A stretch of 64,000 nucleotides of DNA, from positions 232,447-296,446 of the forward strand of contig NZ_BAABFP010000005.1 in assembly GCF_039541115.1 (NCBI RefSeq), written 5' to 3'. The DNA is from Angustibacter luteus (GTDB lineage Bacteria; Actinomycetota; Actinomycetes; Actinomycetales; Angustibacteraceae). The position numbers were made by a program, and so were the translations under genes. The notes beneath the pieces were generated by a model. The model was given only the letters and a program-made list of their open reading frames with translations. It made no database searches and was not told the DNA's origin. How positions within the stretch are numbered: the stretch's first letter is position 1; the number at the start of each line of letters is the position of its first letter. Below, one piece after another: positions 1 to 64,000 of the stretch.

Positions 1-123
1 GGCCGCGTGGCGGCCGACGTCCCGGCCGCCGACGTCAACCACAGCCGAGTGGTGGAGCTCATCACTGCCGGGCGTTCCGGTGACCTGGGGATCTCCAAGG
101 CCACGGCTGCCCAGTCGGCCTAA
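1..123 (+). CDS. Sugar ABC transporter ATP-binding protein, C-terminal end only (XylG-like)
   Basis: The window opens inside a reading frame that ends at a TAA 45 bases before the XylH-type permease. Only the last 40 residues are visible; they include a VVELITAGRSGDL stretch. That resembles the extreme C-terminus of the double-ATPase subunits (XylG/MglA/RbsA class) of sugar importers. No nucleotide-binding motif lies inside the window, so the assignment rests mainly on position directly upstream of the permease in the same direction, the usual order in xylFGH-type operons. It could be another component of the same importer. Confidence 0.55.
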   Translation, partial: GRVAADVPAADVNHSRVVELITAGRSGDLGISKATAAQSA

Positions 124-168
124 CGCGCGACGCCCTTCAACTCAGCCCCACCCTGCGAGGAGCAGACG

Positions 169-1440
169 ATGACGACGACGTCCAGCGACGAGGCCAGCGT
201 CGCAGGCACCGACTTCAGCGGTGACCAGCGCGCGACGACGGTGGCGGGTGCGACCCGCGAGTACGTCGACAAGCTGCGCGGCGGTGACATGGGAGCCCTG
301 CCGGCCGTGCTGGGCCTCATCGTGCTGTTCCTGGTGTTCACCATCCTGCGCCCGGACACCTTCCCGTCGTTCGGCAACCTGGCGAACCTGACGGTCCAGG
401 CCGGCCCCATCTGCGTGCTCGCGATGGGCCTGGTGTTCGTCCTGCTGCTGGGCGAGATCGACCTGTCCGCGGGTGTGGCAGGTGGTGTGGCCGCCTGTGT
501 GATGGCGATCCTGATCAACGACAAGGGCTGGAGCTGGCCGCTGGCCGTCGTCGGTGGCGTGGCGACCGGCCTGGCGATCGGTCTGGTCATCGGTCTGCTG
601 GTGGCCCGCCTCGGCATCCCGTCGTTCGTCGTGACGCTCGCGTTCTTCCTGGGCCTGCAGGGCATCACGCTGCGGCTGATCGGTGAGGGCGGGACGGTCC
701 CGGTGCGCAACGACGTCATCGTGGGGATCGCCAACAGCAACCTGCCCGTCGTGTGGGGCTGGATCCTCGCGGTCTTCGTGTCGCTGGCCTACGCCGCGAT
801 CCAGCTGCTGCGCCTGCGCATGCAGATCCGGCGTCAGCTCCAGCACCCGCCGTTCGCGCTCGTGCTGGCGCGGGTGATCTCGCTGGCGGTCGTCCTCCTG
901 GCCTTCACCTACGTGCTGAGCGCCAACCGCGCGCGGGTGCCCACGGTCACGGTGGCGGGCATCCCCTACGTCGTCCCGATCGTCGGCATCCTGCTGGTGG
1001 TCTGGACCCTGGTCCTGGGGCGCACTGGGTACGGCCGGCACATCTACGCCGTCGGTGGGAACTCCGAGGCAGCCCGCCGCGCCGGTATCGACGTGCGCCG
1101 GATCCGCATCTCGGTCTTCGTGGTGTGCTCCTCGATGGCTGCCCTGTCGGGCATCATCGCCGCCTCGCGGCTGAACTCGGTGACGCCCGACGCCGGTGCG
1201 GGCAACACGCTGCTGTACGCGGTGGGGGCCGCCGTCATCGGCGGCACGAGCCTCTTCGGTGGCAAGGGCAAGGCGCGGGACGCCGTGATCGGTGGCCTGG
1301 TGATCGCGACCATCGACAACGGGCTCGGTCTGCTGGGTCTGCAGGCGTACGTCAACTACCTGGTGACCGCCGGGGTCCTGCTGCTCGCCGCCTCGGTCGA
1401 CGCGATCTCGCGCCGCCGCCGCAGCGCGAGCGGTATCTGA
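169..1440 (+). CDS. xylH: Xylose/ribose-type ABC transporter permease (XylH-like)
   Basis: Membrane subunit of a carbohydrate uptake ABC transporter, 423 aa. A polar N-terminus of about 40 residues is followed by roughly ten hydrophobic segments. The first third carries the GEIDLSAGV signature typical of BPD_transp_2 permeases of the XylH/RbsC/MglC family. The ATG is preceded by GCGAGGAG at good distance. The gene sits 45 bases after the probable ATPase gene and 49 bases before a ROK regulator on the same strand. Across the two regulators lie xylB and xylA, which supports xylose as substrate, although ribose or another pentose cannot be excluded from sequence. Length fits XylH (about 390-430 aa). 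Confidence 0.85.
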   Translation: MTTTSSDEASVAGTDFSGDQRATTVAGATREYVDKLRGGDMGALPAVLGLIVLFLVFTILRPDTFPSFGNLANLTVQAGPICVLAMGLVFVLLLGEIDLSAGVAGGVAACVMAILINDKGWSWPLAVVGGVATGLAIGLVIGLLVARLGIPSFVVTLAFFLGLQGITLRLIGEGGTVPVRNDVIVGIANSNLPVVWGWILAVFVSLAYAAIQLLRLRMQIRRQLQHPPFALVLARVISLAVVLLAFTYVLSANRARVPTVTVAGIPYVVPIVGILLVVWTLVLGRTGYGRHIYAVGGNSEAARRAGIDVRRIRISVFVVCSSMAALSGIIAASRLNSVTPDAGAGNTLLYAVGAAVIGGTSLFGGKGKARDAVIGGLVIATIDNGLGLLGLQAYVNYLVTAGVLLLAASVDAISRRRRSASGI

Positions 1441-1489
1441 CCGGGGGCGGGCAGTGACGCGGGTCTACCTGCTGAGGGGGGTGTGAGAC

Positions 1490-2809
1490 GTGGCGTCAGC
1501 TCGTCGTCCGGGAACGGGCACGAACCAGGAGGCGGTGCGTCGGCACAACCTGGGCACGGTGCTCGCGCACCTGCACCACGACGGTGAGCTCTCGCGGGCC
1601 GAGCTGACGTCGCGGATGGGTCTGAACCGCAGCACCATCGGCGCGCTGGTCGGCGAGCTCGTCGAGCTCGGTGCCGTCGTCGAGGCGACGCCGGGCGAGC
1701 GGCACGGCGGGCGTCGCCCCGCGGGCCGGCCTTCCCTGGACGTGCGGCCGAGCAGCGACTCCGTGTACGTCATCGCGGTGGACGTCGGGGTCAAGGTCCT
1801 GCAGGTGGCGCGGATCGGCCTCGGTGGCGAGGTGCTGCAGCGGGCCAGCGGCCGGACGCCGGTCTCGCACAGCCCCGCCGCTGTGGCCACCGCGGTCGTC
1901 CGGCTGATCCGGCAGATCGTGGCGTCGGCACCGGCTGACGGCGCCCTGCTGGGCATCGGTCTGGGCGTCCCGGGGGTGGTTCGCGAGCGGGACGGTGTGG
2001 TGCGGTTCGCGCCGAACCTGGGCTGGCACGACGTGCCGTTCGCCCAGCTGCTGCGCGAGCGCATGTCCCACTCGGTCCCGCTGCTGGTCGGGAACGACGC
2101 CGACCTGGGTGTCCTGGCGGAGCACACCCGCGGCGCGGGCGTCGGCTTCGACAACCTGGTCTTCCTGATGGGCGACGTCGGCCTCGGTGGTGGCGTCATC
2201 GTCGACGCCCACCCGCTGCAGGGCATCGGCGGCTACGCCGGCGAGCTCGGGCACCTCATCGTGAACACCCGGGGTCGGGTCTGTCGCTGCGGCAGTACGG
2301 GGTGCTGGGAGACCGAGGTCTGCCTGCCCGCCATCGCCCGGGCGCTGAGGGTGGACGACACCGAGCTCGACCGGGTGATGGACCGGCTGGAGCAGGTCGA
2401 CCGGCCGTCGGCGGCGCTGCGCGAGGTGGGGCGCTACCTGGGGATCGGGTTGGGCAGCGTGGTGAACGTGCTCAACCCCGAGGTGATCGTCCTTGGCGGG
2501 ATCTTCCGCGCGCTGTTCCCGGTGATCCAGGACCAGGCGCTGCAGGCGCTCACGGATGCGGCGCTCGAGGCACCGCGCGAGCAGGTGCACGTCGTCGTGC
2601 CGATGCTCGGCGGTGACGCCGTGCTGATCGGTGCCGCCGAGAAGGCCTTCGAGGAGCTGCTCGCCGACCCGGCGCGCGCGCTGTCCGACGTGTGCCGGGA
2701 CGCCGTCGCGGCCACTGCCGCACCGGAGAACCGTTCCCGGGCCCGCGACGGACTCGTCGGCCAGGGCAGCGCGCCCGGCGATCAGGCCAGGGCGAGCGTC
2801 CCCGCGTAG
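1490..2809 (+). CDS. ROK family transcriptional regulator (XylR-like), first copy
   Basis: Sugar-responsive repressor of 439 aa. Residues about 18-75 form an N-terminal winged helix (LSRAELTSRMGLNRSTIGALV). A ROK kinase-like domain follows, with the zinc signature CRCGSTGCWE and an ATPase-like IAVDVGVKVL start. The ROK domain is typical of sugar-sensing repressors such as XylR and NagC. The GTG start follows a GAGGGGGG Shine-Dalgarno. It is probably transcribed with the xylH-type transporter, so it may control that operon. Its 3' end overlaps by 28 bp the end of the convergent second ROK gene. The C-terminal tail of about 40 residues after the ROK domain is low in complexity. Effector is inferred to be xylose or a related sugar. 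Confidence 0.85.
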   Translation: MASARRPGTGTNQEAVRRHNLGTVLAHLHHDGELSRAELTSRMGLNRSTIGALVGELVELGAVVEATPGERHGGRRPAGRPSLDVRPSSDSVYVIAVDVGVKVLQVARIGLGGEVLQRASGRTPVSHSPAAVATAVVRLIRQIVASAPADGALLGIGLGVPGVVRERDGVVRFAPNLGWHDVPFAQLLRERMSHSVPLLVGNDADLGVLAEHTRGAGVGFDNLVFLMGDVGLGGGVIVDAHPLQGIGGYAGELGHLIVNTRGRVCRCGSTGCWETEVCLPAIARALRVDDTELDRVMDRLEQVDRPSAALREVGRYLGIGLGSVVNVLNPEVIVLGGIFRALFPVIQDQALQALTDAALEAPREQVHVVVPMLGGDAVLIGAAEKAFEELLADPARALSDVCRDAVAATAAPENRSRARDGLVGQGSAPGDQARASVPA

Positions 2810-3978
2810 ACCTCGCCGAGGACGGCGGCGGCCGCGCCGGTGGATGCTGCGTGCAGTCCGAGCGTGCTGAGCGCGACCCGCGAGCTGCTGACCGCCGCGA
2901 CCTGCTCGTCGACGACCGGCAGCAGCCAGTCCCCGAGCGGGACGAACGAGCCACCGAGCACGATGACCTCCGGGTCGAGGGTGGCCGCCAGCACGGCCAG
3001 ACCCGTTGCGAGAGAACGCCCGAAGCGCAGGACGCCGGCCCGGACCGGTTCGTCGTCGGGGCACCGTTCCGCGATCCGCGACGCCACGGTGACCGGGTCG
3101 TGGCTGCCCAGCTCGGCGAAGGACGTGCCGGTCTCGCGCAGCAGCGCCAGCAGCCCGACGGCCGTCTCCCAGCAGCCGGTGCGGCCGCAGGCACAGGGTG
3201 CACCGGCCGCACCCAGGGGGGCGTGGCCGACCTCGCCGGCCAGCCCGTGCGCCCCCCGACGCAGCTCCCCGGCCACCACGACGCCGGCGCCGACGCCGAC
3301 GGTCCCGGTGAGGTACAGCAGGTCCGAGCAGCCGCGGCCGGCCCCGAACGCGGCCTCGCCGGCTGCGGCGCAGTTCGCGTCGTTGTCCACCCGTACCGTG
3401 AGCTCGCCCAGGGCATGGTCGAGGTCGGCGGCGACGTCCCGGTCGTGCCAGTGCAGGTTGGGCGCCTCGATGACGCGCCCGGTGTCCAGCTCGACCTGGC
3501 CCGGGACCGCGAGGGTCAGCCCGAGCACCCGGTGCCCGTCCGCGGTGAGCCGGGCCAGGCTGTCCTCGGCCAGGGCCAGGACGCCGTCGAGTCCAGCTCG
3601 GTCGGACTCGAGCGGGACTTGGCTGCTCAGCACCACCCGGCCGGACAGGTCGAGTGCGGTCGCGGCGAGGTAGCCGACGTTGACCTCGAGGCCGAGGCCG
3701 ACGGTGTCCCGGCCGTGCAGCCGGACCGGCCGCCCAGGGCGCCCCGAGCGGCCGGTGGGTGCGACGTCCGGCTCGGCCGGGCTCTCCAGCACCGCGCCGG
3801 CGCTGGAGAGCTCGGCGACGATCGCCGAGACGGTGGCCTTAGCCAGGCCGGTGCGCTGGGCGATCGCGGCCCGGCTCGCCGAACCGTTGTCCCGCAACGA
3901 CCTGAGCACCAGTGCGGTGTTCTCGCGGCGCAGCCGGTCGGTGGCCGCCGGGGCGCCCGTCGGACCGGGCGACGTCAT
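2782..3978 (-). CDS. ROK family transcriptional regulator (XylR-like), second copy
   Basis: Second ROK repressor of the locus, 398 aa. An N-terminal winged helix (SRAAIAQRTGLAKATVSAIV) is followed by a ROK domain with the zinc signature CACGRTGCWE. It begins only 16 bases after xylA and lies on the same strand, so it is the last gene of a xylB-xylA-ROK operon. That is the classical arrangement for an autoregulated xylose repressor, making it the better candidate for binding the inverted repeat in front of xylB. The two ROK proteins are clearly divergent in sequence, not recent duplicates. Its 3' end overlaps the convergent ROK gene by 28 bp. Confidence 0.85.
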   Translation of the reverse strand: MTSPGPTGAPAATDRLRRENTALVLRSLRDNGSASRAAIAQRTGLAKATVSAIVAELSSAGAVLESPAEPDVAPTGRSGRPGRPVRLHGRDTVGLGLEVNVGYLAATALDLSGRVVLSSQVPLESDRAGLDGVLALAEDSLARLTADGHRVLGLTLAVPGQVELDTGRVIEAPNLHWHDRDVAADLDHALGELTVRVDNDANCAAAGEAAFGAGRGCSDLLYLTGTVGVGAGVVVAGELRRGAHGLAGEVGHAPLGAAGAPCACGRTGCWETAVGLLALLRETGTSFAELGSHDPVTVASRIAERCPDDEPVRAGVLRFGRSLATGLAVLAATLDPEVIVLGGSFVPLGDWLLPVVDEQVAAVSSSRVALSTLGLHAASTGAAAAVLGEVYAGTLALA

Positions 3979-3994
3979 GGCGACGGCGCCGCGC

Positions 3995-5158
3995 TCAGCC
4001 GCGAACGCCGTAGAGGTGCTCGAGCGCCAGCTGGTCCAGGTGCTCGAACGCCATGCCGCGAACGGCCAGCTCCTCGGGGTCGGCCAGGTCGGCCTGCTCC
4101 AGGGCTCGCCAGTCCTCGCCCTCGGCCAGCGTCGGCACCGCGAGCTCGTCCAGGCGCGAGGCGAGCAGCGCCTCCTGCACCTCGGGGTCGGCCCGGAACG
4201 CGAGGGCCTTCTCGCGCAGGATCAGGTAGTTGCGCATGCAGGCCGCGGCGCTGACCCAGACCCCGGCGTCGTCCTCGGTCCGGGACGGCTTGTAGTCGAA
4301 GTGCACCGGGCCGTCGTAGCCGCCGATGAGCAGCGTGTCCACGATCCAGAAGGCGCCGCGCACGTTGCCCGCGCCGAACCGCAGGTCCTGGTCGAACTTC
4401 GGGCCGTTCTGGCCGTTGAGGTCGATGTGGTAGAGCTTGCCCTGCCAGAGCGCCTGCGCGTACCCGTGGGCGGCGTTGACGCCGGCCATCTCCTCGTGGC
4501 CGATCTCGGGGTTCACCCCGACGAGCTCGGGCCGGTCGAGGGTCTCGATGAACGCCAGGGCGTGCCCGACGGTGGGCAGCAGGATGTCGCCGCGGGGCTC
4601 GTTGGGCTTGGGCTCGATCGCGAACCTCAGGTCGTACCCGCGGTCGGTGACGAACTCGCCGAGCAGGTTGAACGCCTCCTGGTAGCGGTCGAGCGCGTTG
4701 GGGATGTCCTTGGACGCGCCGAACTCGGCGCCCTCGCGCCCGCCCCAGCAGATGTAGGTCTCGGCGCCGAGCTCGGCGGCCAGGTCGATGTTGCGCATCA
4801 CCTTGCGGATCGCGTAGCGGCGGACGTCCCGGTCGTTGGAGGTGAAGCCACCGTCCTTGAACACGGGGTGGGTGAACAGGTTCGTCGTCGCCGTGGTCAC
4901 GACCAGTCCGGTGTCGGCCAGGCCCTTGGTGAACCGGTCGATGATCCGCTGGCGCTCGGCCTCGTCGACGCCGAACGGGATGACGTCGTTGTCGTGGAAG
5001 TTGACGCCGTAGGCACCGAGGGCGGCCAGCTCGTGCAGCGAGCGGACCGGGTCGAGCGGCGCGCGGGTGGGCTCACCGAAGGGGTCGCGGCCCTGGTAGC
5101 CGACGGTCCAGAGACCGAACGAGAACTTGTCGGAGGGGGCGGGGGCGGGGATCTGCAT
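3995..5158 (-). CDS. xylA: Xylose isomerase
   Basis: Converts D-xylose to D-xylulose in the cytoplasm, the first step of bacterial xylose catabolism. The 387 aa length and motifs are those of the short actinomycete class I isomerases: [17 protein letters not shown] at the N-terminus, the catalytic histidine in [16 protein letters not shown], the metal-binding KPNEPRGD, and [11 protein letters not shown]. The reading frame stays open far upstream, but the true ATG (MQIPAPAPS) overlaps the xylB stop by one base (TGATG), giving translational coupling to xylB. The second ROK regulator follows after 16 bases. All metal-ligand regions seen are intact, so activity is expected. Confidence 0.97.
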
Positions 5159-6561
5159 CAGGAGCTCCAGTCGTCGGTGCGATCGCGGAGCCTGGCGTAG
5201 GCCTCGCGGACGTGCGGGGTGGGTTCGGCGTCGAACGTGAGGGGATCGGGCAGGGACCAGGCCGGCGCGGTGTCTGCGCCGGACAGCGCCCAGGCGGCCT
5301 GCCGGGCGGCGCCGAGGGCCACGTACTGGGCGTCGCCAGGGACGACGACGGACCGGCCGAAGACGGCCGGGGCCAGCTCGCGCACGGCCTGGCTGCGGGC
5401 ACCGCCGCCGACCAGGACGATGCGGCCGACCTCGAGGCCGGTGACCTCGACGAGCCGGTCGACGGCGTCGGCGAGCGAGCAGAGCAGGCCCTCGACGGCG
5501 GCCCGCGCCAGGTGCTCCGGTCCGGTCGCCGTGGTCAGGCCGTGCAGGGTGCCGTGGGCGTCGGGGCGGTTGGGGGTGCGCTCGCCGTCCAGGTAGGGCA
5601 GCAGGGTCAGTCCGCCGGCCCCGGCGGGCGCGGACAGCGCTAGCGAGGCAAGGCCCTCGTGGTCGGTGCCCAGCAGCCGGGCCGTGGTGTCCAGCACCCG
5701 TGCGGCGTTCAGCGTGCAGACCAGTGGCAGGAACGCGCCGGTGGCGTCGCAGAAGCCCGCGACCTCGCCGCTGGGGTCGGCGCACGCCGCGCCGGCGACG
5801 GCGGACGCGACACCGGACGTACCGATCGAGACCGCGACATCCCCGGGGCGCAGGCCCAGGCCCAGCGCGGCGGCCATGTTGTCGCCGGTGCCGGGCGCGA
5901 CCAGCGCGCCAGTCGACGTCCGGCCGACCACCTCGGCCGGTGCGGCCACCCGGGGGAGTGCGAACTCGTGCCCGAGGGCGTCCGCGGCGAGGTCGGGCCG
6001 CCACGCGTCGTCCGCGGGCGAGAAGTATCCGGTCCCCGAGGCGTCGCCGCGGTCCGTGGTGGGGTCGTCGGCCCGTCCCCCGAGGTGCCAGGTGAGCAGG
6101 TCGTGCGGGAGCAGCACGCGGCGGACGCGCTCGGCGCGCTCGGGCTCGAAGTCGCGCAGCCAGCGCAGCTTGGTCGCCGTGAACGAGGCGACCAGCAGTG
6201 AGCCGACCGCGTCGGCGGTAGCCTGCGGGCCGCCCCACTCCTGGATGAGCTGGCCAGCCGCGTCGGCGGACCGGACGTCGTTCCAGAGCAGCGCGGGGTG
6301 CACGGCGGTCTCCGTGGCGTCCAGCGCCACCATGCCGTGCTGCTGCGCGCCCACGGCCACGGCGGCGGCGCGGGGGAGCAGGTCGGCGGTGACGGCGTCC
6401 AGCGCCTCCAGCCAGGCCCGCGGGTCGACCTCGGTGCCGTCGGGGTGCGCGGTGGTGCGTTCGTCGACCAAGCTGCCGTCCGCGGCGCGGACGAGCAGCG
6501 CCTTGACGGACTGGGTCGAGGAGTCGATCCCGAGCACCAGGTCGTCGGACGTCGTCGTCAT
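5158..6561 (-). CDS. xylB: Xylulokinase
   Basis: Phosphorylates D-xylulose to xylulose 5-phosphate, feeding the pentose phosphate pathway. FGGY-kinase architecture is complete over 467 aa: N-domain [40 protein letters not shown], then the C-domain with [15 protein letters not shown] and the ATP-site [11 protein letters not shown]. Two ATGs are possible. The one at 6561 is preferred because a -10-like GAAGAT lies exactly 7 nt upstream, as in many leaderless genes here; the ATG at 6570 overlaps that hexamer and has no Shine-Dalgarno. First gene of the xylB-xylA-ROK operon. Confidence 0.95.
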
Positions 6562-6597
6562 GGGAAGCATCTTCGTTCGAGTCGTGAACTAAGTCAA
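6562..6597 (-). promoter_or_regulatory. xylBA promoter with XylR-type operator
   Basis: Reading the minus strand, TTGACT (6592-6597) and GAAGAT (6569-6574) form a -35/-10 pair with 17 nt spacing, and the xylB ATG at 6561 lies 7 nt after the -10. Between the two boxes is an imperfect inverted repeat: TTCGTTCG (6572-6579), AGTCG spacer, TGAACTAA (6585-6592). Six of eight positions match between the arms. The TTAGTT...AACTAA half-site type is like that of known XylR operators. Binding of a ROK repressor here would block RNA polymerase. Seen: the repeats and boxes; inferred: function. Confidence 0.6.
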
Positions 6598-6702
6598 GAC
6601 CACGGGGCGGGGAGAGCGCGCCGAGACGAGGGAAGAGGGGCGCCCGTGGGGCCTCGAGTGCCCCACTCCGCTGACCTGGACGTCCGCGGGCAGGATGGGT
6701 CC

Positions 6703-7002
6703 GTGCCCGTGCAGCTGCTGGACGCCGATCCCGACCCCGAGGTCGTGGACGGCCTCTCTGACGTGCTCGTCGACTGCGTGGCCGGCGGTGCGAGCGTCGG
6801 GTTCCTAACCGGTCTCACGGCGGACGCCGTCGGGCTGGGCCGCACGCTGCTGGTCCTGGACACCGAGACCGGCAGCGACGCCGAGTCGCTGTACGCCCGC
6901 CGGGGGTGGCGTCGAGTCGGGTCGATCGAGGACTTCGCGCTCACGCCGGACGGCGCGCTGTCCGGCACCACGATCTTCAGCAAGCGGCTGGACACCCCGT
7001 GA
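6703..7002 (+). pseudogene. GNAT acetyltransferase remnant with internal deletion
   Basis: A 99-codon frame from a GTG. The N-terminal part ([28 protein letters not shown]) and the C-terminal part (GRTLLVLDTETGSD, LYARRGWRRVGSIEDFAL, TTIFSKRL) both resemble one GNAT family of about 165-180 aa. Everything expected between them is absent: the beta4 strand and the acetyl-CoA pyrophosphate loop (R/Q-x-x-G-x-G/A). The two ends are joined in frame, so the gene looks like a product of an in-frame deletion of some 70-90 codons. The remaining protein could not bind acetyl-CoA. No frameshift is visible, so a retained non-enzymatic role is possible. The stop overlaps the next gene's GTG (GTGA). Confidence 0.65.
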
Positions 7003-7370
7003 CCGACGCCCAGCTGCCGCCGGGCTGGCCAGCGGCGGTCCGCCCGCCCGGCACTCCCGGCTGGCAGCACACCGCCACCGGCTGGCTGCTCGACCAGTGC
7101 CCGTCGGAGTACCGCGCCCACCCCGTGCTGCGTCAGCAGCCCGTCGCCCTGGCCTGGCTGGCGCTGCGACACGTCACGGCCCAGGGGCAGGCGAACACGG
7201 CCGCCCGAGCCGAGGGCCGCGCCGACCTGCGTGAGCACCTCGACCCGGCGGCCCTGGACGCGTTCCTGGTCGCGCTCGACCACGAGCACGCCCGGCTGCT
7301 CGAGCTGCACCGCGCCGTCCGCCTCGTCGGCGACGCGCTGCGCGGCCTGCGGTACGTGCCGAGGTTGTGA
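6999..7370 (+). CDS. Conserved hypothetical protein (123 aa)
   Basis: Small, probably cytoplasmic protein without signal peptide or membrane segment. A proline-rich start with PPGWPAAVRPPGTPGW leads into an alpha-helical body rich in Ala, Leu and Arg (tryptophan near the N-terminus, then RADLREHLDPAALDAFLVALDHEHARLLELHRAVRLVG). No family was recognised. The GTG start overlaps the stop of the GNAT remnant by four bases (GTGA), suggesting translation was coupled to it when intact. dxs follows on the same strand 62 bases later but has its own promoter-like hexamer. Coding bias matches the neighbours, so a real gene is likely. Confidence 0.65.
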   Translation: MTDAQLPPGWPAAVRPPGTPGWQHTATGWLLDQCPSEYRAHPVLRQQPVALAWLALRHVTAQGQANTAARAEGRADLREHLDPAALDAFLVALDHEHARLLELHRAVRLVGDALRGLRYVPRL

Positions 7371-7420
7371 AGACCGCCACGCTCCGGGTCGCCGTGCGCG
7401 ACGCGAGCGCGGCCCGCACC

Positions 7421-7432
7421 TAGACTGGCCGG
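7421..7432 (+). promoter_or_regulatory. Leaderless promoter of dxs
   Basis: TAGACT (7421-7426) fits the actinobacterial -10 consensus TANNNT and is followed by GGCCGG and then directly the dxs ATG at 7433. There is no Shine-Dalgarno. The geometry predicts transcription starting at or next to the A of the ATG. Confidence 0.55.
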
Positions 7433-9343
7433 ATGCTCCTCGAGACCATCAAGGGGCCGCGCGACGTGCAGCGGCTCAGCCGCGACGAGGCCAAGGCGCT
7501 CGCCGGTGAGATCCGCACCTTCCTGGTCAGCGCCGTCGCCCGGACCGGTGGTCACCTCGGCCCCAACCTCGGGGTGGTCGAGCTCACGATCGCGATCCAC
7601 CGCGCGTTCGACTCCCCGCACGACACCGTCGTGTGGGACACCGGCCACCAGTCCTACGTGCACAAGCTGCTGACCGGCCGGCAGGACTTCAGCGGGTTGC
7701 GCAGCGCCGGCGGGCTGTCCGGCTACCCCTCGCGGGCCGAGAGCGAGCACGACGTCGTCGAGAACTCGCACGCCACGACGTCGCTGTCCTGGGCGGACGG
7801 CATCGCCCAGGCGTACCGGCTGCGCGGGGAGCACGACCGGCACGTCGTCGCCGTCATCGGGGACGGCGCGCTGACCGGCGGCATGGCCTGGGAGGCGATC
7901 AACAACATCGCCGCGGACAAGACCCTGCCGCTCACCATCATCGTGAACGACAACGAACGCTCCTACGCTCCCACCACCGGCGGCCTCGCCCAGCACCTGG
8001 CCACGCTGCGCACCACCCGCGGGTACGAGCGGTTCCTCGCCTGGGGCAAGCAGACCCTCGGCCGCACCCCCGTCGTCGGCAGCGCCATGTACGACACGCT
8101 GCACGGGGTCAAGAAGGGCCTGAAGGACATCGTGGCCCCGCAGGGCATGTTCGAGGACCTCGGGCTCAAGTACGTCGGCCCCGTGGACGGTCACGACATC
8201 GAGGCAGTGGAGAAGACGCTGCGCCAGGCGCGGACCTACGGCGGCCCGGTGCTCGTCCACGTCCTCACCCAGAAGGGGCGCGGCTACGCGCCGGCGCTCG
8301 CGGACGAGGGTGACCGCTTCCACGCGGTCGGCCCGATCGACCCCGAGACAGGTGAGGCCGTCGCCAGCTCCGGCGTGCCGTGGACCGACGTCTTCGAGGA
8401 CGAGCTGGTCCGGATCGCCCGCCGCCGCCAGGACGTCGTCGGCATCACCGCCGCGATGTGCATCCCGGTCGGCCTGGCAAAGTTCCAGGCCGAGTTCCCG
8501 CAGCGCGTCTTCGACGTCGGCATCGCCGAGCAGCACGCCGCCACCAGTGCGGCCGGGATGGCCTTCGCCGGGCTGCACCCCGTGTTCGCGGTCTACGCCA
8601 CGTTCCTCAACCGCGCGTTCGACCAGCTGCTGATGGACATCGCACTGCACAAGGCCGGCGTCACCTTCGTGCTGGACCGGGCCGGTGTCACGGGCCCCGA
8701 CGGCGCCAGCCACCACGGCATGTGGGACCTCTCGCTCCTGCAGGTCGTGCCCGGCATCCACGTGGCCGCGCCGCGCGACGCCGCCCGGGTCCGCGAGGAG
8801 CTGCGCGAGGCGCTGGACGTCGCCGACGCCCCGAGCGTGCTGCGCTACTCGAAGGGATCCGTTCCGGCCCAGGACATCCCGGCGGTCGAGCGGGTGGGCG
8901 GCGTCGACGTCCTGCACCGCAGCGCGTCCGCCGACGTCCTCGTGGTGACCGTCGGGCCGATGGCCGGCATCGGCCTGGACGTCGCGCACCGGCTGACCGC
9001 GCACGGCATGGCCGCCACCGTCGTCGACCCGCGCTGGGTGCTGCCCGTCGACCCGGCCCTGGTCGAGATGGCCGGCCAGGTGCGGCTGGTCGTCGTCATC
9101 GAGGACGGGTCGAGGGTCGGGGGTGTCGGCTCGCGGCTGGCCCAGGAGGTCACCGACGCCGGTCTGGGCACGCGCGTGGTCGCATTGGGTATCCCGCCGC
9201 ACTTCCTGGACCACGGCGACCGAGGCGCCATCCTGGCGAGCCTCGGCCTGACCGGTCAGGACGTGACCCGCCGGGTCGTCGAGGAGCTGGCCCGGCTGGA
9301 GCCGGCGATGGACGGCACCCCGGTCGTCGAGGACAGCCAGTAG
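7433..9343 (+). CDS. dxs: 1-deoxy-D-xylulose-5-phosphate synthase
   Basis: First enzyme of the MEP isoprenoid pathway: condenses pyruvate and glyceraldehyde 3-phosphate using thiamine diphosphate. The 636 aa length is normal. Three domains are recognisable: a TPP domain with [15 protein letters not shown] and the [16 protein letters not shown] metal/TPP motif near residue 143; a pyrimidine-binding domain with [10 protein letters not shown] and [15 protein letters not shown]; and a C-terminal transketolase-like domain. The start [16 protein letters not shown] is the usual actinobacterial N-terminus. It is on its own transcript, with a convergent Imm-5-like gene ending 17 bases downstream. Confidence 0.97.
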
Positions 9344-9360
9344 CCAGCAGGCGAGTCGGC

Positions 9361-9876
9361 TCAGCAGTCGAAGACCGACCAGCAGATGTCGTTCCGCAGA
9401 CGCTGGTCGTCGAGCACGAGGTCGCGGATCGCTGCGGGGAGCTGGTCGCGCTGCCACCGGCACTCCAGCCGTCCGGCCCTCTCGCCGTCCCCGGCCGGCG
9501 CGGCCGCCCGGGCGGCCTTGATGGCGTAGGCGGCCGCACCGAGCTCGTGGGCGGCGACGTGGGCGACGACGGCCGCCTGGCCGGCCGCGTAGGCGGCGTG
9601 GCGGGGCGCCCCACGCAGGTCTCGGGCGGCGCCCATGGCATGGCCACCGGCGGTCCGAGCCTGGGTCATGGTGATCTCGCCGTGCGCCCAGGCCCGCGCC
9701 TGCTCGATGGCCTGCCGGGGGCGGTCGTCCTGCGGCCGGGCCGACTCGAACCGGACCAGGACGTGCTCGGCGCAGGTGGCCGCCCAGAGGGCGAGGAGGT
9801 GGTGGTCCGGGTCGGTCAGCGTCCCACCGCGGCGGATCGTCACGAAGCGCGGGTCGCGGACCTTCGGGAGGATCAC
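9361..9876 (-). CDS. Putative immunity protein (Imm-5-like family)
   Basis: 171 aa protein of the 'putative immunity protein' (Imm-5-like) type. Recognisable pattern: LTDPDHHLLALWAATCAEHVL near the N-terminus, DRPRQAIEQARAWAHGEI, then an Ala-rich helical block (AARDLRG..HAAYAAGQAAVVAHVAAHELGAAAYAIKAA) and LECRWQRDQLP near the end. The family name derives from polymorphic-toxin loci; an actual immunity role has not been established for such stand-alone copies. A GTG 8 bases after the stop of the upstream gene was chosen, since no better start or Shine-Dalgarno exists; the two genes are surely co-transcribed. No toxin domain is visible next to it. Confidence 0.65.
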   Translation of the reverse strand: MILPKVRDPRFVTIRRGGTLTDPDHHLLALWAATCAEHVLVRFESARPQDDRPRQAIEQARAWAHGEITMTQARTAGGHAMGAARDLRGAPRHAAYAAGQAAVVAHVAAHELGAAAYAIKAARAAAPAGDGERAGRLECRWQRDQLPAAIRDLVLDDQRLRNDICWSVFDC

Positions 9877-9884
9877 AGCGGGGG

Positions 9885-10784
9885 TCAGCGGTAGAGCACG
9901 TTGCGTTCGTGGTGCGGCTGCGTCCCGACGGAGTCGGCCAGCGACGTCCTCGCCAGCTGCTCGGTCGACAGCAGGGACGCCGCCAGCCCGACCTCGTGGG
10001 TGGTGACCAGCAGCGGGCGCTGGACGCCGCGCAGCTCCGACTCCGTCGCGGCCGCGGCTGCCCCGACGAACGCCGGGTCGATCCGGGCCAGGTCGAACCA
10101 GCCGCGAGAGCGCATCGGGACGGCGAGCGCGCGCATCCCGATGCCGTCCTCGGTGGCCAGGTGCTTGCGCAGCCAGTGGCCGCTGAGCAGGGTCAGGACG
10201 TCGCAGCCGCCCACGGGCCGCAGCGTGCCGCCGCCGTCGGCCTCGAGTCGGGCGGCCGCGAGGACGGCCATCTCCTCGCGGTGCTTGGCCAGGTCCTTCC
10301 ACCAGCGGCTGGTGTCGACCCCCGCCGCGCGAGCCGCTCCCGGCGGCAGCGGGACGGCGAGCTGCTCGTGCTGGGCCTCGTCCGGTGGCTGGCGCAGCCC
10401 GATGCCGACGTCGAGCACGCCGCCGAGCACCCGCTCGACCACCCACTCGGGGCCGGGGTGCAGGGCGTGGCCGGCCGGCAGGGCCAGCGCGATCGTGCGG
10501 CTGGGCCGGGCCGGGCCGAGACCGTGCAGCGTGGGCAGCTGAGCCAGCGAGATGTACGCCCGCAGCCAGTCGCGCAGGCGCAGCCGGCCCGGCAGGGACT
10601 CGGGGTCGGCCCCGGCCAGCGCGCCCTCCAGGTGCTGCCAGCCGACCGACGTCCAGGCGTCGCGCTCGTCCCACTGGGACCCCACGAGGACACCGTCAGC
10701 GCGGGCCTCCAGCGGGATGTCGTGCAGCACGCTCGCCGCGAGCGTGCCGCGGCGCAGCGCACCGGCGTTCGACGGGTTCTGCAC
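9885..10784 (-). CDS. Hypothetical protein, first gene of a pair with the Imm-5-like gene
   Basis: 299 aa, no signal peptide or membrane segment, family not recognised. Visible landmarks: SVLHDIPLEARADGVLVGSQWDERDAW region at the N-terminus, LRDWLRAYISLAQLPTLHGL, a hydrophobic TIALALPAGHALHPGPEWVVERVLGG, RWWKDLAKHREEMAVLAAARLE in the middle, and LAVPMRSRGWFDLARIDPAFVGAAAA then LLVTTHEVGLA towards the end. The GTG at 10784 is preferred over an in-frame GTG at 10859 because the -10-like TACCGT lies exactly 6 nt upstream of it. The downstream Imm-5-like gene begins 8 bases after its stop, so the pair is one operon. Confidence 0.6.
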   Translation of the reverse strand: MQNPSNAGALRRGTLAASVLHDIPLEARADGVLVGSQWDERDAWTSVGWQHLEGALAGADPESLPGRLRLRDWLRAYISLAQLPTLHGLGPARPSRTIALALPAGHALHPGPEWVVERVLGGVLDVGIGLRQPPDEAQHEQLAVPLPPGAARAAGVDTSRWWKDLAKHREEMAVLAAARLEADGGGTLRPVGGCDVLTLLSGHWLRKHLATEDGIGMRALAVPMRSRGWFDLARIDPAFVGAAAAATESELRGVQRPLLVTTHEVGLAASLLSTEQLARTSLADSVGTQPHHERNVLYR

Positions 10785-10796
10785 AGGTAGACGGTA
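10785..10796 (-). promoter_or_regulatory. Leaderless promoter of the unknown/Imm-5-like operon
   Basis: On the minus strand TACCGT (10791-10796) is followed by the six bases CTACCT and then the GTG at 10784. It fits TANNNT-N6-start, with no Shine-Dalgarno. Confidence 0.45.
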
Positions 10797-10932
10797 CGGG
10801 TCGCAGCCCCGCCGGGGCACACCGACAGGCACGGTTGTGACGGGTGGGACGTACTTCACGCCGAACGGCTCAGAGCGGCATCACCGCGTACCGGGCGATC
10901 ACGCACCGTGCCCGGCTGCGTCATCTCAACCG

Positions 10933-12978
10933 TCAGCGGCCGGCGACCGCCAGCGGTCCGTCCACGCCGCGACCCGAGGCGCTCTCCTCGTCCAGCAAGC
11001 GACTGGTCATCCGGTGCAGCGCGGTGTCGAGCAGCTGGACGTCGGCCGCCGAGGGCTGGTCGGACGTGCCCAGGTGCAGCAGCAGCCAGCCCTTGAGCTC
11101 GGCGGTGAACAGCTCCCACTGCTCGTCCGCCAGCGCGGTCGTCGCCCAACCGCTCGGGTCACCCGTCAGGTAGCCGCCGTCCTGGGTCTGCACGAACGCC
11201 GGCAGCAGCACGCTGGCCGGCACCCTGGTCCCGGCGGCGATGGCGTCCAGGTCGGCTGACACGCCGTGCCGGTTGCGCAGCAGCACCTGAGCGACGCACC
11301 AGGTCTCGGCGCCGCCCAGCTCGGTGCCGGAGGCCACCCGGATCGCCGGCAGCTGACGCCGCCCCTCCCGACCCATCAATCGGGCCATCACGGTCTCCAA
11401 CGTGCGTTCGGAGTCGGCTCCCTCGGTCATCCCGAAGCCCTCACCGAGGTCGGTGGCACCCGCTCGGGCGGCGTCGCGCAGCGGCACCTGGGGCAGGAAC
11501 AGGGCGAGGATGAACGCGACGACGCCCACCGGCGCGGCGTAGAGGAACACCGAGTGCAGGACGTCGGCGTAAGCGCTGACCACCGGTGCGATGACGTCGG
11601 CGGGGTGGCTGTGCAGGGCCGCGGGTGAGGTGACCTCCGCCGGCGGCAGTCCGGAAGCGATGACGGCCGGCGGCAGCGCCTTCTCGAGGTGCCCGGCGTA
11701 GATGGCGCCGAAGACGGCGGCCCCGAAGCAGCTGCCCAGGGTCCGGAAGAACGTCACTCCGGAGGTCGCCACGCCCAGGTCGGCGTAGTCGCTGGTGTTC
11801 TGCACGATGATCACCAGGATCTGCATGCACAGCCCGAGTCCGACGCCCAGCACGATCATGAACAGCGAGATCCGCAGGAAGCCCGTGTTCTCGTCCATGG
11901 TCGACATCAGCAGCAGGCCGACGGTCAGCAGTGCCGAGCCGACGATGGGGAAGATCTTGTACTTGCCGGTCCGGCCGACGATGGTGCCGGACGCGATCGA
12001 GGCCGTCAGGAGTCCCAGCACCATGGGCAGGGTGCGCAGACCGGACGACGTCGCCGAGACCCCGTGCACGTACTGCAGGTACGTGGGCAGGAACGTCAGC
12101 GCGCCCAGCATGGCGAAGCCGACGACGAACGAGATGATCGAGGACAGCGAGAACACCGCGCTCTTGAACAGGTGCAGGGGCAGCATGGGCTCCGCCGCGC
12201 GACGCTCGGCGACGATGAAGGCCACGATTCCCAGCGCGCTGGCGACGAAGAGACCGAGGATGAACGTCGACGTCCAGTCGTACTCCGTGCCCCCCAGGCT
12301 GGTGGCGAGCACCAGACCGCCGGCGCCGACCGAGATCGCAGCGATGCCGGCGTAGTCGATGACCGGCTTGCCGGTCGATCGGACGGACGGCATGGTCTTG
12401 GCGGCGATCGCGATGACCAGGATGCCGATCGGTAGGTTCACCAGGAAGCACCAGTGCCAGGACAGGTGGTCCGTGAACAGGCCGCCGAGCAGCGGGCCGA
12501 TGACGGTCGTGACCCCGAACACCGCCCCGAGCGCACCCTGGTACTTGCCGCGCTCGCGCAGGGGGACGACGTCCGCGATCAGGGCGGTGGCGGTGACCAT
12601 GAGGCCGCCGGCGCCGACCCCCTGCACCGCACGCCAGCCGACCAGCCAGGACATGCTCTGCGCGAGCGCGCACATCGCGGAGGCGCCGACGAAGATGCCC
12701 GCGCTCAGCTGGAAGATCAGCTTGCGCCCGAACAGGTCGCCGAACTTGCCGGCGAGCACCGTCGCGATGGTGTCGGTGATCAGGTACGCCGTCACCACCC
12801 ACGACACGTGCGCGGCGCCGCCCAGGTCGCCCACGATGGTCGGTAGCGCCGTCGAGACGATGGTCTGGTCCAGGGCGGCCAGCAGCATGCCGAGCAGGAT
12901 CGTGGCGAAGACGACGTTGATCTGCCGGCGGGTGAGTGTCGGTGCCGGTGATGTGCAGGGGGAGACCTGCGTGGCCAC
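10933..12978 (-). CDS. MFS multidrug exporter, DHA2 (EmrB/QacA) family, with cytoplasmic C-terminal domain
   Basis: Proton-driven drug efflux pump of the inner membrane, 681 aa. The first ~510 residues hold about 14 hydrophobic segments of the DHA2 type, with motif A variants (GKFGDLFGRKLIFQ), LDQTIVSTALPTIVGDLGG in TM1 and the antiporter motif GALGAVFGVTTVIGPLLGGLFTDH in TM5 region. Beyond the last TM is a cytoplasmic extension of about 170 residues (ERTLETVMARLMGREGRRQLPAIR..., DLDAIAAGTRVPASVLLPAFVQTQDGGYLT), helix-rich and winged-helix-like, common in actinobacterial members and of uncertain role. The substrate cannot be told from sequence. No adjacent regulator gene is seen. Confidence 0.88.
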   Translation of the reverse strand: MATQVSPCTSPAPTLTRRQINVVFATILLGMLLAALDQTIVSTALPTIVGDLGGAAHVSWVVTAYLITDTIATVLAGKFGDLFGRKLIFQLSAGIFVGASAMCALAQSMSWLVGWRAVQGVGAGGLMVTATALIADVVPLRERGKYQGALGAVFGVTTVIGPLLGGLFTDHLSWHWCFLVNLPIGILVIAIAAKTMPSVRSTGKPVIDYAGIAAISVGAGGLVLATSLGGTEYDWTSTFILGLFVASALGIVAFIVAERRAAEPMLPLHLFKSAVFSLSSIISFVVGFAMLGALTFLPTYLQYVHGVSATSSGLRTLPMVLGLLTASIASGTIVGRTGKYKIFPIVGSALLTVGLLLMSTMDENTGFLRISLFMIVLGVGLGLCMQILVIIVQNTSDYADLGVATSGVTFFRTLGSCFGAAVFGAIYAGHLEKALPPAVIASGLPPAEVTSPAALHSHPADVIAPVVSAYADVLHSVFLYAAPVGVVAFILALFLPQVPLRDAARAGATDLGEGFGMTEGADSERTLETVMARLMGREGRRQLPAIRVASGTELGGAETWCVAQVLLRNRHGVSADLDAIAAGTRVPASVLLPAFVQTQDGGYLTGDPSGWATTALADEQWELFTAELKGWLLLHLGTSDQPSAADVQLLDTALHRMTSRLLDEESASGRGVDGPLAVAGR

Positions 12979-13047
12979 GGCGCGGCTCCAGACCGCCTCG
13001 ACCCCTCCCGGGAGGTCCCCGGCTCACGCGAGGCACCACGCAGTATG

Positions 13048-13062
13048 CCGTTTTCGAGACGG
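13048..13062. promoter_or_regulatory. Possible operator upstream of the MFS exporter
   Basis: CCGTTTTCGAGACGG is an imperfect inverted repeat (CCGT...ACGG arms with partly symmetric centre) about 70 bases before the exporter start. A CATACT hexamer that could be a -10 lies beside it at 13042-13047 on the minus strand. Drug exporters are often controlled by TetR- or MarR-type repressors, but none is encoded here. Weak evidence. Confidence 0.3.
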
Positions 13063-13088
13063 TTGCACGAGGGCAACGACCGGCTAGG

Positions 13089-13838
13089 TCAGTGGGCGGT
13101 CCAGCCGCCGTCCAGGGCGAACGACGAACCGGTGATGGACGTCGCGGCGGGTCCGCACAGGTACGCGACGAGCTCGGCCACCTCGGCCGGCTCGACGAGG
13201 CGCTTGAGGGCGACCGGCTCGAGCAGCACCTGCTCGAGCACCTCGTCCTCGCTGATGCCGTGGCTGCTCGCCTGGTCCGCGATCTGCTTCTCCACCAACG
13301 GAGTTCGCACGTAGGCGGGGTTGACGCAGTTGCTGGTCACGCCGTGCTCGGCTCCCTCCAGCGCAATGACCTTGCTCAGGCCCTCGAGGCCGTGCTTGGC
13401 CGTGACGTAGGCGGACTTGAACGGCGACGCGCGCAGCCCGTGCACCGACGACACGTTCACCACACGACCCCAGCCGCGCTCGTACATGCCCGGCAGAGCG
13501 CGCCGGACCAGCCGGAAGGGCGCCTCCAGCATCACGGTGAGGATCTGGTGGAACACCTCCGGCGGGAACTCGTGCAGGGGAGCGACGTGCTGCAGGCCCG
13601 CGTTGTTGACCACGATGTCGACGTCCACGTCGAGGCCGTCGACCGCGTCCAGGTCGGACAGGTCGCAGGTCAGCGCGGTCGCGCCCAGCCGGTCGGCCAG
13701 CTGCTGCAGCGGCTCCGCGGCCAGGTCGACGAGCCGCAGGGACGCCCCCGCGGCGGCGAGCCGTTCGGCGCAGGCCGCGCCGATCCCGCTGGCGGCGCCG
13801 GTGACCAGGGCAGTTCGTCCGGTGAGGTCGGTCGTCAT
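13089..13838 (-). CDS. 3-hydroxybutyrate dehydrogenase (SDR family)
   Basis: NAD-dependent short-chain dehydrogenase, 249 aa, interconverting 3-hydroxybutyrate and acetoacetate. It shows the Rossmann TGAASGIG motif, NNAG, catalytic Ser in NVSSVHG, and YVTAKHG (Tyr/Lys). The NCVNPAYVRTPLVEKQI segment and the QVLLEPVALKRLVEPAEVAELV stretch are characteristic of PHB-cycle 3-hydroxybutyrate dehydrogenases. The frame extends upstream, but MTTDLTGRTALVTG at 13838 is the natural start, with TAGCCT (13846-13851) 7 nt upstream as a leaderless -10. It lies downstream of a beta-oxidation pair on the same strand but is separated from it by a strong hairpin. The exact substrate is inferred from similarity. 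Confidence 0.85.
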   Translation of the reverse strand: MTTDLTGRTALVTGAASGIGAACAERLAAAGASLRLVDLAAEPLQQLADRLGATALTCDLSDLDAVDGLDVDVDIVVNNAGLQHVAPLHEFPPEVFHQILTVMLEAPFRLVRRALPGMYERGWGRVVNVSSVHGLRASPFKSAYVTAKHGLEGLSKVIALEGAEHGVTSNCVNPAYVRTPLVEKQIADQASSHGISEDEVLEQVLLEPVALKRLVEPAEVAELVAYLCGPAATSITGSSFALDGGWTAH

Positions 13839-13870
13839 GCGATCGAGGCTAGGGCGGTTCGTCAGATGAC

Positions 13871-13910
13871 GCAGATGGGGCACCCGACCGACGTCAGGTG
13901 CCCCATCTGC
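13871..13910 (-). terminator. Perfect 14-bp stem hairpin after fadB-like gene
   Basis: GCAGATGGGGCACC (13871-13884) is followed, after a 12-nt loop, by its exact reverse complement (13897-13910). It begins 28 bases past the fadB-type stop. No T tract follows on either strand, which is common for actinobacterial terminators. It could also be an operator or an RNA processing site upstream of the 3-hydroxybutyrate dehydrogenase gene. Confidence 0.6.
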
Positions 13911-13938
13911 GACCACTCAGCGGCGGCCCGGCGACGGC

Positions 13939-16095
13939 TCAGGCCGGGACGCTCGCGACGCCCGGGGCAAGGAACCGCCCGCCGGCCGCCCGCTCGGCGA
14001 CGCCGGTGCGGTCCAGCAGGGGCGTGAGCCCGCCGTTCCAGAACGAGAAGCCCGCTCCGGTGATCATCGCCAGGTCGAGGTCCTCGGGGGCGACCACCAC
14101 GCCCTCGTCGAGCATCCGCCGGGCCTCGTCGGCCAGGGCCGTGAGCACCTGCTCGCGCACCTGCTCACGGGTCAGCACGACGGGCTCCGCGGGCTCGTCG
14201 AACAGGGCGGCGACCTCCGGGTCCAGGCTCGGCTTCGGACCGTCCCAGACGTAGAAGCCGGGCTTGCCGGCCGCCACGACGCGGCGCAGGTTCTCCGAGA
14301 CGTAGAACCGGTCGGGGAACGCCCCGGCGAGCGTCTCGGAGTTGTGCAGCGCGATGGCCGGGCCGACGAGTGCGAGCAGCACGAACGGTGGCATCGGTGC
14401 GAACCCGGCGAACGCGCTGTCCGCGACCTCGAGCGGGGTGCCCTCGTCGGTGACCCGTCCCACCTCGCCCATGAACCGGCCGAGCAGCCGGTTCACGATG
14501 AACGAGGGGGAGTCCTTGACCCCGATCGTGGTCTTGCGCAACGTCTTGCCGGTCGCGAACGCGGTGGCCAGCGTGGCGTCGTCCGTCTGGTCACCGCGCA
14601 CGATCTCGAGCAGGGGCATGATCGCGACCGGGTTGAAGAAGTGGAACCCGACGACCCGCTCCGGGTGCTCGAGCTTCGAGGCCATCTCGGTGATCGACAG
14701 CGACGAGGTGTTCGTGGCCAGCACGCACTCGGGCGAGACGATGGCCTCGACCTCGGCGAACACCTGCTGCTTGACCGACATCTCCTCGAAGACGGCCTCG
14801 ATGACGAAGTCGGCGTCCGCGAAGCCGTCCTTGGACGTCGAGCCGGTCAGCAGCGCCTTGAGCCGGTTGGCCTTGTCCGGGCCGATCCGGCCCTTGCCGA
14901 GCAGGCCGTCGATCTCGCCGTGCACGTACGACACGCCCTTGTCGACCCGAGCCTGGTCCAGGTCGGTCATCACGACCGGCACCTCGAGCCGCTGGGCGAA
15001 CAGCAGCGCGAGCTGGCTGGCCATCAGCCCGGCCCCGACGATGCCGACCTTCGTGACCGGACGGGCCAGCGCCTTGTCCGGCGCGCCGGCGGGGCGCTTG
15101 GCGCGGCCCTGCACGAGGTTGAACGAGTAGACGCCGGAGCGGAACTCCTCGCTCATGATGAGGTCCGCCAGCGCGGCGTCCTCGGCGGCGAAACCGGCGT
15201 CCCGGTCGGCGGTCCGCGCGGCCCGGACGATCTCGATCGCCCGGTACGGCGCTGGTGCGACGCCGCCGGTCTTCATGTCCGCGAACGCCTTGGCCGCCGC
15301 GAGTGCGCCCTCCCAGACCTGCTCGTCGCGCTCGATCTCGGCGCGCTCGACGACGACGTCGCCGCGGACGACGGCACCGGCCCAGCGCAGCGACTGCTCC
15401 AGGAAGTCGGCGGGCTCGAACATGGCGTCCGCGATGCCGAGCTTGTACGCCTGCGGCCCCTTCAGCATCCGGTTCTGGCTGAGCGGGTTCTCGATGATCA
15501 CCTTGAGGGCGTTCGTGACGCCGACCAGGTTCGGCAGCAGGTGGTTGCCGCCCCAGCCGGGCACCAGCCCCAGGAAGGTCTCGGGCAGCGCGACCGCGGG
15601 CACCCCGGACGAGATGGTCCGGTAGGTCGCGTGCAGCGCCACCTCGACGCCGCCACCCATGGCCGCGCCGTTGACGAACGCGAAGGACGGCACGGCGAGC
15701 TCGCCCAGGCGGCGCAGGGTGTCGTGGCCGAACCGGGCGATGGTCAGCGCCTGCTCGCGGTCGCTGAGTGCACCGACGTCCTTCAGGTCCGCGCCGACCG
15801 CGAAGATGAAGGGCTTGCCGGTGATGCCGACCGCGACGATCTCGCCGGAGTCGGCGCGGGCGGACACCGCGTCGAGCGCGGCGGACAGGTTGAGCAGCCC
15901 GCGCGGGCCGAGCGTCGTCGGCTTGGTGTGGTCGAAGCCGTTGTCCATGCTGATCAGCGCCAGCGTGCCCGGGCCGCCGGGCAGGGCGACGTCGCGGACG
16001 TGGAAGGACGTGACCCGCTCGTCGGAGCCCGCCTCGGCGAGCGCCTGGACGTCGGCGATCACCTGGGCAGTGTCGTGGCCGGTGGTCGTGGTCAT
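13939..16095 (-). CDS. Fatty-acid oxidation multifunctional protein: enoyl-CoA hydratase / 3-hydroxyacyl-CoA dehydrogenase
   Basis: Beta-oxidation alpha subunit, 718 aa, in FadB/FadJ arrangement. Residues about 10-300 are a crotonase domain (AVGITGKPFIFAVGADLKDV, GGGVEVALHATYRT, oxyanion-hole region, GLVPGWGGNHLLP). From about 340 is the NAD-binding dehydrogenase domain (KVGIVGAGLMASQLALLFAQ), with FHFFNPVAIMPLLEIV and SPSFIVNRLLGRFM, then a C-terminal 3HCDH domain. The ATG (MTTTTGHDTAQ) overlaps the thiolase stop by one base (TGATG), so both subunits are translationally coupled. Catalyses hydration and NAD-dependent oxidation steps; partner thiolase is the gene upstream. Confidence 0.93.
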   Translation of the reverse strand: MTTTTGHDTAQVIADVQALAEAGSDERVTSFHVRDVALPGGPGTLALISMDNGFDHTKPTTLGPRGLLNLSAALDAVSARADSGEIVAVGITGKPFIFAVGADLKDVGALSDREQALTIARFGHDTLRRLGELAVPSFAFVNGAAMGGGVEVALHATYRTISSGVPAVALPETFLGLVPGWGGNHLLPNLVGVTNALKVIIENPLSQNRMLKGPQAYKLGIADAMFEPADFLEQSLRWAGAVVRGDVVVERAEIERDEQVWEGALAAAKAFADMKTGGVAPAPYRAIEIVRAARTADRDAGFAAEDAALADLIMSEEFRSGVYSFNLVQGRAKRPAGAPDKALARPVTKVGIVGAGLMASQLALLFAQRLEVPVVMTDLDQARVDKGVSYVHGEIDGLLGKGRIGPDKANRLKALLTGSTSKDGFADADFVIEAVFEEMSVKQQVFAEVEAIVSPECVLATNTSSLSITEMASKLEHPERVVGFHFFNPVAIMPLLEIVRGDQTDDATLATAFATGKTLRKTTIGVKDSPSFIVNRLLGRFMGEVGRVTDEGTPLEVADSAFAGFAPMPPFVLLALVGPAIALHNSETLAGAFPDRFYVSENLRRVVAAGKPGFYVWDGPKPSLDPEVAALFDEPAEPVVLTREQVREQVLTALADEARRMLDEGVVVAPEDLDLAMITGAGFSFWNGGLTPLLDRTGVAERAAGGRFLAPGVASVPA

Positions 16096-17339
16096 CAGGC
16101 TGCCGTCCCCTCGGTCGAAGCGTCCTGGGCGTCGTCCTTGCCGTAGTCGGCGTGGTGCGGGTTCTCCCAGATCACCGCGCCGCCCATGCCGATCCCGATG
16201 CACATGGCGGTCAGGCCGTAGCGGACCTGCGGGTTCTCCTCGAACTGCCGGGCCAGCTGGGTCATCAGCCGGACGCCGGACGAGGCCAGCGGGTGACCGG
16301 TCGCGATGGCGCCGCCGTACTGGTTGACCCGGGCGTCGTCGTCCGCGATCCCGAAGTGGTCGAGGAAGGCGAGCACCTGGACGGCGAACGCCTCGTTCAG
16401 CTCGAACAGGCCGATGTCCTCGATGGTCAGGCCGGCCTGCTTGAGCGCCTTCTCGGTGGCCGGCACCGGGCCGATCCCCATGACCTCGGGCTCGACTCCG
16501 ACGAAGGAGTAGGCGACCAGGCGCATGCGGGCCGGCAGACCCAGCTCGTCGGCGGTCTCGGCGGAGGCCAGGATGCAGGCGGTGGCGCCGTCGTTGAGCC
16601 CGGCGGCGTTGCCCGCGGTGACCCGGCCGTGCGGGCGGAACGGGGTCTTCAGGGCGGCCAGGTCCTCAAGGGTGGTGCCGGGGCGCGGCGGCTCGTCGGC
16701 CGTGGACAGGCCCCAGCCGAGCTCGTCGTGCCGCGTCGCGACCGGCACCAGGTCGGGCTGGATCTTGTTGTCCGCGTAGGCCTGGGCGAGCTTGTCCTGG
16801 CTCCCGACGGCGAACCGGTCCGAGCGCTCCTTGGTGATCTCCGGGAACCGGTCGTGCAGGTTCTCGGCGGTCGAGCCCATCACGAGCGCGGACGGGTCGA
16901 CGAGCTTCTCGGCGACGATCCGCGGGTTGGGGTCGACGCCCTCGCCCATCGGGTGGTGGCCCATGTGCTCGACGCCGCCGGCGATGACCACGTCGTAGGC
17001 GCCGAACGCGATCCCGGACGCGGTGGTGGTGACGGCCGTCATGGCGCCGGCGCACATCCGGTCGATGGAGAAGCCCGGCACCGTCTTCGGCAGGCCGGAC
17101 AGCAGCGCCGCCAGCCGGCCGATGGTCAGTCCCTGGTCGCCGATCTGGGTGGTCGCGGCGATGGCCACGTCGTCCACCCGCTCCGGCGGCAGCTGCGGGT
17201 TGCGCCGCACCAGCTCGCGGATGCAGTTGATGACCAGGTCGTCGGCGCGGGTCTGCGCGTAGACGCCCTTCTGGCCGGCCTTGCCGAACGGGGTGCGGAC
17301 ACCGTCGACGAAGACGACGTCGCGTAGCGCGCGGGGCAC
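16095..17339 (-). CDS. Acetyl-CoA acyltransferase (3-ketoacyl-CoA thiolase)
   Basis: Thiolase, 414 aa, releasing acetyl-CoA in the last step of beta-oxidation. The nucleophile is Cys96 in IDRMCAGAM; NEAFAVQ, the histidine in GHPLASSG and the second cysteine in CIGIGMGGA are all present. The GTG at 17339 follows GGGAGGAATC at ideal spacing; a TTG 12 bases further upstream lies inside that Shine-Dalgarno and was discarded. First gene of the thiolase-fadB operon, divergent from an FAD-dependent oxidoreductase gene 143 bases away. Family-typical length, no anomaly seen. Confidence 0.94.
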   Translation of the reverse strand: MPRALRDVVFVDGVRTPFGKAGQKGVYAQTRADDLVINCIRELVRRNPQLPPERVDDVAIAATTQIGDQGLTIGRLAALLSGLPKTVPGFSIDRMCAGAMTAVTTTASGIAFGAYDVVIAGGVEHMGHHPMGEGVDPNPRIVAEKLVDPSALVMGSTAENLHDRFPEITKERSDRFAVGSQDKLAQAYADNKIQPDLVPVATRHDELGWGLSTADEPPRPGTTLEDLAALKTPFRPHGRVTAGNAAGLNDGATACILASAETADELGLPARMRLVAYSFVGVEPEVMGIGPVPATEKALKQAGLTIEDIGLFELNEAFAVQVLAFLDHFGIADDDARVNQYGGAIATGHPLASSGVRLMTQLARQFEENPQVRYGLTAMCIGIGMGGAVIWENPHHADYGKDDAQDASTEGTAA

Positions 17340-17468
17340 GATTCCTCCCAAGCGGGACGGGGTGGTGGCGCCCGATCCGGGGTCGCCAGGACTGACCTGC
17401 TGATGCTACTCGCCGGTAACCTGGAGCGGCAGTCGCACCCGTGTGACACCACTCACCCCGACTGGCTC

Positions 17469-17482
17469 TAGTCTGACCCGTC
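17469..17482 (+). promoter_or_regulatory. Leaderless promoter of the FAD-dependent oxidoreductase
   Basis: TAGTCT (17469-17474) followed by eight bases (GACCCGTC) and the ATG at 17483, with no Shine-Dalgarno. It fits TANNNT near a leaderless start. The 143-base space also has to hold the divergent thiolase promoter. Confidence 0.45.
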
Positions 17483-18931
17483 ATGGCCGAGCAGGGGGTT
17501 CAGCCCCAGTCCGTCGACCTCGTGGTGCTGGGTGCCGGCATCTCGGGGCTGACCGCCGCGCGCCGCGCCGCGGCCCGTGGGCTGTCGGTGCTGGTGCTGG
17601 AGCCCGAGGAGCAGGTGGGGGGTCGGTCGGCCAGCTTCGACGTCGCGGGCGTGCAGGTGGACGTCGGTGCCCGCCGGCTGCCGTCGACACTCGACCCGGA
17701 CGTGCTCGAGCACCTGCGCGGGCTGCTGGGTGACGACCTGCAGACCCGCCCCCAGCGCGGCCGGCTGCGGGTCGCCGGCCAGTGGATCAGCTACCCGCTG
17801 CGGGCCAGCGACCTGGCGGCTCGCATGCCGCGCCGGCTCACCCTGTCCGCCGCGCGCGGCGCGGCGCGCGGACCCGCCCGGCGCCGGCACGACGACACCT
17901 ACCAGGGTGTGCTGCGCTCGGGGCTCGGCCCCGCCCTGTACGACGCCGTGTTCGGGCCGTTCGCGCGCAAGCTCTACGGCCTCGAGGGTGCCCAGCTGGA
18001 CCCCGAGCAGGCGCACCGGCTGCTCGCCTCGGAGCGTCCGACCCGGTCCGCCGGCCAGGTCCTGCGCCGCTCGCGCAACCGCGAGGTCGTCAGCCCGGCG
18101 GCGTTCCTGTACCCACGCGGCGGCTTCGGGCAGATCCCGGCAGCGCTGGCCCAGGCGGCAGCCGACAGCGGCGCGCGGCTGGTGACCGGTGCACCGGTGC
18201 GCACGCTGCACGCCCGCACGGACGGGGTCCGGGTGATCTGGGACGGCGGCGAGGTGCACGCCGCGCAGGCGTTCTCGACCGTCCCGCTGACCGACCTCGG
18301 CCGGGTCGCCCGGCCCGCGCCGTCCGCCCAGGTCGTGCAGGAGGCGGCCGGGCTCACCTACCGGTCCATGCTGCTGGTGTACCTCGTGCACGAGGGTGGC
18401 CGGTGGACGTCCTACGACACCCACTACCTACCCAGCCTGGACACCCCGGTCGCGCGGCTGAGCGAGCCGGCGAACTTCCGGACGAACCCCGAGGACCCCG
18501 CCGACCGGACCGTGCTGTGTGCCGAGATCCCGTGCACCCTCGGGGACGACCTGTGGGAGAGCCCGGACGACGTTCTCGCCGAGACGGTGGTGGCCACCAT
18601 CGCCGCGCTCGGGCTCCCGCCCGTCCGCCTGGGTGGGGTGCGGGTGCGCCGGCTCCCGAAGGCCTACCCGGTGTACGCGCTGGGCTACCACCAGCGGCTG
18701 TCCGGCCTGAGCGCCTGGGCGGAGCGGCTGGCCCACGTCACGGCGTTCGGGCGGCTCGGCCTGTTCGTGCAGGACGACACCCACCACGCCCTGCGCATGG
18801 GCTGGGACGCCGCGGACTGCTTGCAGCTCGACGGCGACGTCGCGTCGCCGGACCACGTCGTGTCCCTGGACCACGTGGCCTGGCAGGCGGCGCGGGACCG
18901 GTTCCGCCAGCACGAGACCCAGCAGGACTAG
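17483..18931 (+). CDS. FAD-dependent oxidoreductase, protoporphyrinogen-oxidase/amine-oxidase-like
   Basis: 482 aa flavoprotein. The N-terminus has the dinucleotide-binding VVLGAGISGLTAARRAAARG followed by an acidic end of beta2 (VLVLEPEEQVGGRS), i.e. the NAD(P)-binding_8/amine oxidase superfamily. The rest resembles UDP-galactopyranose-mutase-like and protoporphyrinogen-oxidase-like proteins of actinomycetes: YPRGGFGQIPAALAQAAADSGARLVTGAPV, LPKAYPVYALGYHQRL, and a C-terminal FVQDDTHHALRMGWDAADCL FAD-contact region. It is distinct from the heme-pathway oxidase at 24.7-26.1 kb. Substrate unknown; a role in modifying a polyprenyl or glycan intermediate is possible but not shown. Converges with RNase D, 3 bases apart. 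Confidence 0.75.
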   Translation: MAEQGVQPQSVDLVVLGAGISGLTAARRAAARGLSVLVLEPEEQVGGRSASFDVAGVQVDVGARRLPSTLDPDVLEHLRGLLGDDLQTRPQRGRLRVAGQWISYPLRASDLAARMPRRLTLSAARGAARGPARRRHDDTYQGVLRSGLGPALYDAVFGPFARKLYGLEGAQLDPEQAHRLLASERPTRSAGQVLRRSRNREVVSPAAFLYPRGGFGQIPAALAQAAADSGARLVTGAPVRTLHARTDGVRVIWDGGEVHAAQAFSTVPLTDLGRVARPAPSAQVVQEAAGLTYRSMLLVYLVHEGGRWTSYDTHYLPSLDTPVARLSEPANFRTNPEDPADRTVLCAEIPCTLGDDLWESPDDVLAETVVATIAALGLPPVRLGGVRVRRLPKAYPVYALGYHQRLSGLSAWAERLAHVTAFGRLGLFVQDDTHHALRMGWDAADCLQLDGDVASPDHVVSLDHVAWQAARDRFRQHETQQD

Positions 18932-18934
18932 CGC

Positions 18935-20173
18935 TCAGGCGTCTGACGCCTCGGGTTCCTCCGTCACCGGGGCCTTGGCCAGCTGGCCCAGCGCGTCGCG
19001 CAGGATCGGGGCGAGCAGCTCGACCTGCCAGGGCCGGGCGCGCAGCACCGCGAGCCGGTCCTCGAGGTCGTCCGGTGACGGCGGGTCCCAGAGGACCCGG
19101 CGGACCGTGTCCGGCGTCATCAGGTTCTCCACCGGGATGGCGAGCCGCTCGGACAGCTCGGCGATCGCGGCGCGGGCGAACGTCAGCCTGGCGGCCGCGT
19201 CGGCGTCCCGGTCCGGCCACGCGCGGGGCGGCGGCGGCGCGTCGCTCGGCAGCGACTGCAGCGGCAGCTCGTCCTCGGCGACGTGCCGACCGCGGGCCAG
19301 CGCCTCGAGCCAGCGCTTGCCGTGCCGCCGGGCCGCCGGACCGGTGAAGCCCGGCAGCACCACGAGCTCGTCCAGGGTGCGCGGGTTGCCGGTGACGGCC
19401 GAGATCATCGCCGCATCCGGCAGCACCCGGCCGGGTGAGACGTCGCGCTGGCGGGCCAGGGCGTCCCGGCTGTTCCACAGCTCGCGCAGCATCGCGAGCT
19501 GGCGGCGGGTGCGCAGCTTGTGGGTGCCGCTGGTGCGCCGCCACGGGTCGACGCGGGCCGGTGCGGGGGGCGCGGCGACCAGGGCCGCGAACTCCTGCTC
19601 CGCCCACTCCAGCTTGCCCTGCTCCTCGAGCAGCCGGGCGATCTCGTCCCGCAGGTCCACCAGCACCTCGACGTCCAGCGCGGCGTAGCGCAGCCAGTCC
19701 TGCGGCAGCGGGCGGGTCGACCAGTCCACCGCCGAGTGCTCCTTGGCCAGGGTCAGCCCGAGCAGCTCCTCCACCACGGACCCCAGCCCGACCTTCGCGA
19801 GCCCGGCCAGCCGCGCGCCCAGCTCGGTGTCGAACAGCCGGGTCGGCCGCATCCCCACGTCCGCCAGGCACGCCAGGTCCTGGGACGCGGCGTGCAGGAC
19901 CCACTCGACCCCGCGCAGGGCCTCGTCCACCGGCGACAGGTCGGGGACGGCGGCCGGGTCGATGAGCCACGAACCGGCGCCCTCGCGGCGCAGCTGCACC
20001 AGGTAGGCGGCCTGGCCGTAGCGGTAGCCGGAGGCGCGCTCGGCGTCCACGGCGACCGGACCCGTGCCCGCGGCGAGCGCATCGGCCGCCTCGACCAGCC
20101 GGCGCTCGGTGATGACGACGTCCGGGATGCCGTCGCGCGGCTCCACCAGTGGCGTGGGGGCGGCTTCGGTCAC
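18935..20173 (-). CDS. rnd: Ribonuclease D
   Basis: 3'-5' exoribonuclease for tRNA/structured RNA 3' ends. The DEDD motifs are visible: Exo I around AVDAERASGYRY, Exo II in VLHAASQDLACL, and Exo III with YAALDVEVLVDLRDEI. An HRDC-type domain follows (about residues 210-290, TRRQLAMLRELWNSRDALARQRDVSPGRVLPDAAMI) and a C-terminal helical tail, making 412 aa as in other actinobacterial RNase D. GTG at 20173 is preferred to GTG 20182 because TACGGT (20181-20186) sits 7 nt upstream in leaderless geometry; the difference is only three residues. The response-regulator gene upstream is 80 bases away. Confidence 0.9.
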   Translation of the reverse strand: MTEAAPTPLVEPRDGIPDVVITERRLVEAADALAAGTGPVAVDAERASGYRYGQAAYLVQLRREGAGSWLIDPAAVPDLSPVDEALRGVEWVLHAASQDLACLADVGMRPTRLFDTELGARLAGLAKVGLGSVVEELLGLTLAKEHSAVDWSTRPLPQDWLRYAALDVEVLVDLRDEIARLLEEQGKLEWAEQEFAALVAAPPAPARVDPWRRTSGTHKLRTRRQLAMLRELWNSRDALARQRDVSPGRVLPDAAMISAVTGNPRTLDELVVLPGFTGPAARRHGKRWLEALARGRHVAEDELPLQSLPSDAPPPPRAWPDRDADAAARLTFARAAIAELSERLAIPVENLMTPDTVRRVLWDPPSPDDLEDRLAVLRARPWQVELLAPILRDALGQLAKAPVTEEPEASDA

Positions 20174-20186
20174 AAGGGCCACCGTA
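20174..20186 (-). promoter_or_regulatory. Leaderless promoter of rnd
   Basis: On the minus strand TACGGT (20181-20186) then GGCCCTT and the GTG at 20173. It fits TANNNT-N7-start. It overlaps the alternative GTG at 20182. Confidence 0.4.
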
Positions 20187-20254
20187 CGCGTTCTGGCGAT
20201 GGCAGTCGGTGACCGCCGGTCGGTCCGGCGTGGCTCGGCGAGCGAGCAGGGGGC

Positions 20255-20857
20255 TTAGTGGATGACGCCAGCGCGCAGCGACAGCATGACCATCTCGGCG
20301 CGGTCGCCGGTGCCCACCTTGCGGGCGATCCGGGCCAGGTGGCTCTTGACGGTCAGCGCGGACAGGCCCAGCGCAGCGCCGATCTCCTTGTTGGAGCGGC
20401 CGTTCGCCACGTGCTGGAGCACCTCGACCTCGCGCTCGGAGAGCTGCTCGGCCAGGCCGCGTGAGCCGTGGTCGGTGGGGGAGGCGGCCGGTCGTCCCGA
20501 GACGAGGAAGCAGCGCACGCCAGCCGTCAGCGCGCCACGCACCGTGTACGCGTCGTCCATCGTCGAGACGACGACGCCGCGCTGCCAGCCGAGAGCGCGC
20601 AGGTCCCGCAGCAGGGCGACGCCGGAGCCGTCCGGCAGGACCACGTCGGTCACGCACAGGGCGTGCGGCCCCAGCAGGCGAGCCCGACGACGGGCCTCCT
20701 CGATGGTCCCGGCCTGCACGACCTCACGGGCACCGAGCGAGCGCATCATGCGGCTCACGGTGTCGCGGGCCCCCTGTGGTCCGATGACCACCAGGGCGGC
20801 GAACCGACCAGGGCGGGACAGGGGAACGCCCGCAACACGCTCGGCGACCGCAGCCAC
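20255..20857 (-). CDS. LuxR/NarL-type response regulator with degenerate receiver
   Basis: 200 aa two-domain transcription factor. Residues 1-115 are a receiver-like domain and 135-200 a LuxR helix-turn-helix (LSEREVEVLQHVANGRSNKEIGAALGLSALTVKSHLARIARKVG). The receiver is odd. The probable phosphoacceptor Asp71 (CVTDVVLPDGSG) is there. The acidic pair that binds Mg2+ is replaced by neutral residues (ALVVIGPQGARD), and the conserved lysine near CFLVSGRP is missing. Phosphorylation by a histidine kinase therefore looks unlikely. The GTG start follows AAGGAGG with 5-nt spacing, ruling out a longer version from 20890. No kinase gene lies nearby; the DUF3000 gene is upstream and rnd downstream. 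Confidence 0.88.
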   Translation of the reverse strand: MAAVAERVAGVPLSRPGRFAALVVIGPQGARDTVSRMMRSLGAREVVQAGTIEEARRRARLLGPHALCVTDVVLPDGSGVALLRDLRALGWQRGVVVSTMDDAYTVRGALTAGVRCFLVSGRPAASPTDHGSRGLAEQLSEREVEVLQHVANGRSNKEIGAALGLSALTVKSHLARIARKVGTGDRAEMVMLSLRAGVIH

Positions 20858-20983
20858 TAGCGCCTCCTTGATCCGTCCGCACCGGTCCACCCGGTCGGCA
20901 CCTGAGTTTCCCGACGGGTGCTACATCGGCAGGCGATCCGTCGTCCTTGACAAGAACGAGAGAAAACCTCGTCAACGTCGACG

Positions 20984-21574
20984 TCAGCGTCGGCGGGCCG
21001 GCAGCGCGGTCACGCCGTCCGGCAGCGGCGGCAGGCCGGCCACGGTGCACAGCAGGTCCGTCCAGGCGCACAGGTGCGCCGCCACGTCGTCGTCCGTCGG
21101 GGTCCACGAGGCGCGGATCTCGATCTCCACGCCCGACGGGCGGTCCGCGAGCGCCGCAAAGCTCTCCGACACCACCCGGGTCACCGTGCCGCCCTCGCGG
21201 GTGTACTCGGCACCGCGCAGGCCCAGCGCCTCGACGAGCCAGGACCAGCCCACCTCGCCAAGCAGGGGGTCGGCGCCGAGCTCGGGCTCGAGGTCGGCGC
21301 GCACGAACGTGACGGCGCGGAAGGTGCCGTCCCACGGTTCGGGTCCGGTGGGGTCGTAGAGCAGCACGAACCGTCCGGTCGCGAGCTCCTCCAGGTCACC
21401 GCCCGGGCGGCGGTCCACGACGTCGGCCGTCAGCGCGACGGAGTACGGCGCGATGCGGCCGGGGGAGGGTGCCTCGGTCAGCACGACCTCGGGGCGGACC
21501 ATGGCGCTCTTCAACGCTACGAGCGCCCGCTGGAAGGGTTCCGGGGCGTCGTCGGGCAAGGTCCTGGCGACCAT
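20984..21574 (-). CDS. DUF3000 family protein
   Basis: 196 aa cytoplasmic protein of an actinobacteria-restricted family of unknown function. Typical features: an N-terminal PFQRALVALKSAMVRPEVVLTEAPSPGRIAPYSVALTADV, the LYDPTGPEPWDGTFRAVTFVRADLE core and a C-terminal GWSWLVEALGLRGAEY followed by VEIEIRASWTP. The ATG is preceded 6 nt upstream by TACGCT (21581-21586), so it is probably leaderless. In actinomycetes this gene tends to neighbour hemE and rnd, as it does here, but no functional link has been established. Divergent from the DMT exporter gene 66 bases away. Confidence 0.85.
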   Translation of the reverse strand: MVARTLPDDAPEPFQRALVALKSAMVRPEVVLTEAPSPGRIAPYSVALTADVVDRRPGGDLEELATGRFVLLYDPTGPEPWDGTFRAVTFVRADLEPELGADPLLGEVGWSWLVEALGLRGAEYTREGGTVTRVVSESFAALADRPSGVEIEIRASWTPTDDDVAAHLCAWTDLLCTVAGLPPLPDGVTALPARRR

Positions 21575-21640
21575 GAGGGAAGCGTACGTCCGCGCGGGGC
21601 GGTCACCAGCGCGGCGCGCCGGTCTGGCTAGCCTTCGACC
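21575..21640. promoter_or_regulatory. Divergent leaderless promoters (DUF3000 / DMT transporter)
   Basis: Within 66 bases two -10-like boxes face opposite ways: TACGCT (21581-21586, minus) 6 nt before the DUF3000 ATG, and TAGCCT (21629-21634, plus) 6 nt before the transporter GTG. Neither gene has a Shine-Dalgarno, which makes this the tidiest example of the leaderless pattern in the window. Confidence 0.55.
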
Positions 21641-22474
21641 GTGGCCGTCCTCCTCGCTCTGCTGTCCAGCGTCATGTGGGGCAGCTCCGACTTCCTCGGC
21701 GGCCTGCGCTCGCGAATCCGGCCGGCGATGGCGGTGGTGGGCGGCTCGCAGCTGTGCGGGCTGATCGCCATCGCCCTGGTCGCACTGGTGACCGGTGCGT
21801 GGCACGGCGACGCCGGGTGGGTGGGCTGGGCGGTCGCCGCGGGCCTGTCCGGCACCGGCGGGCTGGTCTGCTTCTACGCCGCGCTGGCGGCCGGGACGAT
21901 GGGCGTGGTCTCGCCGATCGCCGCGTTGGGCGCGGTCGTGCCGGTGATCATCGGCATCGTGTCCGGGGAGCGGCCCAGTGCCCTGAGCGTGACCGGACTG
22001 GTCGTGGCGCTGCTCGGCGCGGTGCTGGCCAGTGGCCCCGAGCTGCGGGGCGGCGCCGGGGCGCGGCCGGTGGGGCTGGCCGCGCTGGCCGGGGTCGGCT
22101 TCGGCCTGGCCCTGGTGTTCATCGAGCGCGGTGCCCGCTTCGACTCCGTCATGACGCTCACCGGGATGCGGGTGACCAGCGTCGCGGTGTTCGCCGTGGT
22201 GGCGATCAGCCTGCGCAGCATCGGCGGGCTGCGCCCCTCGGACGTCGTCCCGCTGGCTGTCGTCGGGCTCGGGGACGTCGGCGCCAACCTGCTCTACGCG
22301 CTGGCCACCCAGCGCGGCCTGCTCAGCATCACCGCGGTCGTCGGCTCGCTGTACCCGGTCGTGACGGTGCTGCTGGCCCGCTTCGTGCTGCACGAGCGGC
22401 TGGCCAGGATCCAGCAGATCGGAGTCGGGGCCGCCCTGGTCGGCGTCGCCCTGGTCGCCCTGGGTCGGGTGTGA
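21641..22474 (+). CDS. DMT superfamily (EamA) transporter
   Basis: Inner-membrane transporter of 277 aa with about ten predicted hydrophobic helices in two EamA repeats, the usual length for this family. Landmarks are LLSSVMWGSSDFLGGLRSR in TM1, AALAAGTMGVVSPIAALGAVVPVIIG at the end of repeat one and LLYALATQRGLLSITAVVGSLYPVVTVLLARFVLHERL at the end of repeat two. EamA proteins mostly export metabolites or amino acids, but the substrate is not predictable. It sits between DUF3000 and hemE and ends 42 bases before hemE. Confidence 0.85.
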   Translation: MAVLLALLSSVMWGSSDFLGGLRSRIRPAMAVVGGSQLCGLIAIALVALVTGAWHGDAGWVGWAVAAGLSGTGGLVCFYAALAAGTMGVVSPIAALGAVVPVIIGIVSGERPSALSVTGLVVALLGAVLASGPELRGGAGARPVGLAALAGVGFGLALVFIERGARFDSVMTLTGMRVTSVAVFAVVAISLRSIGGLRPSDVVPLAVVGLGDVGANLLYALATQRGLLSITAVVGSLYPVVTVLLARFVLHERLARIQQIGVGAALVGVALVALGRV

Positions 22475-22516
22475 CGTCCCTGCGCGGGTGAGGACGTCGG
22501 CTCGCTGCGTGCGAGC

Positions 22517-23590
22517 ATGGACGTCGTGACGACCGCCAGCCCGAGCGCGCCCGCCCCCGACGCGGCAGCCCTGCACGACTCCGCGTTCCTGCGGGCCTGC
22601 CGGCGCGAGCCGGTCGAGCACACCCCCGTGTGGTTCATGCGCCAGGCGGGCCGGTCGCTGCCGGAGTACCGCAAGGTCCGCGAGGGCATCTCGATGCTCG
22701 ACTCGTGCGCCCGACCTGACCTGGTCGCCGAGATCACCATGCAGCCGGTGCGCCGCTACGGCGTGGACGCGGCCATCTTCTACAGCGACATCGTGGTGCC
22801 GCTCAAGGCGATCGGCGTCGACCTCGACATCGTGCCCGGCGTCGGGCCGGTGGTCGCCGAGCCGTTCGCCAGCCGCGCCGACCTGGACCGGCTGCCCGAG
22901 CTGACCGCGGCCGACGTGCCGTACGTGAGCGACGCGGTGCGCCTGCTGGTCGCCGAGCTGGGCGCCACCCCGCTCATCGGGTTCGCCGGCGCGCCGTACA
23001 CGCTCGCGTCGTACCTGGTGGAGGGCGGCCCGTCGAAGAACCACGAGCGCACCAAGGCGCTGATGTACGGCGACCCCGAGCTCTGGCACGCCCTCGCCGG
23101 TCGCCTCGCGGCGATCGCCGGTGCGTTCCTGCGGGTGCAGGTGGAGGCCGGCGCGAGTGCCGTCCAGCTGTTCGACTCCTGGGTCGGGGCCTTGCCGCTG
23201 GCCGACTACCGCGAGCTCGTGCAGCCGCACTCCGCGGCCGTGCTGGACGCCGTCGCCGACCTCGGCGTGCCCCGGATCCACTTCGGGGTGGGGACCGGTG
23301 AGCTGCTGGGCGCGATGGGCGAGGCCGGCGCGGACGTCGTGGGGGTGGACTTCCGGGTGGCGCTCGACGAGGCCAGTCGCCGGGTCGGTCCGCAGCGCGC
23401 CGTCCAGGGCAACCTCGACCCGGCCCTGCTCTTCGCGCCGGCTCCCGTGCTCGAGCGCCGGGTGCGCGCCACGGTCGAGGCCGGGCGCCGCGCCCCGGGC
23501 CATGTGTTCAACCTGGGGCACGGCGTCCCGCCGAACGCCGACCCGGCGGTGCTGAGCCGGGTCGTCGAGCTGGTTCAGGGAGCCGGCTGA
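22517..23590 (+). CDS. hemE: Uroporphyrinogen decarboxylase
   Basis: Decarboxylates uroporphyrinogen III to coproporphyrinogen III, the last step before heme branches diverge. 357 aa with the diagnostic [17 protein letters not shown] near the N-terminus, the active-site Asp in [27 protein letters not shown] and FNLGHGVPP near the end. ATG 22517 was used; a GTG at 22526 is also possible. It is followed, after a convergently placed lipoprotein gene, by hemY/cgoX and hemQ, completing the late coproporphyrin-dependent route apart from ferrochelatase. The 3' end overlaps the convergent DUF4349 gene by 16 bp. Confidence 0.97.
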
Positions 23591-24552
23591 GGGTCCGCAC
23601 CCCGGCGGCGGGCCCACACCACGACCGGCACGGCGACCAGTGCCGCGATCACCAGGAACGGCAGCAGGGCACCGAGCACGGTGAGCACGATCGTCACCGA
23701 GGCACCCAGTGCGGTCCAGCCGGCCGAGAGGCCGGTCAGGAAGCCGCTGTCGTCGTCCTCGGGCGTGGTGGTCGCCACGACGACCGGGGTCAGGCTGACG
23801 GTGAGCGTGGACAGGCTGGTCTGGTTGTCCAACGCCTTGAGCTGCGCCTCGAGTGACTCCAGGTCGGCCTCGCGGCGGGACAGCTCGCCCTCGATCTGCA
23901 CGACCTGGCCGAGGCTGGTCGCCTTGGTGAGCAGCGCGCGCACCCGTTCGACGCTGGCTCGCTGGGTCTTCACCCGGCTGCTGGTGTCCACGTACTTGGT
24001 GGTCACGTCGTCGCTGGACTGGGTGCGGCTGAGCACCGCGCCGCTCCGCGCTACCGCGGCCATGACCGTGTCCAGGGACTCGTTCGGCACCCGAGCCGTC
24101 AGCACCGACTCGGTGTAGGCCCCCGTGGTGTCCTGCGCTGGGTCTGTCGAGGTGTCCTCGGCCGGCATCGGCTCCTTCGGGCTGCTGCTGGTCTTCTCGT
24201 CCGCGATGAACCCCTTGGCCTGCTCCACGGCGGTTCGCACCGCCGCCGCGGCCCGGTCGACGTCCTTGGCCTGCACGGACATGGCGGCGGTCTTGATGAT
24301 CTTCTGGTCGGTGACGACCGGTGCGGCCTGGCTGCTGACGCCGGCCCCGTCACCACCGTCAGCGTCCGATGCCGCGTCACCGGCCGACGGCTCCGCGGCC
24401 TTCTCGCCGCCGACCTGGGACTGCGCCGGTCCGTCCGCGACCGCGGCAGAACCGGAGGCGGAGTCACCGCTGTCCGCGGCCCCCCCGCAGCCGGTCAGGA
24501 CGAGGACGCTGAGCAGCGCCGTGGCTGCCAGTGCGCGTCGGGTGGTGGTCAT
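23575..24552 (-). CDS. DUF4349 domain lipoprotein
   Basis: 325 aa envelope protein. The signal peptide ends in a lipobox (LVLTGC, Cys22), predicting a lipid-anchored exported protein. A Ser/Ala/Gly/Asp-rich linker (to about residue 75) precedes the DUF4349 domain ([32 protein letters not shown]...[19 protein letters not shown], then a coiled-coil region with [26 protein letters not shown]). The end is a transmembrane helix and a basic tail ([19 protein letters not shown]). This combination of lipid anchor plus C-terminal TM is common in the family; function unknown. GAAGGAGC precedes the ATG. It sits inside the heme gene group, on the opposite strand. Confidence 0.85.
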
Positions 24553-24660
24553 GGCAGCTCCTTCGTCGAAGATCAGCGGGCAGTGCTGGGACGTCGCCCG
24601 TCGGCGCGGTCGTTCCCACCCGGGCGTCTCGATCAGGTCACGGTCTGCGAACCTTTCGCC

Positions 24661-26106
24661 ATGCTGTCCGTCGCGGTCGTCGGAGCCGGGATCACCGGCC
24701 TCTCCGCGGCGTGGGAGCTGACCTCGCGTCGTCCGGACGTGTCGGTCGTGCTGTTGGAGGCCAGCTCCGCGGTGGGCGGGAAGCTCGCGCTCGGTGCGGT
24801 CGCCGGGCTGGACGTCGACCTGGGGGCCGAGTCGGTGCTGGCCCGTCGCCCCGAGGCGGTGGACCTGGCCCGCGAGGTCGGCCTGGGCGCGGACCTGGAG
24901 GCGCCGCGAGCCATCGGGGCGTCGGTGTGGAGCGCCGGTGCGCTGCGCGCCCTGCCCGCCGGGACGTTGATGGGCGTGCCGGGCCGGCTCGACACGCTCA
25001 CCGGACTGCTCAGCGCGGCCGAGGTCGCCGAGGTCCGGGCCGAGCCTGCGGGCACCTGGGCCCCGCTCGAGGGGGACGTGGACGTCGCGTCCTTCGTCGC
25101 GCAGCGGGTCGGCCCCGCCGTGGTCGAGCGGCTCGTCGAGCCGCTGCTGGGCGGGGTCTACGCGGGGAGCGCCGCGAACCTGTCGCTGCGCGCCACCGTG
25201 CCCGCGCTGTGGCGGGCCGCCGTCGCGGGCACCTCGGTCGTGGACGCCGCCCGGGCCGCCGCGGCCGCGGGCGTGGCCACCCGGGGAGCTGGCCCCGGTG
25301 AGCAGGCCGCCCCTGTGTTCGTCGGGGTGCGCGGCGGCGTCGGCCGCTTGCCCGTCGCGGTGGCCGCCGCCCTGCGCGGCCGCGGGGTCGACGTCCGGCT
25401 CGGGGTCACGGTCCGTGAGCTGGGTCGCCGTGAGCGCGGCTGGCGGTTGGTCACCGGACCGACCACGGACCCCGAGGCCCTGGACGTCGACGCGGTCGTG
25501 CTCGCCGTGCCGGCGGCCCCGACCGCTCGGCTGCTGCGCGACGAGGCACCGTTGGCCGCTGCCGAGCTCGCCGCCGTCGAGGCGGCGAGCATGGCGATCG
25601 TCACCTTCGCGTTCCGCCGCAACGAGATCCGCGGACTCCTCGGCTCCGGCGTGCTCGTGCCGCCGGTGGACGGTCGGTACGTGAAGGCGGCCACGTTCTC
25701 GTCGGCCAAGTGGGGCTGGCTGGACGAGGCTGCCGGTGAGCACGTCGTGCTGCGGGCCTCTGTCGGGCGGCACGGCCAGGTCGCGGACCTGCAGCGTCCC
25801 GACGACGAGCTGGTGCAGCGGGTGCTGGCCGACCTGCGCGCACTGCCGGGCGCGGTCCTGCCCGAGCCCGTCGACCACCGGGTGACCCGCTGGGGTGGCG
25901 GACTGCCGCAGTACGCCGTGGGGCACGTCGGCGCGATGGCGCGGGTCGCGGACGCCGTCGCGGGGCTGGGCGGGCTCGAGCTGGCCGGGGCGACGTACGA
26001 GGGTGTCGGCATCCCGGCGTGCGTGGCGTCGGGTCGGGCCGCCGGGGCCCGGGTCGCGACCCACCTGGACGGTCGCGCCGTCGGGTACGGGACACTGGGC
26101 GGATGA
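24661..26106 (+). CDS. hemY: Coproporphyrinogen/protoporphyrinogen oxidase (HemY/CgoX)
   Basis: Oxygen-dependent FAD flavoprotein of 481 aa. In actinobacteria this enzyme oxidises coproporphyrinogen III to coproporphyrin III (now often called cgoX; older annotations hemG/hemY). The N-terminal [17 protein letters not shown] binds FAD, followed by [25 protein letters not shown] is a signature of this family, and the end has [22 protein letters not shown] contacting FAD. The ATG at 24661 is used; an upstream in-frame ATG would add an unlikely 26-residue basic leader. GAACCT lies 6 nt before the ATG. The stop overlaps hemQ by four bases (ATGA). Confidence 0.94.
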
Positions 26107-26807
26107 GCGAGGAGAGCGGCAGGGTCAAGGCCCGCGAGGCGAACGAGACGGTCCGCTACGCGATGTGGTCCGTGTTCGCCGTCCGGGACGGTCTGGGCGA
26201 CGGGGACCGCGAGAAGCTGGTCGCCGAGGTCGAGCAGGCGCTCGCCGACCTGGCGGGTGAGGACCTGACGGTGCGCGGCTGGTACGACGTCGCCGGCCTG
26301 CGCGCCGACGCCGACCTGATGGTCTGGTGGCACGCACCGACCGTGGAGACCGTGCAGGCCGCCTACCAGCGGCTCCGCCAGACCGGTCTCGGCCGGCACC
26401 TGGCACCGGTCTGGTCGAACGTCGCGCTGCACCGTCCGGCCGAGTTCAACAAGAGCCACATCCCGGCGTTCATGGCCGGTGAGCCGGCCCGCGGCTACAT
26501 CTGCGTGTACCCGTTCGTCCGTTCCTACGAGTGGTACCTGCTGCCCGACGAGGAGCGGCGTCGCATGCTCATGGAGCACGGCCTCGCCGCTCGCGGGTAC
26601 CCGGACGTGCGGGCCAACACGGTGTCGTCGTTCGCGCTGGGGGACTACGAGTGGGTGCTGGCGTTCGAGTGCGACGAGCTGCACCGGATCGTCGACCTGA
26701 TGCGTGACCTGCGGGCTACGGACGCGCGGCGGCACGTCCGCGAGGAGGTCCCCTTCTACACGGGGCCCCGCGTCGAGCTCGCCGACCTGGTCACCCGCCT
26801 CCCCTGA
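26103..26807 (+). CDS. hemQ: Coproheme decarboxylase (HemQ/ChdC)
   Basis: Converts coproheme III to heme b with peroxide, the final step of the coproporphyrin-dependent pathway. 234 aa chlorite-dismutase-fold protein: [11 protein letters not shown] at the start, [30 protein letters not shown], and the [27 protein letters not shown] region that carries the active-site tyrosine and distal residues of actinobacterial enzymes. It is translationally coupled to hemY by ATGA overlap. Its presence shows the organism uses the Gram-positive coproporphyrin route, not the protoporphyrin one. A long nested inverted repeat follows before convergent msrB. Confidence 0.96.
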
Positions 26808-26817
26808 CCCCCCGCAC

Positions 26818-26923
26818 ACCCACGCTTCCGCCACCCAGTCCGGTTTCCGCCACTCAAGCCGGTGGCGGCGGGTGCAAAACCGGTCTGGGTGGCGGAAAGC
26901 GGCTTGGTGGCGGAAGCGTGGGT
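26818..26923. terminator. Nested inverted repeat, probable bidirectional terminator between hemQ and msrB
   Basis: An outer perfect 18-bp stem pairs 26818-26835 with 26906-26923; an inner perfect 10-bp stem pairs TTTCCGCCAC (26844-26853) with GTGGCGGAAA (26889-26898), and a short CCGGT/ACCGGT pair lies inside that. Each arm also contains two direct copies of a TTCCGCCAC core. The last base of the outer arm is part of the msrB stop codon. Position between convergent genes fits a terminator for both; the internal duplication suggests a mobile or expanded repeat origin. Confidence 0.7.
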
Positions 26924-27342
26924 CAGGCCTTGGGCTGCAGGGTCAGGCTGATGGAGTTGATGCAGTACCGCTGGTCGGTCGGCGTGTCGTAGCCCTCGCC
27001 CTCGAAGACGTGGCCCAGGTGCGAGCCGCACGTCCCGCAGCGCACCTCGACCCGCTTCATGCCGAGCGTGACGTCCTCGATGTACTCGACGCGGTCCTGC
27101 GCCAGCGGGCTGTAGAACGACGGCCATCCGCAGTGCGAGCTGAACTTGTGGTCGCTGCGGAACAGCTCGGCCCCGCAGGCCCGACAGGCGTAGACGCCCT
27201 CGGTCGTGGTGTCGGTGTACTCGCCGACGAACGGCGCCTCGGTGCCCGCCTCGCGGAGCACGTGGAACTCCTTGGCGCTGAGCTGCTCGCGCCAGGCGGC
27301 GTCGTCCTTGGTGATCTCGTAGCTGCGGCCGGTGGGCTGCAT
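26923..27342 (-). CDS. msrB: Peptide-methionine (R)-S-oxide reductase
   Basis: Repairs methionine-R-sulfoxide in proteins, cytoplasmic, 139 aa. Zinc-binding pairs CRAC and CGTC are present; the catalytic cysteine is in RYCINSISL near the C-terminus; FSSHCGWPSFYSP is the substrate-pocket signature. The ATG of MQPTGRSYEITKDD follows GGAAAGGA at 7 nt; an upstream in-frame start would add a poor basic leader. Convergent with hemQ, possibly useful next to a peroxide-using heme enzyme, though that is only positional. Confidence 0.96.
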   Translation of the reverse strand: MQPTGRSYEITKDDAAWREQLSAKEFHVLREAGTEAPFVGEYTDTTTEGVYACRACGAELFRSDHKFSSHCGWPSFYSPLAQDRVEYIEDVTLGMKRVEVRCGTCGSHLGHVFEGEGYDTPTDQRYCINSISLTLQPKA

Positions 27343-27387
27343 CGCACGTCCTTTCCAGGGAAGTCTCACGCCCACATAACACCGAGC

Positions 27388-27411
27388 CGGCCGGGGAACG
27401 TTCCCCGGCCG
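27388..27411 (-). terminator. Perfect 24-bp palindrome downstream of the secreted nuclease gene
   Basis: CGGCCGGGGAAC is followed directly by its reverse complement GTTCCCCGGCCG, so a very stable GC stem with a small AACGTT apex can form. It starts 40 bases after the nuclease stop and lies between that stop and the msrB start, all on the minus strand. There is no T tract. A terminator is likeliest; the symmetric form would also suit a dimeric regulator of msrB. Confidence 0.55.
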
Positions 27412-27450
27412 ACCGGTGATGAGCGCGACGTCACAGCCGCGTAAGAACTG

Positions 27451-29823
27451 CTAGCGGACGTCGAGCCGCACGACCTGCGGGTCGTGGTCGCTGTCCTGGT
27501 CGAAGAACTCCGAGTTGGTGTGCACGGCGTCGTACTCGTACAGCTTCGTGCTGCCGTCCTTGGCCAGCGAACCGCTGATCAGGATGTGGTCGAGCACCTG
27601 GCTGTTGCCGTCGAAGACGTACGTGTAGCGCTCCTTCTTCGGCAGAGTCCGCGGCAGGTCGACCAACGGGTTGATGCCACCCACCAGCAGGTCCGCCGTC
27701 TGCGAGAACTCGAAGTCGTTGATGTCACCGAGCACGATGATCTTCGCCGACGAGTTCGCCTGCTGCAGGTTCGCGACGAACTGGTGCACGAGCTGCGCCT
27801 GCTGGTGGCGCTGCACCTCGCTGGACCGCACCGGCGGCTGGTAGCGGCCGAACACCGCGTTGTCGCCACCCTTGGAGTTCAGGTGGTTGGCGATCACGAA
27901 CAGGGGCTGCCCGTTCCACTTGAACTGTCCGACCAGCGGCTTGCGGCTGGCGTTCCAGGCGGTGTTCGCGGGGTCGATGCGGCCAGGGCTGACGGACAGG
28001 TGGGTCTTGGCGCCGACCCCCTCGACCGTCACCGGGGTGGTGGACGTCCCGCCGTCGCGCTGCACGAAACCGAGGCCGCGGTCAGTGCGGTAGAGGAAGA
28101 CCTGCCGGATGTTGCCACCCGGCTGCCCGCCGTCCGCGCCGTCGACCGGGTCGATCGACTGCGACTTGTACTTCGGTCCGCCGGCGGCGCGGATCGCCGC
28201 GACCAGCTTGCTCACCGTGAGGTCGCTGGCGACGGTGCCGTCGTTGGTGGCGCCGCTGTTGTCCTGGATCTCCTCGACGGCCAGCAGGTCGGGGGAGCGC
28301 AGGTTCGTGACGATCTGAGCGGCCAACCGGTCGAACTTCGTCTGTGGGTCGGCCGGGGCGAGGTTCTCCACGTTGAACGTGGCCACCGCCAGCTGGTCCG
28401 CGGACGGCGCGTCGGTGACCTCGCGCTGCAGGCCCAGCCGCTTGACGGTCGGCGCTGCGGTGAGGTTCAGGTGGAAGTTCGAGAAGTCGTAGTCGAGGAC
28501 GCCGACCGCCTGGTCCTTGATCTTGTCGCCCACGTTCATCGCGGTGACCGATCCGGCGGGCAGCAGCTGGTCGTCCATGATCAGCCGGGCGCCGTTGGGG
28601 TGGTCGTAGCCGGAGTACACGACGCCGCCGCGCGCGCTGCGGATCACATCAGGGCTGCCGCCGGGGATGATCGGCGTCTCGCCGAACCCGGTGTTCGTCG
28701 GGCCGACCGCGACCGGCTTGGCCACCGCGACCCGCATGCCTTCCAGCGACTCGTCGAAGTCCATGGCGTCCGTGGTCGGCGAGAACGGCACGCCGGCCGC
28801 CTGGACGTCGCCCGGAGCGCCGCTCTTGATCGTCTGGGCCGGCGCGACCCGGTCGACGCCCAGCACGACGGGCGCGGGCAGCGAGTTGCCCGACGAGGCC
28901 ACGGCGACCGTCGGTCGGGTCAGCTCGGTCGTGCTCAGACCGCCGGCGCCCGGGAAGAACTCGGTGACGGTGGCGTCGACGCTGACGGCGTCGCCGACCG
29001 CGACGGCCGGCGCGCTGCTGGTGAACACGTACACGCCGTCGCTGGTCGCGTCGTCCGCGTCCGGGGTCGTCGACTGGAACCAGAAGCCCCGGGGTCCCTT
29101 GGCGGTCACGACGCCCTGGACGTCGGTCACCAGCTGGTCCTTGAGCGGCGAGGTGTGCGTCGCGCCCTGGATCTGCTCGATCGTGGCGGGCTGACCCGTG
29201 GGAGGCGCGGCCGTGCAGGCGGGCGTCGCGGTCGCCGAGTTCTCGGGGGCCGGTGGCGCGGTGGCGAAGTCGGCCGCGTTGTTGTCCGTGTCCGTGCAGG
29301 GCGCGTTGCGCACGACCGCGGTGGTGTTGGACGGCGCCGGGGCAGGTCCGCTGCCCTCGAAGGTGGTCGCGGTGGTGCCGAAGCCGACCCGGTCGACGAG
29401 CTGCTGGACGTCGTTGAAGACGTCGATGCGCCCGGCGGTGCCGCTGATCAGCGCCGCGCCGACGGCGTCCGGGGTGGGCAGGTCGGCCGTGCCGCCGGCC
29501 CCGGCGGCCATCTGCACCAGGTAGCTGTGGCCGGCGGCGATGGTGCCGCTCAGGGTCGTGAGGCTCGCGGCGGGTCCGGTGCTGGTGGCCGGGAAGTACC
29601 CGATGGTCCAGCCGGTGACGTCCACCGGGCTCGTCGAGCCGTTGAACAGCTGGACGAAGTCGTTCTTGTACGTGGCGCCGGCGTTGCCGCCACCCCCGTA
29701 CACCTGGCTGATCACGACGGACGACGACACCGCGTTCGCGGGGGCCGACGCGACGACGGCGGTGGCGCCGACGACGAGCAGGACGGCGGAGCCGGCGACG
29801 AGCCGGCGGGGAGTTCGTGGCAT
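27451..29823 (-). CDS. Secreted nuclease: lamin-tail domain plus endonuclease/exonuclease/phosphatase domain (ExeM/NucH-like)
   Basis: 790 aa exported protein. A signal peptide (about residues 1-32, ending APANA) is followed by a lamin-tail domain (VVISQVYGGGGNAGATYKNDFVQLFNGS), a central OB-like region, and a C-terminal EEP nuclease domain from about residue 475. Metal and catalytic motifs are intact: ATFNVENLAP, LLAVEEIQDNSG, VIANHLNSKGGD, LGDINDFEF, LDHILIS, SDHDPQVV. This matches extracellular DNases such as ExeM and NucH, likely used for DNA scavenging. No C-terminal wall anchor is seen, so it is probably released. AGGAGCGCC precedes the ATG. Downstream is a perfect palindrome. Confidence 0.88.
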   Translation of the reverse strand: MPRTPRRLVAGSAVLLVVGATAVVASAPANAVSSSVVISQVYGGGGNAGATYKNDFVQLFNGSTSPVDVTGWTIGYFPATSTGPAASLTTLSGTIAAGHSYLVQMAAGAGGTADLPTPDAVGAALISGTAGRIDVFNDVQQLVDRVGFGTTATTFEGSGPAPAPSNTTAVVRNAPCTDTDNNAADFATAPPAPENSATATPACTAAPPTGQPATIEQIQGATHTSPLKDQLVTDVQGVVTAKGPRGFWFQSTTPDADDATSDGVYVFTSSAPAVAVGDAVSVDATVTEFFPGAGGLSTTELTRPTVAVASSGNSLPAPVVLGVDRVAPAQTIKSGAPGDVQAAGVPFSPTTDAMDFDESLEGMRVAVAKPVAVGPTNTGFGETPIIPGGSPDVIRSARGGVVYSGYDHPNGARLIMDDQLLPAGSVTAMNVGDKIKDQAVGVLDYDFSNFHLNLTAAPTVKRLGLQREVTDAPSADQLAVATFNVENLAPADPQTKFDRLAAQIVTNLRSPDLLAVEEIQDNSGATNDGTVASDLTVSKLVAAIRAAGGPKYKSQSIDPVDGADGGQPGGNIRQVFLYRTDRGLGFVQRDGGTSTTPVTVEGVGAKTHLSVSPGRIDPANTAWNASRKPLVGQFKWNGQPLFVIANHLNSKGGDNAVFGRYQPPVRSSEVQRHQQAQLVHQFVANLQQANSSAKIIVLGDINDFEFSQTADLLVGGINPLVDLPRTLPKKERYTYVFDGNSQVLDHILISGSLAKDGSTKLYEYDAVHTNSEFFDQDSDHDPQVVRLDVR

Positions 29824-29968
29824 GCGGGCGCTCCTGACAGAAGGGACGAATGGTTTCTACCAGGAGGTTTCGCCGGACAACAGGGGCATCCGGGCCACAA
29901 GCAGACGAAATGTCGGTGGCGAACCGGTGGGATCTGCCGAGCGCGCTGCCCGCCGGGGCGGTCGAGGG

Positions 29969-31876
29969 TCAGGGGTAGCTGACCACGAAGCTCGCCGTGC
30001 CGGTGGCGCCAGTGGGGACGCCGGTGTCGTTGACGACGTGGTCGAGCGTGCCGGCCCCGAGCTGCACCGTCAGCAGGTCGTGCAGTCGCACCCCCGGTCG
30101 GTCGGGGACCTCGAACCCGTGGCTGGCGTGGATCGTCGGGTCGACGTTCGTGTAGACGTAGCTCCCGCCACCCCACAGCTCGTGGGTGCGTACCGAGCCG
30201 GCCACCTTGTAGCCCGCGTAACCCAGCACACCGTCGTGCTGCCAGGCCGCCTGGTTCGGGGCGTCGTACGGCAGCTCGTTCTGGAAGAACACGGTACGCC
30301 CGCGCTCACCGTTCCAGACGACGTTGTCCTTCTGGTAGTGCTCGACGAACAGCCCGGTGGCGGTCACGTCGTCACCGTTCACGACCAGGCCGTGGTCGGC
30401 CGTGTTGACCGTCCAGCCGACGCCCTGCCCGTGGTCGGCGCGCCACGACCAGATGTCGTCGAGCAGGACGTGGTCGCTGTTCACCTCGAGCGCGACCACG
30501 GCCTTCCCGGCGTGCGGGCCACCGACCCGGAAGAACACGTCCTGGACGCCGGTCGGGTCCGCTGCGCTGCTGCTGCCGGGCCGGCCGCGCTGTCCGGGCT
30601 GACTGCCGTGCCCGTGCCGGGTGCCGACGCGCATCAGCGCGGGGGAGCGCACCGGACCGGCGTCGATCATCAGCCCCGCGACGTCGACGCCCTTGACGTC
30701 GCCGACGACCAGCGGCACGGCACCGCGGGCCGCGGTGAGCGTCGCCATCCCCAGACCCAGCACGACGGTGTCGGCCCGCTTGACCTCGATGCTGCGGTCG
30801 ACGTCGTACACCCCCGGGGTGAGGAGCAGGTTCTTGCCGCGGGCGAGCTGGGCGTTGATGGTGCGCACCGAGTCGGAGGGGCGCGCCACGAAGAAGTCGG
30901 ACAGCGGGAGGGAACGTCCGGCGGTGGGCCCGTTCTCCCAGGTCGTGCCGGACGAGTCCCGTCGCGGGGCCGGCACCAGCACCCGGTAGCGGCCGGCGGG
31001 GTCGAGGTACAGGAACGGCTTCTCCCGGCTGGCCGGGGTGGTGGCCAGGGTCGTGTAGGTCGGGTCCGGGAAGGACTGCGCCGGGGCACCCTGCACACCG
31101 GCGAAGACCTGGTTCCACACGCCGTTCGACCAGCTGCCGATCCTGCTGTCGCGGACCAGGAACTGCTGCTGGGAGCCGTTGATCACGTCCCCGGTGCGGG
31201 AGTCGGAGATGAAGCCACCGCTTGCGTACTGCGGCCCCGCGGTGCAGTAGTCCATCAGCGTCAAGGTGCCTCCGGTGATGTTCACCCGGCGCATCGGAGC
31301 CGCCTGCGAGACGGCCCAGAACTCGCCCGAGGCGCGGCAGTCGGTGCCGCCGGCCACGTTGATCGTGAGGTTGGAGACGGAGCGCCAGAAGTTGTCGAGC
31401 GCGATGCAGTTGTCGGCGGTGAGGCACCGGTTGTACACGTCCACGTGACCGTTGATGACGACGTCCGTCGGCGAGGCGCCCAGCCCGGCGACCTCGGTGT
31501 AGTAGCCGACCTGGAAGACCAGCGGGTGATCCACCGAGCCGTACGTGCCGGGCTTGAACAGCAACGTGTACCGTCCGGTCCCCATCTCGTCGTCGATCTG
31601 CTGTGCCGCAACGGCATCCACGGTTGCCTGGACCTCGGCGAGTGGCATGGACGGGTCGAGCACCGTGACGTTCGGGCCGAGGTCGGGCGGGCTGGGCTGG
31701 TGGTGCCCCGGGTGCGCGCCCGCCGCGCCGGACGTTGCCGCCGCCGGCGCGCTCACGCCGAGGAGCGCGATGCCGACCACGGTCGCCAGGACGACGAGCA
31801 GCGACGCGGGTCGCGGACGCCGCCGCCGCGCGGCGGTGGGTGGGAGCGCTCTCGCATCGGTGTGCTGACGAGACAT
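29969..31876 (-). CDS. Secreted right-handed beta-helix protein (pectate-lyase/GH55-like fold)
   Basis: 635 aa exported protein. A twin-basic, hydrophobic signal region (RRRRPRPASLLVVLATVVGIALLGVSAPAAA) ends near residue 48. The mature part has the alternating short beta-strand pattern of a parallel beta-helix: LFKPGTYGSVDHPLVFQVGYYTEVAGLG, DVVINGHVDVYNRC, FVARPSDSVRTINAQLARGKNLLLTPGVYDVDRSI, LLDDIWSWRADHGQGVGW. Close relatives in actinomycetes are often labelled 'adenylyl cyclase' or 'coagulation factor 5/8', but no cyclase motif is visible, so those names look wrong. Enzymatic activity on a polysaccharide is plausible and unproven. A short Gly/Ser-rich insert (GHGSQPGQRGRPGSSSA) interrupts the helix. 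AGGAA precedes the ATG. Confidence 0.75.
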   Translation of the reverse strand: MSRQHTDARALPPTAARRRRPRPASLLVVLATVVGIALLGVSAPAAATSGAAGAHPGHHQPSPPDLGPNVTVLDPSMPLAEVQATVDAVAAQQIDDEMGTGRYTLLFKPGTYGSVDHPLVFQVGYYTEVAGLGASPTDVVINGHVDVYNRCLTADNCIALDNFWRSVSNLTINVAGGTDCRASGEFWAVSQAAPMRRVNITGGTLTLMDYCTAGPQYASGGFISDSRTGDVINGSQQQFLVRDSRIGSWSNGVWNQVFAGVQGAPAQSFPDPTYTTLATTPASREKPFLYLDPAGRYRVLVPAPRRDSSGTTWENGPTAGRSLPLSDFFVARPSDSVRTINAQLARGKNLLLTPGVYDVDRSIEVKRADTVVLGLGMATLTAARGAVPLVVGDVKGVDVAGLMIDAGPVRSPALMRVGTRHGHGSQPGQRGRPGSSSAADPTGVQDVFFRVGGPHAGKAVVALEVNSDHVLLDDIWSWRADHGQGVGWTVNTADHGLVVNGDDVTATGLFVEHYQKDNVVWNGERGRTVFFQNELPYDAPNQAAWQHDGVLGYAGYKVAGSVRTHELWGGGSYVYTNVDPTIHASHGFEVPDRPGVRLHDLLTVQLGAGTLDHVVNDTGVPTGATGTASFVVSYP

Positions 31877-32016
31877 CAGGTTCCTGCCCTTCGGGGAGGC
31901 CGCGACCGGCGTTCGGGACACTAGCCCCGGAAAAGGGTCTGGTCCAGACATGTGTCGCATCCTGGTCATACCACCGATTCGGTGCGGCGCTGCGGGCGCA
32001 TGTCGCCGGGACCGCG

Positions 32017-32030
32017 TACGTTCTGGAGCC
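32017..32030 (+). promoter_or_regulatory. Leaderless-type promoter of the LigD polymerase-domain gene
   Basis: TACGTT (32017-32022) followed by eight bases and the ATG at 32031. A CTGGAG inside the spacer could act as a weak Shine-Dalgarno, so either mode is possible. Confidence 0.35.
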
Positions 32031-33071
32031 ATGGCGGCTGCAGCAGAGACGGTGGAGGTCGACGGGCCGGACGGCGTCCGCGCGGTGCGCCTGTCCAGCC
32101 CGGACCGGTTGGTCTGGCCGCAGGTCGGCATCACCAAGCGCGAGCTCGCCGACTACGTGGTCGCGGTCGGTCCGGCGCTGCTGCGCCACATCGGCGACCG
32201 ACCGGTCACGCTGCAGCGGTTCCGCGGCGGCATCGACGGCGAGATGTTCTACTCCAAGAACCCGCCGAAGGGCGTGCCGTCGTGGGTGCGGGCCGTGCCC
32301 GTGACCTACCCGAGCGGGCGCAGCCACGACCAGCTCGTGATCGACGAGCCGGCGGGGGCGGTGTGGGCGGTGCAGATGAGCACCGTCACGTTCCACCCGT
32401 GGCCCGTGCGGACGACGGACCTGGACCAGCCGGACGAGCTGCGCATCGACCTCGATCCGCAGCCCGGCCGCACCTTCGCCGACGTCGTGCGAGCCGCGCA
32501 ACTGCTCCGCACGCTGTTGGACGAGCTCGGCCTGACCGGCTGGGTCAAGACGTCCGGCAACCGCGGCCTGCACGTGTTCTCCAGGATCACCCCGGACCGC
32601 GAGTTCCTGGACGTCCGGCACGCCGTGATCGGGATCGGCCGCGAGCTGGTCCGGCGGGACCCCGACCTGCTCACCATGGAGTGGTGGAAGGAGCAGCGCG
32701 GCGAGCGGATCTTCGTCGACTTCAACCAGTCGAACCGGGACCGGACGATCGCGTCGGCGTACAGCCCGCGGCCCCTGCCGCACGCGCCGGTGTCGACCCC
32801 GCTGCGCTGGGACGAGCTGGACGACGTCGACCCCACGGCGCTGACGGTCCGGACCGTGCCGGCGCGGCTGGCCGAGGTCGGTGACGCCTGGGCGGGCATC
32901 GACGAGGCGGTGGGCTCGCTGGACGCCGCCGCCGACCTGTGGCGGGCCGACGTGGAGGAGCGCGGGCTGGGCGAGCTGAACTTCCCGCCCGACTACCCCA
33001 AGATGCCGGGCGAGCCGCCGCGGGTGCAGCCCAGCCGCAAGAACGAGGCGAACTGGACGGACGACGCGTGA
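32031..33071 (+). CDS. LigD-type polymerase domain protein (NHEJ primase-polymerase)
   Basis: Stand-alone PolDom of 346 aa related to the archaeo-eukaryotic primase domain of LigD, able in characterised relatives to add (ribo)nucleotides at DNA ends. Motifs: LVWPQVGITKRELADYV at the N-terminus, FYSKNPPKGVPSWV, the catalytic acidic pair in LRIDLDPQPG, KTSGNRGLHVF, and FVDFNQSNRDRTIASAYSPRP. No ligase or phosphoesterase domain is fused. A LigC-type ligase is encoded 3 kb downstream, and no Ku gene is in the window. The GTG of the following DUF1801 gene overlaps its stop (GTGA). Confidence 0.9.
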   Translation: MAAAAETVEVDGPDGVRAVRLSSPDRLVWPQVGITKRELADYVVAVGPALLRHIGDRPVTLQRFRGGIDGEMFYSKNPPKGVPSWVRAVPVTYPSGRSHDQLVIDEPAGAVWAVQMSTVTFHPWPVRTTDLDQPDELRIDLDPQPGRTFADVVRAAQLLRTLLDELGLTGWVKTSGNRGLHVFSRITPDREFLDVRHAVIGIGRELVRRDPDLLTMEWWKEQRGERIFVDFNQSNRDRTIASAYSPRPLPHAPVSTPLRWDELDDVDPTALTVRTVPARLAEVGDAWAGIDEAVGSLDAAADLWRADVEERGLGELNFPPDYPKMPGEPPRVQPSRKNEANWTDDA

Positions 33072-33667
33072 GCGCGATCGATCCCGGCCGGCTCGACCCG
33101 CGGGTCGGTGCCTACATCGAGCCGCTTCCGCGGTGGCAGCAGGACATCTGCCGCAGGGTGCGCGAGCTGGCCCTGGCCGCCGACCCGGAGGTCATCGAGA
33201 CGGTCAAGCGGCGGGTGCAGCCCTACTACGTGCTCGACGGCAACGTGTGCGCCCTGCTCGCCGCCCGGGGCTGGGTGAACGTGTTCATCTACAACGGGGC
33301 GCTGGTGGACGACCCGACCGGGCTGATCACCGGGGGCCGGCGGAACGTGTCGGGCCGGACGATCGCCGTCCACGAGGGCGACGTCCTGGACGAGCCGGCG
33401 CTCACCGCGATCCTGCGGCAGGTGATCGCCAACAACCGCGCCGGTCGCAAGGTCCGCCCGACGGGCGGCGCGCGCCGCGAGGTCGCCGTCTCGGCTCAGC
33501 TCGCCACCGACCTGGCCGAGGCGGGGCTCGCCGAGGCGTTCGACGAGCGTCCCTACTACCAGCGCCACTACTGGGTCGAGTCGATCACCTCGGCCAAGCG
33601 GGTCGAGACGCGGCAGCGCCGGCTCGACGTGATGCTCGAGCACCTGCGCACCGGTTCGGCGCCGTAG
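33068..33667 (+). CDS. DUF1801/YdeI-type protein
   Basis: 199 aa cytoplasmic protein. Residues about 10-115 fit the DUF1801 (YdhG-like) fold: RVGAYIEPLPRWQQDICRRVRELALAADPEVIETVKRRVQPYYVLDGNVCALLAARGWVNVFIY. The C-terminal third has the AxxL...KRVETRQRRLDVMLEHLRTG pattern of a bacteriocin-protection (OmdA/YdeI) helical tail. Function unknown. Coupled to the polymerase-domain gene by GTGA overlap, which hints at a shared repair or stress context but does not prove one. Ends one base before the convergent amidohydrolase. Confidence 0.7.
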   Translation: MSAIDPGRLDPRVGAYIEPLPRWQQDICRRVRELALAADPEVIETVKRRVQPYYVLDGNVCALLAARGWVNVFIYNGALVDDPTGLITGGRRNVSGRTIAVHEGDVLDEPALTAILRQVIANNRAGRKVRPTGGARREVAVSAQLATDLAEAGLAEAFDERPYYQRHYWVESITSAKRVETRQRRLDVMLEHLRTGSAP

Positions 33668-34528
33668 TCAGCCCATCCTCAGCAGGCGAGCGGGGGTGTC
33701 GTGCAGCACGGACTGCAGGAACGGCTCGCCCAGCCGCTCGTCCGCCGCGGCCCACGACTCGATCGCGGCCAGCTGCTCGGCGTACGGGTAGGGGATGTTG
33801 GGGAAGTCCGAGCCGAGCGCGACCCGGTCGGACACGTCGACCAGCCGGCTCGCCCAGTCCGTCGGCAGCGGCGCCATCCGCTGGCTGAACGCCGTCCCGA
33901 CCATCGTGGTGTCCAGGTGCAGCAACGGGTGCGCGGCCATCAGGTCGAGGGCGCCGGCGAAGTCCGGCATGCCGGCGTGCGCGAGCACCGCCACCAGCCG
34001 CGGGTGCGCGGCCAGCACCTCGGCGAACACCGCGAGCCCGGTGAACCGGCCCGGGATCGGGCCGTCCCCGCAGTGCACCACCACGGGGACGCCGGCCTCT
34101 GCGAGCAGCCCCCACGCGGGCGCGAGCAGCGGGTCCCGCGGGTCGAAGCCACCGACCTGCACGTGCACCTTCGCGCAGCGCGCTCCCGCGTCCAGCGCCG
34201 CGGCGAGGTACGTCGAGACCGACGGCTCCGGGTAGATCGTCGCCGTCGGCACGGCGCCCGGCGTGCGCTTCCCGAAGTCCACCGCCCACTCGGTCAGCCA
34301 CTGCGCCATGCCCGGGCGGTGCGCGTAGACCAGGGGAGCGAACCCGGTGACGCCCTGCTCGGCCAGCCACGCGAGCCGCTCGGACTCGGTGCCCTTGTAG
34401 TGCACGGGCCAGGCCGTCCCGTAGTGCTGCTCGGCCCCGTCGAAGTAGGCCCAGACCTTGCGCAGCACCTGGTCCGGCATGAAGTGGACGTGCAGGTCGA
34501 CCAGCCCGCCCGTCGGCTGGAAGCTCAC
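33668..34528 (-). CDS. Amidohydrolase family protein
   Basis: 286 aa TIM-barrel metal hydrolase of the amidohydrolase_2 (ACMSD-like) group. Metal-ligand motifs: VDLHVHFMP (HxH), VVVHCGDG, LAHAGMPDF and the C-terminal Asp in LGSDFPNIPYPY. The substrate is unknown; relatives include decarboxylases and lactonases. The GTG start overlaps the stop of the upstream 161 aa gene (GTGA), so the two form a coupled operon on the minus strand between the polymerase-domain and ligase genes. No signal peptide. Confidence 0.82.
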   Translation of the reverse strand: MSFQPTGGLVDLHVHFMPDQVLRKVWAYFDGAEQHYGTAWPVHYKGTESERLAWLAEQGVTGFAPLVYAHRPGMAQWLTEWAVDFGKRTPGAVPTATIYPEPSVSTYLAAALDAGARCAKVHVQVGGFDPRDPLLAPAWGLLAEAGVPVVVHCGDGPIPGRFTGLAVFAEVLAAHPRLVAVLAHAGMPDFAGALDLMAAHPLLHLDTTMVGTAFSQRMAPLPTDWASRLVDVSDRVALGSDFPNIPYPYAEQLAAIESWAAADERLGEPFLQSVLHDTPARLLRMG

Positions 34529-35010
34529 CCCAGGAAGGTGGTGCCCGCGTAGACGTGCAGCACGGGCACACCCAGCTCGTCGCGAGCGCGGCTGGCCCAG
34601 TCGCGGTGGAACGTGTCCTCCATCGCGTGCGGTCGGGTCACCACGACGACCTCGCGGGCCCCGAGCGTGTCGATGGTCTGCTGCACCGCCGGCAGCGGGT
34701 CGTCGGCGGTGACCTCGCCGTCCGCCTCGACCCCGGTGCCGCGAAGCGCGGTCAGGGACACCTCGAGGGCGTCGGACGCCGACGTGCGGGCCTGGTCGTC
34801 ACTGGGCTCACGGCCGCGGACGGCGTCCAGGGCCTTGCGCAGCTCGAGCATGCTCAGGTGGTCGATGACGTCGACCAGCAGGTTGCGCTCGGTGTCCGCG
34901 GGGACGAGCACGTGGTAGCGCAGCTCCTCCCCGTCGTGCAGCGCGACGATGCGCTGGGCGTCGCCGTCGCCGAGCGCCTGCTCGGAGAGGATCACGATGA
35001 GGTCGGCCAC
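34525..35010 (-). CDS. Hypothetical alpha/beta protein, universal-stress-protein-like
   Basis: 161 aa. An N-terminal beta strand (MADLIVILSEQ), a long helical region with ELRYHVLVPADTERNLLVDVIDHLSMLELRKALDAVRG, and a C-terminal strand-helix-strand unit (AVQQTIDTLGAREVVVVTRPHAMEDTFHRDWASRARDELGVPVLHVYAG) resemble a USP/HUP-type nucleotide-binding fold. The Gly-rich ATP loop of true ATP-binding USPs (GxxGS) is absent. Start GTG follows CAGGAG. Coupled with the amidohydrolase by GTGA. Function unknown. Confidence 0.6.
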   Translation of the reverse strand: MADLIVILSEQALGDGDAQRIVALHDGEELRYHVLVPADTERNLLVDVIDHLSMLELRKALDAVRGREPSDDQARTSASDALEVSLTALRGTGVEADGEVTADDPLPAVQQTIDTLGAREVVVVTRPHAMEDTFHRDWASRARDELGVPVLHVYAGTTFLG

Positions 35011-35104
35011 GGCTGGCTCCTGGTCTGCGAGCGGTCACGAACGGTCGGGACGATCCTGGCACGTCCGGCTTCCGGCTGTCGGTGGGGTCGGCTTGAATGG
35101 CCGG

Positions 35105-36178
35105 ATGCAGCTGCCCGTGATGCCGCCCGTCCCGCCGATGCTGGCCAAGCCGGCCAAGCAGATCCCCGGTGGGGCCATGAGCTACGAGCCGAAGTGGGAC
35201 GGGTTCCGGTCGATCATCTTCCGCGACGGTGACGAGGTCGAGATCGGCAGCCGCAACGAGAAGCCGATGACCCGCTACTTCCCCGAGCTCGTCGAGGCCG
35301 TGCGGCAGAACCTGCCTGAGCGCTGCGTCGTGGACGGCGAGATCATCGTGGTCGGTGAGTCCGGCGACCGGCTCGACTTCGAGGCGCTGCAGCAGCGGAT
35401 CCACCCTGCCGTGAGCCGGGTGACGATGCTCTCGCAGAAGACCCCCGCCCGGTTCGTGGCGTTCGACCTGCTCGCGCTCGGTGACCAGGACTGGACGTCG
35501 CGCCCGTTCGTCGAGCGGCGCGCCGCCCTGGTCGAGGCGCTGGCCGGGGCGCAGCCTCCGATCCACCTGACGGCCGCGACCACCGACCCGGGCACGGCGG
35601 AGCAGTGGTTCCACCAGTTCGAGGGCGCTGGGCTCGACGGGTTGGTCGCCAAGCCGCTCGACGGCACGTACCGGCCGGACAAGCGCACCATGACCAAGAT
35701 CAAGCACGAGCGGACCGCGGACGTCGTGGTGGCCGGCTACCGGGTGCACAAGAGCGGGCCGGACGCGATCGGCTCGCTGCTGCTCGGCCTCTACGGTCCG
35801 GACGGCATCCTGGCCAGCGTCGGCGTCATCGGGGCGTTCCCGATGGCCCGCCGGCGCGAGCTGCTCACCGAGCTGCAACCGCTGGTCACGACGTTCGACG
35901 ACCACCCCTGGGCGTGGGCAAAGCAAGAGGAGGGCACCCGGACTCCGCGCAACGCCGAGGGCAGCCGGTGGGCCGCCGGCAAGGACCTGACCTTCGTCCC
36001 GCTGAGACCAGAGCTCGTCGTCGAGGTGCGGTACGACCACATGGAGGGCATCCGGTTCCGGCACACCGCGCAGTTCGTGCGCTGGCGGCCCGACCGTGAG
36101 CCGACCTCGTGCGGGTACGACCAGCTCGAGGAGCCGGTCAGCTTCGACCTCACGGACGTCCTCGGCGCCCGTGGTTAG
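35105..36178 (+). CDS. ATP-dependent DNA ligase (LigC-type)
   Basis: 357 aa ligase with the nucleotidyltransferase motif I KWDGFRS (adenylated Lys30), SRNEKPMTRYFPE, motif III/IIIa region VDGEIIV and FVAFDLLALGDQDW, motif IV EGLVAK-like DGLVAKPLDG, motif V KIKHERTADVVV, and a C-terminal OB domain. There is no LigD polymerase or phosphoesterase fusion, so it is of the LigC class, shown in mycobacteria to act in backup end joining and excision repair. TTGAAT lies 6 nt before the ATG. Encoded near the separate polymerase-domain protein; Ku is not in the window. Confidence 0.92.
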   Translation: MQLPVMPPVPPMLAKPAKQIPGGAMSYEPKWDGFRSIIFRDGDEVEIGSRNEKPMTRYFPELVEAVRQNLPERCVVDGEIIVVGESGDRLDFEALQQRIHPAVSRVTMLSQKTPARFVAFDLLALGDQDWTSRPFVERRAALVEALAGAQPPIHLTAATTDPGTAEQWFHQFEGAGLDGLVAKPLDGTYRPDKRTMTKIKHERTADVVVAGYRVHKSGPDAIGSLLLGLYGPDGILASVGVIGAFPMARRRELLTELQPLVTTFDDHPWAWAKQEEGTRTPRNAEGSRWAAGKDLTFVPLRPELVVEVRYDHMEGIRFRHTAQFVRWRPDREPTSCGYDQLEEPVSFDLTDVLGARG

Positions 36179-36230
36179 CGCGCCCGGGGTCAGGGCGTGC
36201 ACTGCCAGGCACTCGTGGCAGGATCCCGCC

Positions 36231-36620
36231 ATGCCGTCATGGGGGTGGAAGCCGCTCGCCGCGCTGCTGGCGACGTCCGGGGCGCTGCACTTCGCCCGTC
36301 CGCGTCCCTTCGAGAGCATCGTGCCCCGCCAGCTCGGTGACCCGGGGCCGTGGGTCGCCGTGTCCGGAGCCGCCGAGCTGGCCTGCGCGGCCGGGCTGGC
36401 GCTGCCCAGGACCCGCCGCTGGGCCGGGCTGGCCACCGCCGCCCTCTTCGTCGGGGTGTTCCCGGCCAACGTGCAGATGGCCGTCACGGCGCAGCGCAGC
36501 GCGCGGGCCAGCCGCGGCTACCGCGCCGGCACGCTCGCACGGCTGCCGCTGCAGGCACCGCTGGTGGCCTGGGCCCTGGCCATCGCGCGGACCCCGCGGC
36601 CCGACGAGCCCGGTCGATGA
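36231..36620 (+). CDS. DoxX-like membrane protein
   Basis: 129 aa integral membrane protein with four hydrophobic segments (WKPLAALLATSGALHFA, WVAVSGAAELACAAGLAL, WAGLATAALFVGVFPANVQMAV, LPLQAPLVAWALAIA). The AGALHFxRPxPFESIVPRQL and FPANVQMAV patterns are typical of the short DoxX-family proteins of actinomycetes. Function not established. CAGGAT lies 6 nt before the ATG, suggesting a leaderless start. The stop overlaps the alpha/beta hydrolase start by four bases (ATGA). Confidence 0.78.
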   Translation: MPSWGWKPLAALLATSGALHFARPRPFESIVPRQLGDPGPWVAVSGAAELACAAGLALPRTRRWAGLATAALFVGVFPANVQMAVTAQRSARASRGYRAGTLARLPLQAPLVAWALAIARTPRPDEPGR

Positions 36621-37840
36621 CGTCGCGTGCCCGCCGGCTCGGACGGACCGGCCTCGCGCTGGCGGCTCTCGCCACCGCCGCCGCCGCCGCGGTAGGGGCG
36701 CTCGCGACGTACTTCACCCGCAAGGTGGTCACGCCGGACCACGTGAAGCCGGACGACGTCGAGGTGCTGGACGTCGACCTCGTCGCGCAACCACCCACGA
36801 TCACCCTGGCCCGGACGCCGGAGACGCAGGTCCAGGGACGGTACGGCCTCTGGTGGGACCACCGCGGTGGCCACGCGCGCCTGGGCGAGGTCCTGCAGAT
36901 GGACGACCAGTCCGTGGTCCGCCACCTGCTCGCGGTCGAGGAGGGCACGCCCCAGCCCGGGCCGGCCCGGTGGAACCAGTACTACTTCAGTGGGCCGCCC
37001 GCTGCCAGCCTCGGTCTGGCCCACCAGGACGTCGAGTTCGACACGGACCTCGGTCCCATGCCCGCGTGGTTCGTCCCGAGCGAGCTCGGTCCGTCGGCTG
37101 AGCGCGGCACCTGGGCCGTCCTGGTGCACGGGCGGGGCGCGACGCGCGAGGAGTGCCTGCGTGCTGTCCCGCCGCTGCACGCCCTCGGGCTCCCCGTGCT
37201 CGTCCCCTCCTACCGCAACGACCTCGACGCTCCCAGCGACCCCAGCGGGCGGTACCACCTGGGCGACAGCGAGTGGCGCGACGTCGAGGCCGCCGTGCTG
37301 TGGGCGCTCGCCCGCGGTGCCCGTGACGTCGTCCTGGTCGGGTGGTCGATGGGTGGCTCGATCGTGCTGCAGGCCGCCACCCGCTCCTGGGTCTGTGACC
37401 GCGTCCGGGCCGTCGTCCTGGACGCGCCGGTGGTGGACTGGCACGACGTGCTCGAGCACCAGTCCCGGGTGAACCGGCTGCCCAGCGCGATCGGGCGGCT
37501 CGGTTACCCCCTCCTCCGGCACCCGTGGGGGCGTCGCCTCGTCGGTCTCGAGCACCCGCTCGACCTGCACCGGCTCGACTGGGTCACGCGGGCCGCCGAG
37601 CTGCGGCTGCCCATCCTGCTCATCCACAGCGACGACGACGAGTTCGTCCCCAACGGCCCCTCCCGCGCCCTGGCCCGGGCCCGCCCCGACCTCGTCCGGG
37701 TGGAGCCCTGGCACGAGGCCCGGCACACCAAGGAGTGGAACACCGATCCCGAACGGTGGGACCGCGTGGTCACCCGGTTCGTCCGCGAGCAGCTCGCGCA
37801 CCCGCAGGCGGTGGCGGTCAGCGACGCGTCCACCGGGTGA
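36617..37840 (+). CDS. Alpha/beta hydrolase with N-terminal membrane anchor
   Basis: 407 aa. An Ala-rich hydrophobic segment (LGRTGLALAALATAAAAAVGALATYF) anchors or exports the protein. The catalytic fold follows from about residue 165: oxyanion region LVHGRGATREE, nucleophile in GWSMGGS, acid in LLIHSDDDEFVP, and catalytic His in EARHTKEWN. About 130 residues between anchor and fold are family-specific. This is the prolyl-oligopeptidase-like hydrolase type; substrate unknown. Coupled to the DoxX gene by ATGA. The end overlaps the convergent RibD-C gene by 23 bp. Confidence 0.8.
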   Translation: MTSRARRLGRTGLALAALATAAAAAVGALATYFTRKVVTPDHVKPDDVEVLDVDLVAQPPTITLARTPETQVQGRYGLWWDHRGGHARLGEVLQMDDQSVVRHLLAVEEGTPQPGPARWNQYYFSGPPAASLGLAHQDVEFDTDLGPMPAWFVPSELGPSAERGTWAVLVHGRGATREECLRAVPPLHALGLPVLVPSYRNDLDAPSDPSGRYHLGDSEWRDVEAAVLWALARGARDVVLVGWSMGGSIVLQAATRSWVCDRVRAVVLDAPVVDWHDVLEHQSRVNRLPSAIGRLGYPLLRHPWGRRLVGLEHPLDLHRLDWVTRAAELRLPILLIHSDDDEFVPNGPSRALARARPDLVRVEPWHEARHTKEWNTDPERWDRVVTRFVREQLAHPQAVAVSDASTG

Positions 37841-38549
37841 GCAGGGAGCCGTCCGAGCGCAGCGCGTGCGCCAGGTGCATGCGGGTCCGCAACGGTGCCC
37901 CGGCCGAGATGCGCGGTCCGTGCCCGCCGACCAGCAGCGGTGCGACGGTCAGGCAGAGCTCGTCGACCAGCTCGGCGCGCGCCAGGTCGTTCATCAGCTG
38001 CGGGCCCCCTTCGCAGAGGATCCGCCGCAGTCCCCGGCCGGCCAGGCTCTCCGTCGCGGAGACGAGGTCGACGCTGCCCCGCCCGGACTGCAGGACGTTC
38101 GCCGCGCCGATCCTTCCGGTCAGCGCGGCGAGCGACTGCGGGTCCGCGTCCTCGGTGGTCAGCACCAGGAGGCCGCCCGCCTCCGGGACGTCGTCCAGGA
38201 CCTTCTCGGGCAGCTCCAGCGAGCGGCTGACCAGCACCAGCAGCGGGTGGTGCGCGAGCCCGTTCGCCTCGCGCACCGCGCTCCAGGCATCGGGCGTGCC
38301 CAGCCGGCCGTAGCCCTCGTCCCGCGCGGTGCCGGCCCCGATCAGCACGGTGTCGCACAGCGCCCGGAGCGCCGCGAACACCCGGTGGTCGGCGTCGTCG
38401 TTGATGCTGCCGGACCGGCCGTCGTCGCCGGTGGCCGAGCCGTCCAGGCTCGACACGAAGTTGGCTCGCACGACCGCCCGCTCGCCCGAGCCCGGGTAGG
38501 CGTAGAGGTCGGCCAGCTCGTCGTCGCTCAGCTCGTCGATGTGCTGCAC
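37818..38549 (-). CDS. RibD C-terminal-domain pyrimidine reductase family protein
   Basis: 243 aa DHFR-like reductase, stand-alone RibD-C domain. Landmarks: VVRANFVSSLDGSATGDDGRSGSINDDADHRVFAALRALCDTVLIGAGTARDEGYG (substrate and NADPH site), VLVSRSLELP, RRILCEGGPQLMNDL. Stand-alone homologues are annotated for the reduction step of riboflavin synthesis or as deazaflavin/unknown reductases; no other riboflavin gene is here. GTG 38549 is chosen because CAGACT (38557-38562) lies 7 nt upstream; the frame is open further but would run through the divergent zapE start. Confidence 0.85.
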   Translation of the reverse strand: MQHIDELSDDELADLYAYPGSGERAVVRANFVSSLDGSATGDDGRSGSINDDADHRVFAALRALCDTVLIGAGTARDEGYGRLGTPDAWSAVREANGLAHHPLLVLVSRSLELPEKVLDDVPEAGGLLVLTTEDADPQSLAALTGRIGAANVLQSGRGSVDLVSATESLAGRGLRRILCEGGPQLMNDLARAELVDELCLTVAPLLVGGHGPRISAGAPLRTRMHLAHALRSDGSLLTRWTRR

Positions 38550-38589
38550 CCGGCCGAGTCTGCCAGCGGGCAGGACGTAGGGTCGTGCC
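38550..38589. promoter_or_regulatory. Divergent leaderless promoters (RibD-C / zapE)
   Basis: Only 40 bases separate the two start codons. CAGACT (38557-38562, minus) is 7 nt before the RibD-C GTG and TAGGGT (38578-38583, plus) is 6 nt before the zapE GTG. There is no room for separate 5' UTRs, which strongly supports leaderless transcripts for both. Confidence 0.55.
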
Positions 38590-39612
38590 GTGACGGGACG
38601 ACTCGCCGATCGTGACCCACGTCCCGATCCGCAGCGGTTGATGGACGAGCTCGTCCCCCCGCCGCACTTCACCTCGGTGACCTTCGACTCCTACCGACCC
38701 GACCCCGGTCAGCCCAGCCAGGCCGCCGCGGTGGCCCGGCTACGCCAGTTCGCCGACGACCTCGGCCGCACCGGACGGTCGGGACGGTCGGGACGGTCGT
38801 TGCTGCGGCGAGCCCCACGGGCGAGCGGTCCGTCGGGGATCTACCTGGACGGCGGCTTCGGCGTCGGCAAGACCCACCTGCTCGCCGCACTCTGGCACCA
38901 GGCACCGGGGCCGAAGACGTTCGGCACGTTCGTCGAGCTCACCCACCTCGTCGGGGCGTTGGGATTCGGGCCGGCGGTGGAGCGGCTGTCGACGCGGCGG
39001 CTGGTGTGCATCGACGAGTTCGAGCTCGACGACCCGGGGGACACGGTGCTGATGTCCACGCTGCTGACCCGCCTGGTGCAGGCGGGCGTGCGGGTGGCGG
39101 CGACGTCCAACACGCTGCCCGACGCCTTGGGGGAGGGGCGCTTCGCGGCCGAGGACTTCCTGCGCGAGATCCAGGCGCTGTCGGCGCACTTCGAGGTCCT
39201 GCGGGTGGACGGCGAGGACTACCGGCACCGCGGGCTCACCCGAGCGCCGGACCCATTGAGCGAGAACGCGTTGCGCGGCTGGGTGGGCGCCGACGACACC
39301 CGCACCTACGACGCGTTCGACGACCTCTGCACCCACCTGGCAGCGGTGCACCCGAGCCGGTACGGCGCCCTCGTGGACGGCGTCGCGGGGGTCGCGGTCG
39401 CCGGGCTGCACCCGGTGAGCGACCAGAACGTGGCGCTGCGGCTCGTCGTCCTCGCCGACCGGCTCTACGACCGGGACGTCCCCGTCGCCGTCTCCGGCAG
39501 TGCGGTCGACGAGCTGTTCACCGCGGAGCTGCTCGCGGGCGGCTACCGCAAGAAGTACCTGCGGGCGCTGTCCCGGCTCACGGCGTTGGCGCGCTCGGCT
39601 GCGCAACCCTGA
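38590..39612 (+). CDS. zapE: Cell division protein ZapE (AFG1-like AAA ATPase)
   Basis: 340 aa AAA+ ATPase. Walker A is GGFGVGKTHLLAALW and Walker B LVCIDEFELDD; further on are sensor-like VAATSNTLPDALGEGRFAAEDFLREIQ and C-terminal VDELFTAELLAGGYRKKYLRALSRL, both characteristic of the family. In E. coli ZapE acts on Z-ring dynamics; the actinobacterial role is less clear. Three tandem 9-bp repeats encode a GRSGRSGRS insertion just before the Walker A region. Its last 35 bp overlap the convergent treZ gene. Confidence 0.9.
   Translation: MTGRLADRDPRPDPQRLMDELVPPPHFTSVTFDSYRPDPGQPSQAAAVARLRQFADDLGRTGRSGRSGRSLLRRAPRASGPSGIYLDGGFGVGKTHLLAALWHQAPGPKTFGTFVELTHLVGALGFGPAVERLSTRRLVCIDEFELDDPGDTVLMSTLLTRLVQAGVRVAATSNTLPDALGEGRFAAEDFLREIQALSAHFEVLRVDGEDYRHRGLTRAPDPLSENALRGWVGADDTRTYDAFDDLCTHLAAVHPSRYGALVDGVAGVAVAGLHPVSDQNVALRLVVLADRLYDRDVPVAVSGSAVDELFTAELLAGGYRKKYLRALSRLTALARSAAQP
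38773..38799 (+). repeat. Three tandem copies of GGACGGTCG inside zapE
   Basis: Perfect 9-bp unit repeated three times (38773-38781, 38782-38790, 38791-38799), encoding Gly-Arg-Ser repeats in a surface segment before Walker A. Being in frame, copy-number changes would alter the protein without frameshift. Confidence 0.85.
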
Positions 39613-41365
39613 CGACCGCGACCGCGTGCGGGCCGAGCTCGACCGTCGACTCGTGCAGGGTCGTGGTCGCTGGGTCCCAGACGGCCACCGCGTCCAGCGG
39701 CTCGGCGTCCACCGGGACGTGCTGCCCGTGCTCGGCGAGGTTGCAGACGACGCGCAGGTCGCCTCGGCGCACGCACAGCCACCAGGCGTCCTCGTCGTAC
39801 TCCACCTGGACCCCGGTCAGCCGACCGTCACGCAGCGCAGGTTCCTTGCGCCGCAACGAGATGAGGTCGTGGTACCAGTCGAGCATCCGGGCGTGGTCGC
39901 CGTGCCGCATCTCGTCCCAGCGCAGCACCGAGCGGTCCCTGGTGGCCCGGTCCTGCGGGTCCGGCACCTGCTCGGCGGACCAGCCGTGCTCGGCGAACTC
40001 GCGGCGCCGGCCGTCCCGGACCGCGCCGGCCAGCTCGACGTCGGGGAACTCCGTGAAGTACAGCCACGGCGTGGACGCGGCCCACTCCTCACCCATGAAC
40101 AGCATCGGGGTGAACGCCGAGGTCATCACCACCGCCGCCCCGATGGCCTGCTGCCCGGGCGTGAGCAGCGCGCCGATCCGCTCGCCGACCGCGCGGTTGC
40201 CGATCTGGTCGTGGGTCTGCAGGTAGCCCAGGAACCGGCGCCCGTCGTGCTTCTCGGGGTCGACCGGGTGGCCCCAGTCCTGACCGCGGAAGGACGACCA
40301 CCCGCCGTCGTGCCGGAACACCCGCGTCAGGCAGTGCGCGAGGACCGGCAGCGACCCGAAGTCCCCGTAGTACCCCTGCCGCTCACCCGTCAGGGTCGCG
40401 TGCAGCGCGTGGTGCAGGTCGTCGCTCCACTGCGCGTCCATGCCGAGCCCGTCGTCGGTCGTCGCCGAGACCGTGCGGGGGTCGTTCAGGTCGCTCTCCG
40501 CGATCAGCTCGAGCGGGCGCCCCAGCGCGTGGGACAGGATCCGCGTCTCGTCGGAGAGCTGGGCGAGCACGTGCGTGGGGGAGTCGTCGCGCAGCTCGTG
40601 CACGGCGTCCAGTCGCAGCAGGTCGACGTGGAAGTCCCGGAACCAGCGCAGCGCGTTGTCGATCAGCCAGCGGCGTACCGCCATGTTGCCCTGGCCGTCC
40701 AGGTTGAGCCCCTGGCCCCACGGCGTGTGGTGGTCGTCGGTGAAGTACGGGCCGAACCTGGCCAGGTAGTTGCCGCTCGGGCCGAGGTGGTTGTAGACGA
40801 CGTCCAGTCCCACGGCCATGCCGCGGCCGTGGCAGGCGTCGACGAAGCGCTGCAGCGCCTCCGGTCCGCCGTAGGCCTCGTGCACCGCGTACGGGTGCAC
40901 GCCGTCGTAACCCCAGCCGGACTGCCCGTCGAACGCGGCGACCGGGAGCAGCTCCACGACGTCCACGCCGAGCCCGGCCAGGTGGTCCAGGTGCTCGACC
41001 GCGGCGTCCAGCGTCCCCTCGTACGTGAAGGTGCCGACGTGCAGCTCGTAGACGACGCCGCCCAGGACGCCCTTGCCGCAGCGCGTCCCGCGCCACGCGT
41101 CGTCGTGCCACGTGTAGTGCTCGGGGTCGAAGACCCGGCTCGGTCCGTGCACGCCGTCCGGCTGCCACGCGCTGCGCGGGTCGGGGGTCAGCGGTCCGCC
41201 GTCCACCGTGAACCCGTAGTCCGTGCCGTGCTCGCCCCAGGGGCCGTCGTAGCGCCACCAGCCGCCCTCCGAGCGCACCAGCGGGAGGGTGACGGGATCC
41301 GTCTGCGGGTCGGTGACGAGGTCGACGCGTCCGGCATGCGGCGCCCAGACGGCGTAGCGGTGCAT
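39578..41365 (-). CDS. treZ: Malto-oligosyltrehalose trehalohydrolase
   Basis: Releases trehalose from maltooligosyl-trehalose, second step of the TreY-TreZ pathway. 595 aa, GH13 with an N-terminal CBM48-like domain (MHRYAVWAPHAGRVDLVT). Catalytic residues: Asp in DLLRLDAVHELRD, acid/base Glu in ELIAESDLNDPR, and the third acidic residue near TPMLFMGEEWAAS / LQTHDQIGNRA. CAGGCT lies 7 nt before the ATG, so it has its own probably leaderless promoter, separate from the treX-treY operon. Convergent overlap of 35 bp with zapE. Confidence 0.95.
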   Translation of the reverse strand: MHRYAVWAPHAGRVDLVTDPQTDPVTLPLVRSEGGWWRYDGPWGEHGTDYGFTVDGGPLTPDPRSAWQPDGVHGPSRVFDPEHYTWHDDAWRGTRCGKGVLGGVVYELHVGTFTYEGTLDAAVEHLDHLAGLGVDVVELLPVAAFDGQSGWGYDGVHPYAVHEAYGGPEALQRFVDACHGRGMAVGLDVVYNHLGPSGNYLARFGPYFTDDHHTPWGQGLNLDGQGNMAVRRWLIDNALRWFRDFHVDLLRLDAVHELRDDSPTHVLAQLSDETRILSHALGRPLELIAESDLNDPRTVSATTDDGLGMDAQWSDDLHHALHATLTGERQGYYGDFGSLPVLAHCLTRVFRHDGGWSSFRGQDWGHPVDPEKHDGRRFLGYLQTHDQIGNRAVGERIGALLTPGQQAIGAAVVMTSAFTPMLFMGEEWAASTPWLYFTEFPDVELAGAVRDGRRREFAEHGWSAEQVPDPQDRATRDRSVLRWDEMRHGDHARMLDWYHDLISLRRKEPALRDGRLTGVQVEYDEDAWWLCVRRGDLRVVCNLAEHGQHVPVDAEPLDAVAVWDPATTTLHESTVELGPHAVAVVRVAQPSAPTP

Positions 41366-41430
41366 GGGTCCGAGCCTGTCACAGCAGCGTCCGCCTGGCC
41401 CACTTGGGTGCGCCCTGCCATGATCGGCCG

Positions 41431-42381
41431 ATGTCGAGCCGAAAGCAGCAGGTCGCGCCCCGCAAGAAGGACGTCAAGGAGGCTGCCGCGCTGCGCAAGG
41501 CGCTCACGTCGGCCGAGCAGGCGGTCGAGGACGAGATCCAGTCGACGGACCCGCGCGTCGACCAGCTGCTCCGCGTCGACCAGGGCTTCCGGCTGGCGGA
41601 CGTCGACCCGCGGGCGACGCCGGGGTTCGCCGGCGGGAAGCCGGCCGGGCGCGCCGCGCTGGCGGCCGGCGTCGACCAGTTCTCCCAGCTGCAGGAGCGG
41701 CTGTTCGCGGAGAGCCGGGGCGGCGGTCGGCGATCGCTGCTGCTGGTCGTCCAGGGGATGGACACGTCCGGCAAGGGCGGCATCGTCCGGCACGTCGTCG
41801 GTGCGGCCGACCCGCAAGGTGTCCGGCACACCGCCTTCAAGGCGCCGACCAAGGACGAGCGGGCCAAGGGCTTCCTGTGGCGGATCCGGCGGGCGCTGCC
41901 AGAGGCCGGAGAGATCGGCGTCTTCGACCGCTCGCACTACGAGGACGTGCTCATCGCTCGGGTGCACGAGCTGGTGCCCCGGGCGACCTGGTCGAAGCGC
42001 TACGCGACCATCAACGACTTCGAGCGGCGGCTGGTCGAGCGCGGCACGACGGTGGTCAAGGTGATGATGCACGTCTCCCGGGACGAGCAGAAGGAGCGGC
42101 TGGCCGAACGGCTGGAGCGCCCCGACAAGTACTGGAAGTACAACCCCACCGACATCGACGAGCGCGAGCACTGGGACGCCTACCAGGAGGCGTACCAGGT
42201 CGCCCTGACGCGCTGCTCGACGCAGGCGGTGCCGTGGTTCGTCGTCCCGGCCGACCGCAAGTGGTACGCCCGCTGGGCCGTCCAGCAGCTGCTGATCCAG
42301 CACCTGGAGCGGATCGACCCGCAGTGGCCGCCGGCGGACTTCGACGTGGACGTCGAGAAGGGCCGGCTGGCCGCCAGCTGA
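41431..42381 (+). CDS. PPK2-family polyphosphate kinase
   Basis: 316 aa polyphosphate:nucleotide phosphotransferase. Walker A VVQGMDTSGKGGIV, the FKAPTKDERAKGFLWRI segment, Walker B/lid EIGVFDRSHYEDVLIARV and FERRLVERGTTVVKVMMHVSRDEQKERLAERL are those of PPK2 enzymes, which use polyphosphate to phosphorylate NMP or NDP. An N-terminal helical extension of about 70 residues (KDVKEAAALRKALTSAEQAVEDEIQ) precedes the kinase fold. CATGAT lies 6 nt before the ATG. It is placed between treY and treZ in the opposite direction, splitting the usual treXYZ group. Confidence 0.92.
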   Translation: MSSRKQQVAPRKKDVKEAAALRKALTSAEQAVEDEIQSTDPRVDQLLRVDQGFRLADVDPRATPGFAGGKPAGRAALAAGVDQFSQLQERLFAESRGGGRRSLLLVVQGMDTSGKGGIVRHVVGAADPQGVRHTAFKAPTKDERAKGFLWRIRRALPEAGEIGVFDRSHYEDVLIARVHELVPRATWSKRYATINDFERRLVERGTTVVKVMMHVSRDEQKERLAERLERPDKYWKYNPTDIDEREHWDAYQEAYQVALTRCSTQAVPWFVVPADRKWYARWAVQQLLIQHLERIDPQWPPADFDVDVEKGRLAAS

Positions 42382-42394
42382 CCGCAGGTCCGGG

Positions 42395-42433
42395 ACGCTA
42401 GGTCCGGACGCTAGGTCCGGACGCTAGGTCCGG
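42395..42433. repeat. Three tandem copies of ACGCTAGGTCCGG at the treY/ppk2 convergent ends
   Basis: A 13-bp unit occurs three times without interruption (42395-42407, 42408-42420, 42421-42433), preceded by a partial unit. The last copy includes the treY stop codon (TAG at 42424-42426 on the minus strand) and its final codons. Because 13 is not a multiple of three, each copy supplies a stop in a different frame. It is a minisatellite-like duplication at convergent gene ends; no clear hairpin. Confidence 0.85.
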
Positions 42434-44904
42434 ATCAGCAGAGCGACGGGGAGCGGGTCGAGCAGCTCGGACAACGCCACCGCCCCACCGTCGACCTCGC
42501 GCCCGGTGAGCTCGTCGCGCCAGCGGCCCTCCGGCACGCTCACCGTGTGCGCCCGCCACCCCCCGTACGCGGCCAGCGACTCCGTGAGCCGGGTCGCCAC
42601 CGCGACGACCTGCACGGACTCGCCCGGGCCACGGCCGAAGGCCAGCGCGTTGCCGGTGCTCGTGCCCAGCGGCGCATAGCTGGCCTCGGGCCCCACGAAC
42701 CAGGCCGGGTTGTCCCGGCGCAGCCGCAGCGCCCGGGAGGTGACCAGCAGCTTCTCGTCGTCGAGGTCCTGCGGCGCGGCGCCCGAGTCGAGGCGCTGCA
42801 ACCGCTGCACCCGGTCGAGGTAGTCGACCGGGCGGCGGTTGTCGGGGTCGACGAGGGACTGGTCCACCAGCTCGGTGCCCTGGTAGACGTCCGGGACGCC
42901 GGGCGCGAGCAGCTGCAGCAGCTTCTGGCCGAGCACGCCGACGCGGAACCCGTCGTGCGTCGCGGCGGCCCAGGCGGCCAGCGGCTCCAGCACGGTCTCG
43001 TCGCCGAGCACGCCGTCCACGAAGTCGTGCAGCGCGCTCTCGTAGACCTCGTCGGGCGACGTCCAGCTGGTGTGCGTCTTGGCCTCGCGCACGGCCTTCT
43101 CGACGTACCCGTGCAGCCGCTCGGCGCCGATCGGGCCGTCGGACGCCGACCAGGTGCCGACGAGGGTCTGCCAGACCAGGTACTCGGTCGCGCCGTCGAG
43201 CGGGGCCTGGCGCAGCCCGGCGGACCGCTCGTGCAGGGTCCGCACCGTGCTGGCCCACTCGGCGGGTCGCTCGGAGAGCACGGCCAACCGCGCCCGCACG
43301 TCCTCGGACCGCTTGGTGTCGTGGGTGGACAGCGTGGTCATGGACGTCGGCCAGGTCCGCTGGAGCCGGCCGAGGAACGCGTGCAGCTCCTCGGTCGCGA
43401 CGCCGAAGTGCTCGGGGTCGCCGCCGACCTCGTTCAGCCCGACCAGCCGGAACCAGCGGTAGAACGCGGTGTCCTCGATGCCCTTGGCCATCACCGGGCC
43501 GCAGGTCTGCTGGAACCGGACGACGAGCTCGGCCCGCCGGGGGTCGGACCGGGTCGGCGCCGGGCCGAGCCCCAGCACGAGGTCGCGCACCACGTCGAGG
43601 GTGTCGTGCTCGTGCTCGGGCAGGTGCGCCCGCGCCCGGCCGACGGCCGCGTCCAGCACGGCGACGGACTCGGGCAGCGGGTCCGCGCCGGTGTCGGTGT
43701 CGGTGGGGACGACGTACGCGCGGTAGCGGTCCATCGCGACCAGCAGCTCGGTGACCGCGTCGTGCAGGCCGCGGCGGGTGTGGTCGCGCAGGTGCACGTC
43801 GTCGTGGCAGATGCCGGCGAGCAGCTCGACCAGCCGGTGCACCTCGGCGTACTGCCCGCCGGCCACGACCTCGCGCTTGGCCTGCTCGACGACGGCGTCC
43901 AGCCCGGTGGCGTCGCCGGTGAGCTCACCCAGCAGCGCCGACAGCGGAGCGGCGCCGGCGGGATCCACGAACACGCCGCCGATCCGCTGCAGCACGTCGT
44001 AGCCGGTGGTGCCGGCGGTCCGCCAGTCCCGCGGCAGCCGCTCGTCGCCCTCCAGGATCTTCTCGACCACGACCCAGGCGTCGCCGGTCGCGTCGGCGAG
44101 CTGGGACAGGTAGCCGGCCGGGTCGGCCAGACCGTCGGGGTGGTCGATCCGCAGGCCGTCGACCGCGCCGGAGGCCACCAGGTCGAGCAGCAACCGGTGG
44201 GTTGCCTCGAAGACCTCGGGACGCTCCACCCGCACCGCGGCGAGCGTGTCGACGTCGAAGAACCGCCGGTAGTTCAGCTCCTCGTCGGCGACCCGCCAGT
44301 GCGCGAGCCGGTACCACTGCCGGTCGACGAGCTCGGCCAGCGGCAGGTCCGCGGTCCCGGGGCGCAGCGGGAACTGGTGGTCGTAGTAGCGCAGCACGAG
44401 CTCGTCGCCGTCCGGCCCGCCCGTCGGGTCGAGGGACAGCTCACCGGCGTCCAGCACCTGGCCGATCCGCTGCCCGAGCACGGGCATCAGCACGGCCCGG
44501 TCGGGCACCGACCAGTCGACGTCGAACCAGGTGGCGTACGGCGAGCCCGGGCCGTCCCGCAGCACGGACCACAGCTGGGCGTTCAGGTACGCGGGGGTCG
44601 GGACCGCCATGTGGTTCGGGACGACGTCCACGACCGTGCCGAGGCCGTGACCCTGCAGGCCCGCGCTGAGCCGGTCGAACGCCGCCCGGCCGCCGGCCGC
44701 CTCGTTGAGCCGGGAGTGGTCGACCACGTCGTAGCCGTGGGTCGACCCCGGCGCAGGCTGCAGGATCGGCGACAGGTAGGCGTGCGAGACGCCCAGCCGG
44801 GCCAGGTACCCGGCCTGCTCGGCCGCCGCGTCGAAGCCGAAGCCCGCATGCACCTGCAGGCGGTACGTGGACGTCGGCACCGGGCGAGCGGTGGACTCGC
44901 TCAC
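42424..44904 (-). CDS. treY: Malto-oligosyltrehalose synthase
   Basis: Isomerises the terminal alpha-1,4 bond of maltodextrins to the alpha,alpha-1,1 bond of trehalose. 826 aa GH13 enzyme. STYRLQVHAGFGFDAAAEQAGYLARLGVSHAYLSPI opens the barrel, VDVVPNHMAVP, catalytic Asp in DGLRIDHPDGLADP, Glu in VVEKILEGDE, and GIEDTAFYRW plus TLSTHDTKRSEDVRAR near the third acid are all TreY signatures. The GTG at 44904 overlaps the treX stop (GTGA), so it is coupled to treX; a GTG at 44922 is less likely. Its 3' end lies in a tandem repeat. Confidence 0.95.
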   Translation of the reverse strand: MSESTARPVPTSTYRLQVHAGFGFDAAAEQAGYLARLGVSHAYLSPILQPAPGSTHGYDVVDHSRLNEAAGGRAAFDRLSAGLQGHGLGTVVDVVPNHMAVPTPAYLNAQLWSVLRDGPGSPYATWFDVDWSVPDRAVLMPVLGQRIGQVLDAGELSLDPTGGPDGDELVLRYYDHQFPLRPGTADLPLAELVDRQWYRLAHWRVADEELNYRRFFDVDTLAAVRVERPEVFEATHRLLLDLVASGAVDGLRIDHPDGLADPAGYLSQLADATGDAWVVVEKILEGDERLPRDWRTAGTTGYDVLQRIGGVFVDPAGAAPLSALLGELTGDATGLDAVVEQAKREVVAGGQYAEVHRLVELLAGICHDDVHLRDHTRRGLHDAVTELLVAMDRYRAYVVPTDTDTGADPLPESVAVLDAAVGRARAHLPEHEHDTLDVVRDLVLGLGPAPTRSDPRRAELVVRFQQTCGPVMAKGIEDTAFYRWFRLVGLNEVGGDPEHFGVATEELHAFLGRLQRTWPTSMTTLSTHDTKRSEDVRARLAVLSERPAEWASTVRTLHERSAGLRQAPLDGATEYLVWQTLVGTWSASDGPIGAERLHGYVEKAVREAKTHTSWTSPDEVYESALHDFVDGVLGDETVLEPLAAWAAATHDGFRVGVLGQKLLQLLAPGVPDVYQGTELVDQSLVDPDNRRPVDYLDRVQRLQRLDSGAAPQDLDDEKLLVTSRALRLRRDNPAWFVGPEASYAPLGTSTGNALAFGRGPGESVQVVAVATRLTESLAAYGGWRAHTVSVPEGRWRDELTGREVDGGAVALSELLDPLPVALLIRT

Positions 44905-47066
44905 GACGGGGGCCGCACGCACCGCAGGACGACGACGCTGCGGGACTGCACGAGCAGCTCGCTGTAGGGCTCGTGGCCCTCGGTGCGGGGCGCGCCCTTG
45001 CTGTCCGGCAGGTGCCCGCGCAGGGACGGGTCGGCCGTGTCCAGCTCGGCCTGCCAGAGCTCGCCGTACTCCGGCCCGGGCAGCGTGAAGTCCATCGGCT
45101 CGTGGTGCCCGTTGATGACGAGCAGGAACGAGTCGTCCACGATCGGGGCGCCGCGCCGGTCCGGCTCGGGGATGGCCGAGCCGTTCCAGAAGACGGTGAG
45201 GGACTTGGCGTAGCCGTTGCGCCAGTGCTCGTCGCCCATGTGCTCGCCGGTCGGGGTGAACCAGGCGATGTCGCCCAGCTCGCTCTCGCCGCCGTGGTCG
45301 GCGCTGCCGGCGAAGAACCGCCGACGCCGGAACACCGGGTGCTCGGTGCGCAGCCGCACCAGGCGGCGGGTGAACTCGAGCAGCTCGAGCTGGGAGTCGT
45401 CCAGGTCCCAGTCCACCCAGGCGGTCTCGTTGTCCTGGCAGTAGACGTTGTTGTTCCCGCCCTGGGTCCGGCCAAGCTCGTCGCCGTGCGCGATCATCGG
45501 CACGCCCTGCGAGAGCAGCAGGGTGGCCAGCAGGTTGCGCTGCTGGCGCAGCCGCAGCGCCTTGATCTCGCGGTCGTCGGTCTCGCCCTCGATCCCGCAG
45601 TTCCAGGAGCGGTTGTGGCTCTCGCCGTCGTTGCCGTCCTCGCCGTTGGCCTCGTTGTGCTTGTCGTTGTACGAGACCAGGTCGCGCAGCGTGAAGCCGT
45701 CGTGCGCGGTGACGAAGTTGATGGACGCGATGGGCTTGCGGCCGGAGTGCTCGTACAGGTCGCTCGAGCCGGTCAGCCGGGACGCGAACTCACCCAGGGT
45801 CGAGGCCTCGCCACGCCAGAAGTCGCGCACGGTGTCGCGGTACTTGCCGTTCCACTCCGTCCACAGCGGCGGGAAGTTGCCGACCTGGTAGCCGCCGTCG
45901 CCGACGTCCCACGGCTCGGCGATCAGCTTGACCTGGCTGACCACCGGGTCCTGCTGCACCAGGTCGAAGAACGCGGACAGCCGGTCGACCTCGTGGAACT
46001 GGCGGGCCAGCGACGACGCGAGGTCGAACCGGAACCCGTCGACGTGCATCTCGGTCACCCAGTAGCGCAGCGAGTCCATGATCAGCTGCAGCACGTGCGG
46101 GTGCCGCATCAGGAGGCTGTTCCCGGTGCCGGTGGTGTCGTAGTAGTGCGCGAGGTCCTTGTCGACCAGCCGGTAGTACGCGTTGTTGTCGATCCCGCGG
46201 AATGCCAGCGTCGGGCCCATCTGGTTGCCCTCGGCGGTGTGGTTGTAGACGACGTCCAGGATGACCTCGATGTCGGCCTCGTGCAGCGCCTTCACCATCG
46301 CCTTGAACTCGGTCACCTGCTGGCCGCGGGTGCCGTAGGCCGCGTACGCGTTGTGCGGCGCCAGGAAGCCGATGGTGTTGTAGCCCCAGTAGTTGGACAG
46401 CCCCTGGCTGAGCAGGTGCGAGTCCTGCACGTACTGGTGCACCGGCATCAGCTCGAGGGCGGTGACGCCGAGGTCGGCCAGGTGCTCGATCACGGCCGGG
46501 TGCGCGATGCCTGCGTAGGTGCCGCGGATCTCCTTCGGCACGTCCGGGTGCAGCTGGGTCAGGCCCTTCACGTGCGCCTCGTAGATCACGCTCTCGTGGT
46601 ACTCGTGCCCCGGCGCGCGGTCCTGCCCCCAGTCGAAGAACGGGTTGGTGACGACGGACAGCATCGTGTGCCCGAGCGAGTCCATCGAGTTCTTGGGGGC
46701 GTCGCCGTTGGCGTCGGCGTCCTTGAACTTGTACGAGAAGAGGGACTCGTCGCCGTCGATCTGGCCGTCGATGGCCTTCGCGTAGGGGTCGAGCAGCAGC
46801 TTCGCGGGGTTGCACCGGTGGCCGCTCTTCGGGTCGTACGGGCCGTGCACGCGAAAGCCGTAGCGCTGGCCGGGCTGGATCCCGGGGACGAACGCGTGCC
46901 AGACGAAGCCGTCCAGCTCGGGCATGTCGACGCGCGTCTCCTGGCCGGCGTCGTCGATCAGGCACAGCTCGACGCGCTCAGCGACCTCGGAGAACAGGGC
47001 GAAGTTCACTCCGGTGCCGTCGAACGTCGCGCCGAGGGGGTAGGGCTTACCGGGCCAGGTCTGCAT
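44901..47066 (-). CDS. treX: Glycogen debranching enzyme (TreX/GlgX)
   Basis: Isoamylase-type GH13 enzyme of 721 aa that cuts alpha-1,6 branches of glycogen and supplies linear maltodextrin to TreY. CBM48 N-domain (PYPLGATFDGTGVNFALFSEVAERVELCL), DVVYNHTAEGN, catalytic Asp in DGFRFDLASSLAR, Glu in LIAEPWDVGDGGYQVGNFP, and FVTAHDGFTLRDLVSYNDKHNEANGE are typical. ATG 47066 (MQTWPGKPYPLG) is the family-standard start, with AGAAAGA upstream. First gene of the treX-treY operon. 219 bases of non-coding sequence separate it from the divergent BrkB-type gene. Confidence 0.95.
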   Translation of the reverse strand: MQTWPGKPYPLGATFDGTGVNFALFSEVAERVELCLIDDAGQETRVDMPELDGFVWHAFVPGIQPGQRYGFRVHGPYDPKSGHRCNPAKLLLDPYAKAIDGQIDGDESLFSYKFKDADANGDAPKNSMDSLGHTMLSVVTNPFFDWGQDRAPGHEYHESVIYEAHVKGLTQLHPDVPKEIRGTYAGIAHPAVIEHLADLGVTALELMPVHQYVQDSHLLSQGLSNYWGYNTIGFLAPHNAYAAYGTRGQQVTEFKAMVKALHEADIEVILDVVYNHTAEGNQMGPTLAFRGIDNNAYYRLVDKDLAHYYDTTGTGNSLLMRHPHVLQLIMDSLRYWVTEMHVDGFRFDLASSLARQFHEVDRLSAFFDLVQQDPVVSQVKLIAEPWDVGDGGYQVGNFPPLWTEWNGKYRDTVRDFWRGEASTLGEFASRLTGSSDLYEHSGRKPIASINFVTAHDGFTLRDLVSYNDKHNEANGEDGNDGESHNRSWNCGIEGETDDREIKALRLRQQRNLLATLLLSQGVPMIAHGDELGRTQGGNNNVYCQDNETAWVDWDLDDSQLELLEFTRRLVRLRTEHPVFRRRRFFAGSADHGGESELGDIAWFTPTGEHMGDEHWRNGYAKSLTVFWNGSAIPEPDRRGAPIVDDSFLLVINGHHEPMDFTLPGPEYGELWQAELDTADPSLRGHLPDSKGAPRTEGHEPYSELLVQSRSVVVLRCVRPPS

Positions 47067-47273
47067 CACGATCTTTCTGCGGGAGGGCAGGAACACGACG
47101 TCGGCGTCGTAGCGGCCACCGCCGCGGGAAACGGCTTGGGGGCGCGCACCGATTGTGCCGGACGTCGGGCCTCCCCGCGCCCGGCGACCCGCAACTGAGC
47201 GCTGGAGGTGACCGGACTGACACCGTACGGCGCGATCGAGCCGTGTCGCAGCGGCTCCGCGAAGTCACCCGGT

Positions 47274-47285
47274 TACCGTGGGTGC
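47274..47285 (+). promoter_or_regulatory. Leaderless promoter of the BrkB-type gene
   Basis: TACCGT (47274-47279) then GGGTGC and the GTG at 47286: TANNNT-N6-start, no Shine-Dalgarno. The remaining 47067-47273 spacer shows no gene; it must also contain the treX promoter. Confidence 0.45.
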
Positions 47286-48440
47286 GTGAGCAGCGCGTCG
47301 TCCATCGCCGCGGGTGTGCGATCCCGCGTGGGCGCCGTCCGCCGCTCACCGGCGGCCCTGGGGCTGTGGTCCCTGACCCGCGAGACGGTCTCGGTCTGCA
47401 TGCGGTACCGGGTTACCGGCCTCGCGGCGGAGGCCGGCTTCTTCGCGCTGCTGTCGCTGCCGCCGCTGATCCTGGGGCTGCTGGGTGGGGTCGGCTACCT
47501 CGGCAACGCGCTCGGCCCGGACACGGTGACGCAGGTCAGCGACCAGATGGAGACGTACGCGCAGCGCATCTTCACCGCCCAGACCGTGTCCAGCCAGATC
47601 ACCCCGACCATCGAGGACGTGCTGAACCGCGGTCGGCTGGACATCATCTCGATCGCCTTCGCCCTGTCCCTGTGGTCGGGCTCACGGGTGCTGAACGTCT
47701 TCATCGACACCATCTCGATCATGTACGGCCAGGGTGGGCGCCGCGGGATCATCCGGACCCGCGCGCTGTCCTTCTCGCTGTACACCGGGGCGGTGCTGAT
47801 CGGCGCGATCCTGTTGCCGCTGGTGCTGCTGGGGCCCTCGTTGCTCAGCGAGATGCTCCCGCCGAACGTCGACTTCCTGCTCAAGCTGTACTGGCCCGTG
47901 ATGACGCTGGCGACGGTGGCCAGCATCGCCACGCTCTACCACCTGGCCACCCCGCACCGGACGTCCTGGCGGCGCGACGTGCCCGGCGCCGTGCTCGCCC
48001 TGGTCATCTGGGTGGGCGCCTCGATCATGGTCCGCAAGGTGATCGGTGCCTCGGTCGGCGGGACGTCGATCTACGGGCCGCTGGCGGCCACCATCATCGT
48101 GCTGATCTGGCTCTACTTCCTGGCCATCGCCGTGCTGATCGGGGCCGCCCTGAACGCGGCCAGCCGCGAGCTGTGGCCGATCAAGGGGGAGTCGAAGTCC
48201 CCGCTCGCCAAGCTGGAGCGGCGCCGGCACCCGCTGACCCCGATCCGGGAGCCGGACGACGCGATGCCGGGCACGCACGGGCTGATGGACCTGAGCCGCG
48301 AGGACCTGGCCGACCACATCCAGGCCACCGACCCGCCCGGGCCGCCCGGGCCGATCGAGGACGACGAGGACGACGGGCAGGCGGACGACGGGCACCGGGA
48401 CGCGGATAACCAGGTGACGAGGCCGGGGCAGTCTGCCTAA
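47286..48440 (+). CDS. YihY/BrkB family membrane protein
   Basis: 384 aa integral membrane protein with about six hydrophobic helices in the first 290 residues (GLAAEAGFFALLSLPPLILGLLGGVGYLG, IISIAFALSLWSGSRVLNVFIDTI, LSFSLYTGAVLIGAILLPLVLLGP, LYWPVMTLATVASIATLYHLATP, GAVLALVIWVGASIMV, YGPLAATIIVLIWLYFLAIAVLIGAALNAA). The order and GSRVLNVFIDTISIMYG motif are those of UPF0761/YihY. The C-terminal 90 residues are charged, ending in an Asp-rich tail (EDDEDDGQADDG). The name 'ribonuclease BN' for this family is a historic misannotation. Function unknown. Confidence 0.85.
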   Translation: MSSASSIAAGVRSRVGAVRRSPAALGLWSLTRETVSVCMRYRVTGLAAEAGFFALLSLPPLILGLLGGVGYLGNALGPDTVTQVSDQMETYAQRIFTAQTVSSQITPTIEDVLNRGRLDIISIAFALSLWSGSRVLNVFIDTISIMYGQGGRRGIIRTRALSFSLYTGAVLIGAILLPLVLLGPSLLSEMLPPNVDFLLKLYWPVMTLATVASIATLYHLATPHRTSWRRDVPGAVLALVIWVGASIMVRKVIGASVGGTSIYGPLAATIIVLIWLYFLAIAVLIGAALNAASRELWPIKGESKSPLAKLERRRHPLTPIREPDDAMPGTHGLMDLSREDLADHIQATDPPGPPGPIEDDEDDGQADDGHRDADNQVTRPGQSA

Positions 48441-48443
48441 CCT
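48414..48443 (+). promoter_or_regulatory. Promoter of the rsgA leader transcript
   Basis: GTGACG (48414-48419) and TAACCT (48438-48443) are separated by 18 nt, a reasonable -35/-10 pair overlapping the 3' end of the BrkB gene. Transcription would begin near 48450, giving a 5' leader of about 165 nt before rsgA. That is unusually long for this window. Confidence 0.4.
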
Positions 48444-48499
48444 CGTGACGTCGGGCCGTCGGGGCCCGAGATGGTCGACGACGCGGAGGTGAGGTCTCG

Positions 48500-48562
48500 A
48501 TGAGCTCCGAGTACCTGCACGCCATCGCCTCGGCCCGATCCGGGGCGCTCCTTCACCGCTGA
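48500..48562 (+). CDS. Putative 20-residue leader peptide upstream of rsgA
   Basis: ATG preceded by GGAGGTGAGG at good spacing, one of the strongest Shine-Dalgarno sequences in the window, opens a frame of 20 codons (MSSEYLHAIASARSGALLHR) ending TGA 54 nt before the rsgA ATG. So small a frame with such a good ribosome site is typical of regulatory leader peptides. Downstream sequence can form alternative hairpins, described separately. No similarity to a known leader peptide is claimed. Confidence 0.55.
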   Translation: MSSEYLHAIASARSGALLHR

Positions 48563-48589
48563 GCCCGTGCTCGTCGCCCGACGAGCGCC
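48544..48589 (+). promoter_or_regulatory. Mutually exclusive hairpins between leader peptide and rsgA
   Basis: GCTCGTCG (48569-48576) pairs perfectly with CGACGAGC (48579-48586) around a 2-nt loop. Alternatively GGCGCTC within the last codons of the leader frame (48544-48550) pairs with GAGCGCC (48583-48589), which excludes the first hairpin. A ribosome stalled or terminating on the leader frame would mask 48544-48550 and favour the short hairpin. This is the layout of translation-dependent attenuators. Function is inferred only. Confidence 0.4.
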
Positions 48590-48616
48590 GCTCGGCACCT
48601 TCGAAAGGCCCTCGAC

Positions 48617-49750
48617 ATGTCGCACGACCCCCTCGCGTCCGGTCCTCAGCTCGGGGACGCGGACCAGCTCGTCCAGCTCGGCTTCGACAGCGCCTGGAGC
48701 GCGTCGTTCGACGCCACCGACACCATCACCGTCCCGGGAGCCCCGGCCTTCCCCGCCCGGGTCACCCGCACCGACCGCGGCGCCTGCGACACCCTCGGCG
48801 CGGCCGGACCCGTCCGCGCGACCTGGGGGGCGGACGTCGTCGCCGCCGTCGCGGACGACCCGCAGGCCGTCCCGAGCACGGGGGACTGGGTGCGGCTGCA
48901 GACCTGGCCGGACGGCAACCACACCATCGAGGCCGTGCTGCCCCGGCGGACCAGCGTGGTCCGGGCCCAGGTCGGCGGGACGTCGTCCGGGCAGGTGCTC
49001 GCCGCCAACGTCGACACGGTGGCCGTCGTCGAGGCGCTCTACCCGGACCCGGACCTCGGCCGGATCGAGCGCTTCATGGCCCTGGCCTGGGAGAGCGGCG
49101 CGCAGCCCCGGCTCGTCCTGACCAAGGGCGACCTGGGCTCGGACGCCGCCGAGCTGGCCGCCGAGATCGGCGCGCAGGTCGCGGCCGGCTGCCCGGTCGA
49201 CGTCACGGTCGCCCAGGACGGTGAGGGGCTCGAGGGGTTGCGGGCGCTGCTGGCCGACGGGGCCACGGTGGCGCTGCTGGGCGCGTCCGGGGTGGGCAAG
49301 TCCACGCTGCTGAACGCCCTGCTCGGGCGCGAGGCGATGCGCACCCAGGCCCTCGGTGCCGTCCAGAAGGGTCGGCACACGACCGTCACCCGCGAGCTGC
49401 ACCTCGGGCCTGACGGCGGGGCGGTCATCGACACCCCGGGCCTGCGGTCCGTGGGGCTGCAGGGCACCGACGGGCTGGCCGAGGTCTTCGCGGACGTCGA
49501 CGAGCTGGCCCAGGAGTGCCGGTTCCACGACTGCGCGCACGACACCGAGCCCGGTTGCGCCGTCCGGGCCGCCATCGAGTCCGGTGACCTCGCCGAGCGC
49601 CGGCTGGTGAGCTGGCAGAAGCTGCAGCGCGAGGCGGCCTACCAGGCTCGACGGGTCGACGCGCGTCTGCGGCAGGCCGAGCTCGCCGTCTGGAAGCAGC
49701 GCACGATGGAGTACCGCCGGTCGGTCAAGGACGGCCACCGGCCCCGGTAG
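48617..49750 (+). CDS. rsgA: Ribosome small subunit-dependent GTPase A
   Basis: Circularly permuted GTPase that assists late 30S subunit maturation. 377 aa: OB domain (about 60-120, TGDWVRLQTWPDGNHTIEAVLPRRTSVVRAQVGG), G4 LTKGD near 167, then G1 GASGVGKSTLLNALLG near 222, G2/G3 KGRHTTVTRELH and DTPGLRSVG, and a C-terminal zinc knuckle ECRFHDCAHDTEPGC near 300 followed by basic helices. N-terminus of about 55 residues precedes the OB fold. GAAAGG lies upstream of the ATG. A leader peptide frame and alternative hairpins precede it; tRNA genes follow after 85 bases. Confidence 0.95.
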   Translation: MSHDPLASGPQLGDADQLVQLGFDSAWSASFDATDTITVPGAPAFPARVTRTDRGACDTLGAAGPVRATWGADVVAAVADDPQAVPSTGDWVRLQTWPDGNHTIEAVLPRRTSVVRAQVGGTSSGQVLAANVDTVAVVEALYPDPDLGRIERFMALAWESGAQPRLVLTKGDLGSDAAELAAEIGAQVAAGCPVDVTVAQDGEGLEGLRALLADGATVALLGASGVGKSTLLNALLGREAMRTQALGAVQKGRHTTVTRELHLGPDGGAVIDTPGLRSVGLQGTDGLAEVFADVDELAQECRFHDCAHDTEPGCAVRAAIESGDLAERRLVSWQKLQREAAYQARRVDARLRQAELAVWKQRTMEYRRSVKDGHRPR

Positions 49751-49835
49751 ACGCGGCCGATGGGGGATCCGGTTTGGTTCTGGTGCGCGGCATCGGATAC
49801 TGTTTCTCAGGCGTCGGGTGAGCAACCTGGTGCAT

Positions 49836-49908
49836 GCGGACGTGGCTCAGTTGGTAGAGCATCACCTTGCCAAGGTGAGGGTCGCGGGTTCGAATCCCGT
49901 CGTCCGCT
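49836..49908 (+). tRNA. tRNA-Gly (anticodon GCC)
   Basis: A 73-nt cloverleaf. The 7-bp acceptor pairs GCGGACG with CGTCCGC, anticodon stem CACCTT/AAGGTG encloses GCC, and the T arm contains GGTTCGAATCC. The discriminator is T and CCA is not encoded. First of a three-tRNA cluster. Confidence 0.97.
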
Positions 49909-49927
49909 CGGAGGCTCTCGCCTCGTG

Positions 49928-49945
49928 GAGCCCGCTTGCGGGCTC
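49928..49945 (+). other. Hairpin between tRNA-Gly and tRNA-Cys
   Basis: GAGCCCGC, two-base loop TT, GCGGGCTC: a perfect 8-bp stem in the 43-base spacer between the tRNA genes. It may be a processing signal in the tRNA precursor, or an attenuating terminator within the cluster. Confidence 0.45.
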
Positions 49946-49951
49946 TGGCAC

Positions 49952-50022
49952 GGTGGAGTGGCCGAGAGGCGAGGCAACGGCCTGCAAAGCCGTGTACACG
50001 GGTTCGAATCCCGTCTCCACCT
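49952..50022 (+). tRNA. tRNA-Cys (anticodon GCA)
   Basis: A 71-nt cloverleaf. Acceptor GGTGGAG pairs with CTCCACC, anticodon stem CGGCC/AGCCG region encloses CTGCAAA with anticodon GCA, and the T arm has GGTTCGAATCC. The discriminator is T and CCA is not encoded. It begins 43 nt after tRNA-Gly. Confidence 0.97.
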
Positions 50023-50023
50023 C

Positions 50024-50098
50024 GGGCGATTGGCGCAGTGGTAGCGCGCTTCCTTGACACGGAAGAGGTCACTGGTTCGAACCCAGTATCGCCCACCA
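50024..50098 (+). tRNA. tRNA-Val (anticodon GAC)
   Basis: 72-nt cloverleaf plus a genomically encoded CCA (50096-50098). Acceptor GGGCGAT pairs with ATCGCCC, anticodon stem CTTCC/GGAAG encloses TTGACAC with anticodon GAC, and the T arm has GGTTCGAACCC. It starts one base after tRNA-Cys, so the two are certainly co-processed. Alone in the cluster it has CCA encoded. Confidence 0.97.
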
Positions 50099-50114
50099 AG
50101 CACACCTCAGGTCA

Positions 50115-50146
50115 GAGGCCCGACCCCCACCAGGGGACCGGGCCTC
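50115..50146. terminator. Terminator after the tRNA cluster
   Basis: GAGGCCCG (50115-50122) pairs with CGGGCCTC (50139-50146) around a 16-nt loop, which itself has a short CCCC/GGGG stem. It lies between tRNA-Val and the convergent end of the glycan operon, so it can serve both strands. No T run, as usual here. Confidence 0.65.
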
Positions 50147-50177
50147 ATCGCATCTTCCGACGCCGACGCTCGATGGA

Positions 50178-52220
50178 CTACCCGGCGAGGACGACGGTGA
50201 AGCCGGACGGCGGGACCGTCGCCTCCACCCGGCCCCGGTGACCGGACGCGGTGCCGACGAGGCGGCCCTGCCGGTCGTACGCGTACGCGGTGACCCGGCC
50301 GCTGCCGACGCTCACGAGCTTGTGCCGAGTCGTGGGCGAGAAGCTGCGCAGCAGCGCGGTTCCGTGTGCGCCCGACCCGCCGAGGACGACCCACTCGAGC
50401 TCCGGCTGCAGGAGCGCGCCGTCGACGCGGGCCGGCCGTCCGTCGCCGACGTAGGTCACGGTGAGCCGGTTGGCGCCGGCGCCGACCACTGCCGCGGTCG
50501 GTTGCGACCCGACGTCCAGGAAGCCCGGGGCGGTGCTCACGCCCTGGGCGCCCGCGCCGCCCTGGTACTGGACGCCGGCCGGGACCCGACCGAGGGCGAG
50601 CCGCGTTCCGACCGAGCGCAGCGGCGCGATCTGCCGGTCGAAGACCGGCATCACGACGTAGCGGTCCCTGGTCGGCAGCTGGACCGGGATGCTCACCTGA
50701 CCCCTTGGGCCCAGCGAGACGTAGTGGTCGCCGCTCCACTGCGACTCGCCCGTCCACGACTCCGTGGGCCTGACGACAGCGGCGTCGCCCGCCAGCTGCC
50801 CGGACTCCGCCTCGGCGTACGACCAGCTCACGCGGTCGCTCACGTCAGCGGTGCGTGCCAGCGCGGCGACGTCCGGCGCGGCGTCCAGGGCCAGCATCGA
50901 CAACACGCCGTGGATGGTCGACTCGGCCCCGGAGTTCAGGTTGATGTCGCCGTCCGGGCTGATCCCGTCGTTCGTGATCCCGGTGGCCGGGTCGTACATG
51001 GGTGCGTGGGCCGGGTTGTTCCCGAAGTACCAGCTGCCGGCGACACCGGCGAGCTGCCGGAACGACGTGCGGTGGGTGGCGCCCGCGGTGCTCAGCAGGT
51101 TGCGCAGCGTCACGTCCGCGCCGTAGGCGATCTGGTCCCGGTAGATGGGGGCCGGCAGCCACTCGTTGTCGGGCCCGCCCTGGACCAGCAGGTGGGGGGT
51201 GAACTGGGCCGTCTCGCCGACCGCCGTCCGGGTCCACTCGCCGCGGCCCAACGCGGATCCGGCGGCGGCCAGCGCACCGGCCATCTCGCTGCCCCACGGG
51301 TGCCACAAGGATCGGGAGCCGGTCCACGGCAGCAGCGCCCCGTAGGGCCACCCGGGTGTCGTCATCGCGGCGACACCGGTGGCCAGCTGGGACAGGTCAC
51401 GTCGGGCCCGCGGGTCACCGCTGGCGCGGTAGTAGGCGACCAGGCCCAGCATGGCTTCCGACGAGCTGTCGGCGCCTCCCGCGATGAGCCACGAGGGCCA
51501 GCGCAGGCCGTCCACGACCTGCCACGTCCCGTAGGTCGTGAGGTCCTGCCGCTCGACGGCGTCCAGCGCGAGCATGAGCCGGTCGTGCAGGAAGTGGGCG
51601 AACGCCGGGTCCGCCGTCTTGAACGCGGCGTAGCCGGTGCCCAGGGCCCAGATGGTGCGCCCCAACCAGAAGGACGAGTCGGAGTCGGAGGGGTCAGGTT
51701 CCTCGGCGGGCTTCGCACTGGGGTTCAGGGTGCCGTCGGGCTGCATCCACAGGACGACGTTCCCCGCGTTCGGGCCGGACGCGTCCTGCAGGTACGTCAG
51801 CCCGCGCAACAGCTGGAAGGCGTGCTCACGCGCCCGGACGTCGCCGAGCTGCTTCCAGGCGGTCAGGTAGGCGACCGCCGCGCGACTGATGTCGTCGGCG
51901 TCGTAGGCGCCCTGTCCGTACGTGTTCGTCGCCGCGTCGTAGTCACCGCCGCCGACCCGTAGGAAGCTGCCGTCCGCTTGGTGGTTCGCGTAGACCCACA
52001 GCACCCCGACGGCTGGTTCCTGCGCCAGGCGATAGGTCGTGTGGTCCGGCTGGGCCGGCGGCTCCACGGTGCTCGTCAGGAAGTCGAGGTGTGCGAGGTT
52101 GGTCAGCCTGGCCGGAGCCGGCGGGTTCGTCGCCTCGGCGCTCGAGCCGGCCAGCCCGGTGGCCGCCGGAACGCTGATCAGGCTCGCGGTGACGAGGGCG
52201 ACCAGCCATCCTTTTCGCAT
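50178..52220 (-). CDS. Secreted six-hairpin-glycosidase-like protein of the GH130 operon
   Basis: 680 aa. Signal peptide (MRKGWLVALVTASLISVPAATGLA, about 1-29). Residues about 45-450 have a repeated helix-pair pattern of an (alpha/alpha)6 barrel: GVLWVYANHQADGSFLRVGGGDYD, YDADDISRAAVAYLTAWKQLGD, WLGRTIWALGTGYAAF, MLGLVAYYRASGDPRARR, WHPWGSEMAGALAAAG, WYFGNNPAHAPMYDPATGITNDGI. The C-terminal 200 residues look like beta-sandwich domains. This suggests a glycoside hydrolase or lyase of uncertain family acting outside the cell. GAAGGACC precedes the ATG. Last gene of the LacI-controlled operon, 38 bases after the GH130 gene. Confidence 0.7.
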   Translation of the reverse strand: MRKGWLVALVTASLISVPAATGLAGSSAEATNPPAPARLTNLAHLDFLTSTVEPPAQPDHTTYRLAQEPAVGVLWVYANHQADGSFLRVGGGDYDAATNTYGQGAYDADDISRAAVAYLTAWKQLGDVRAREHAFQLLRGLTYLQDASGPNAGNVVLWMQPDGTLNPSAKPAEEPDPSDSDSSFWLGRTIWALGTGYAAFKTADPAFAHFLHDRLMLALDAVERQDLTTYGTWQVVDGLRWPSWLIAGGADSSSEAMLGLVAYYRASGDPRARRDLSQLATGVAAMTTPGWPYGALLPWTGSRSLWHPWGSEMAGALAAAGSALGRGEWTRTAVGETAQFTPHLLVQGGPDNEWLPAPIYRDQIAYGADVTLRNLLSTAGATHRTSFRQLAGVAGSWYFGNNPAHAPMYDPATGITNDGISPDGDINLNSGAESTIHGVLSMLALDAAPDVAALARTADVSDRVSWSYAEAESGQLAGDAAVVRPTESWTGESQWSGDHYVSLGPRGQVSIPVQLPTRDRYVVMPVFDRQIAPLRSVGTRLALGRVPAGVQYQGGAGAQGVSTAPGFLDVGSQPTAAVVGAGANRLTVTYVGDGRPARVDGALLQPELEWVVLGGSGAHGTALLRSFSPTTRHKLVSVGSGRVTAYAYDRQGRLVGTASGHRGRVEATVPPSGFTVVLAG

Positions 52221-52258
52221 GGTCCTTCGCACGGGGTGCCTCCTCGGCAGCGCTGGGG

Positions 52259-53224
52259 TCAGGCCTGCAGGTCGGAGAAGCGGTCGCCGGGACGGAACGC
52301 GGCGACGCCCAGGGTGGAGTCGGACTGCCCGTAGTAGGCGAGCCAACGACCCTGGAACCAGACGAGCGCCTCGACGAAGGTCACGTTCGAGACGAGGCCG
52401 TTCAGGTCCTCGTAGGTGGTGGGTTCGATCCACGGCCGGGTCAGCTCGGCGAGGATCTCGGTCGGCCGCTGGGGGTCGAAGAGCAGCTGGCCCGCGGTGT
52501 ACCGGACGCTGCCGTCGGGGTTCTTGGTCGCGGCGTTGTGGACGAGCAGGATGAGCCCGTCGTCCGTGACCAACGGCGGTGGGCCCACCTCGACGAGGAA
52601 GTCGCTGAAGGTGCCGGGCCGCGGCGCCATGATCGGCGGCTCGTCGTCCCGGGTCACCGGGGTCCAGTGCAGGAGGTCCGGCGACGTGGCCGCCCAGATC
52701 GACCCTTCACCGAAGTACATCAGGTACGTCCCGTCGACCGGCTGAGCCAGGATGCCGCCGGCCTTGGACCAGGGGCCCGGCTCACCGTGACCGCCGGGCT
52801 GGAACGTGTCGAAGTCCGGGAACATCGGCCCGTGCTTCGTCCAGGTGCGCAGATCGGGGGAGGTCGCCAGGCAGAGCAGCGCCGTCCGCCGGTCCCAGCC
52901 GGAGTACGTCAGGTAGTACGTGTCGCCGACCCGGGTGACCCGTGGGTCCTCGACGCCGTAGCGGTCGTAGTCCTCGCTCGGTGACAGGACGGGGTCCGGC
53001 TCGCGGTGGAACGTGATCCCGTCGTCGCTCCAGGCCAGCCCGACGCGGGAGACGATGTCGTCGGAGTGCGCCCGGTACAGCAGCGCCACCCGGCCGTCGA
53101 CGACGACCGCGGCCGGGTTGTACACGCTGCCGGACTCCCACCCGTCGCCCTGGGGCGTCAGGATGGGGTTGCCCTCGTACGGCGTGAACGGGCCGAGCGG
53201 GAACCTGACTGGTCCGGTGTTCAT
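52259..53224 (-). CDS. GH130 family glycosidase/phosphorylase
   Basis: 321 aa five-bladed beta-propeller enzyme. PYEGNPILTPQGDGWESGSVYNPAAVVVDGRVALLYRAHSDD is the classical GH130 N-terminus, and GVEDPRVTRVGDTYYLTYSGWDRRTALLCLATSPDLRTW carries the conserved Asp that acts as acid in GH130 phosphorylases. Characterised GH130 enzymes phosphorolyse or hydrolyse beta-mannosidic links (Man-Glc, mannooligosaccharides, Man-GlcNAc). No signal peptide, so it acts on imported sugar. AGAGAGGA precedes the ATG. It follows the permease pair by 59 bases. Confidence 0.9.
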   Translation of the reverse strand: MNTGPVRFPLGPFTPYEGNPILTPQGDGWESGSVYNPAAVVVDGRVALLYRAHSDDIVSRVGLAWSDDGITFHREPDPVLSPSEDYDRYGVEDPRVTRVGDTYYLTYSGWDRRTALLCLATSPDLRTWTKHGPMFPDFDTFQPGGHGEPGPWSKAGGILAQPVDGTYLMYFGEGSIWAATSPDLLHWTPVTRDDEPPIMAPRPGTFSDFLVEVGPPPLVTDDGLILLVHNAATKNPDGSVRYTAGQLLFDPQRPTEILAELTRPWIEPTTYEDLNGLVSNVTFVEALVWFQGRWLAYYGQSDSTLGVAAFRPGDRFSDLQA

Positions 53225-53283
53225 CGTGTCCTCTCTGGTTCGCGGAGGGAGCGCGCGCCGGCCGGGCGGCGCTCGTCGGTCGG

Positions 53284-54174
53284 TCAGCCCTTCACCGCAC
53301 CGCCGACCGCACTGGCGACGAGGTACCGCTGGAGGAAGACGTAGACCAGCAGCAGGGGAGCGGCCACGATCAGGGTCGCCGCGGACAGCAGGCTCCACTG
53401 GCTCACGTAGGTGCCCTTGAAGGCGAACAGTCCCAGCGTCACCGGCGACTTGGCCTGGTCGGGCAGCAGGATGGTCGCCAGGATGATGTCGTTCCAGACG
53501 CCGATCGCCTGCAGGATGAAGACCGTCGCCAGCACCGGCTGGATCAGCGGTGGCAGGAACCGGAAGAGGTATCGCAGGTACCCCACCCCATCGAGCGCGG
53601 CGGCCTCGTCGAGCTCCCGGGGGATCGACTTGAGGTAACCGGAGATCAGCAGGGGACCCACGCCGATGCCCGAGGCCATGATCAGGACGTAGCCGAGCCG
53701 CGTGTCGTACAGGTGCATGCGCAGCGCCAGCTGGAACACCGTGACCAAGGTGTTGGGCAGGAAGAGCATGGAGACGAACAGGACGTTCCAGAGCCTCGTG
53801 TGCTTCAGGTACCCGCGGGACACCGGAAAGGCCACCATCAGCGACATCACCGTGCCCAGCGCGGCCGCGGCGAAGGTGTAGAGCACGCTGTTGAGGACGT
53901 AGGAGGCGAAGTTTCCCTGACGCCACGCGGTGCTGAAGTTCGACAGGTGCGGCGACTTCGCGATCCCGGTGGGGTTGCTGAAGAACTCGTTGTTGCTCTT
54001 GAGCGCGGTGTTGATCAGGAAGACCAGCGGGTAGAGGTAGATCAGCACGACCAGGGCGAGCAGGGCGTAGTTCACGACCTTGCCGGAGACGGACCGACGC
54101 CCGCCTCCCGACGGCGGTCTCGGTGGCGGGGCCGGGGCGGCGGGAGTCGGGAGGGTGGTGGCCAGCTCGCTCAC
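53284..54174 (-). CDS. Carbohydrate ABC transporter permease, MalG-like
   Basis: 296 aa inner-membrane permease of the CUT1 class with six hydrophobic segments. The N-terminus (about 30 residues) is Pro-rich and cytoplasmic. The EAA loop is ELDEAAALDGVGYLRYLFRFLPPLIQPVL, the site contacting the ATPase. The GTG (MSELATTLPTP) overlaps the stop of the MalF-like gene (GTGA). No ATPase gene is in this locus, so a shared MsiK-type ATPase encoded elsewhere is expected, as in other actinomycetes. Confidence 0.92.
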   Translation of the reverse strand: MSELATTLPTPAAPAPPPRPPSGGGRRSVSGKVVNYALLALVVLIYLYPLVFLINTALKSNNEFFSNPTGIAKSPHLSNFSTAWRQGNFASYVLNSVLYTFAAAALGTVMSLMVAFPVSRGYLKHTRLWNVLFVSMLFLPNTLVTVFQLALRMHLYDTRLGYVLIMASGIGVGPLLISGYLKSIPRELDEAAALDGVGYLRYLFRFLPPLIQPVLATVFILQAIGVWNDIILATILLPDQAKSPVTLGLFAFKGTYVSQWSLLSAATLIVAAPLLLVYVFLQRYLVASAVGGAVKG

Positions 54175-55085
54175 AGCGAGGTCTCCTTCCGACGGAGGTA
54201 GACGAGGGTCGCGACGGAGACGATCATCACGATGACGAACTGGACGACCGAGATGGCCGCCGCGTAGCCCTGCGACTGCACCGCGCCGCCCTGGGCACCC
54301 CCGAATCCCTGGGTGAAGATCGCCAGGGACAGCACCTGGGTGGCCGGGTTGATCGGGCCGGTCAGCACGTAGATCAGCTGGTAGCTCTGCAGTGCACCGA
54401 TGATGGACAGCAGGGTGTTCGCCGTCACCGCCGGAGCCAGCAACGGGAAGGTGACGTACCGCAGCTTCTGCCACGACGTCGCGCCGTCGATGGACGACAC
54501 CTCGTACAGCTCGACGGGGATCGCCTGCAGCCCGGCGAGGTAGATCACCACCGCGACCCCCATGCCGGCCCACACCGAGACGGCGATGACCAGCGCCATG
54601 GCCAGGTGCGGGTCCCCGAAGAACGCCGAGGACGCGCCGAACGACTTCCAGATGCTCGCCGCGGGTCCGCCGCTGGGGTTGAACATCAGCGAGAAGATCA
54701 GGCCGATGACGGTCACACCCAGGATCGTGGGCATGAAGACCACCGCTCGGGCGAAGTTGCGCCCCCGCAGGCGTTGGTTCAGCAGGACGGCGATGAGCAG
54801 TGCGAGGGAGTTCTGCAGGAGCGTCACGGAGATGGCGAAGACGAACGTGTTCTTCAGCGCGTGCAGGTTGTAGCCGAGCTGCGCCGAGGAGAAGAACGTG
54901 GAGTAGTTCTCGAACCCGACGAAGTGGATCGGGATGAACGGCAGCGAACGGATGTCGGTCAGCGAGATCGCGAAGATGCCCGCCGCGGGGATGAGCGAGA
55001 ACAGGACGACCAGGCTGATCCCGACGGCGAAGGTCAGCTGGGCCGACCACCGCCGCCCGAAGATGAACGAGCGCGACTGGTTCAT
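54171..55085 (-). CDS. Carbohydrate ABC transporter permease, MalF-like
   Basis: 304 aa CUT1 permease with six hydrophobic segments; starts MNQSRSFIFGRRWSAQLTFAVGISLVVLFSLIPA. The EAA loop is ELYEVSSIDGATSWQKLRYVTFPLLAPAV. It begins three bases after the solute-binding-protein gene and overlaps the MalG-like gene by four bases, forming one transport unit. Substrate inferred from the neighbouring GH130 enzyme to be a short oligosaccharide. Confidence 0.92.
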   Translation of the reverse strand: MNQSRSFIFGRRWSAQLTFAVGISLVVLFSLIPAAGIFAISLTDIRSLPFIPIHFVGFENYSTFFSSAQLGYNLHALKNTFVFAISVTLLQNSLALLIAVLLNQRLRGRNFARAVVFMPTILGVTVIGLIFSLMFNPSGGPAASIWKSFGASSAFFGDPHLAMALVIAVSVWAGMGVAVVIYLAGLQAIPVELYEVSSIDGATSWQKLRYVTFPLLAPAVTANTLLSIIGALQSYQLIYVLTGPINPATQVLSLAIFTQGFGGAQGGAVQSQGYAAAISVVQFVIVMIVSVATLVYLRRKETSL

Positions 55086-55088
55086 GGC

Positions 55089-56414
55089 CTACTTCAGACC
55101 CGCCTGCCAGTCCTTCTCGGAGGCATCAGCGGCGCCTTGGGGGTCGGACTTGCCCATCGGAGCGATGCCGGCCCAGTTGAACGGGTTCTGCGCCGCGGCT
55201 CCAGCCTTGGTGTTGGGGATCCAGACGGTGTCCCACGCGGGCTCGAACGTGCTCGTGTACTTGGCGATGTCGGTGTAGAACGGGTTGCTCTTGGCGCCGG
55301 TCACGGACGGCGCGAAGCCGGCCTCGTCGTCGAAGAGCTGGTAGTTGTCGGTGAAGAAGCTGAGGTACTCGATCGCGGCCGACTTGTTCTTCGCGTTGCT
55401 CGGGATGGCGAGCGTCAGCTCGACCTTCCCACCCAGGTACTTGTTGTCCGCCGCGTTGTCGCTGGCGGGCAGCGGGAAGTAGCCGAAGTCGAGCTTGCTC
55501 CCGCCGGCCTGCTGGATGGTGGTGGTGTTCCAGGTGCCGTCGCTCATCATGGCGAGCTTGCCGTTGACGAAGTCCGCGGTCATGGTCGCGTAGTTCACGC
55601 CGGCGAAGTTCGGCTCGGCATACGAGTAGAGCTTCTGCACGTTCTGCAGCACCTGGAGCTGCTTGCCGTCGTTGAGCTTCACCGTGCCGCCGTACAGACC
55701 CTTGGCGAGGTCGTCCTTCGCCTGCGCCGTCGGGTACAGACTCTGCACCACGCCCAGCATGTTCAGCCCCGCCGAGTCCTTGCCGCCGATGCCGAGCGGG
55801 ACGATGCCCTTGGCCTTCAGCGTCTCGCAGGCCGCCATCAACTCGGTCCACGTCGTCGGGATCTTGATCCCGTTGTCCGCGAAGATCTTCTTGTTGTAGA
55901 ACATGCCGGAGTAGTAGCTCAGACCCGTGGGCACGGTGTAGTTCTTGCCCTTGTACTTGATCTGGTCCAGCACGGTCGGGTTGTACTTCTTCATGAACGC
56001 CTGGTTCGTGAGGTCCACGTACCCGCCCTGGTCCGCGAGCCGGGCGTCGTCGCCCTCGTTACCGGCGGGAACGTAGCTCGGCAGCTCCTTCGGCCCGGCG
56101 AGCCCGACGTCGATGCTGCCGGCGGTGAGCCGGGAGGCGTGCGCCTGGGCGTAGTTCTCGTTGGGCACCGCGGTGAAGTTGATCTTCACGCCCGGGTACT
56201 TGGCGATGAACGCCTGGTTGACCGCCTTGAAGCCGGCGTCCGACCCGGTCGCGCTCGAGACCACGACGTTGAGCGTGCCGCTGGCGCTCCCCTTCGGCGT
56301 GGGAGCAGCGGACTCCCCGGAACTCCCCGAGCACGCCGTCATGGTGACCAGGGCGGTGAGCCCAGCTCCCATGAGGGCGAGTCGGCCCGCTGAGCGCAAC
56401 GTCATTGTCGCCAT
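55089..56414 (-). CDS. ABC transporter extracellular sugar-binding lipoprotein
   Basis: 441 aa. Signal peptide with lipobox ending at Cys28 (TMTAC), a Ser/Gly-rich linker, then a family-1 binding fold: GTLNVVVSSATGSDAGFKAVNQAFIAKYPGVKINFTAVPNENYAQAHASRLTAG, GLSYYSGMFYNKKIFADNGIKIPTTWTELMAACETLKAKGIVPLGIG. A strong GGAGGA precedes the ATG. It delivers sugar to the two permeases downstream. As first gene of the operon, it has two LacI operators in front of it, one sitting between its -35 and -10. Confidence 0.93.
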   Translation of the reverse strand: MATMTLRSAGRLALMGAGLTALVTMTACSGSSGESAAPTPKGSASGTLNVVVSSATGSDAGFKAVNQAFIAKYPGVKINFTAVPNENYAQAHASRLTAGSIDVGLAGPKELPSYVPAGNEGDDARLADQGGYVDLTNQAFMKKYNPTVLDQIKYKGKNYTVPTGLSYYSGMFYNKKIFADNGIKIPTTWTELMAACETLKAKGIVPLGIGGKDSAGLNMLGVVQSLYPTAQAKDDLAKGLYGGTVKLNDGKQLQVLQNVQKLYSYAEPNFAGVNYATMTADFVNGKLAMMSDGTWNTTTIQQAGGSKLDFGYFPLPASDNAADNKYLGGKVELTLAIPSNAKNKSAAIEYLSFFTDNYQLFDDEAGFAPSVTGAKSNPFYTDIAKYTSTFEPAWDTVWIPNTKAGAAAQNPFNWAGIAPMGKSDPQGAADASEKDWQAGLK

Positions 56415-56431
56415 GGTTCCTCCGCGAATCT

Positions 56432-56481
56432 CCGAAACGTTTTGGATGCCCGGACACTACCAAAACGTTTCGGTTGTGCAA
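56432..56481 (-). promoter_or_regulatory. Promoter of the glycan ABC/GH130 operon with two LacI operators
   Basis: On the minus strand TTGCAC (56476-56481) and TAGTGT (56454-56459) form a -35/-10 with 16-nt spacing. Operator O1 (56460-56473, CCAAAACGTTTCGG on the plus strand) fills that spacer. Operator O2 (56432-56445, CCGAAACGTTTTGG) lies just past the expected transcription start and is the exact reverse complement of O1. Their centres are 28 bp apart. The AACGTT-centred palindrome is typical of LacI/GalR proteins. Repression by promoter occlusion is predicted. Confidence 0.8.
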
Positions 56482-56528
56482 CCGGAGAGTGACGCGAGGG
56501 AACCGGGGCGGTCAGTGCGGGGTGGTGG

Positions 56529-57545
56529 TCAGGTCGGCGGCCCGGTCGACGCGCGGACGACGAGGCTGGCCGGCTCGGTGTCCACGTGCGATGCGGGGGC
56601 GCCGTCCAGCATCGCCAGGAGGGTGCGTGCCGCCTGCTCGCCCAGGACGTGGGGGGCCGTGGTGACGGTCGTCAGCGAGGGGCGCGCGTACGCGCCGAAG
56701 TCGATGCCGTCGTACCCCGCGACGGAGACGTCGCCCGGCACGGAGAACCCCAGCTCCGTGGCCTTGGCGATGAACCCGATGGCCATCAGGTCGTTCGCGC
56801 AGAACACGGCGGTGGGTCGAGGTCGCCGCCGGAGCAGCGCGGCTGCGGCGCGGCTGCCGGAGGCGAGCGAGAAGTCGCCCTCGACGCAGGCGCCCGGTCG
56901 GATCCGGGCGCCCGACAGGTACTCGCGCCACGCCGTCTCGCGGTCGTGGGCGTGGATGTAGTCCTTGGGTCCGGAGACGTGGGCGATGCGCCGGTGCCCG
57001 AGGTCGACGAGGTGGTGCAGCAGCGCGTCGATGGCGGGTTCGTGCGCCTGCCGGACGGAGGAGATCCCGTCGCCGCCCGGCCGCGCGTTGATGGCGACCG
57101 CGGGGATGCCGAGCCTGCGCACGAGGTCGAACCGGGTGTCCGGGATGGACACGTCGGTGAGGAAGACCCCGTCGACGCGATGGTCCGCGGCGAGCTGCCG
57201 GTACCGGGCGATGGTGCGCTGCCGGGTCGGTGCCACCTGCAGGACCAGGGCGTACCCGCCGTCCTCGAGGACGGACTCGACCCCGCTGATGAACCCGGCG
57301 AAGAACGGGTCCGAGGCGATGACCGAGGGGTTGCGCTGGATGACGAGCCCCACGCTGAAGGCGCGCTTCTGCGACAGGCTGCGACCGCGCAGCGAAGGGG
57401 ACCAGCCGAGTCGCTTGGCCGTGGCCACGATCCGCTTGCGCGTCGGTTCGGACACCCCCGGGCGGTCGTTGAGGGCGGCGGAAACCGTGGCGATGGACAC
57501 CCCGGCGTCCCGGGCGACGTCCACGATCGTGACGCGTTGCTTCAT
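56529..57545 (-). CDS. LacI family transcriptional regulator of the glycan locus
   Basis: 338 aa repressor. The N-terminal helix-turn-helix VTIVDVARDAGVSIATVSAALNDRPGVSEPTRKRI (about 5-40) and hinge precede a periplasmic-binding-like effector domain (FSVGLVIQRNPSVIASDPFFAGFISGVE, GDVSVAGYDGIDFGAYARPSLTTV). ATG 57545 (MKQRVTI) is the family-typical start; ATGs at 57554 and 57569 are possible. It lies between the two operons it should control, with operators on both sides (56432-56473 and 57606-57619). The effector is probably a mono- or disaccharide from the imported glycan. Confidence 0.92.
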   Translation of the reverse strand: MKQRVTIVDVARDAGVSIATVSAALNDRPGVSEPTRKRIVATAKRLGWSPSLRGRSLSQKRAFSVGLVIQRNPSVIASDPFFAGFISGVESVLEDGGYALVLQVAPTRQRTIARYRQLAADHRVDGVFLTDVSIPDTRFDLVRRLGIPAVAINARPGGDGISSVRQAHEPAIDALLHHLVDLGHRRIAHVSGPKDYIHAHDRETAWREYLSGARIRPGACVEGDFSLASGSRAAAALLRRRPRPTAVFCANDLMAIGFIAKATELGFSVPGDVSVAGYDGIDFGAYARPSLTTVTTAPHVLGEQAARTLLAMLDGAPASHVDTEPASLVVRASTGPPT

Positions 57546-57592
57546 GGCTCCCATTCCGCTCTGGCCCACTGTCCAGATGTCAGTCCTGTCGC

Positions 57593-57619
57593 TATCGTCT
57601 GACAGCCTAAACGTTTCGG
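57593..57619 (+). promoter_or_regulatory. Promoter and third LacI operator before the Gfo/Idh operon
   Basis: TATCGT (57593-57598) is a good -10, and operator O3 CCTAAACGTTTCGG (57606-57619) covers the expected start of transcription. It differs from O1 by one base. It lies 60 bases from the lacI start, so it may also regulate lacI. The -35 (about 57569-57574) is weak. Confidence 0.7.
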
Positions 57620-57634
57620 GCGAAGGGAGACGGG

Positions 57635-58642
57635 ATGGTTCGCCCCCGAGTCGGCATCGTCGGAGCCGGGAGCATCACCTCGCTGCACGTCCCCTTCTGG
57701 CAGCGCCTCGGCTGGCAGGTGTCGGTCTACGCCCTGGAAGGGGCGCCGGCCCTGGCCGACCGGTACGGGATCCAGGTGGAGCCGACGTTGGACGGCCTGC
57801 TCGCCAGTGCCGACGTCGTCGATGTCTGCAGCTCCTCGGCCAGCCACGCATCGCTCGCGACGCTTGCCGTCCGACGCGGTCTCCCGGTGGTCTGCGAGAA
57901 GCCCATGGCGTTGTCGTTCAAGGAGTCCCTGGACCTCGCGGCTGAGGCACGGCGACGTGGGGTGAGGGTCCTGCCGGCCCACGTCGTCAGGTTCTTCGGC
58001 CAGTACGAGGCCGTCCATCGGGCGGTGCGGGGTGGGGCCCTGGGCGACCTGGCCGTGCTGCGCTTCGTCCGCGGTGGGGCCAGACCGGACGGCGCGTGGT
58101 TCCTCGACGAGGCCCAGTCCGGAGGGATCGTGTTCGACCTGATGGTGCACGACCTGGACCAGGCGAGGTGGCTCGCCGGAGAGGTGCGGAGCGTGCACGC
58201 CGTGCAGAACCCGCCGAGCGCGGACGGGCAGGTTCCCCCGGAGGTGGTGGCCCACGCGACGTTGGTCCACGACGGCGGTGCGATCTCCCAGGTCCAGTCC
58301 TTCTGGGGGAGCCCGGGGTTCACCTTCGGGCCGTCGTTCGACGTCGCGGGCAGCGCAGGCCGGCTCGTCAGCAGCCCGGACCACGAGGTCACCGTTTTCG
58401 AGGATCTCCCCGGGATCGAGGCGGAGCAGTCGTACCTGCCGCCTGAGACGGCGGAGGAGAGCCCCTACTTCAGCCAGCTCGAGGAGTTCTCCCGCGCGCT
58501 CCTGCAGGACGATCCGTGTCGGGTCGCGGCCCTGGACGGCGTGATGGCGGTAGGGCTCGCCGAGGCGGCCAGGACGTCGATCCAGACCGGCGAACCGGTG
58601 GACTTCCTGCCCTGGCGCGAGCAGATCGCAGATGCGCTGTGA
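57635..58642 (+). CDS. Gfo/Idh/MocA family oxidoreductase, first copy
   Basis: 335 aa NAD(P)-dependent sugar oxidoreductase. Rossmann motif VGIVGAGSITSLHVPFWQRLG, the family EKP motif in VVCEKPMAL, and a C-terminal alpha/beta domain with the HDLDQARWL catalytic-type histidine. Such enzymes oxidise, epimerise or eliminate sugars via keto intermediates. A GAAGGGAG precedes the ATG, so unlike many genes here it has a leader, as expected if O3 overlaps the start of transcription. Its stop overlaps the GTG of the second copy (GTGA). Confidence 0.88.
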   Translation: MVRPRVGIVGAGSITSLHVPFWQRLGWQVSVYALEGAPALADRYGIQVEPTLDGLLASADVVDVCSSSASHASLATLAVRRGLPVVCEKPMALSFKESLDLAAEARRRGVRVLPAHVVRFFGQYEAVHRAVRGGALGDLAVLRFVRGGARPDGAWFLDEAQSGGIVFDLMVHDLDQARWLAGEVRSVHAVQNPPSADGQVPPEVVAHATLVHDGGAISQVQSFWGSPGFTFGPSFDVAGSAGRLVSSPDHEVTVFEDLPGIEAEQSYLPPETAEESPYFSQLEEFSRALLQDDPCRVAALDGVMAVGLAEAARTSIQTGEPVDFLPWREQIADAL

Positions 58643-59673
58643 CGGACTCGATGCTGCAGGTCGGCGTGCTCTCCGCAGCACACGGACACGCCGCCGGCTA
58701 CCTCAGACACCTTGCCGCACAGCCGAATGTCGCCGTCTCGTTCAGCGACCCGGGCGCGCCCGACGACGTCGCCGACCGGGGTCAGCAGCTCGCGGCCGCA
58801 GCCGGCGCCCGCTGGATCGAGGACCCGGCCGAGCTGCTGGCCGGCGCGGACGCCGTCGTCGTCTGCTCGGAGAACTCCAGGCACCACGACGACGTGCTCG
58901 CGGCCCTCGGGCAGGGCTGTCACGTGCTCTGTGAGAAGCCGATGGCGACCACGGCGGCCGATGCCGTCCACCTGTGGCAGGCCGCCAACGGCGCGGGGTT
59001 GGTGCTCGGGGTCGCGCACCCGGTCCGGCAGTCCCCGGCCTACCGCCACCTCCAGGCCAGGCTCGAGGGCGGCGCCCTGGGCACGGTGCTGTCTCTGCTC
59101 GGCACCAACAACGGCATGCTGCCGCGGGACCGGGCGTGGTTCACCCAGCCGCAGTGGTCCGGGGGCGGAGCCCTCGCCGACCACCTGGTGCACTGCACCG
59201 ACCTGGTGGACGGGCTGCTGGGCGCTGCGGCGGTGCGGGTGCGGGCGGCGAGCAACCGCATCCTGGAGCAGTACCCGCCGACCGAGGTCGAGACGGGTGG
59301 CATCGTCACCATCGAGTACGAGGGCGGCGTCATCGCCACCGTCGACTGCTCCTGGAGCCAGCCCCGCACGGCTCCGACCTGGGGCGGCCTGAGCCTCGAC
59401 GTCATCGGGACGAGGGGGAGGGTGCGCATCGACCCGTTCAACCTGCGGGTGGCGGGATTCGCGGCCGGCGGTCCGCAGTGGCTGGCCTACGGGTCCGACA
59501 TGGACGCCGACATGATCGGCAACTTCCTCAGCGCGGTCCGGGGGCGCACCTCCATCCACGCCGGTGCCTTGGCCGGCGTCCGGTCCGTCGAGATCATGGC
59601 CGCCGCACTCGAGTCGGCCCGGGAGGGCGGCCGGACCGTCGCGGTCCGTTCGCTGACGAGCACGCTGTCATGA
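58639..59673 (+). CDS. Gfo/Idh/MocA family oxidoreductase, second copy
   Basis: 344 aa. N-terminal Rossmann region QVGVLSAAHGHAAGYLRHLAA deviates from GxGxxG, with GVLSAAHGHA in its place. The EKPM motif (VLCEKPMATTAADAV) and the C-terminal domain (GGALADHLVHCTDLVDGLLG with the catalytic-type His-x3-Asp) are kept. It is clearly diverged from the first copy, so the pair may form a heteromeric or sequential oxidation/reduction couple, as in some inositol and 3-keto-sugar pathways. Coupled by GTGA upstream and ATGA downstream. Cofactor binding by the altered loop should be tested. Confidence 0.85.
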   Translation: MTDSMLQVGVLSAAHGHAAGYLRHLAAQPNVAVSFSDPGAPDDVADRGQQLAAAAGARWIEDPAELLAGADAVVVCSENSRHHDDVLAALGQGCHVLCEKPMATTAADAVHLWQAANGAGLVLGVAHPVRQSPAYRHLQARLEGGALGTVLSLLGTNNGMLPRDRAWFTQPQWSGGGALADHLVHCTDLVDGLLGAAAVRVRAASNRILEQYPPTEVETGGIVTIEYEGGVIATVDCSWSQPRTAPTWGGLSLDVIGTRGRVRIDPFNLRVAGFAAGGPQWLAYGSDMDADMIGNFLSAVRGRTSIHAGALAGVRSVEIMAAALESAREGGRTVAVRSLTSTLS

Positions 59674-60935
59674 CCGCCGACCCCGGCCTGCAGCACCGGG
59701 CGTTCCCTGCCCGGTGCACCGACGACGGCCCGGACCACCAGACGATCGCCTGGATGACGGCTCGCTTCAACGGGTTCCTCCAGGACCTGCCATCCGCCGG
59801 CCAGGTCGCCAGCACCGCCGCAGCCTGGCAGCAGGAGGGCCGTGTCCTGCACGCGATCTACGACGTCGGTTCGCGACCGGAGGCCGCGCTGGGCCCCGAC
59901 GTTCCCGTCGCCACCGCAGCCGTCATCGAGGCCAGTCTCGACGCCGGGGGCGACACTGACATCGCCTGCACCCTCGTCGCCGACGTGACGGTCCGCCCGA
60001 CGCACCGCGGTCAGGGCCTCATGCGACACATCATGCAGGCGATCACGACGCGGGCGCGCGAGACCGGCGTCCCGCTCGTGGCCCTGCACGCCGCGCACCC
60101 GGCCCTGTACGCGCGTTTCGGGTTCTCGCCGGCGGTCCGGTCCCTGTCGGTCGAGGCCGACTGCGCCCGGTTCGCGCTGCGAAGCCAACCCTCCGGGACG
60201 GTGCACGCGGCCGACCCGCGACGGGCCCACGACCTGGCCCGGACGGTTGCCGCCGCATCGGGTGACCTGCGCTTCGGTGCGCTGACCGCCAGCTCACTGG
60301 TCGAGCACCCACCGCAGGGCAGTGACCACGCGACCCGGTGCCTCGTGCACGTCGACGATCACGGTCACGTCGACGGCGTGCTGACGTACGCGTTCCAGGG
60401 ATGGACACCGCAGGCCCAGGTGCTCGAGCTCCGGTCGGAGACGTACGCCGCGGTCGAGGCGCACGCGGCGCTCTGGCAGACCCTGGCCTCCACCGGGCTC
60501 GCGAGCACGGTGCGTGCCACCGATGTTCGGACGGACGACCCGCTGCCGTGGCTGCTCGTCGACCGGGCCGCCTGGCGGGTCACGGGGATGTCCGACGGCT
60601 ACTCGCTGCGCATCCTGGACGCGGCCACCGCGATGCGGCTGCGCGGGTACTCAGGGCCGGACGCGGAGATCGCGATCGACGTCGAGGACCCGGGCGGACC
60701 CACCGCCGGTCGCTGGCTCCTCCAGGTGTCGGGCGGCCGGGCAGCAGTCGAGACCACGGCTCGCCCGGCCGATCTCACCATGGACGTCCAGGCACTCGCG
60801 GCCGCGTTCCTCGGCACCACCGCTGCCACGGTGCTGCACGGCGCGGGCTTGGTCACCGGGTCCCAGGCCGCTGCCCGCGCCCTGGACGACTTGCTCCGAG
60901 GGCCGGTCGCGGCGTCGTCGTCCCTGCACTTCTGA
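59670..60935 (+). CDS. Eis-like GNAT acetyltransferase with SCP2-like C-terminal domain
   Basis: 421 aa. The acetyl-CoA site VRPTHRGQGLMRHIM lies at about residues 108-122 and ALHAAHPALYARFGFSPAV follows; a second GNAT-like half and a C-terminal sterol-carrier-like domain (about 310-421, MRLRGYSGPDAEIAIDVEDPGG, ADLTMDVQALAAAFLGT) complete the Eis architecture. Eis proteins acetylate aminoglycosides or protein lysines; the C-terminus ending in hydrophobic LHF fits Eis, whose terminal carboxylate is catalytic. The ATG overlaps the upstream oxidoreductase (ATGA), so it is expressed with a sugar operon, which is unusual. The natural substrate may be an amino sugar. Confidence 0.85.
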   Translation: MTADPGLQHRAFPARCTDDGPDHQTIAWMTARFNGFLQDLPSAGQVASTAAAWQQEGRVLHAIYDVGSRPEAALGPDVPVATAAVIEASLDAGGDTDIACTLVADVTVRPTHRGQGLMRHIMQAITTRARETGVPLVALHAAHPALYARFGFSPAVRSLSVEADCARFALRSQPSGTVHAADPRRAHDLARTVAAASGDLRFGALTASSLVEHPPQGSDHATRCLVHVDDHGHVDGVLTYAFQGWTPQAQVLELRSETYAAVEAHAALWQTLASTGLASTVRATDVRTDDPLPWLLVDRAAWRVTGMSDGYSLRILDAATAMRLRGYSGPDAEIAIDVEDPGGPTAGRWLLQVSGGRAAVETTARPADLTMDVQALAAAFLGTTAATVLHGAGLVTGSQAAARALDDLLRGPVAASSSLHF

Positions 60936-60976
60936 GCGCTGCGCATGACCCGACCCGGCCGGGGTGCCCGGGGGAC

Positions 60977-62806
60977 CTACAGCGCCCGCTCGACCCCGAG
61001 GACGGCCTGGGCCAGCTCGATGTTGGTCAGCCCCTGGAGGTCCTGACCCAGCCCGGTCTGCGCATCGAGCTCGACGATGAGCGTGTTGCGCTGGTCGTCG
61101 GCGCTCATGGTGCGCAGTGCGGCGTCGTCCCGGATCCCCAGCCGTCGCAACAGGACCATCACGGCGCCGACGCCCTCGAGCTCGGCGTCGTCGTACGCCT
61201 GGTAGTTCGTCTGGTTGCTGTGCGCGGTCATCTCGACGATCAACGTGTTCCGCTGCGACTCATGGTCTATCAGGTTCAGCTCGCGCTGGGTGCGGAAGCC
61301 TCCGCCCAGCAGGGCGCCGCGGATCCACGAGGTGACCAGCCCGGGCGCGCGACCGCCGATGCCCTTCAGGCTGCCCAGCGCGATGAGCACCAGATCGAGG
61401 CTGCCCAGGCCCTGCAGCTCCTGACCGAGCCCGGTCTGCACCCCGATCTCGACGATGGCGGTGTTCCGCTGGTCGTCCGCCGACATGGTGCGCAGTGCGG
61501 CGTCGTCCCGGATCCCCGTCTCTCGCAGGAACACCAGGACGGCGCCCATGCCAGCCAGCGTGTCGTTGTCGTAGGCCTGGTAGTCGCTCTGGCTGCTGTG
61601 CCCGGTGAGCTCGACGATGAGCGTGTTGCGCATGTCGTCGTGGGTCATCGAGTTGAGCTGGTGCTGGGTGCGGAACCGTCCGGCCAGCAGGACCCCGCGG
61701 ATCGGGAACGAGCGCCGAGCGCCCCCGCGCACCTGGACGTCGACGAACTCGTGGTGCGCGTCGACGCCCAGCAGGCGCAGCGAGAAGTCGCCGGCTGTGC
61801 ACGGCCAGTCGACCATGGTGCTGGCGAGCTCCAGCGGGGCGACGCCGTCGTATCGGATGCTCTGGTCGGCGTTGGTCGAGTGCACGACGAGCCCCTCCGG
61901 CGGAGCACCGGGCTCGCCGAGCGCCTGGTCGTAGTCCCAACCACCACGACGGAGCTCGACGGCGTAGCGCCGACCGTCGCGCCGGTTGGACGGCAGCGTC
62001 AGCACGACCGGCAGCCCGGAGTCCGGCAGGCGATGGTTGAGGGCGTACAGGCGCAGCGTGACCGGGTCGTCCGCATAGCCACCGTCGAGATGGATCACGG
62101 ACGGGCTGTCTCGGAAGGCTGGTTTCGACAGCAGCTGGGCACCGGTCAGGCGCGGGCCCGTGATCCAGTTGGCCGGCAGCGTCAGGTGCGGCGCCTCGGC
62201 GTTCGGCCCGCCGTCCGGCAGCCCCGCGTCAGCCGGGCGCAGGAACTCCGGGTCCACCGCCTCGTACCCGTAGCGGCGGCTGCTCATGGTCGAGTACGGG
62301 GAGGCGTAAGGGTGCCCGCCCGTCGCGTTCGCCGCTGCCGCGCTGTCCTCGAGCACCTCGTGCTGGAGCTCGAAGGAGTGACCCAACTCCTGGCAGGCGG
62401 CGTCGAACGGCGTACTGCGGTCGACCACGGTCACGAAGACCTTCTTGGTGCCGCCGCTACCGGGGACGTCGACCTGGCCGCCGCCCCACCACCCCGTCGG
62501 CTGGGCGAACCACAGCAGCAGCACGTCCGTGGCGTCCCAGTCCGGATGCACCTGGCTGGTGACCTCGGCGGCGACGGCGGACTCGAAGGCCGGGCGTCCG
62601 GCCGGAGCGGACGGCGGGGTCTGGGTGGACAGGACGGGCGGGTACAGCGTGTGGTCGAGTGCGTAGAGCCCTCGGGACGACAGGAACCAGAAGTTGCCGA
62701 GGCTGTACATCCGCAGCGGCTGCATCCAGTTCGTCATCAGCTCGTCCGACCACACGGTGCTGGCGTCCGTGTTCGACGCTGCCCTGACGCGAACGACCGC
62801 GATCAT
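60977..62806 (-). CDS. Metzincin-like protein with QEXXH motif and four RNTLIVE repeats
   Basis: 609 aa, no signal peptide seen. Residues about 1-190 resemble a metzincin-type peptidase: FESAVAAEVTSQVHPDWDATDVLLLWF, KVFVTVVDRST, then CQELGHSFELQHE where Gln139-Glu140-x-x-His143-x5-His149 stands in place of HEXXHxxGxxH, and a possible Met-turn STMSS (Met174). A beta-rich middle (about 200-370) follows. The C-terminus has four repeats with core RNT(L/A)IVE at residues 393, 447, 519 and 573, spaced 54, 72 and 54, i.e. two tandem 126-residue pairs (FRTQ...RNTLIVEL...YQAYD...GAV then IRDDAALRTMSADDQRNT...QTGLGQ). I do not recognise the repeat as a named domain. TGAGGGGC precedes the ATG. Divergent from a peptidoglycan-binding protein. 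Confidence 0.7.
   Translation of the reverse strand: MIAVVRVRAASNTDASTVWSDELMTNWMQPLRMYSLGNFWFLSSRGLYALDHTLYPPVLSTQTPPSAPAGRPAFESAVAAEVTSQVHPDWDATDVLLLWFAQPTGWWGGGQVDVPGSGGTKKVFVTVVDRSTPFDAACQELGHSFELQHEVLEDSAAAANATGGHPYASPYSTMSSRRYGYEAVDPEFLRPADAGLPDGGPNAEAPHLTLPANWITGPRLTGAQLLSKPAFRDSPSVIHLDGGYADDPVTLRLYALNHRLPDSGLPVVLTLPSNRRDGRRYAVELRRGGWDYDQALGEPGAPPEGLVVHSTNADQSIRYDGVAPLELASTMVDWPCTAGDFSLRLLGVDAHHEFVDVQVRGGARRSFPIRGVLLAGRFRTQHQLNSMTHDDMRNTLIVELTGHSSQSDYQAYDNDTLAGMGAVLVFLRETGIRDDAALRTMSADDQRNTAIVEIGVQTGLGQELQGLGSLDLVLIALGSLKGIGGRAPGLVTSWIRGALLGGGFRTQRELNLIDHESQRNTLIVEMTAHSNQTNYQAYDDAELEGVGAVMVLLRRLGIRDDAALRTMSADDQRNTLIVELDAQTGLGQDLQGLTNIELAQAVLGVERAL
61106..61517 (-). repeat. Internal DNA repeat encoding the RNTLIVE units
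   Basis: 34 identical bases occur at 61106-61139 and 61484-61517, exactly 378 bp (126 codons) apart, with high similarity around them. This shows the C-terminal repeat pair arose by in-frame tandem duplication that is still recent or kept uniform by gene conversion. Confidence 0.85.
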
Positions 62807-62848
62807 GCCCCTCAGTGTCGCGCTGACCCGCGGGCAGCACAACGGCCG

Positions 62849-62878
62849 TTGACGTCGTTCGCCGACGGGGAGGATGGT
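62849..62878 (+). promoter_or_regulatory. Possible promoter of the peptidoglycan-binding protein gene
   Basis: TTGACG (62849-62854) and GATGGT (62873-62878) with 18-nt spacing, about 50 bases before the gene. The -35 is good and the -10 poor. Confidence 0.3.
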
Positions 62879-62928
62879 GAAGCGCGCGGTTCGGTGTCGA
62901 GCCGCGCAGCAAGCACCAGGGGGCAGTC

Positions 62929-63390
62929 ATGTCAGGTTCACTCAGCCCGTTCCCGCTCGTCAGCGAAGGTGCCCACGACCATCCCGTCCGGACCCTGCAG
63001 GACCTGCTCAACGAGCACGGCTACGGCCTGGTCGTCGACGGGCTCTTCGGCCCGCTGACGGACGGCGCGGTCCGCGCGTTCCAGCAGGCCAAGGGCCTGG
63101 CCGTCGACGGGATCGTCGGCCCGATCACCTGGTCCGAGGTGGTCGTGACGGTCCGGCAGGGCAGCGAGGGTGACGCCGTGCGCGGCGTGCAGGAGGAGTT
63201 CCAGTTCCGCAACGAGTCCGGCGACCCCTCCAAGGGGCTCGCGGTGGACGGGATCTTCGGACCCAGGACGGACGCCGCTGTGCGCGGGTTCCAGGAGGCG
63301 CTGCACGCCGACACCCCGTCCGTCGTGGTGGACGGGATCGTCGGTCCGGTGACCTGGCAGGCCCTGATCAGCGGGATGCTCTCCTTCTGA
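62929..63390 (+). CDS. Small peptidoglycan-binding protein with two PG_binding_1 domains
   Basis: 153 aa made of two PG_binding_1 modules: about 17-66 (VRTLQDLLNEHGYGLVVDGLFGPLTDGAVRAFQQAKGL) and 80-150 (VRGVQEEFQFRN...LAVDGIFGPRTDAAVRGFQEAL...VVVDGIVGPVTWQAL). There is no signal peptide and no catalytic domain, so export would need a non-classical route or a partner. AGGGGGCAG precedes the ATG. It lies divergent to the QEXXH/RNTLIVE-repeat gene, 122 bases apart, raising the possibility that the two act together at the cell wall. That link is positional only. Confidence 0.88.
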   Translation: MSGSLSPFPLVSEGAHDHPVRTLQDLLNEHGYGLVVDGLFGPLTDGAVRAFQQAKGLAVDGIVGPITWSEVVVTVRQGSEGDAVRGVQEEFQFRNESGDPSKGLAVDGIFGPRTDAAVRGFQEALHADTPSVVVDGIVGPVTWQALISGMLSF

Positions 63391-63436
63391 GTGCTCGCTC
63401 CGCGGCGCTGTCGGTGGTCACTGCCACGATCGACGG

Positions 63437-63808
63437 GTGGCGACCATCGACGACGTCCGGGCCGTGCTGGCCGACCTGCCGCGCAGCGATGAGGTGGTGG
63501 TGCGCGACCGGGTGAAGTTCCGGGTCGGGCAGATCGTCTACGTCGCGTTCTCCCAGGACGAGACCGAGATCGGGTTCGGCTTCCCGAAGGAGGAGCGCGC
63601 CGCCCTGGTGGCGGAGCGTCCGGAGGTGTTCTTCCTCCCCCGCCCGTCGGAGCTGCGCTTCAACTGGGTCGAGGCCCACCTCGACGCGTTGGACCCGGAC
63701 GAGCTGGCCGAGCTGGGGCTCGACGCGTGGCGGATGTGCGTCCCGAAGAAGGTCTCCCGCGAGCACGACCTCACGGTCGAGGCGGCCACCGGTACGCTCC
63801 CGCCATGA
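63437..63808 (+). CDS. MmcQ/YjbR family protein
   Basis: 123 aa with the MmcQ/YjbR (CyaY-like) fold: TIDDVRAVLADLPRSDEVVVRDRVKFRVGQIVYVAFSQDETEIGFGFPKEERAALVAERPEVFFLP, then LRFNWVEAHLDALDPDELAELGLDAWRMCVPKK, the characteristic end. The family has a DNA-binding-like fold but no established function. GTG start with CACGAT 6 nt upstream, suggesting a leaderless transcript. Its stop overlaps the next gene by four bases (ATGA). Confidence 0.82.
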   Translation: MATIDDVRAVLADLPRSDEVVVRDRVKFRVGQIVYVAFSQDETEIGFGFPKEERAALVAERPEVFFLPRPSELRFNWVEAHLDALDPDELAELGLDAWRMCVPKKVSREHDLTVEAATGTLPP

Positions 63809-64000
63809 CCGACGACGTGACCCTCGTGGACCTGGCGGGCGAGGAGCTCGCGACGTACCTCGTGCACCTGGAGAAGTCCTACGCCGACGACATGCACCGG
63901 CTCGGTGGGGTGCCGATCGACGAGGCCCGGGAGAAGTCCCGGCGCAGCATGGCCGAGCTGTTCCCGGACGGCCAGCCCGCCGAGGGCAACCAGCTCTGGC
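63805..64000 (+). CDS. GNAT family N-acetyltransferase, N-terminal part (runs off the window)
   Basis: 65 codons of a frame still open at the window end. The segment LVDLAGEELATYLVHLEKSYADDMHRLGGVPIDEAREKSRRSMAELFPDGQPAEGNQLW matches the helical N-terminus of a common actinobacterial GNAT group, in which acidic MAELFPDG and GNxLW precede the first strand. The acetyl-CoA site is outside the window. ATG overlaps the MmcQ-type stop (ATGA), so the two are co-translated. Confidence 0.75.
   Translation, partial: MTDDVTLVDLAGEELATYLVHLEKSYADDMHRLGGVPIDEAREKSRRSMAELFPDGQPAEGNQLW

Follow-up and report, generated by a model that had tools for sequence, protein, structure and literature searches.

Attenuators of the ermC type use a drug-specific stall peptide. 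In these systems the leader side and the ribosome-binding site of the gene compete for one RNA arm, as is predicted for the locus described here; control at the ribosome-binding site is mentioned in PMC6310831 (cited, like all papers below, from excerpts). Unlike the ermC type, the leader studied here encodes a poorly conserved peptide. In Listeria, hflXr (lmo0762) is a second copy of a gene for a ribosome-associated GTPase, with a short leader (14 codons, in rli80) and alternative RNA structures, and is induced by ribosome-blocking antibiotics (PMC6310831). The gene examined here, rsgA-2, shares the first three features and presumably the fourth; it differs in encoding RsgA and not HflX, and hflXr is controlled by transcription attenuation with an RLR stall motif that is absent from the window leader. 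The wblC/whiB7 attenuator (PMC11550727, PMC12421871) is also actinobacterial, is off when its leader is fully translated and on when leader translation is disturbed, and responds broadly to translation inhibitors. There, however, an intrinsic terminator controls the gene of the activator itself, whereas rsgA-2 is a target gene at which no terminator was found. The toiL leader of E. coli topAI responds to antibiotics of several classes by uncovering a ribosome-binding site that is otherwise hidden (PMC12121999); its target is a toxin-antitoxin system in a different phylum, and the likeness is one of logic. The S. coelicolor ABCF gene are5sc, a member of the WblC regulon, is preceded by a leader frame and subject to ribosome-mediated attenuation; are5sc and tiaA differ in encoding ABCF ATPases and in that their attenuation was predicted to be transcriptional, which the tiaA reporter results did not fit (PMC12421871).

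We analysed a 64,000-nucleotide stretch of the Angustibacter luteus genome (the window). It is probable, in our judgement, that a second rsgA gene located there is governed by a ribosome-sensing, erm-like translation attenuator under WblC/WhiB7-type control, which would free rsgA-2 when ribosomes stall early. The proposed switch follows the logic reported, in the excerpted texts, for wblC, hflXr and toiL. A search of the titles and abstract openings of open-access papers returned no leader, uORF or attenuator for actinobacterial rsgA; WblC control of an S. coelicolor rsgA paralog is already in print (PMC7157823). As far as the literature was searched, the mechanism is of a known kind, and the target and its combination with a WblC-type promoter are new. 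We would give an even chance to a broader reading, in which an undescribed leader-peptide translation attenuator extends over much of Actinomycetia and exerts two-key control, WblC/WhiB7 setting transcription and ribosome progress setting translation, so that under antibiotic stress RsgA-2 would be the dedicated counterpart of HflXr on the 30S side. If true, this would connect maturation of the 30S subunit with the antibiotic-stress regulon of actinobacteria via a direct ribosome sensor, and it would point to a role for an rsgA duplicate that is common, together with a compact, testable switch.

The second rsgA gene and its promoter region

The analysed region (48438-48616) lies between a gene for a YihY-like membrane protein (47208-48440), which scores under the cut-off of its family, and the rsgA gene. 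The gene and the predicted elements of its promoter are:

48617-49750, + strand: rsgA-2 (377 aa), the genome's second gene for an RsgA-type GTPase
48405-48410, + strand: WblC/WhiB7-type box GATAAC, five of six bases to GAAAWY, 3 bp before the -35 (motif scan)
48414-48419, + strand: -35-like GTGACG, three of the four specified bases of TKGMNN (motif scan)
48438-48443, + strand: -10-like TAACCT, 18 bp after the -35 (motif scan and published spacing rule)

The rsgA-2 product scored 140.8 bits against TIGR00157 (cut-off 100), which places it in that family. It carries TKxD, GxSGxGKS and DTPG in this order, plus a C-C-H-C zinc site, motifs that we take to be those of an RsgA-type circularly permuted GTPase. 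Fifteen aligned sequences were invariant at T169, K170 and D172, at G222, S224, G225, K228 and S229, at D272-G275, and at the zinc-site residues C301, C306, H308 and C314. The other rsgA of the same genome (G000:C2:374858) is 39% identical to rsgA-2 over the matched part. Among 59 genomes, its own included, matches well above the housekeeping level were found in the genome itself, in a genus-mate (81% identical) and in nine others (39-48%), and named relatives from Kribbella, Streptomyces and Wenjunlia were 48-52% identical. The rsgA gene of the window is a second copy, not the housekeeping 30S GTPase. An initial reading made from the sequence only had pictured a 30S assembly GTPase regulated by the state of translation; the leader frame and the exclusive pairings in front of rsgA agree with this picture, but the gene turned out to be a second copy with a WblC-type promoter and not the housekeeping one.

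In the excerpts of PMC7157823, S. coelicolor SCO6149 and SCO5211 are named as an RsgA pair, the WblC-activated gene and its paralog. Because of the order in that list, SCO6149 was taken as the WblC-activated member, and it is a likely counterpart of rsgA-2 in the window. Of the papers searched, this WblC study was the one that mentions SCO6149. In a berninamycin producer, rsgA is likewise listed as one of the core genes that are duplicated (PMC9290621, in excerpt). Three tRNA genes lie 3' of rsgA-2 at 49836-50095; three tRNAs are found downstream of rsgA-2 in the genus-mate (L005) as well, and in a Kribbella locus (L034), there at a distance of about 2 kb and on the opposite strand.

The WblC promoter consensus is given in PMC7157823 as GAAAWY, 3 bp, TKGMNN, 16-19 bp and TANNNT. 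The window sequence GATAAC-CAG-GTGACG-18 bp-TAACCT agrees with it at 11 of the 13 specified bases, the box and the -35 each having one mismatch, and from it a transcription start is predicted near 48450, 49 nt before the leader. The predicted promoter (48405-48443) overlaps the 3' end of the YihY-like gene, whose stop codon ends at 48440. With a threshold chosen in this analysis (a score of at least 11 of 13, within 200 nt), WblC-type promoters were detected at 57 of the 105 loci with a leader candidate, against 0.1 in shuffles, and at none of 18 housekeeping rsgA regions. Sixteen of the 26 loci that lack a leader candidate still carry one, and therefore transcriptional control can occur without the attenuator. 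At seven of these (L102, L156, L159, L166, L168, L006 and L008) the promoter lies 4-31 nt before the match, and possibly their mRNAs are leaderless, the attenuator having been lost or never acquired.

The same genome encodes a WhiB7-like protein (L176) with GVWGG and an RGRP AT-hook, which we presume to be marks of WhiB7. Inspection by eye revealed a GC-rich inverted repeat and a T-rich run upstream of this gene, recalling the known whiB7 attenuator. Taken at the level of motifs, the locus points to WblC/WhiB7-type control of rsgA-2. Since rsgA-2 is a second copy with a promoter of this type, it more likely belongs to the response to antibiotic stress than to the routine assembly of ribosomes.

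The leader frame in the window and in relatives

Between the predicted transcription start and rsgA-2 lies a short frame with its own ribosome-binding site, the arrangement expected of an attenuator, which was found in the window and in relatives:

48485-48494, + strand: leader Shine-Dalgarno GGAGGTGAGG (read directly)
48500-48562, + strand: leader frame, ATG at 48500, 20 codons MSSEYLHAIASARSGALLHR, TGA at 48560-48562 (open reading frame; relatives have a leader at the same position)

The leader stop is 54 nt from the rsgA ATG at 48617. The leader peptide matched no NCBIfam family, and the Rfam matches that reached gathering score, in the window as in 20 of the loci, were all tRNAs; the best sub-threshold match in 48380-48700 was to a plant-type microRNA model (E 0.86). 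A known RNA family was rejected on this ground, as Rfam gave no match beyond tRNAs.

To relatives we applied a scan for ATG frames of 10-45 codons with a Shine-Dalgarno core of at least 5, within 320 nt upstream of the rsgA-2 match. The sample comprised 131 upstream regions from Actinomycetia, the window included (124 genome matches and seven of eight named loci, the short match L041 being excluded); matches in other classes and further Actinomycetia matches lay outside it. Leaders with a core of at least 5, 6 and 7 were present at 100, 89 and 79 of the 131 loci, against means of 2.0, 0.55 and 0.0 in dinucleotide-shuffled regions (20 rounds; highest 7, 2 and 0) and 2, 1 and 0 frames on the opposite strand. 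None of 18 housekeeping rsgA regions had a leader of core at least 6 within 930 nt; the narrower scan picked up a single one with a core of 5. Contig ends cut the flanks of L082, placed 7 nt too far downstream, and of the housekeeping locus L021 (245 nt). Leaders of core at least 6 occurred in 14 of 29 family labels. At 26 loci no ATG candidate was seen even within 420 nt, and some of these carry GTG frames. The other 105 loci have a leader candidate, although some picks may be wrong frames (L012 probably); after exclusion of 18 that lack a resolved separate rsgA-2 start, 87 leaders entered the tests below. The strong Shine-Dalgarno and the 20-codon frame noted initially can be read directly in the window, and by these counts the predicted leader frame is real, beyond chance.

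The genus-mate leader reads MTVVYASPRYPAPQGVPSALRA, those of Streptomyces MTVVAQGAARTQKTINVTSVVPG and similar, and three of four in Kribbella MSYYQAQRPAVSDTVRPLS. As far as predicted frames can tell, the start, site and rough length are conserved across relatives, and the peptide much less. In 24 Streptomyces-type leaders of 23 codons (one from Wenjunlia), differences per pair at the three codon positions were 7.2, 6.8 and 3.6; what is kept is the length and the nucleotides (ATGRCTGTC and the tail before the stop). A stall peptide conserved as protein was therefore rejected, because third positions vary least, the opposite of a synonymous signature. Streptomyces leaders also contain a small hairpin, GGGC-GCT-GCCC, within about codons 7-10 (A2 columns 42-52), with 89% of cells paired. 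The G+C content of the 87 leaders by codon position (0.65, 0.61 and 0.82) is high at the third, which fits a high-GC frame that would be translated.

Sensing of a single amino acid, as in classical biosynthetic attenuators, would account for the general layout of a leader with alternative hairpins. It is nevertheless very improbable, given that no shared codon run was seen by eye in the listed leaders and that the gene is not biosynthetic.

Where the rsgA-2 start is resolved (87 loci), it follows the leader stop at a distance of 33-97 nt (median 60), and all three frame relations occur. In the window, leader and rsgA share a frame, which would allow readthrough or an N-terminal extension, but the gap modulo 3 is 0, 1 and 2 at 30, 38 and 19 loci; therefore the leader is not an N-terminal extension of rsgA-2.

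Alternative pairings of leader, arm and ribosome-binding region

The RNA elements of the window are:

48544-48550, + strand: leader segment able to pair with 48583-48589 (7 bp, perfect)
48558-48596, + strand: composite hairpin, -28.7 kcal/mol, z -5.55, the proposed anti-sequestering form
48582-48595, + strand: shared arm, with the leader side and the rsgA ribosome-binding site as its two alternative predicted partners (folding and own-partner pairing tests)
48603-48608, + strand: rsgA-2 Shine-Dalgarno GAAAGG; 48607-48613 is predicted to pair with 48583-48589 when the leader side is covered

The sequence-only reading had described two hairpins that exclude each other, and both pairings exist. 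One is GCTCGTC/GACGAGC, 48569-48575 with 48580-48586, with an energy of -10.8 kcal/mol and a z of -3.65 relative to 300 dinucleotide shuffles. It is mutually exclusive with the 48544-48550/48583-48589 pairing because both use 48583-48586. The first exceeded chance; the second, taken by itself in the window, did not: it forms part of the best helix between the leader tail (48530-48559) and 48563-48597, and 1088 of 2000 shuffled tails equalled that helix. The structure of the window is best read as one hairpin, 48558-48596. Its lower stem (48558-48564 with 48590-48596) takes in the last codon and the stop of the leader, and its upper stem (48567-48575 with 48580-48588) contains the hairpin 48569-48586. 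The idea of a hairpin dependent on leader bases survives as a pairing with the leader side, but the helix most likely involves the leader stop codon (48558-48564 with 48590-48596) and not 48544-48550. We regard the composite hairpin as the local form of a leader-arm helix because the predicted leader-arm helix of the genus-mate encloses an inner hairpin; by eye, the helix also appears to close around one in many Streptomyces sequences.

The initial reading mentioned neither the promoter nor a third alternative, in which 48583-48589 pairs with 48607-48613 and some of the rsgA Shine-Dalgarno is included; the best helix of this alternative in the window was equalled by 282 of 2000 shuffles. Excess folding stability over shuffles was no greater in the intergenic part (mean z -0.79; window -3.2) than upstream of the leader (-0.78).

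Conservation of the pairings was assessed with an alignment-free test, in which the best helix was found for each leader tail against the intergenic part of every species, bulges and mismatches being allowed and penalised. Removal of similar tails reduced the 87 loci to 36 non-redundant ones. With one-bulge helices, the leader tail paired better with its own intergenic part than with those from elsewhere (z 4.96, 0 of 50,000 permutations, n=36), and so did the arm with its own rsgA ribosome-binding region (z 4.32, 0 of 50,000, n=36). The controls at n=36 were null, both for the leader head, that is the first 30 nt (z 0.09), and for the tail with the rsgA region (z 0.25). A stricter similarity cut (n=26) gave 0 and 1 of 50,000 in the one-bulge test. 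RNAduplex scoring gave z -3.4 (8 of 20,000), and ungapped helices gave z 2.6 (386 of 50,000) for the leader tail and z 5.3 (0 of 50,000) for the rsgA site; one-bulge scoring was chosen after the results of these two schemes were known, and the directions agree. With one locus per family (n=11), the counts were 560 of 20,000 by RNAduplex and 609, 1,411 and 10,650 of 50,000 by ungapped helices, with 5,393 for the head control, and z in these schemes was only 0.8 to 2.3 in size, which is weak. The two helices overlap on the arm at 28 of 36 loci, a small excess over the 24.8 obtained with permuted tails. L140 provides an example, in which the leader sequence CCGGGTGTCC can pair with GGACACCCGG, and ACACCC of the latter can also take GGGTGT of the rsgA region.

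Within Streptomyces (35 loci), 96.3% of cells were paired in the leader-arm helix and 97.1% in a four-pair helix with the rsgA region. Double-change cells numbered 7 against 3.4 in shuffles, and 3 against 0.8, and these pair counts are weak because the arms hardly vary. In the comparison of leader codons and arms in relatives that had been suggested initially, own-partner pairing was kept; the Streptomyces peptide was not kept as a stall peptide would be, and double changes within Streptomyces were few.

To judge by these tests, mutually exclusive pairings of the arm, with the leader and with the ribosome-binding site of the gene, are kept across species, and the window taken alone is compatible with them without reaching significance. 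The partner that matters appears to be the rsgA ribosome-binding site. A chance frame with GC-rich hairpins might be argued from the window, where the helices of the leader tail and of the rsgA site did not rise above shuffled sequence; the 100 leaders at 131 loci against 2.0, together with the pairing permutations, refute it as a whole and leave it hardly credible. Two observations had been named at the outset as contrary to an attenuator, a lack of conservation of the small frame or the pairings and a 5' end downstream of 48500. Since the frame (100 of 131) and own-partner pairing (0 of 50,000) are conserved and the promoter motif predicts a start near 48450, neither was found, as far as prediction goes.

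The proposed switch and its direction

In the attenuator that we propose, a WhiB7-type factor and the housekeeping sigma factor would start the transcript near 48450, as the motif suggests, and the strong leader site would load ribosomes. In normal translation, ribosomes that reach the leader stop (48560-48562) would sit on the 5' side of the hairpin 48558-48596; the freed 3' side (48582-48595) would then pair with the rsgA ribosome-binding region (48603-48613), and rsgA-2 would be poorly translated. If ribosomes were held early, or did not load, the hairpin would form, the rsgA site would be freer, and RsgA-2 would rise. We infer that the leader is translated, that this second state is the on state, and that translation inhibitors are the signal.

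Folding of the window agreed with this scheme. With the RNA covered up to 48517 (ribosome at the leader start), the composite hairpin was predicted; with cover up to 48572 (ribosome at the stop), 48583-48589 paired with 48607-48613 and the Shine-Dalgarno at 48603-48608 was largely paired. The unpaired probability of the rsgA site was 0.54 in the former and 0.34 in the latter. Against the scheme stands that shuffling the leader body left the 0.54 unchanged, a result that would follow if the foot at the stop were all that mattered. Across the 87 loci, the unpaired probability was 0.33 with the ribosome at the stop and 0.30 with it at the start, a slight difference opposite to the one expected (Wilcoxon p 0.02), and at Streptomyces-type loci it was 0.27 (stop) against 0.18 (start); shuffled leader bodies gave 0.32, no different from real leaders (p 0.19). 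Folding of the 87 loci did not support the proposed direction, and both the direction and the signal of the switch are inferred.

The structures could act by ending transcription, as a terminator and antiterminator do at wblC/whiB7, and not by hiding the ribosome-binding site. This is the mode used by wblC (PMC11550727) and by Listeria hflXr (PMC6310831), and Rho-dependent ending after blocked translation, as at toiL (PMC12121999), is possible too, to go by the excerpts of these papers. A search of 47500-49700 for an intrinsic terminator found no terminator-like site, however, a run of five T occurred in the intergenic part at only 1 of 87 loci, and the rsgA ribosome-binding region itself takes part in own-partner pairing. 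Control by termination is accordingly quite unlikely in our estimate. As no intrinsic terminator was found, translation is the likelier level of control.

It is also conceivable, though on balance unlikely, that the leader raises rsgA-2 translation by termination-reinitiation or by melting of structure (translational coupling), with no sensing of stalls. The spacing of 33-97 nt from leader stop to rsgA-2 would suit coupling, the failed direction test at the 87 loci is compatible with it, and it has been proposed that leader peptides generally act through reinitiation (PMC4833913, in excerpt). Coupling does not, however, predict that both the tail-arm and the arm-rsgA site pairings match their own partners, nor does it predict leaders that extend over the rsgA-2 start in another frame. 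Such leaders were found at seven compact loci (L092, L098, L116, L126, L136, L164 and L165), where the frame crosses the nearest possible rsgA-2 start out of frame, and therefore its translation would occlude or hinder that start. These seven leaders, whose translation should hinder rsgA-2, speak in favour of the direction proposed for the attenuator.
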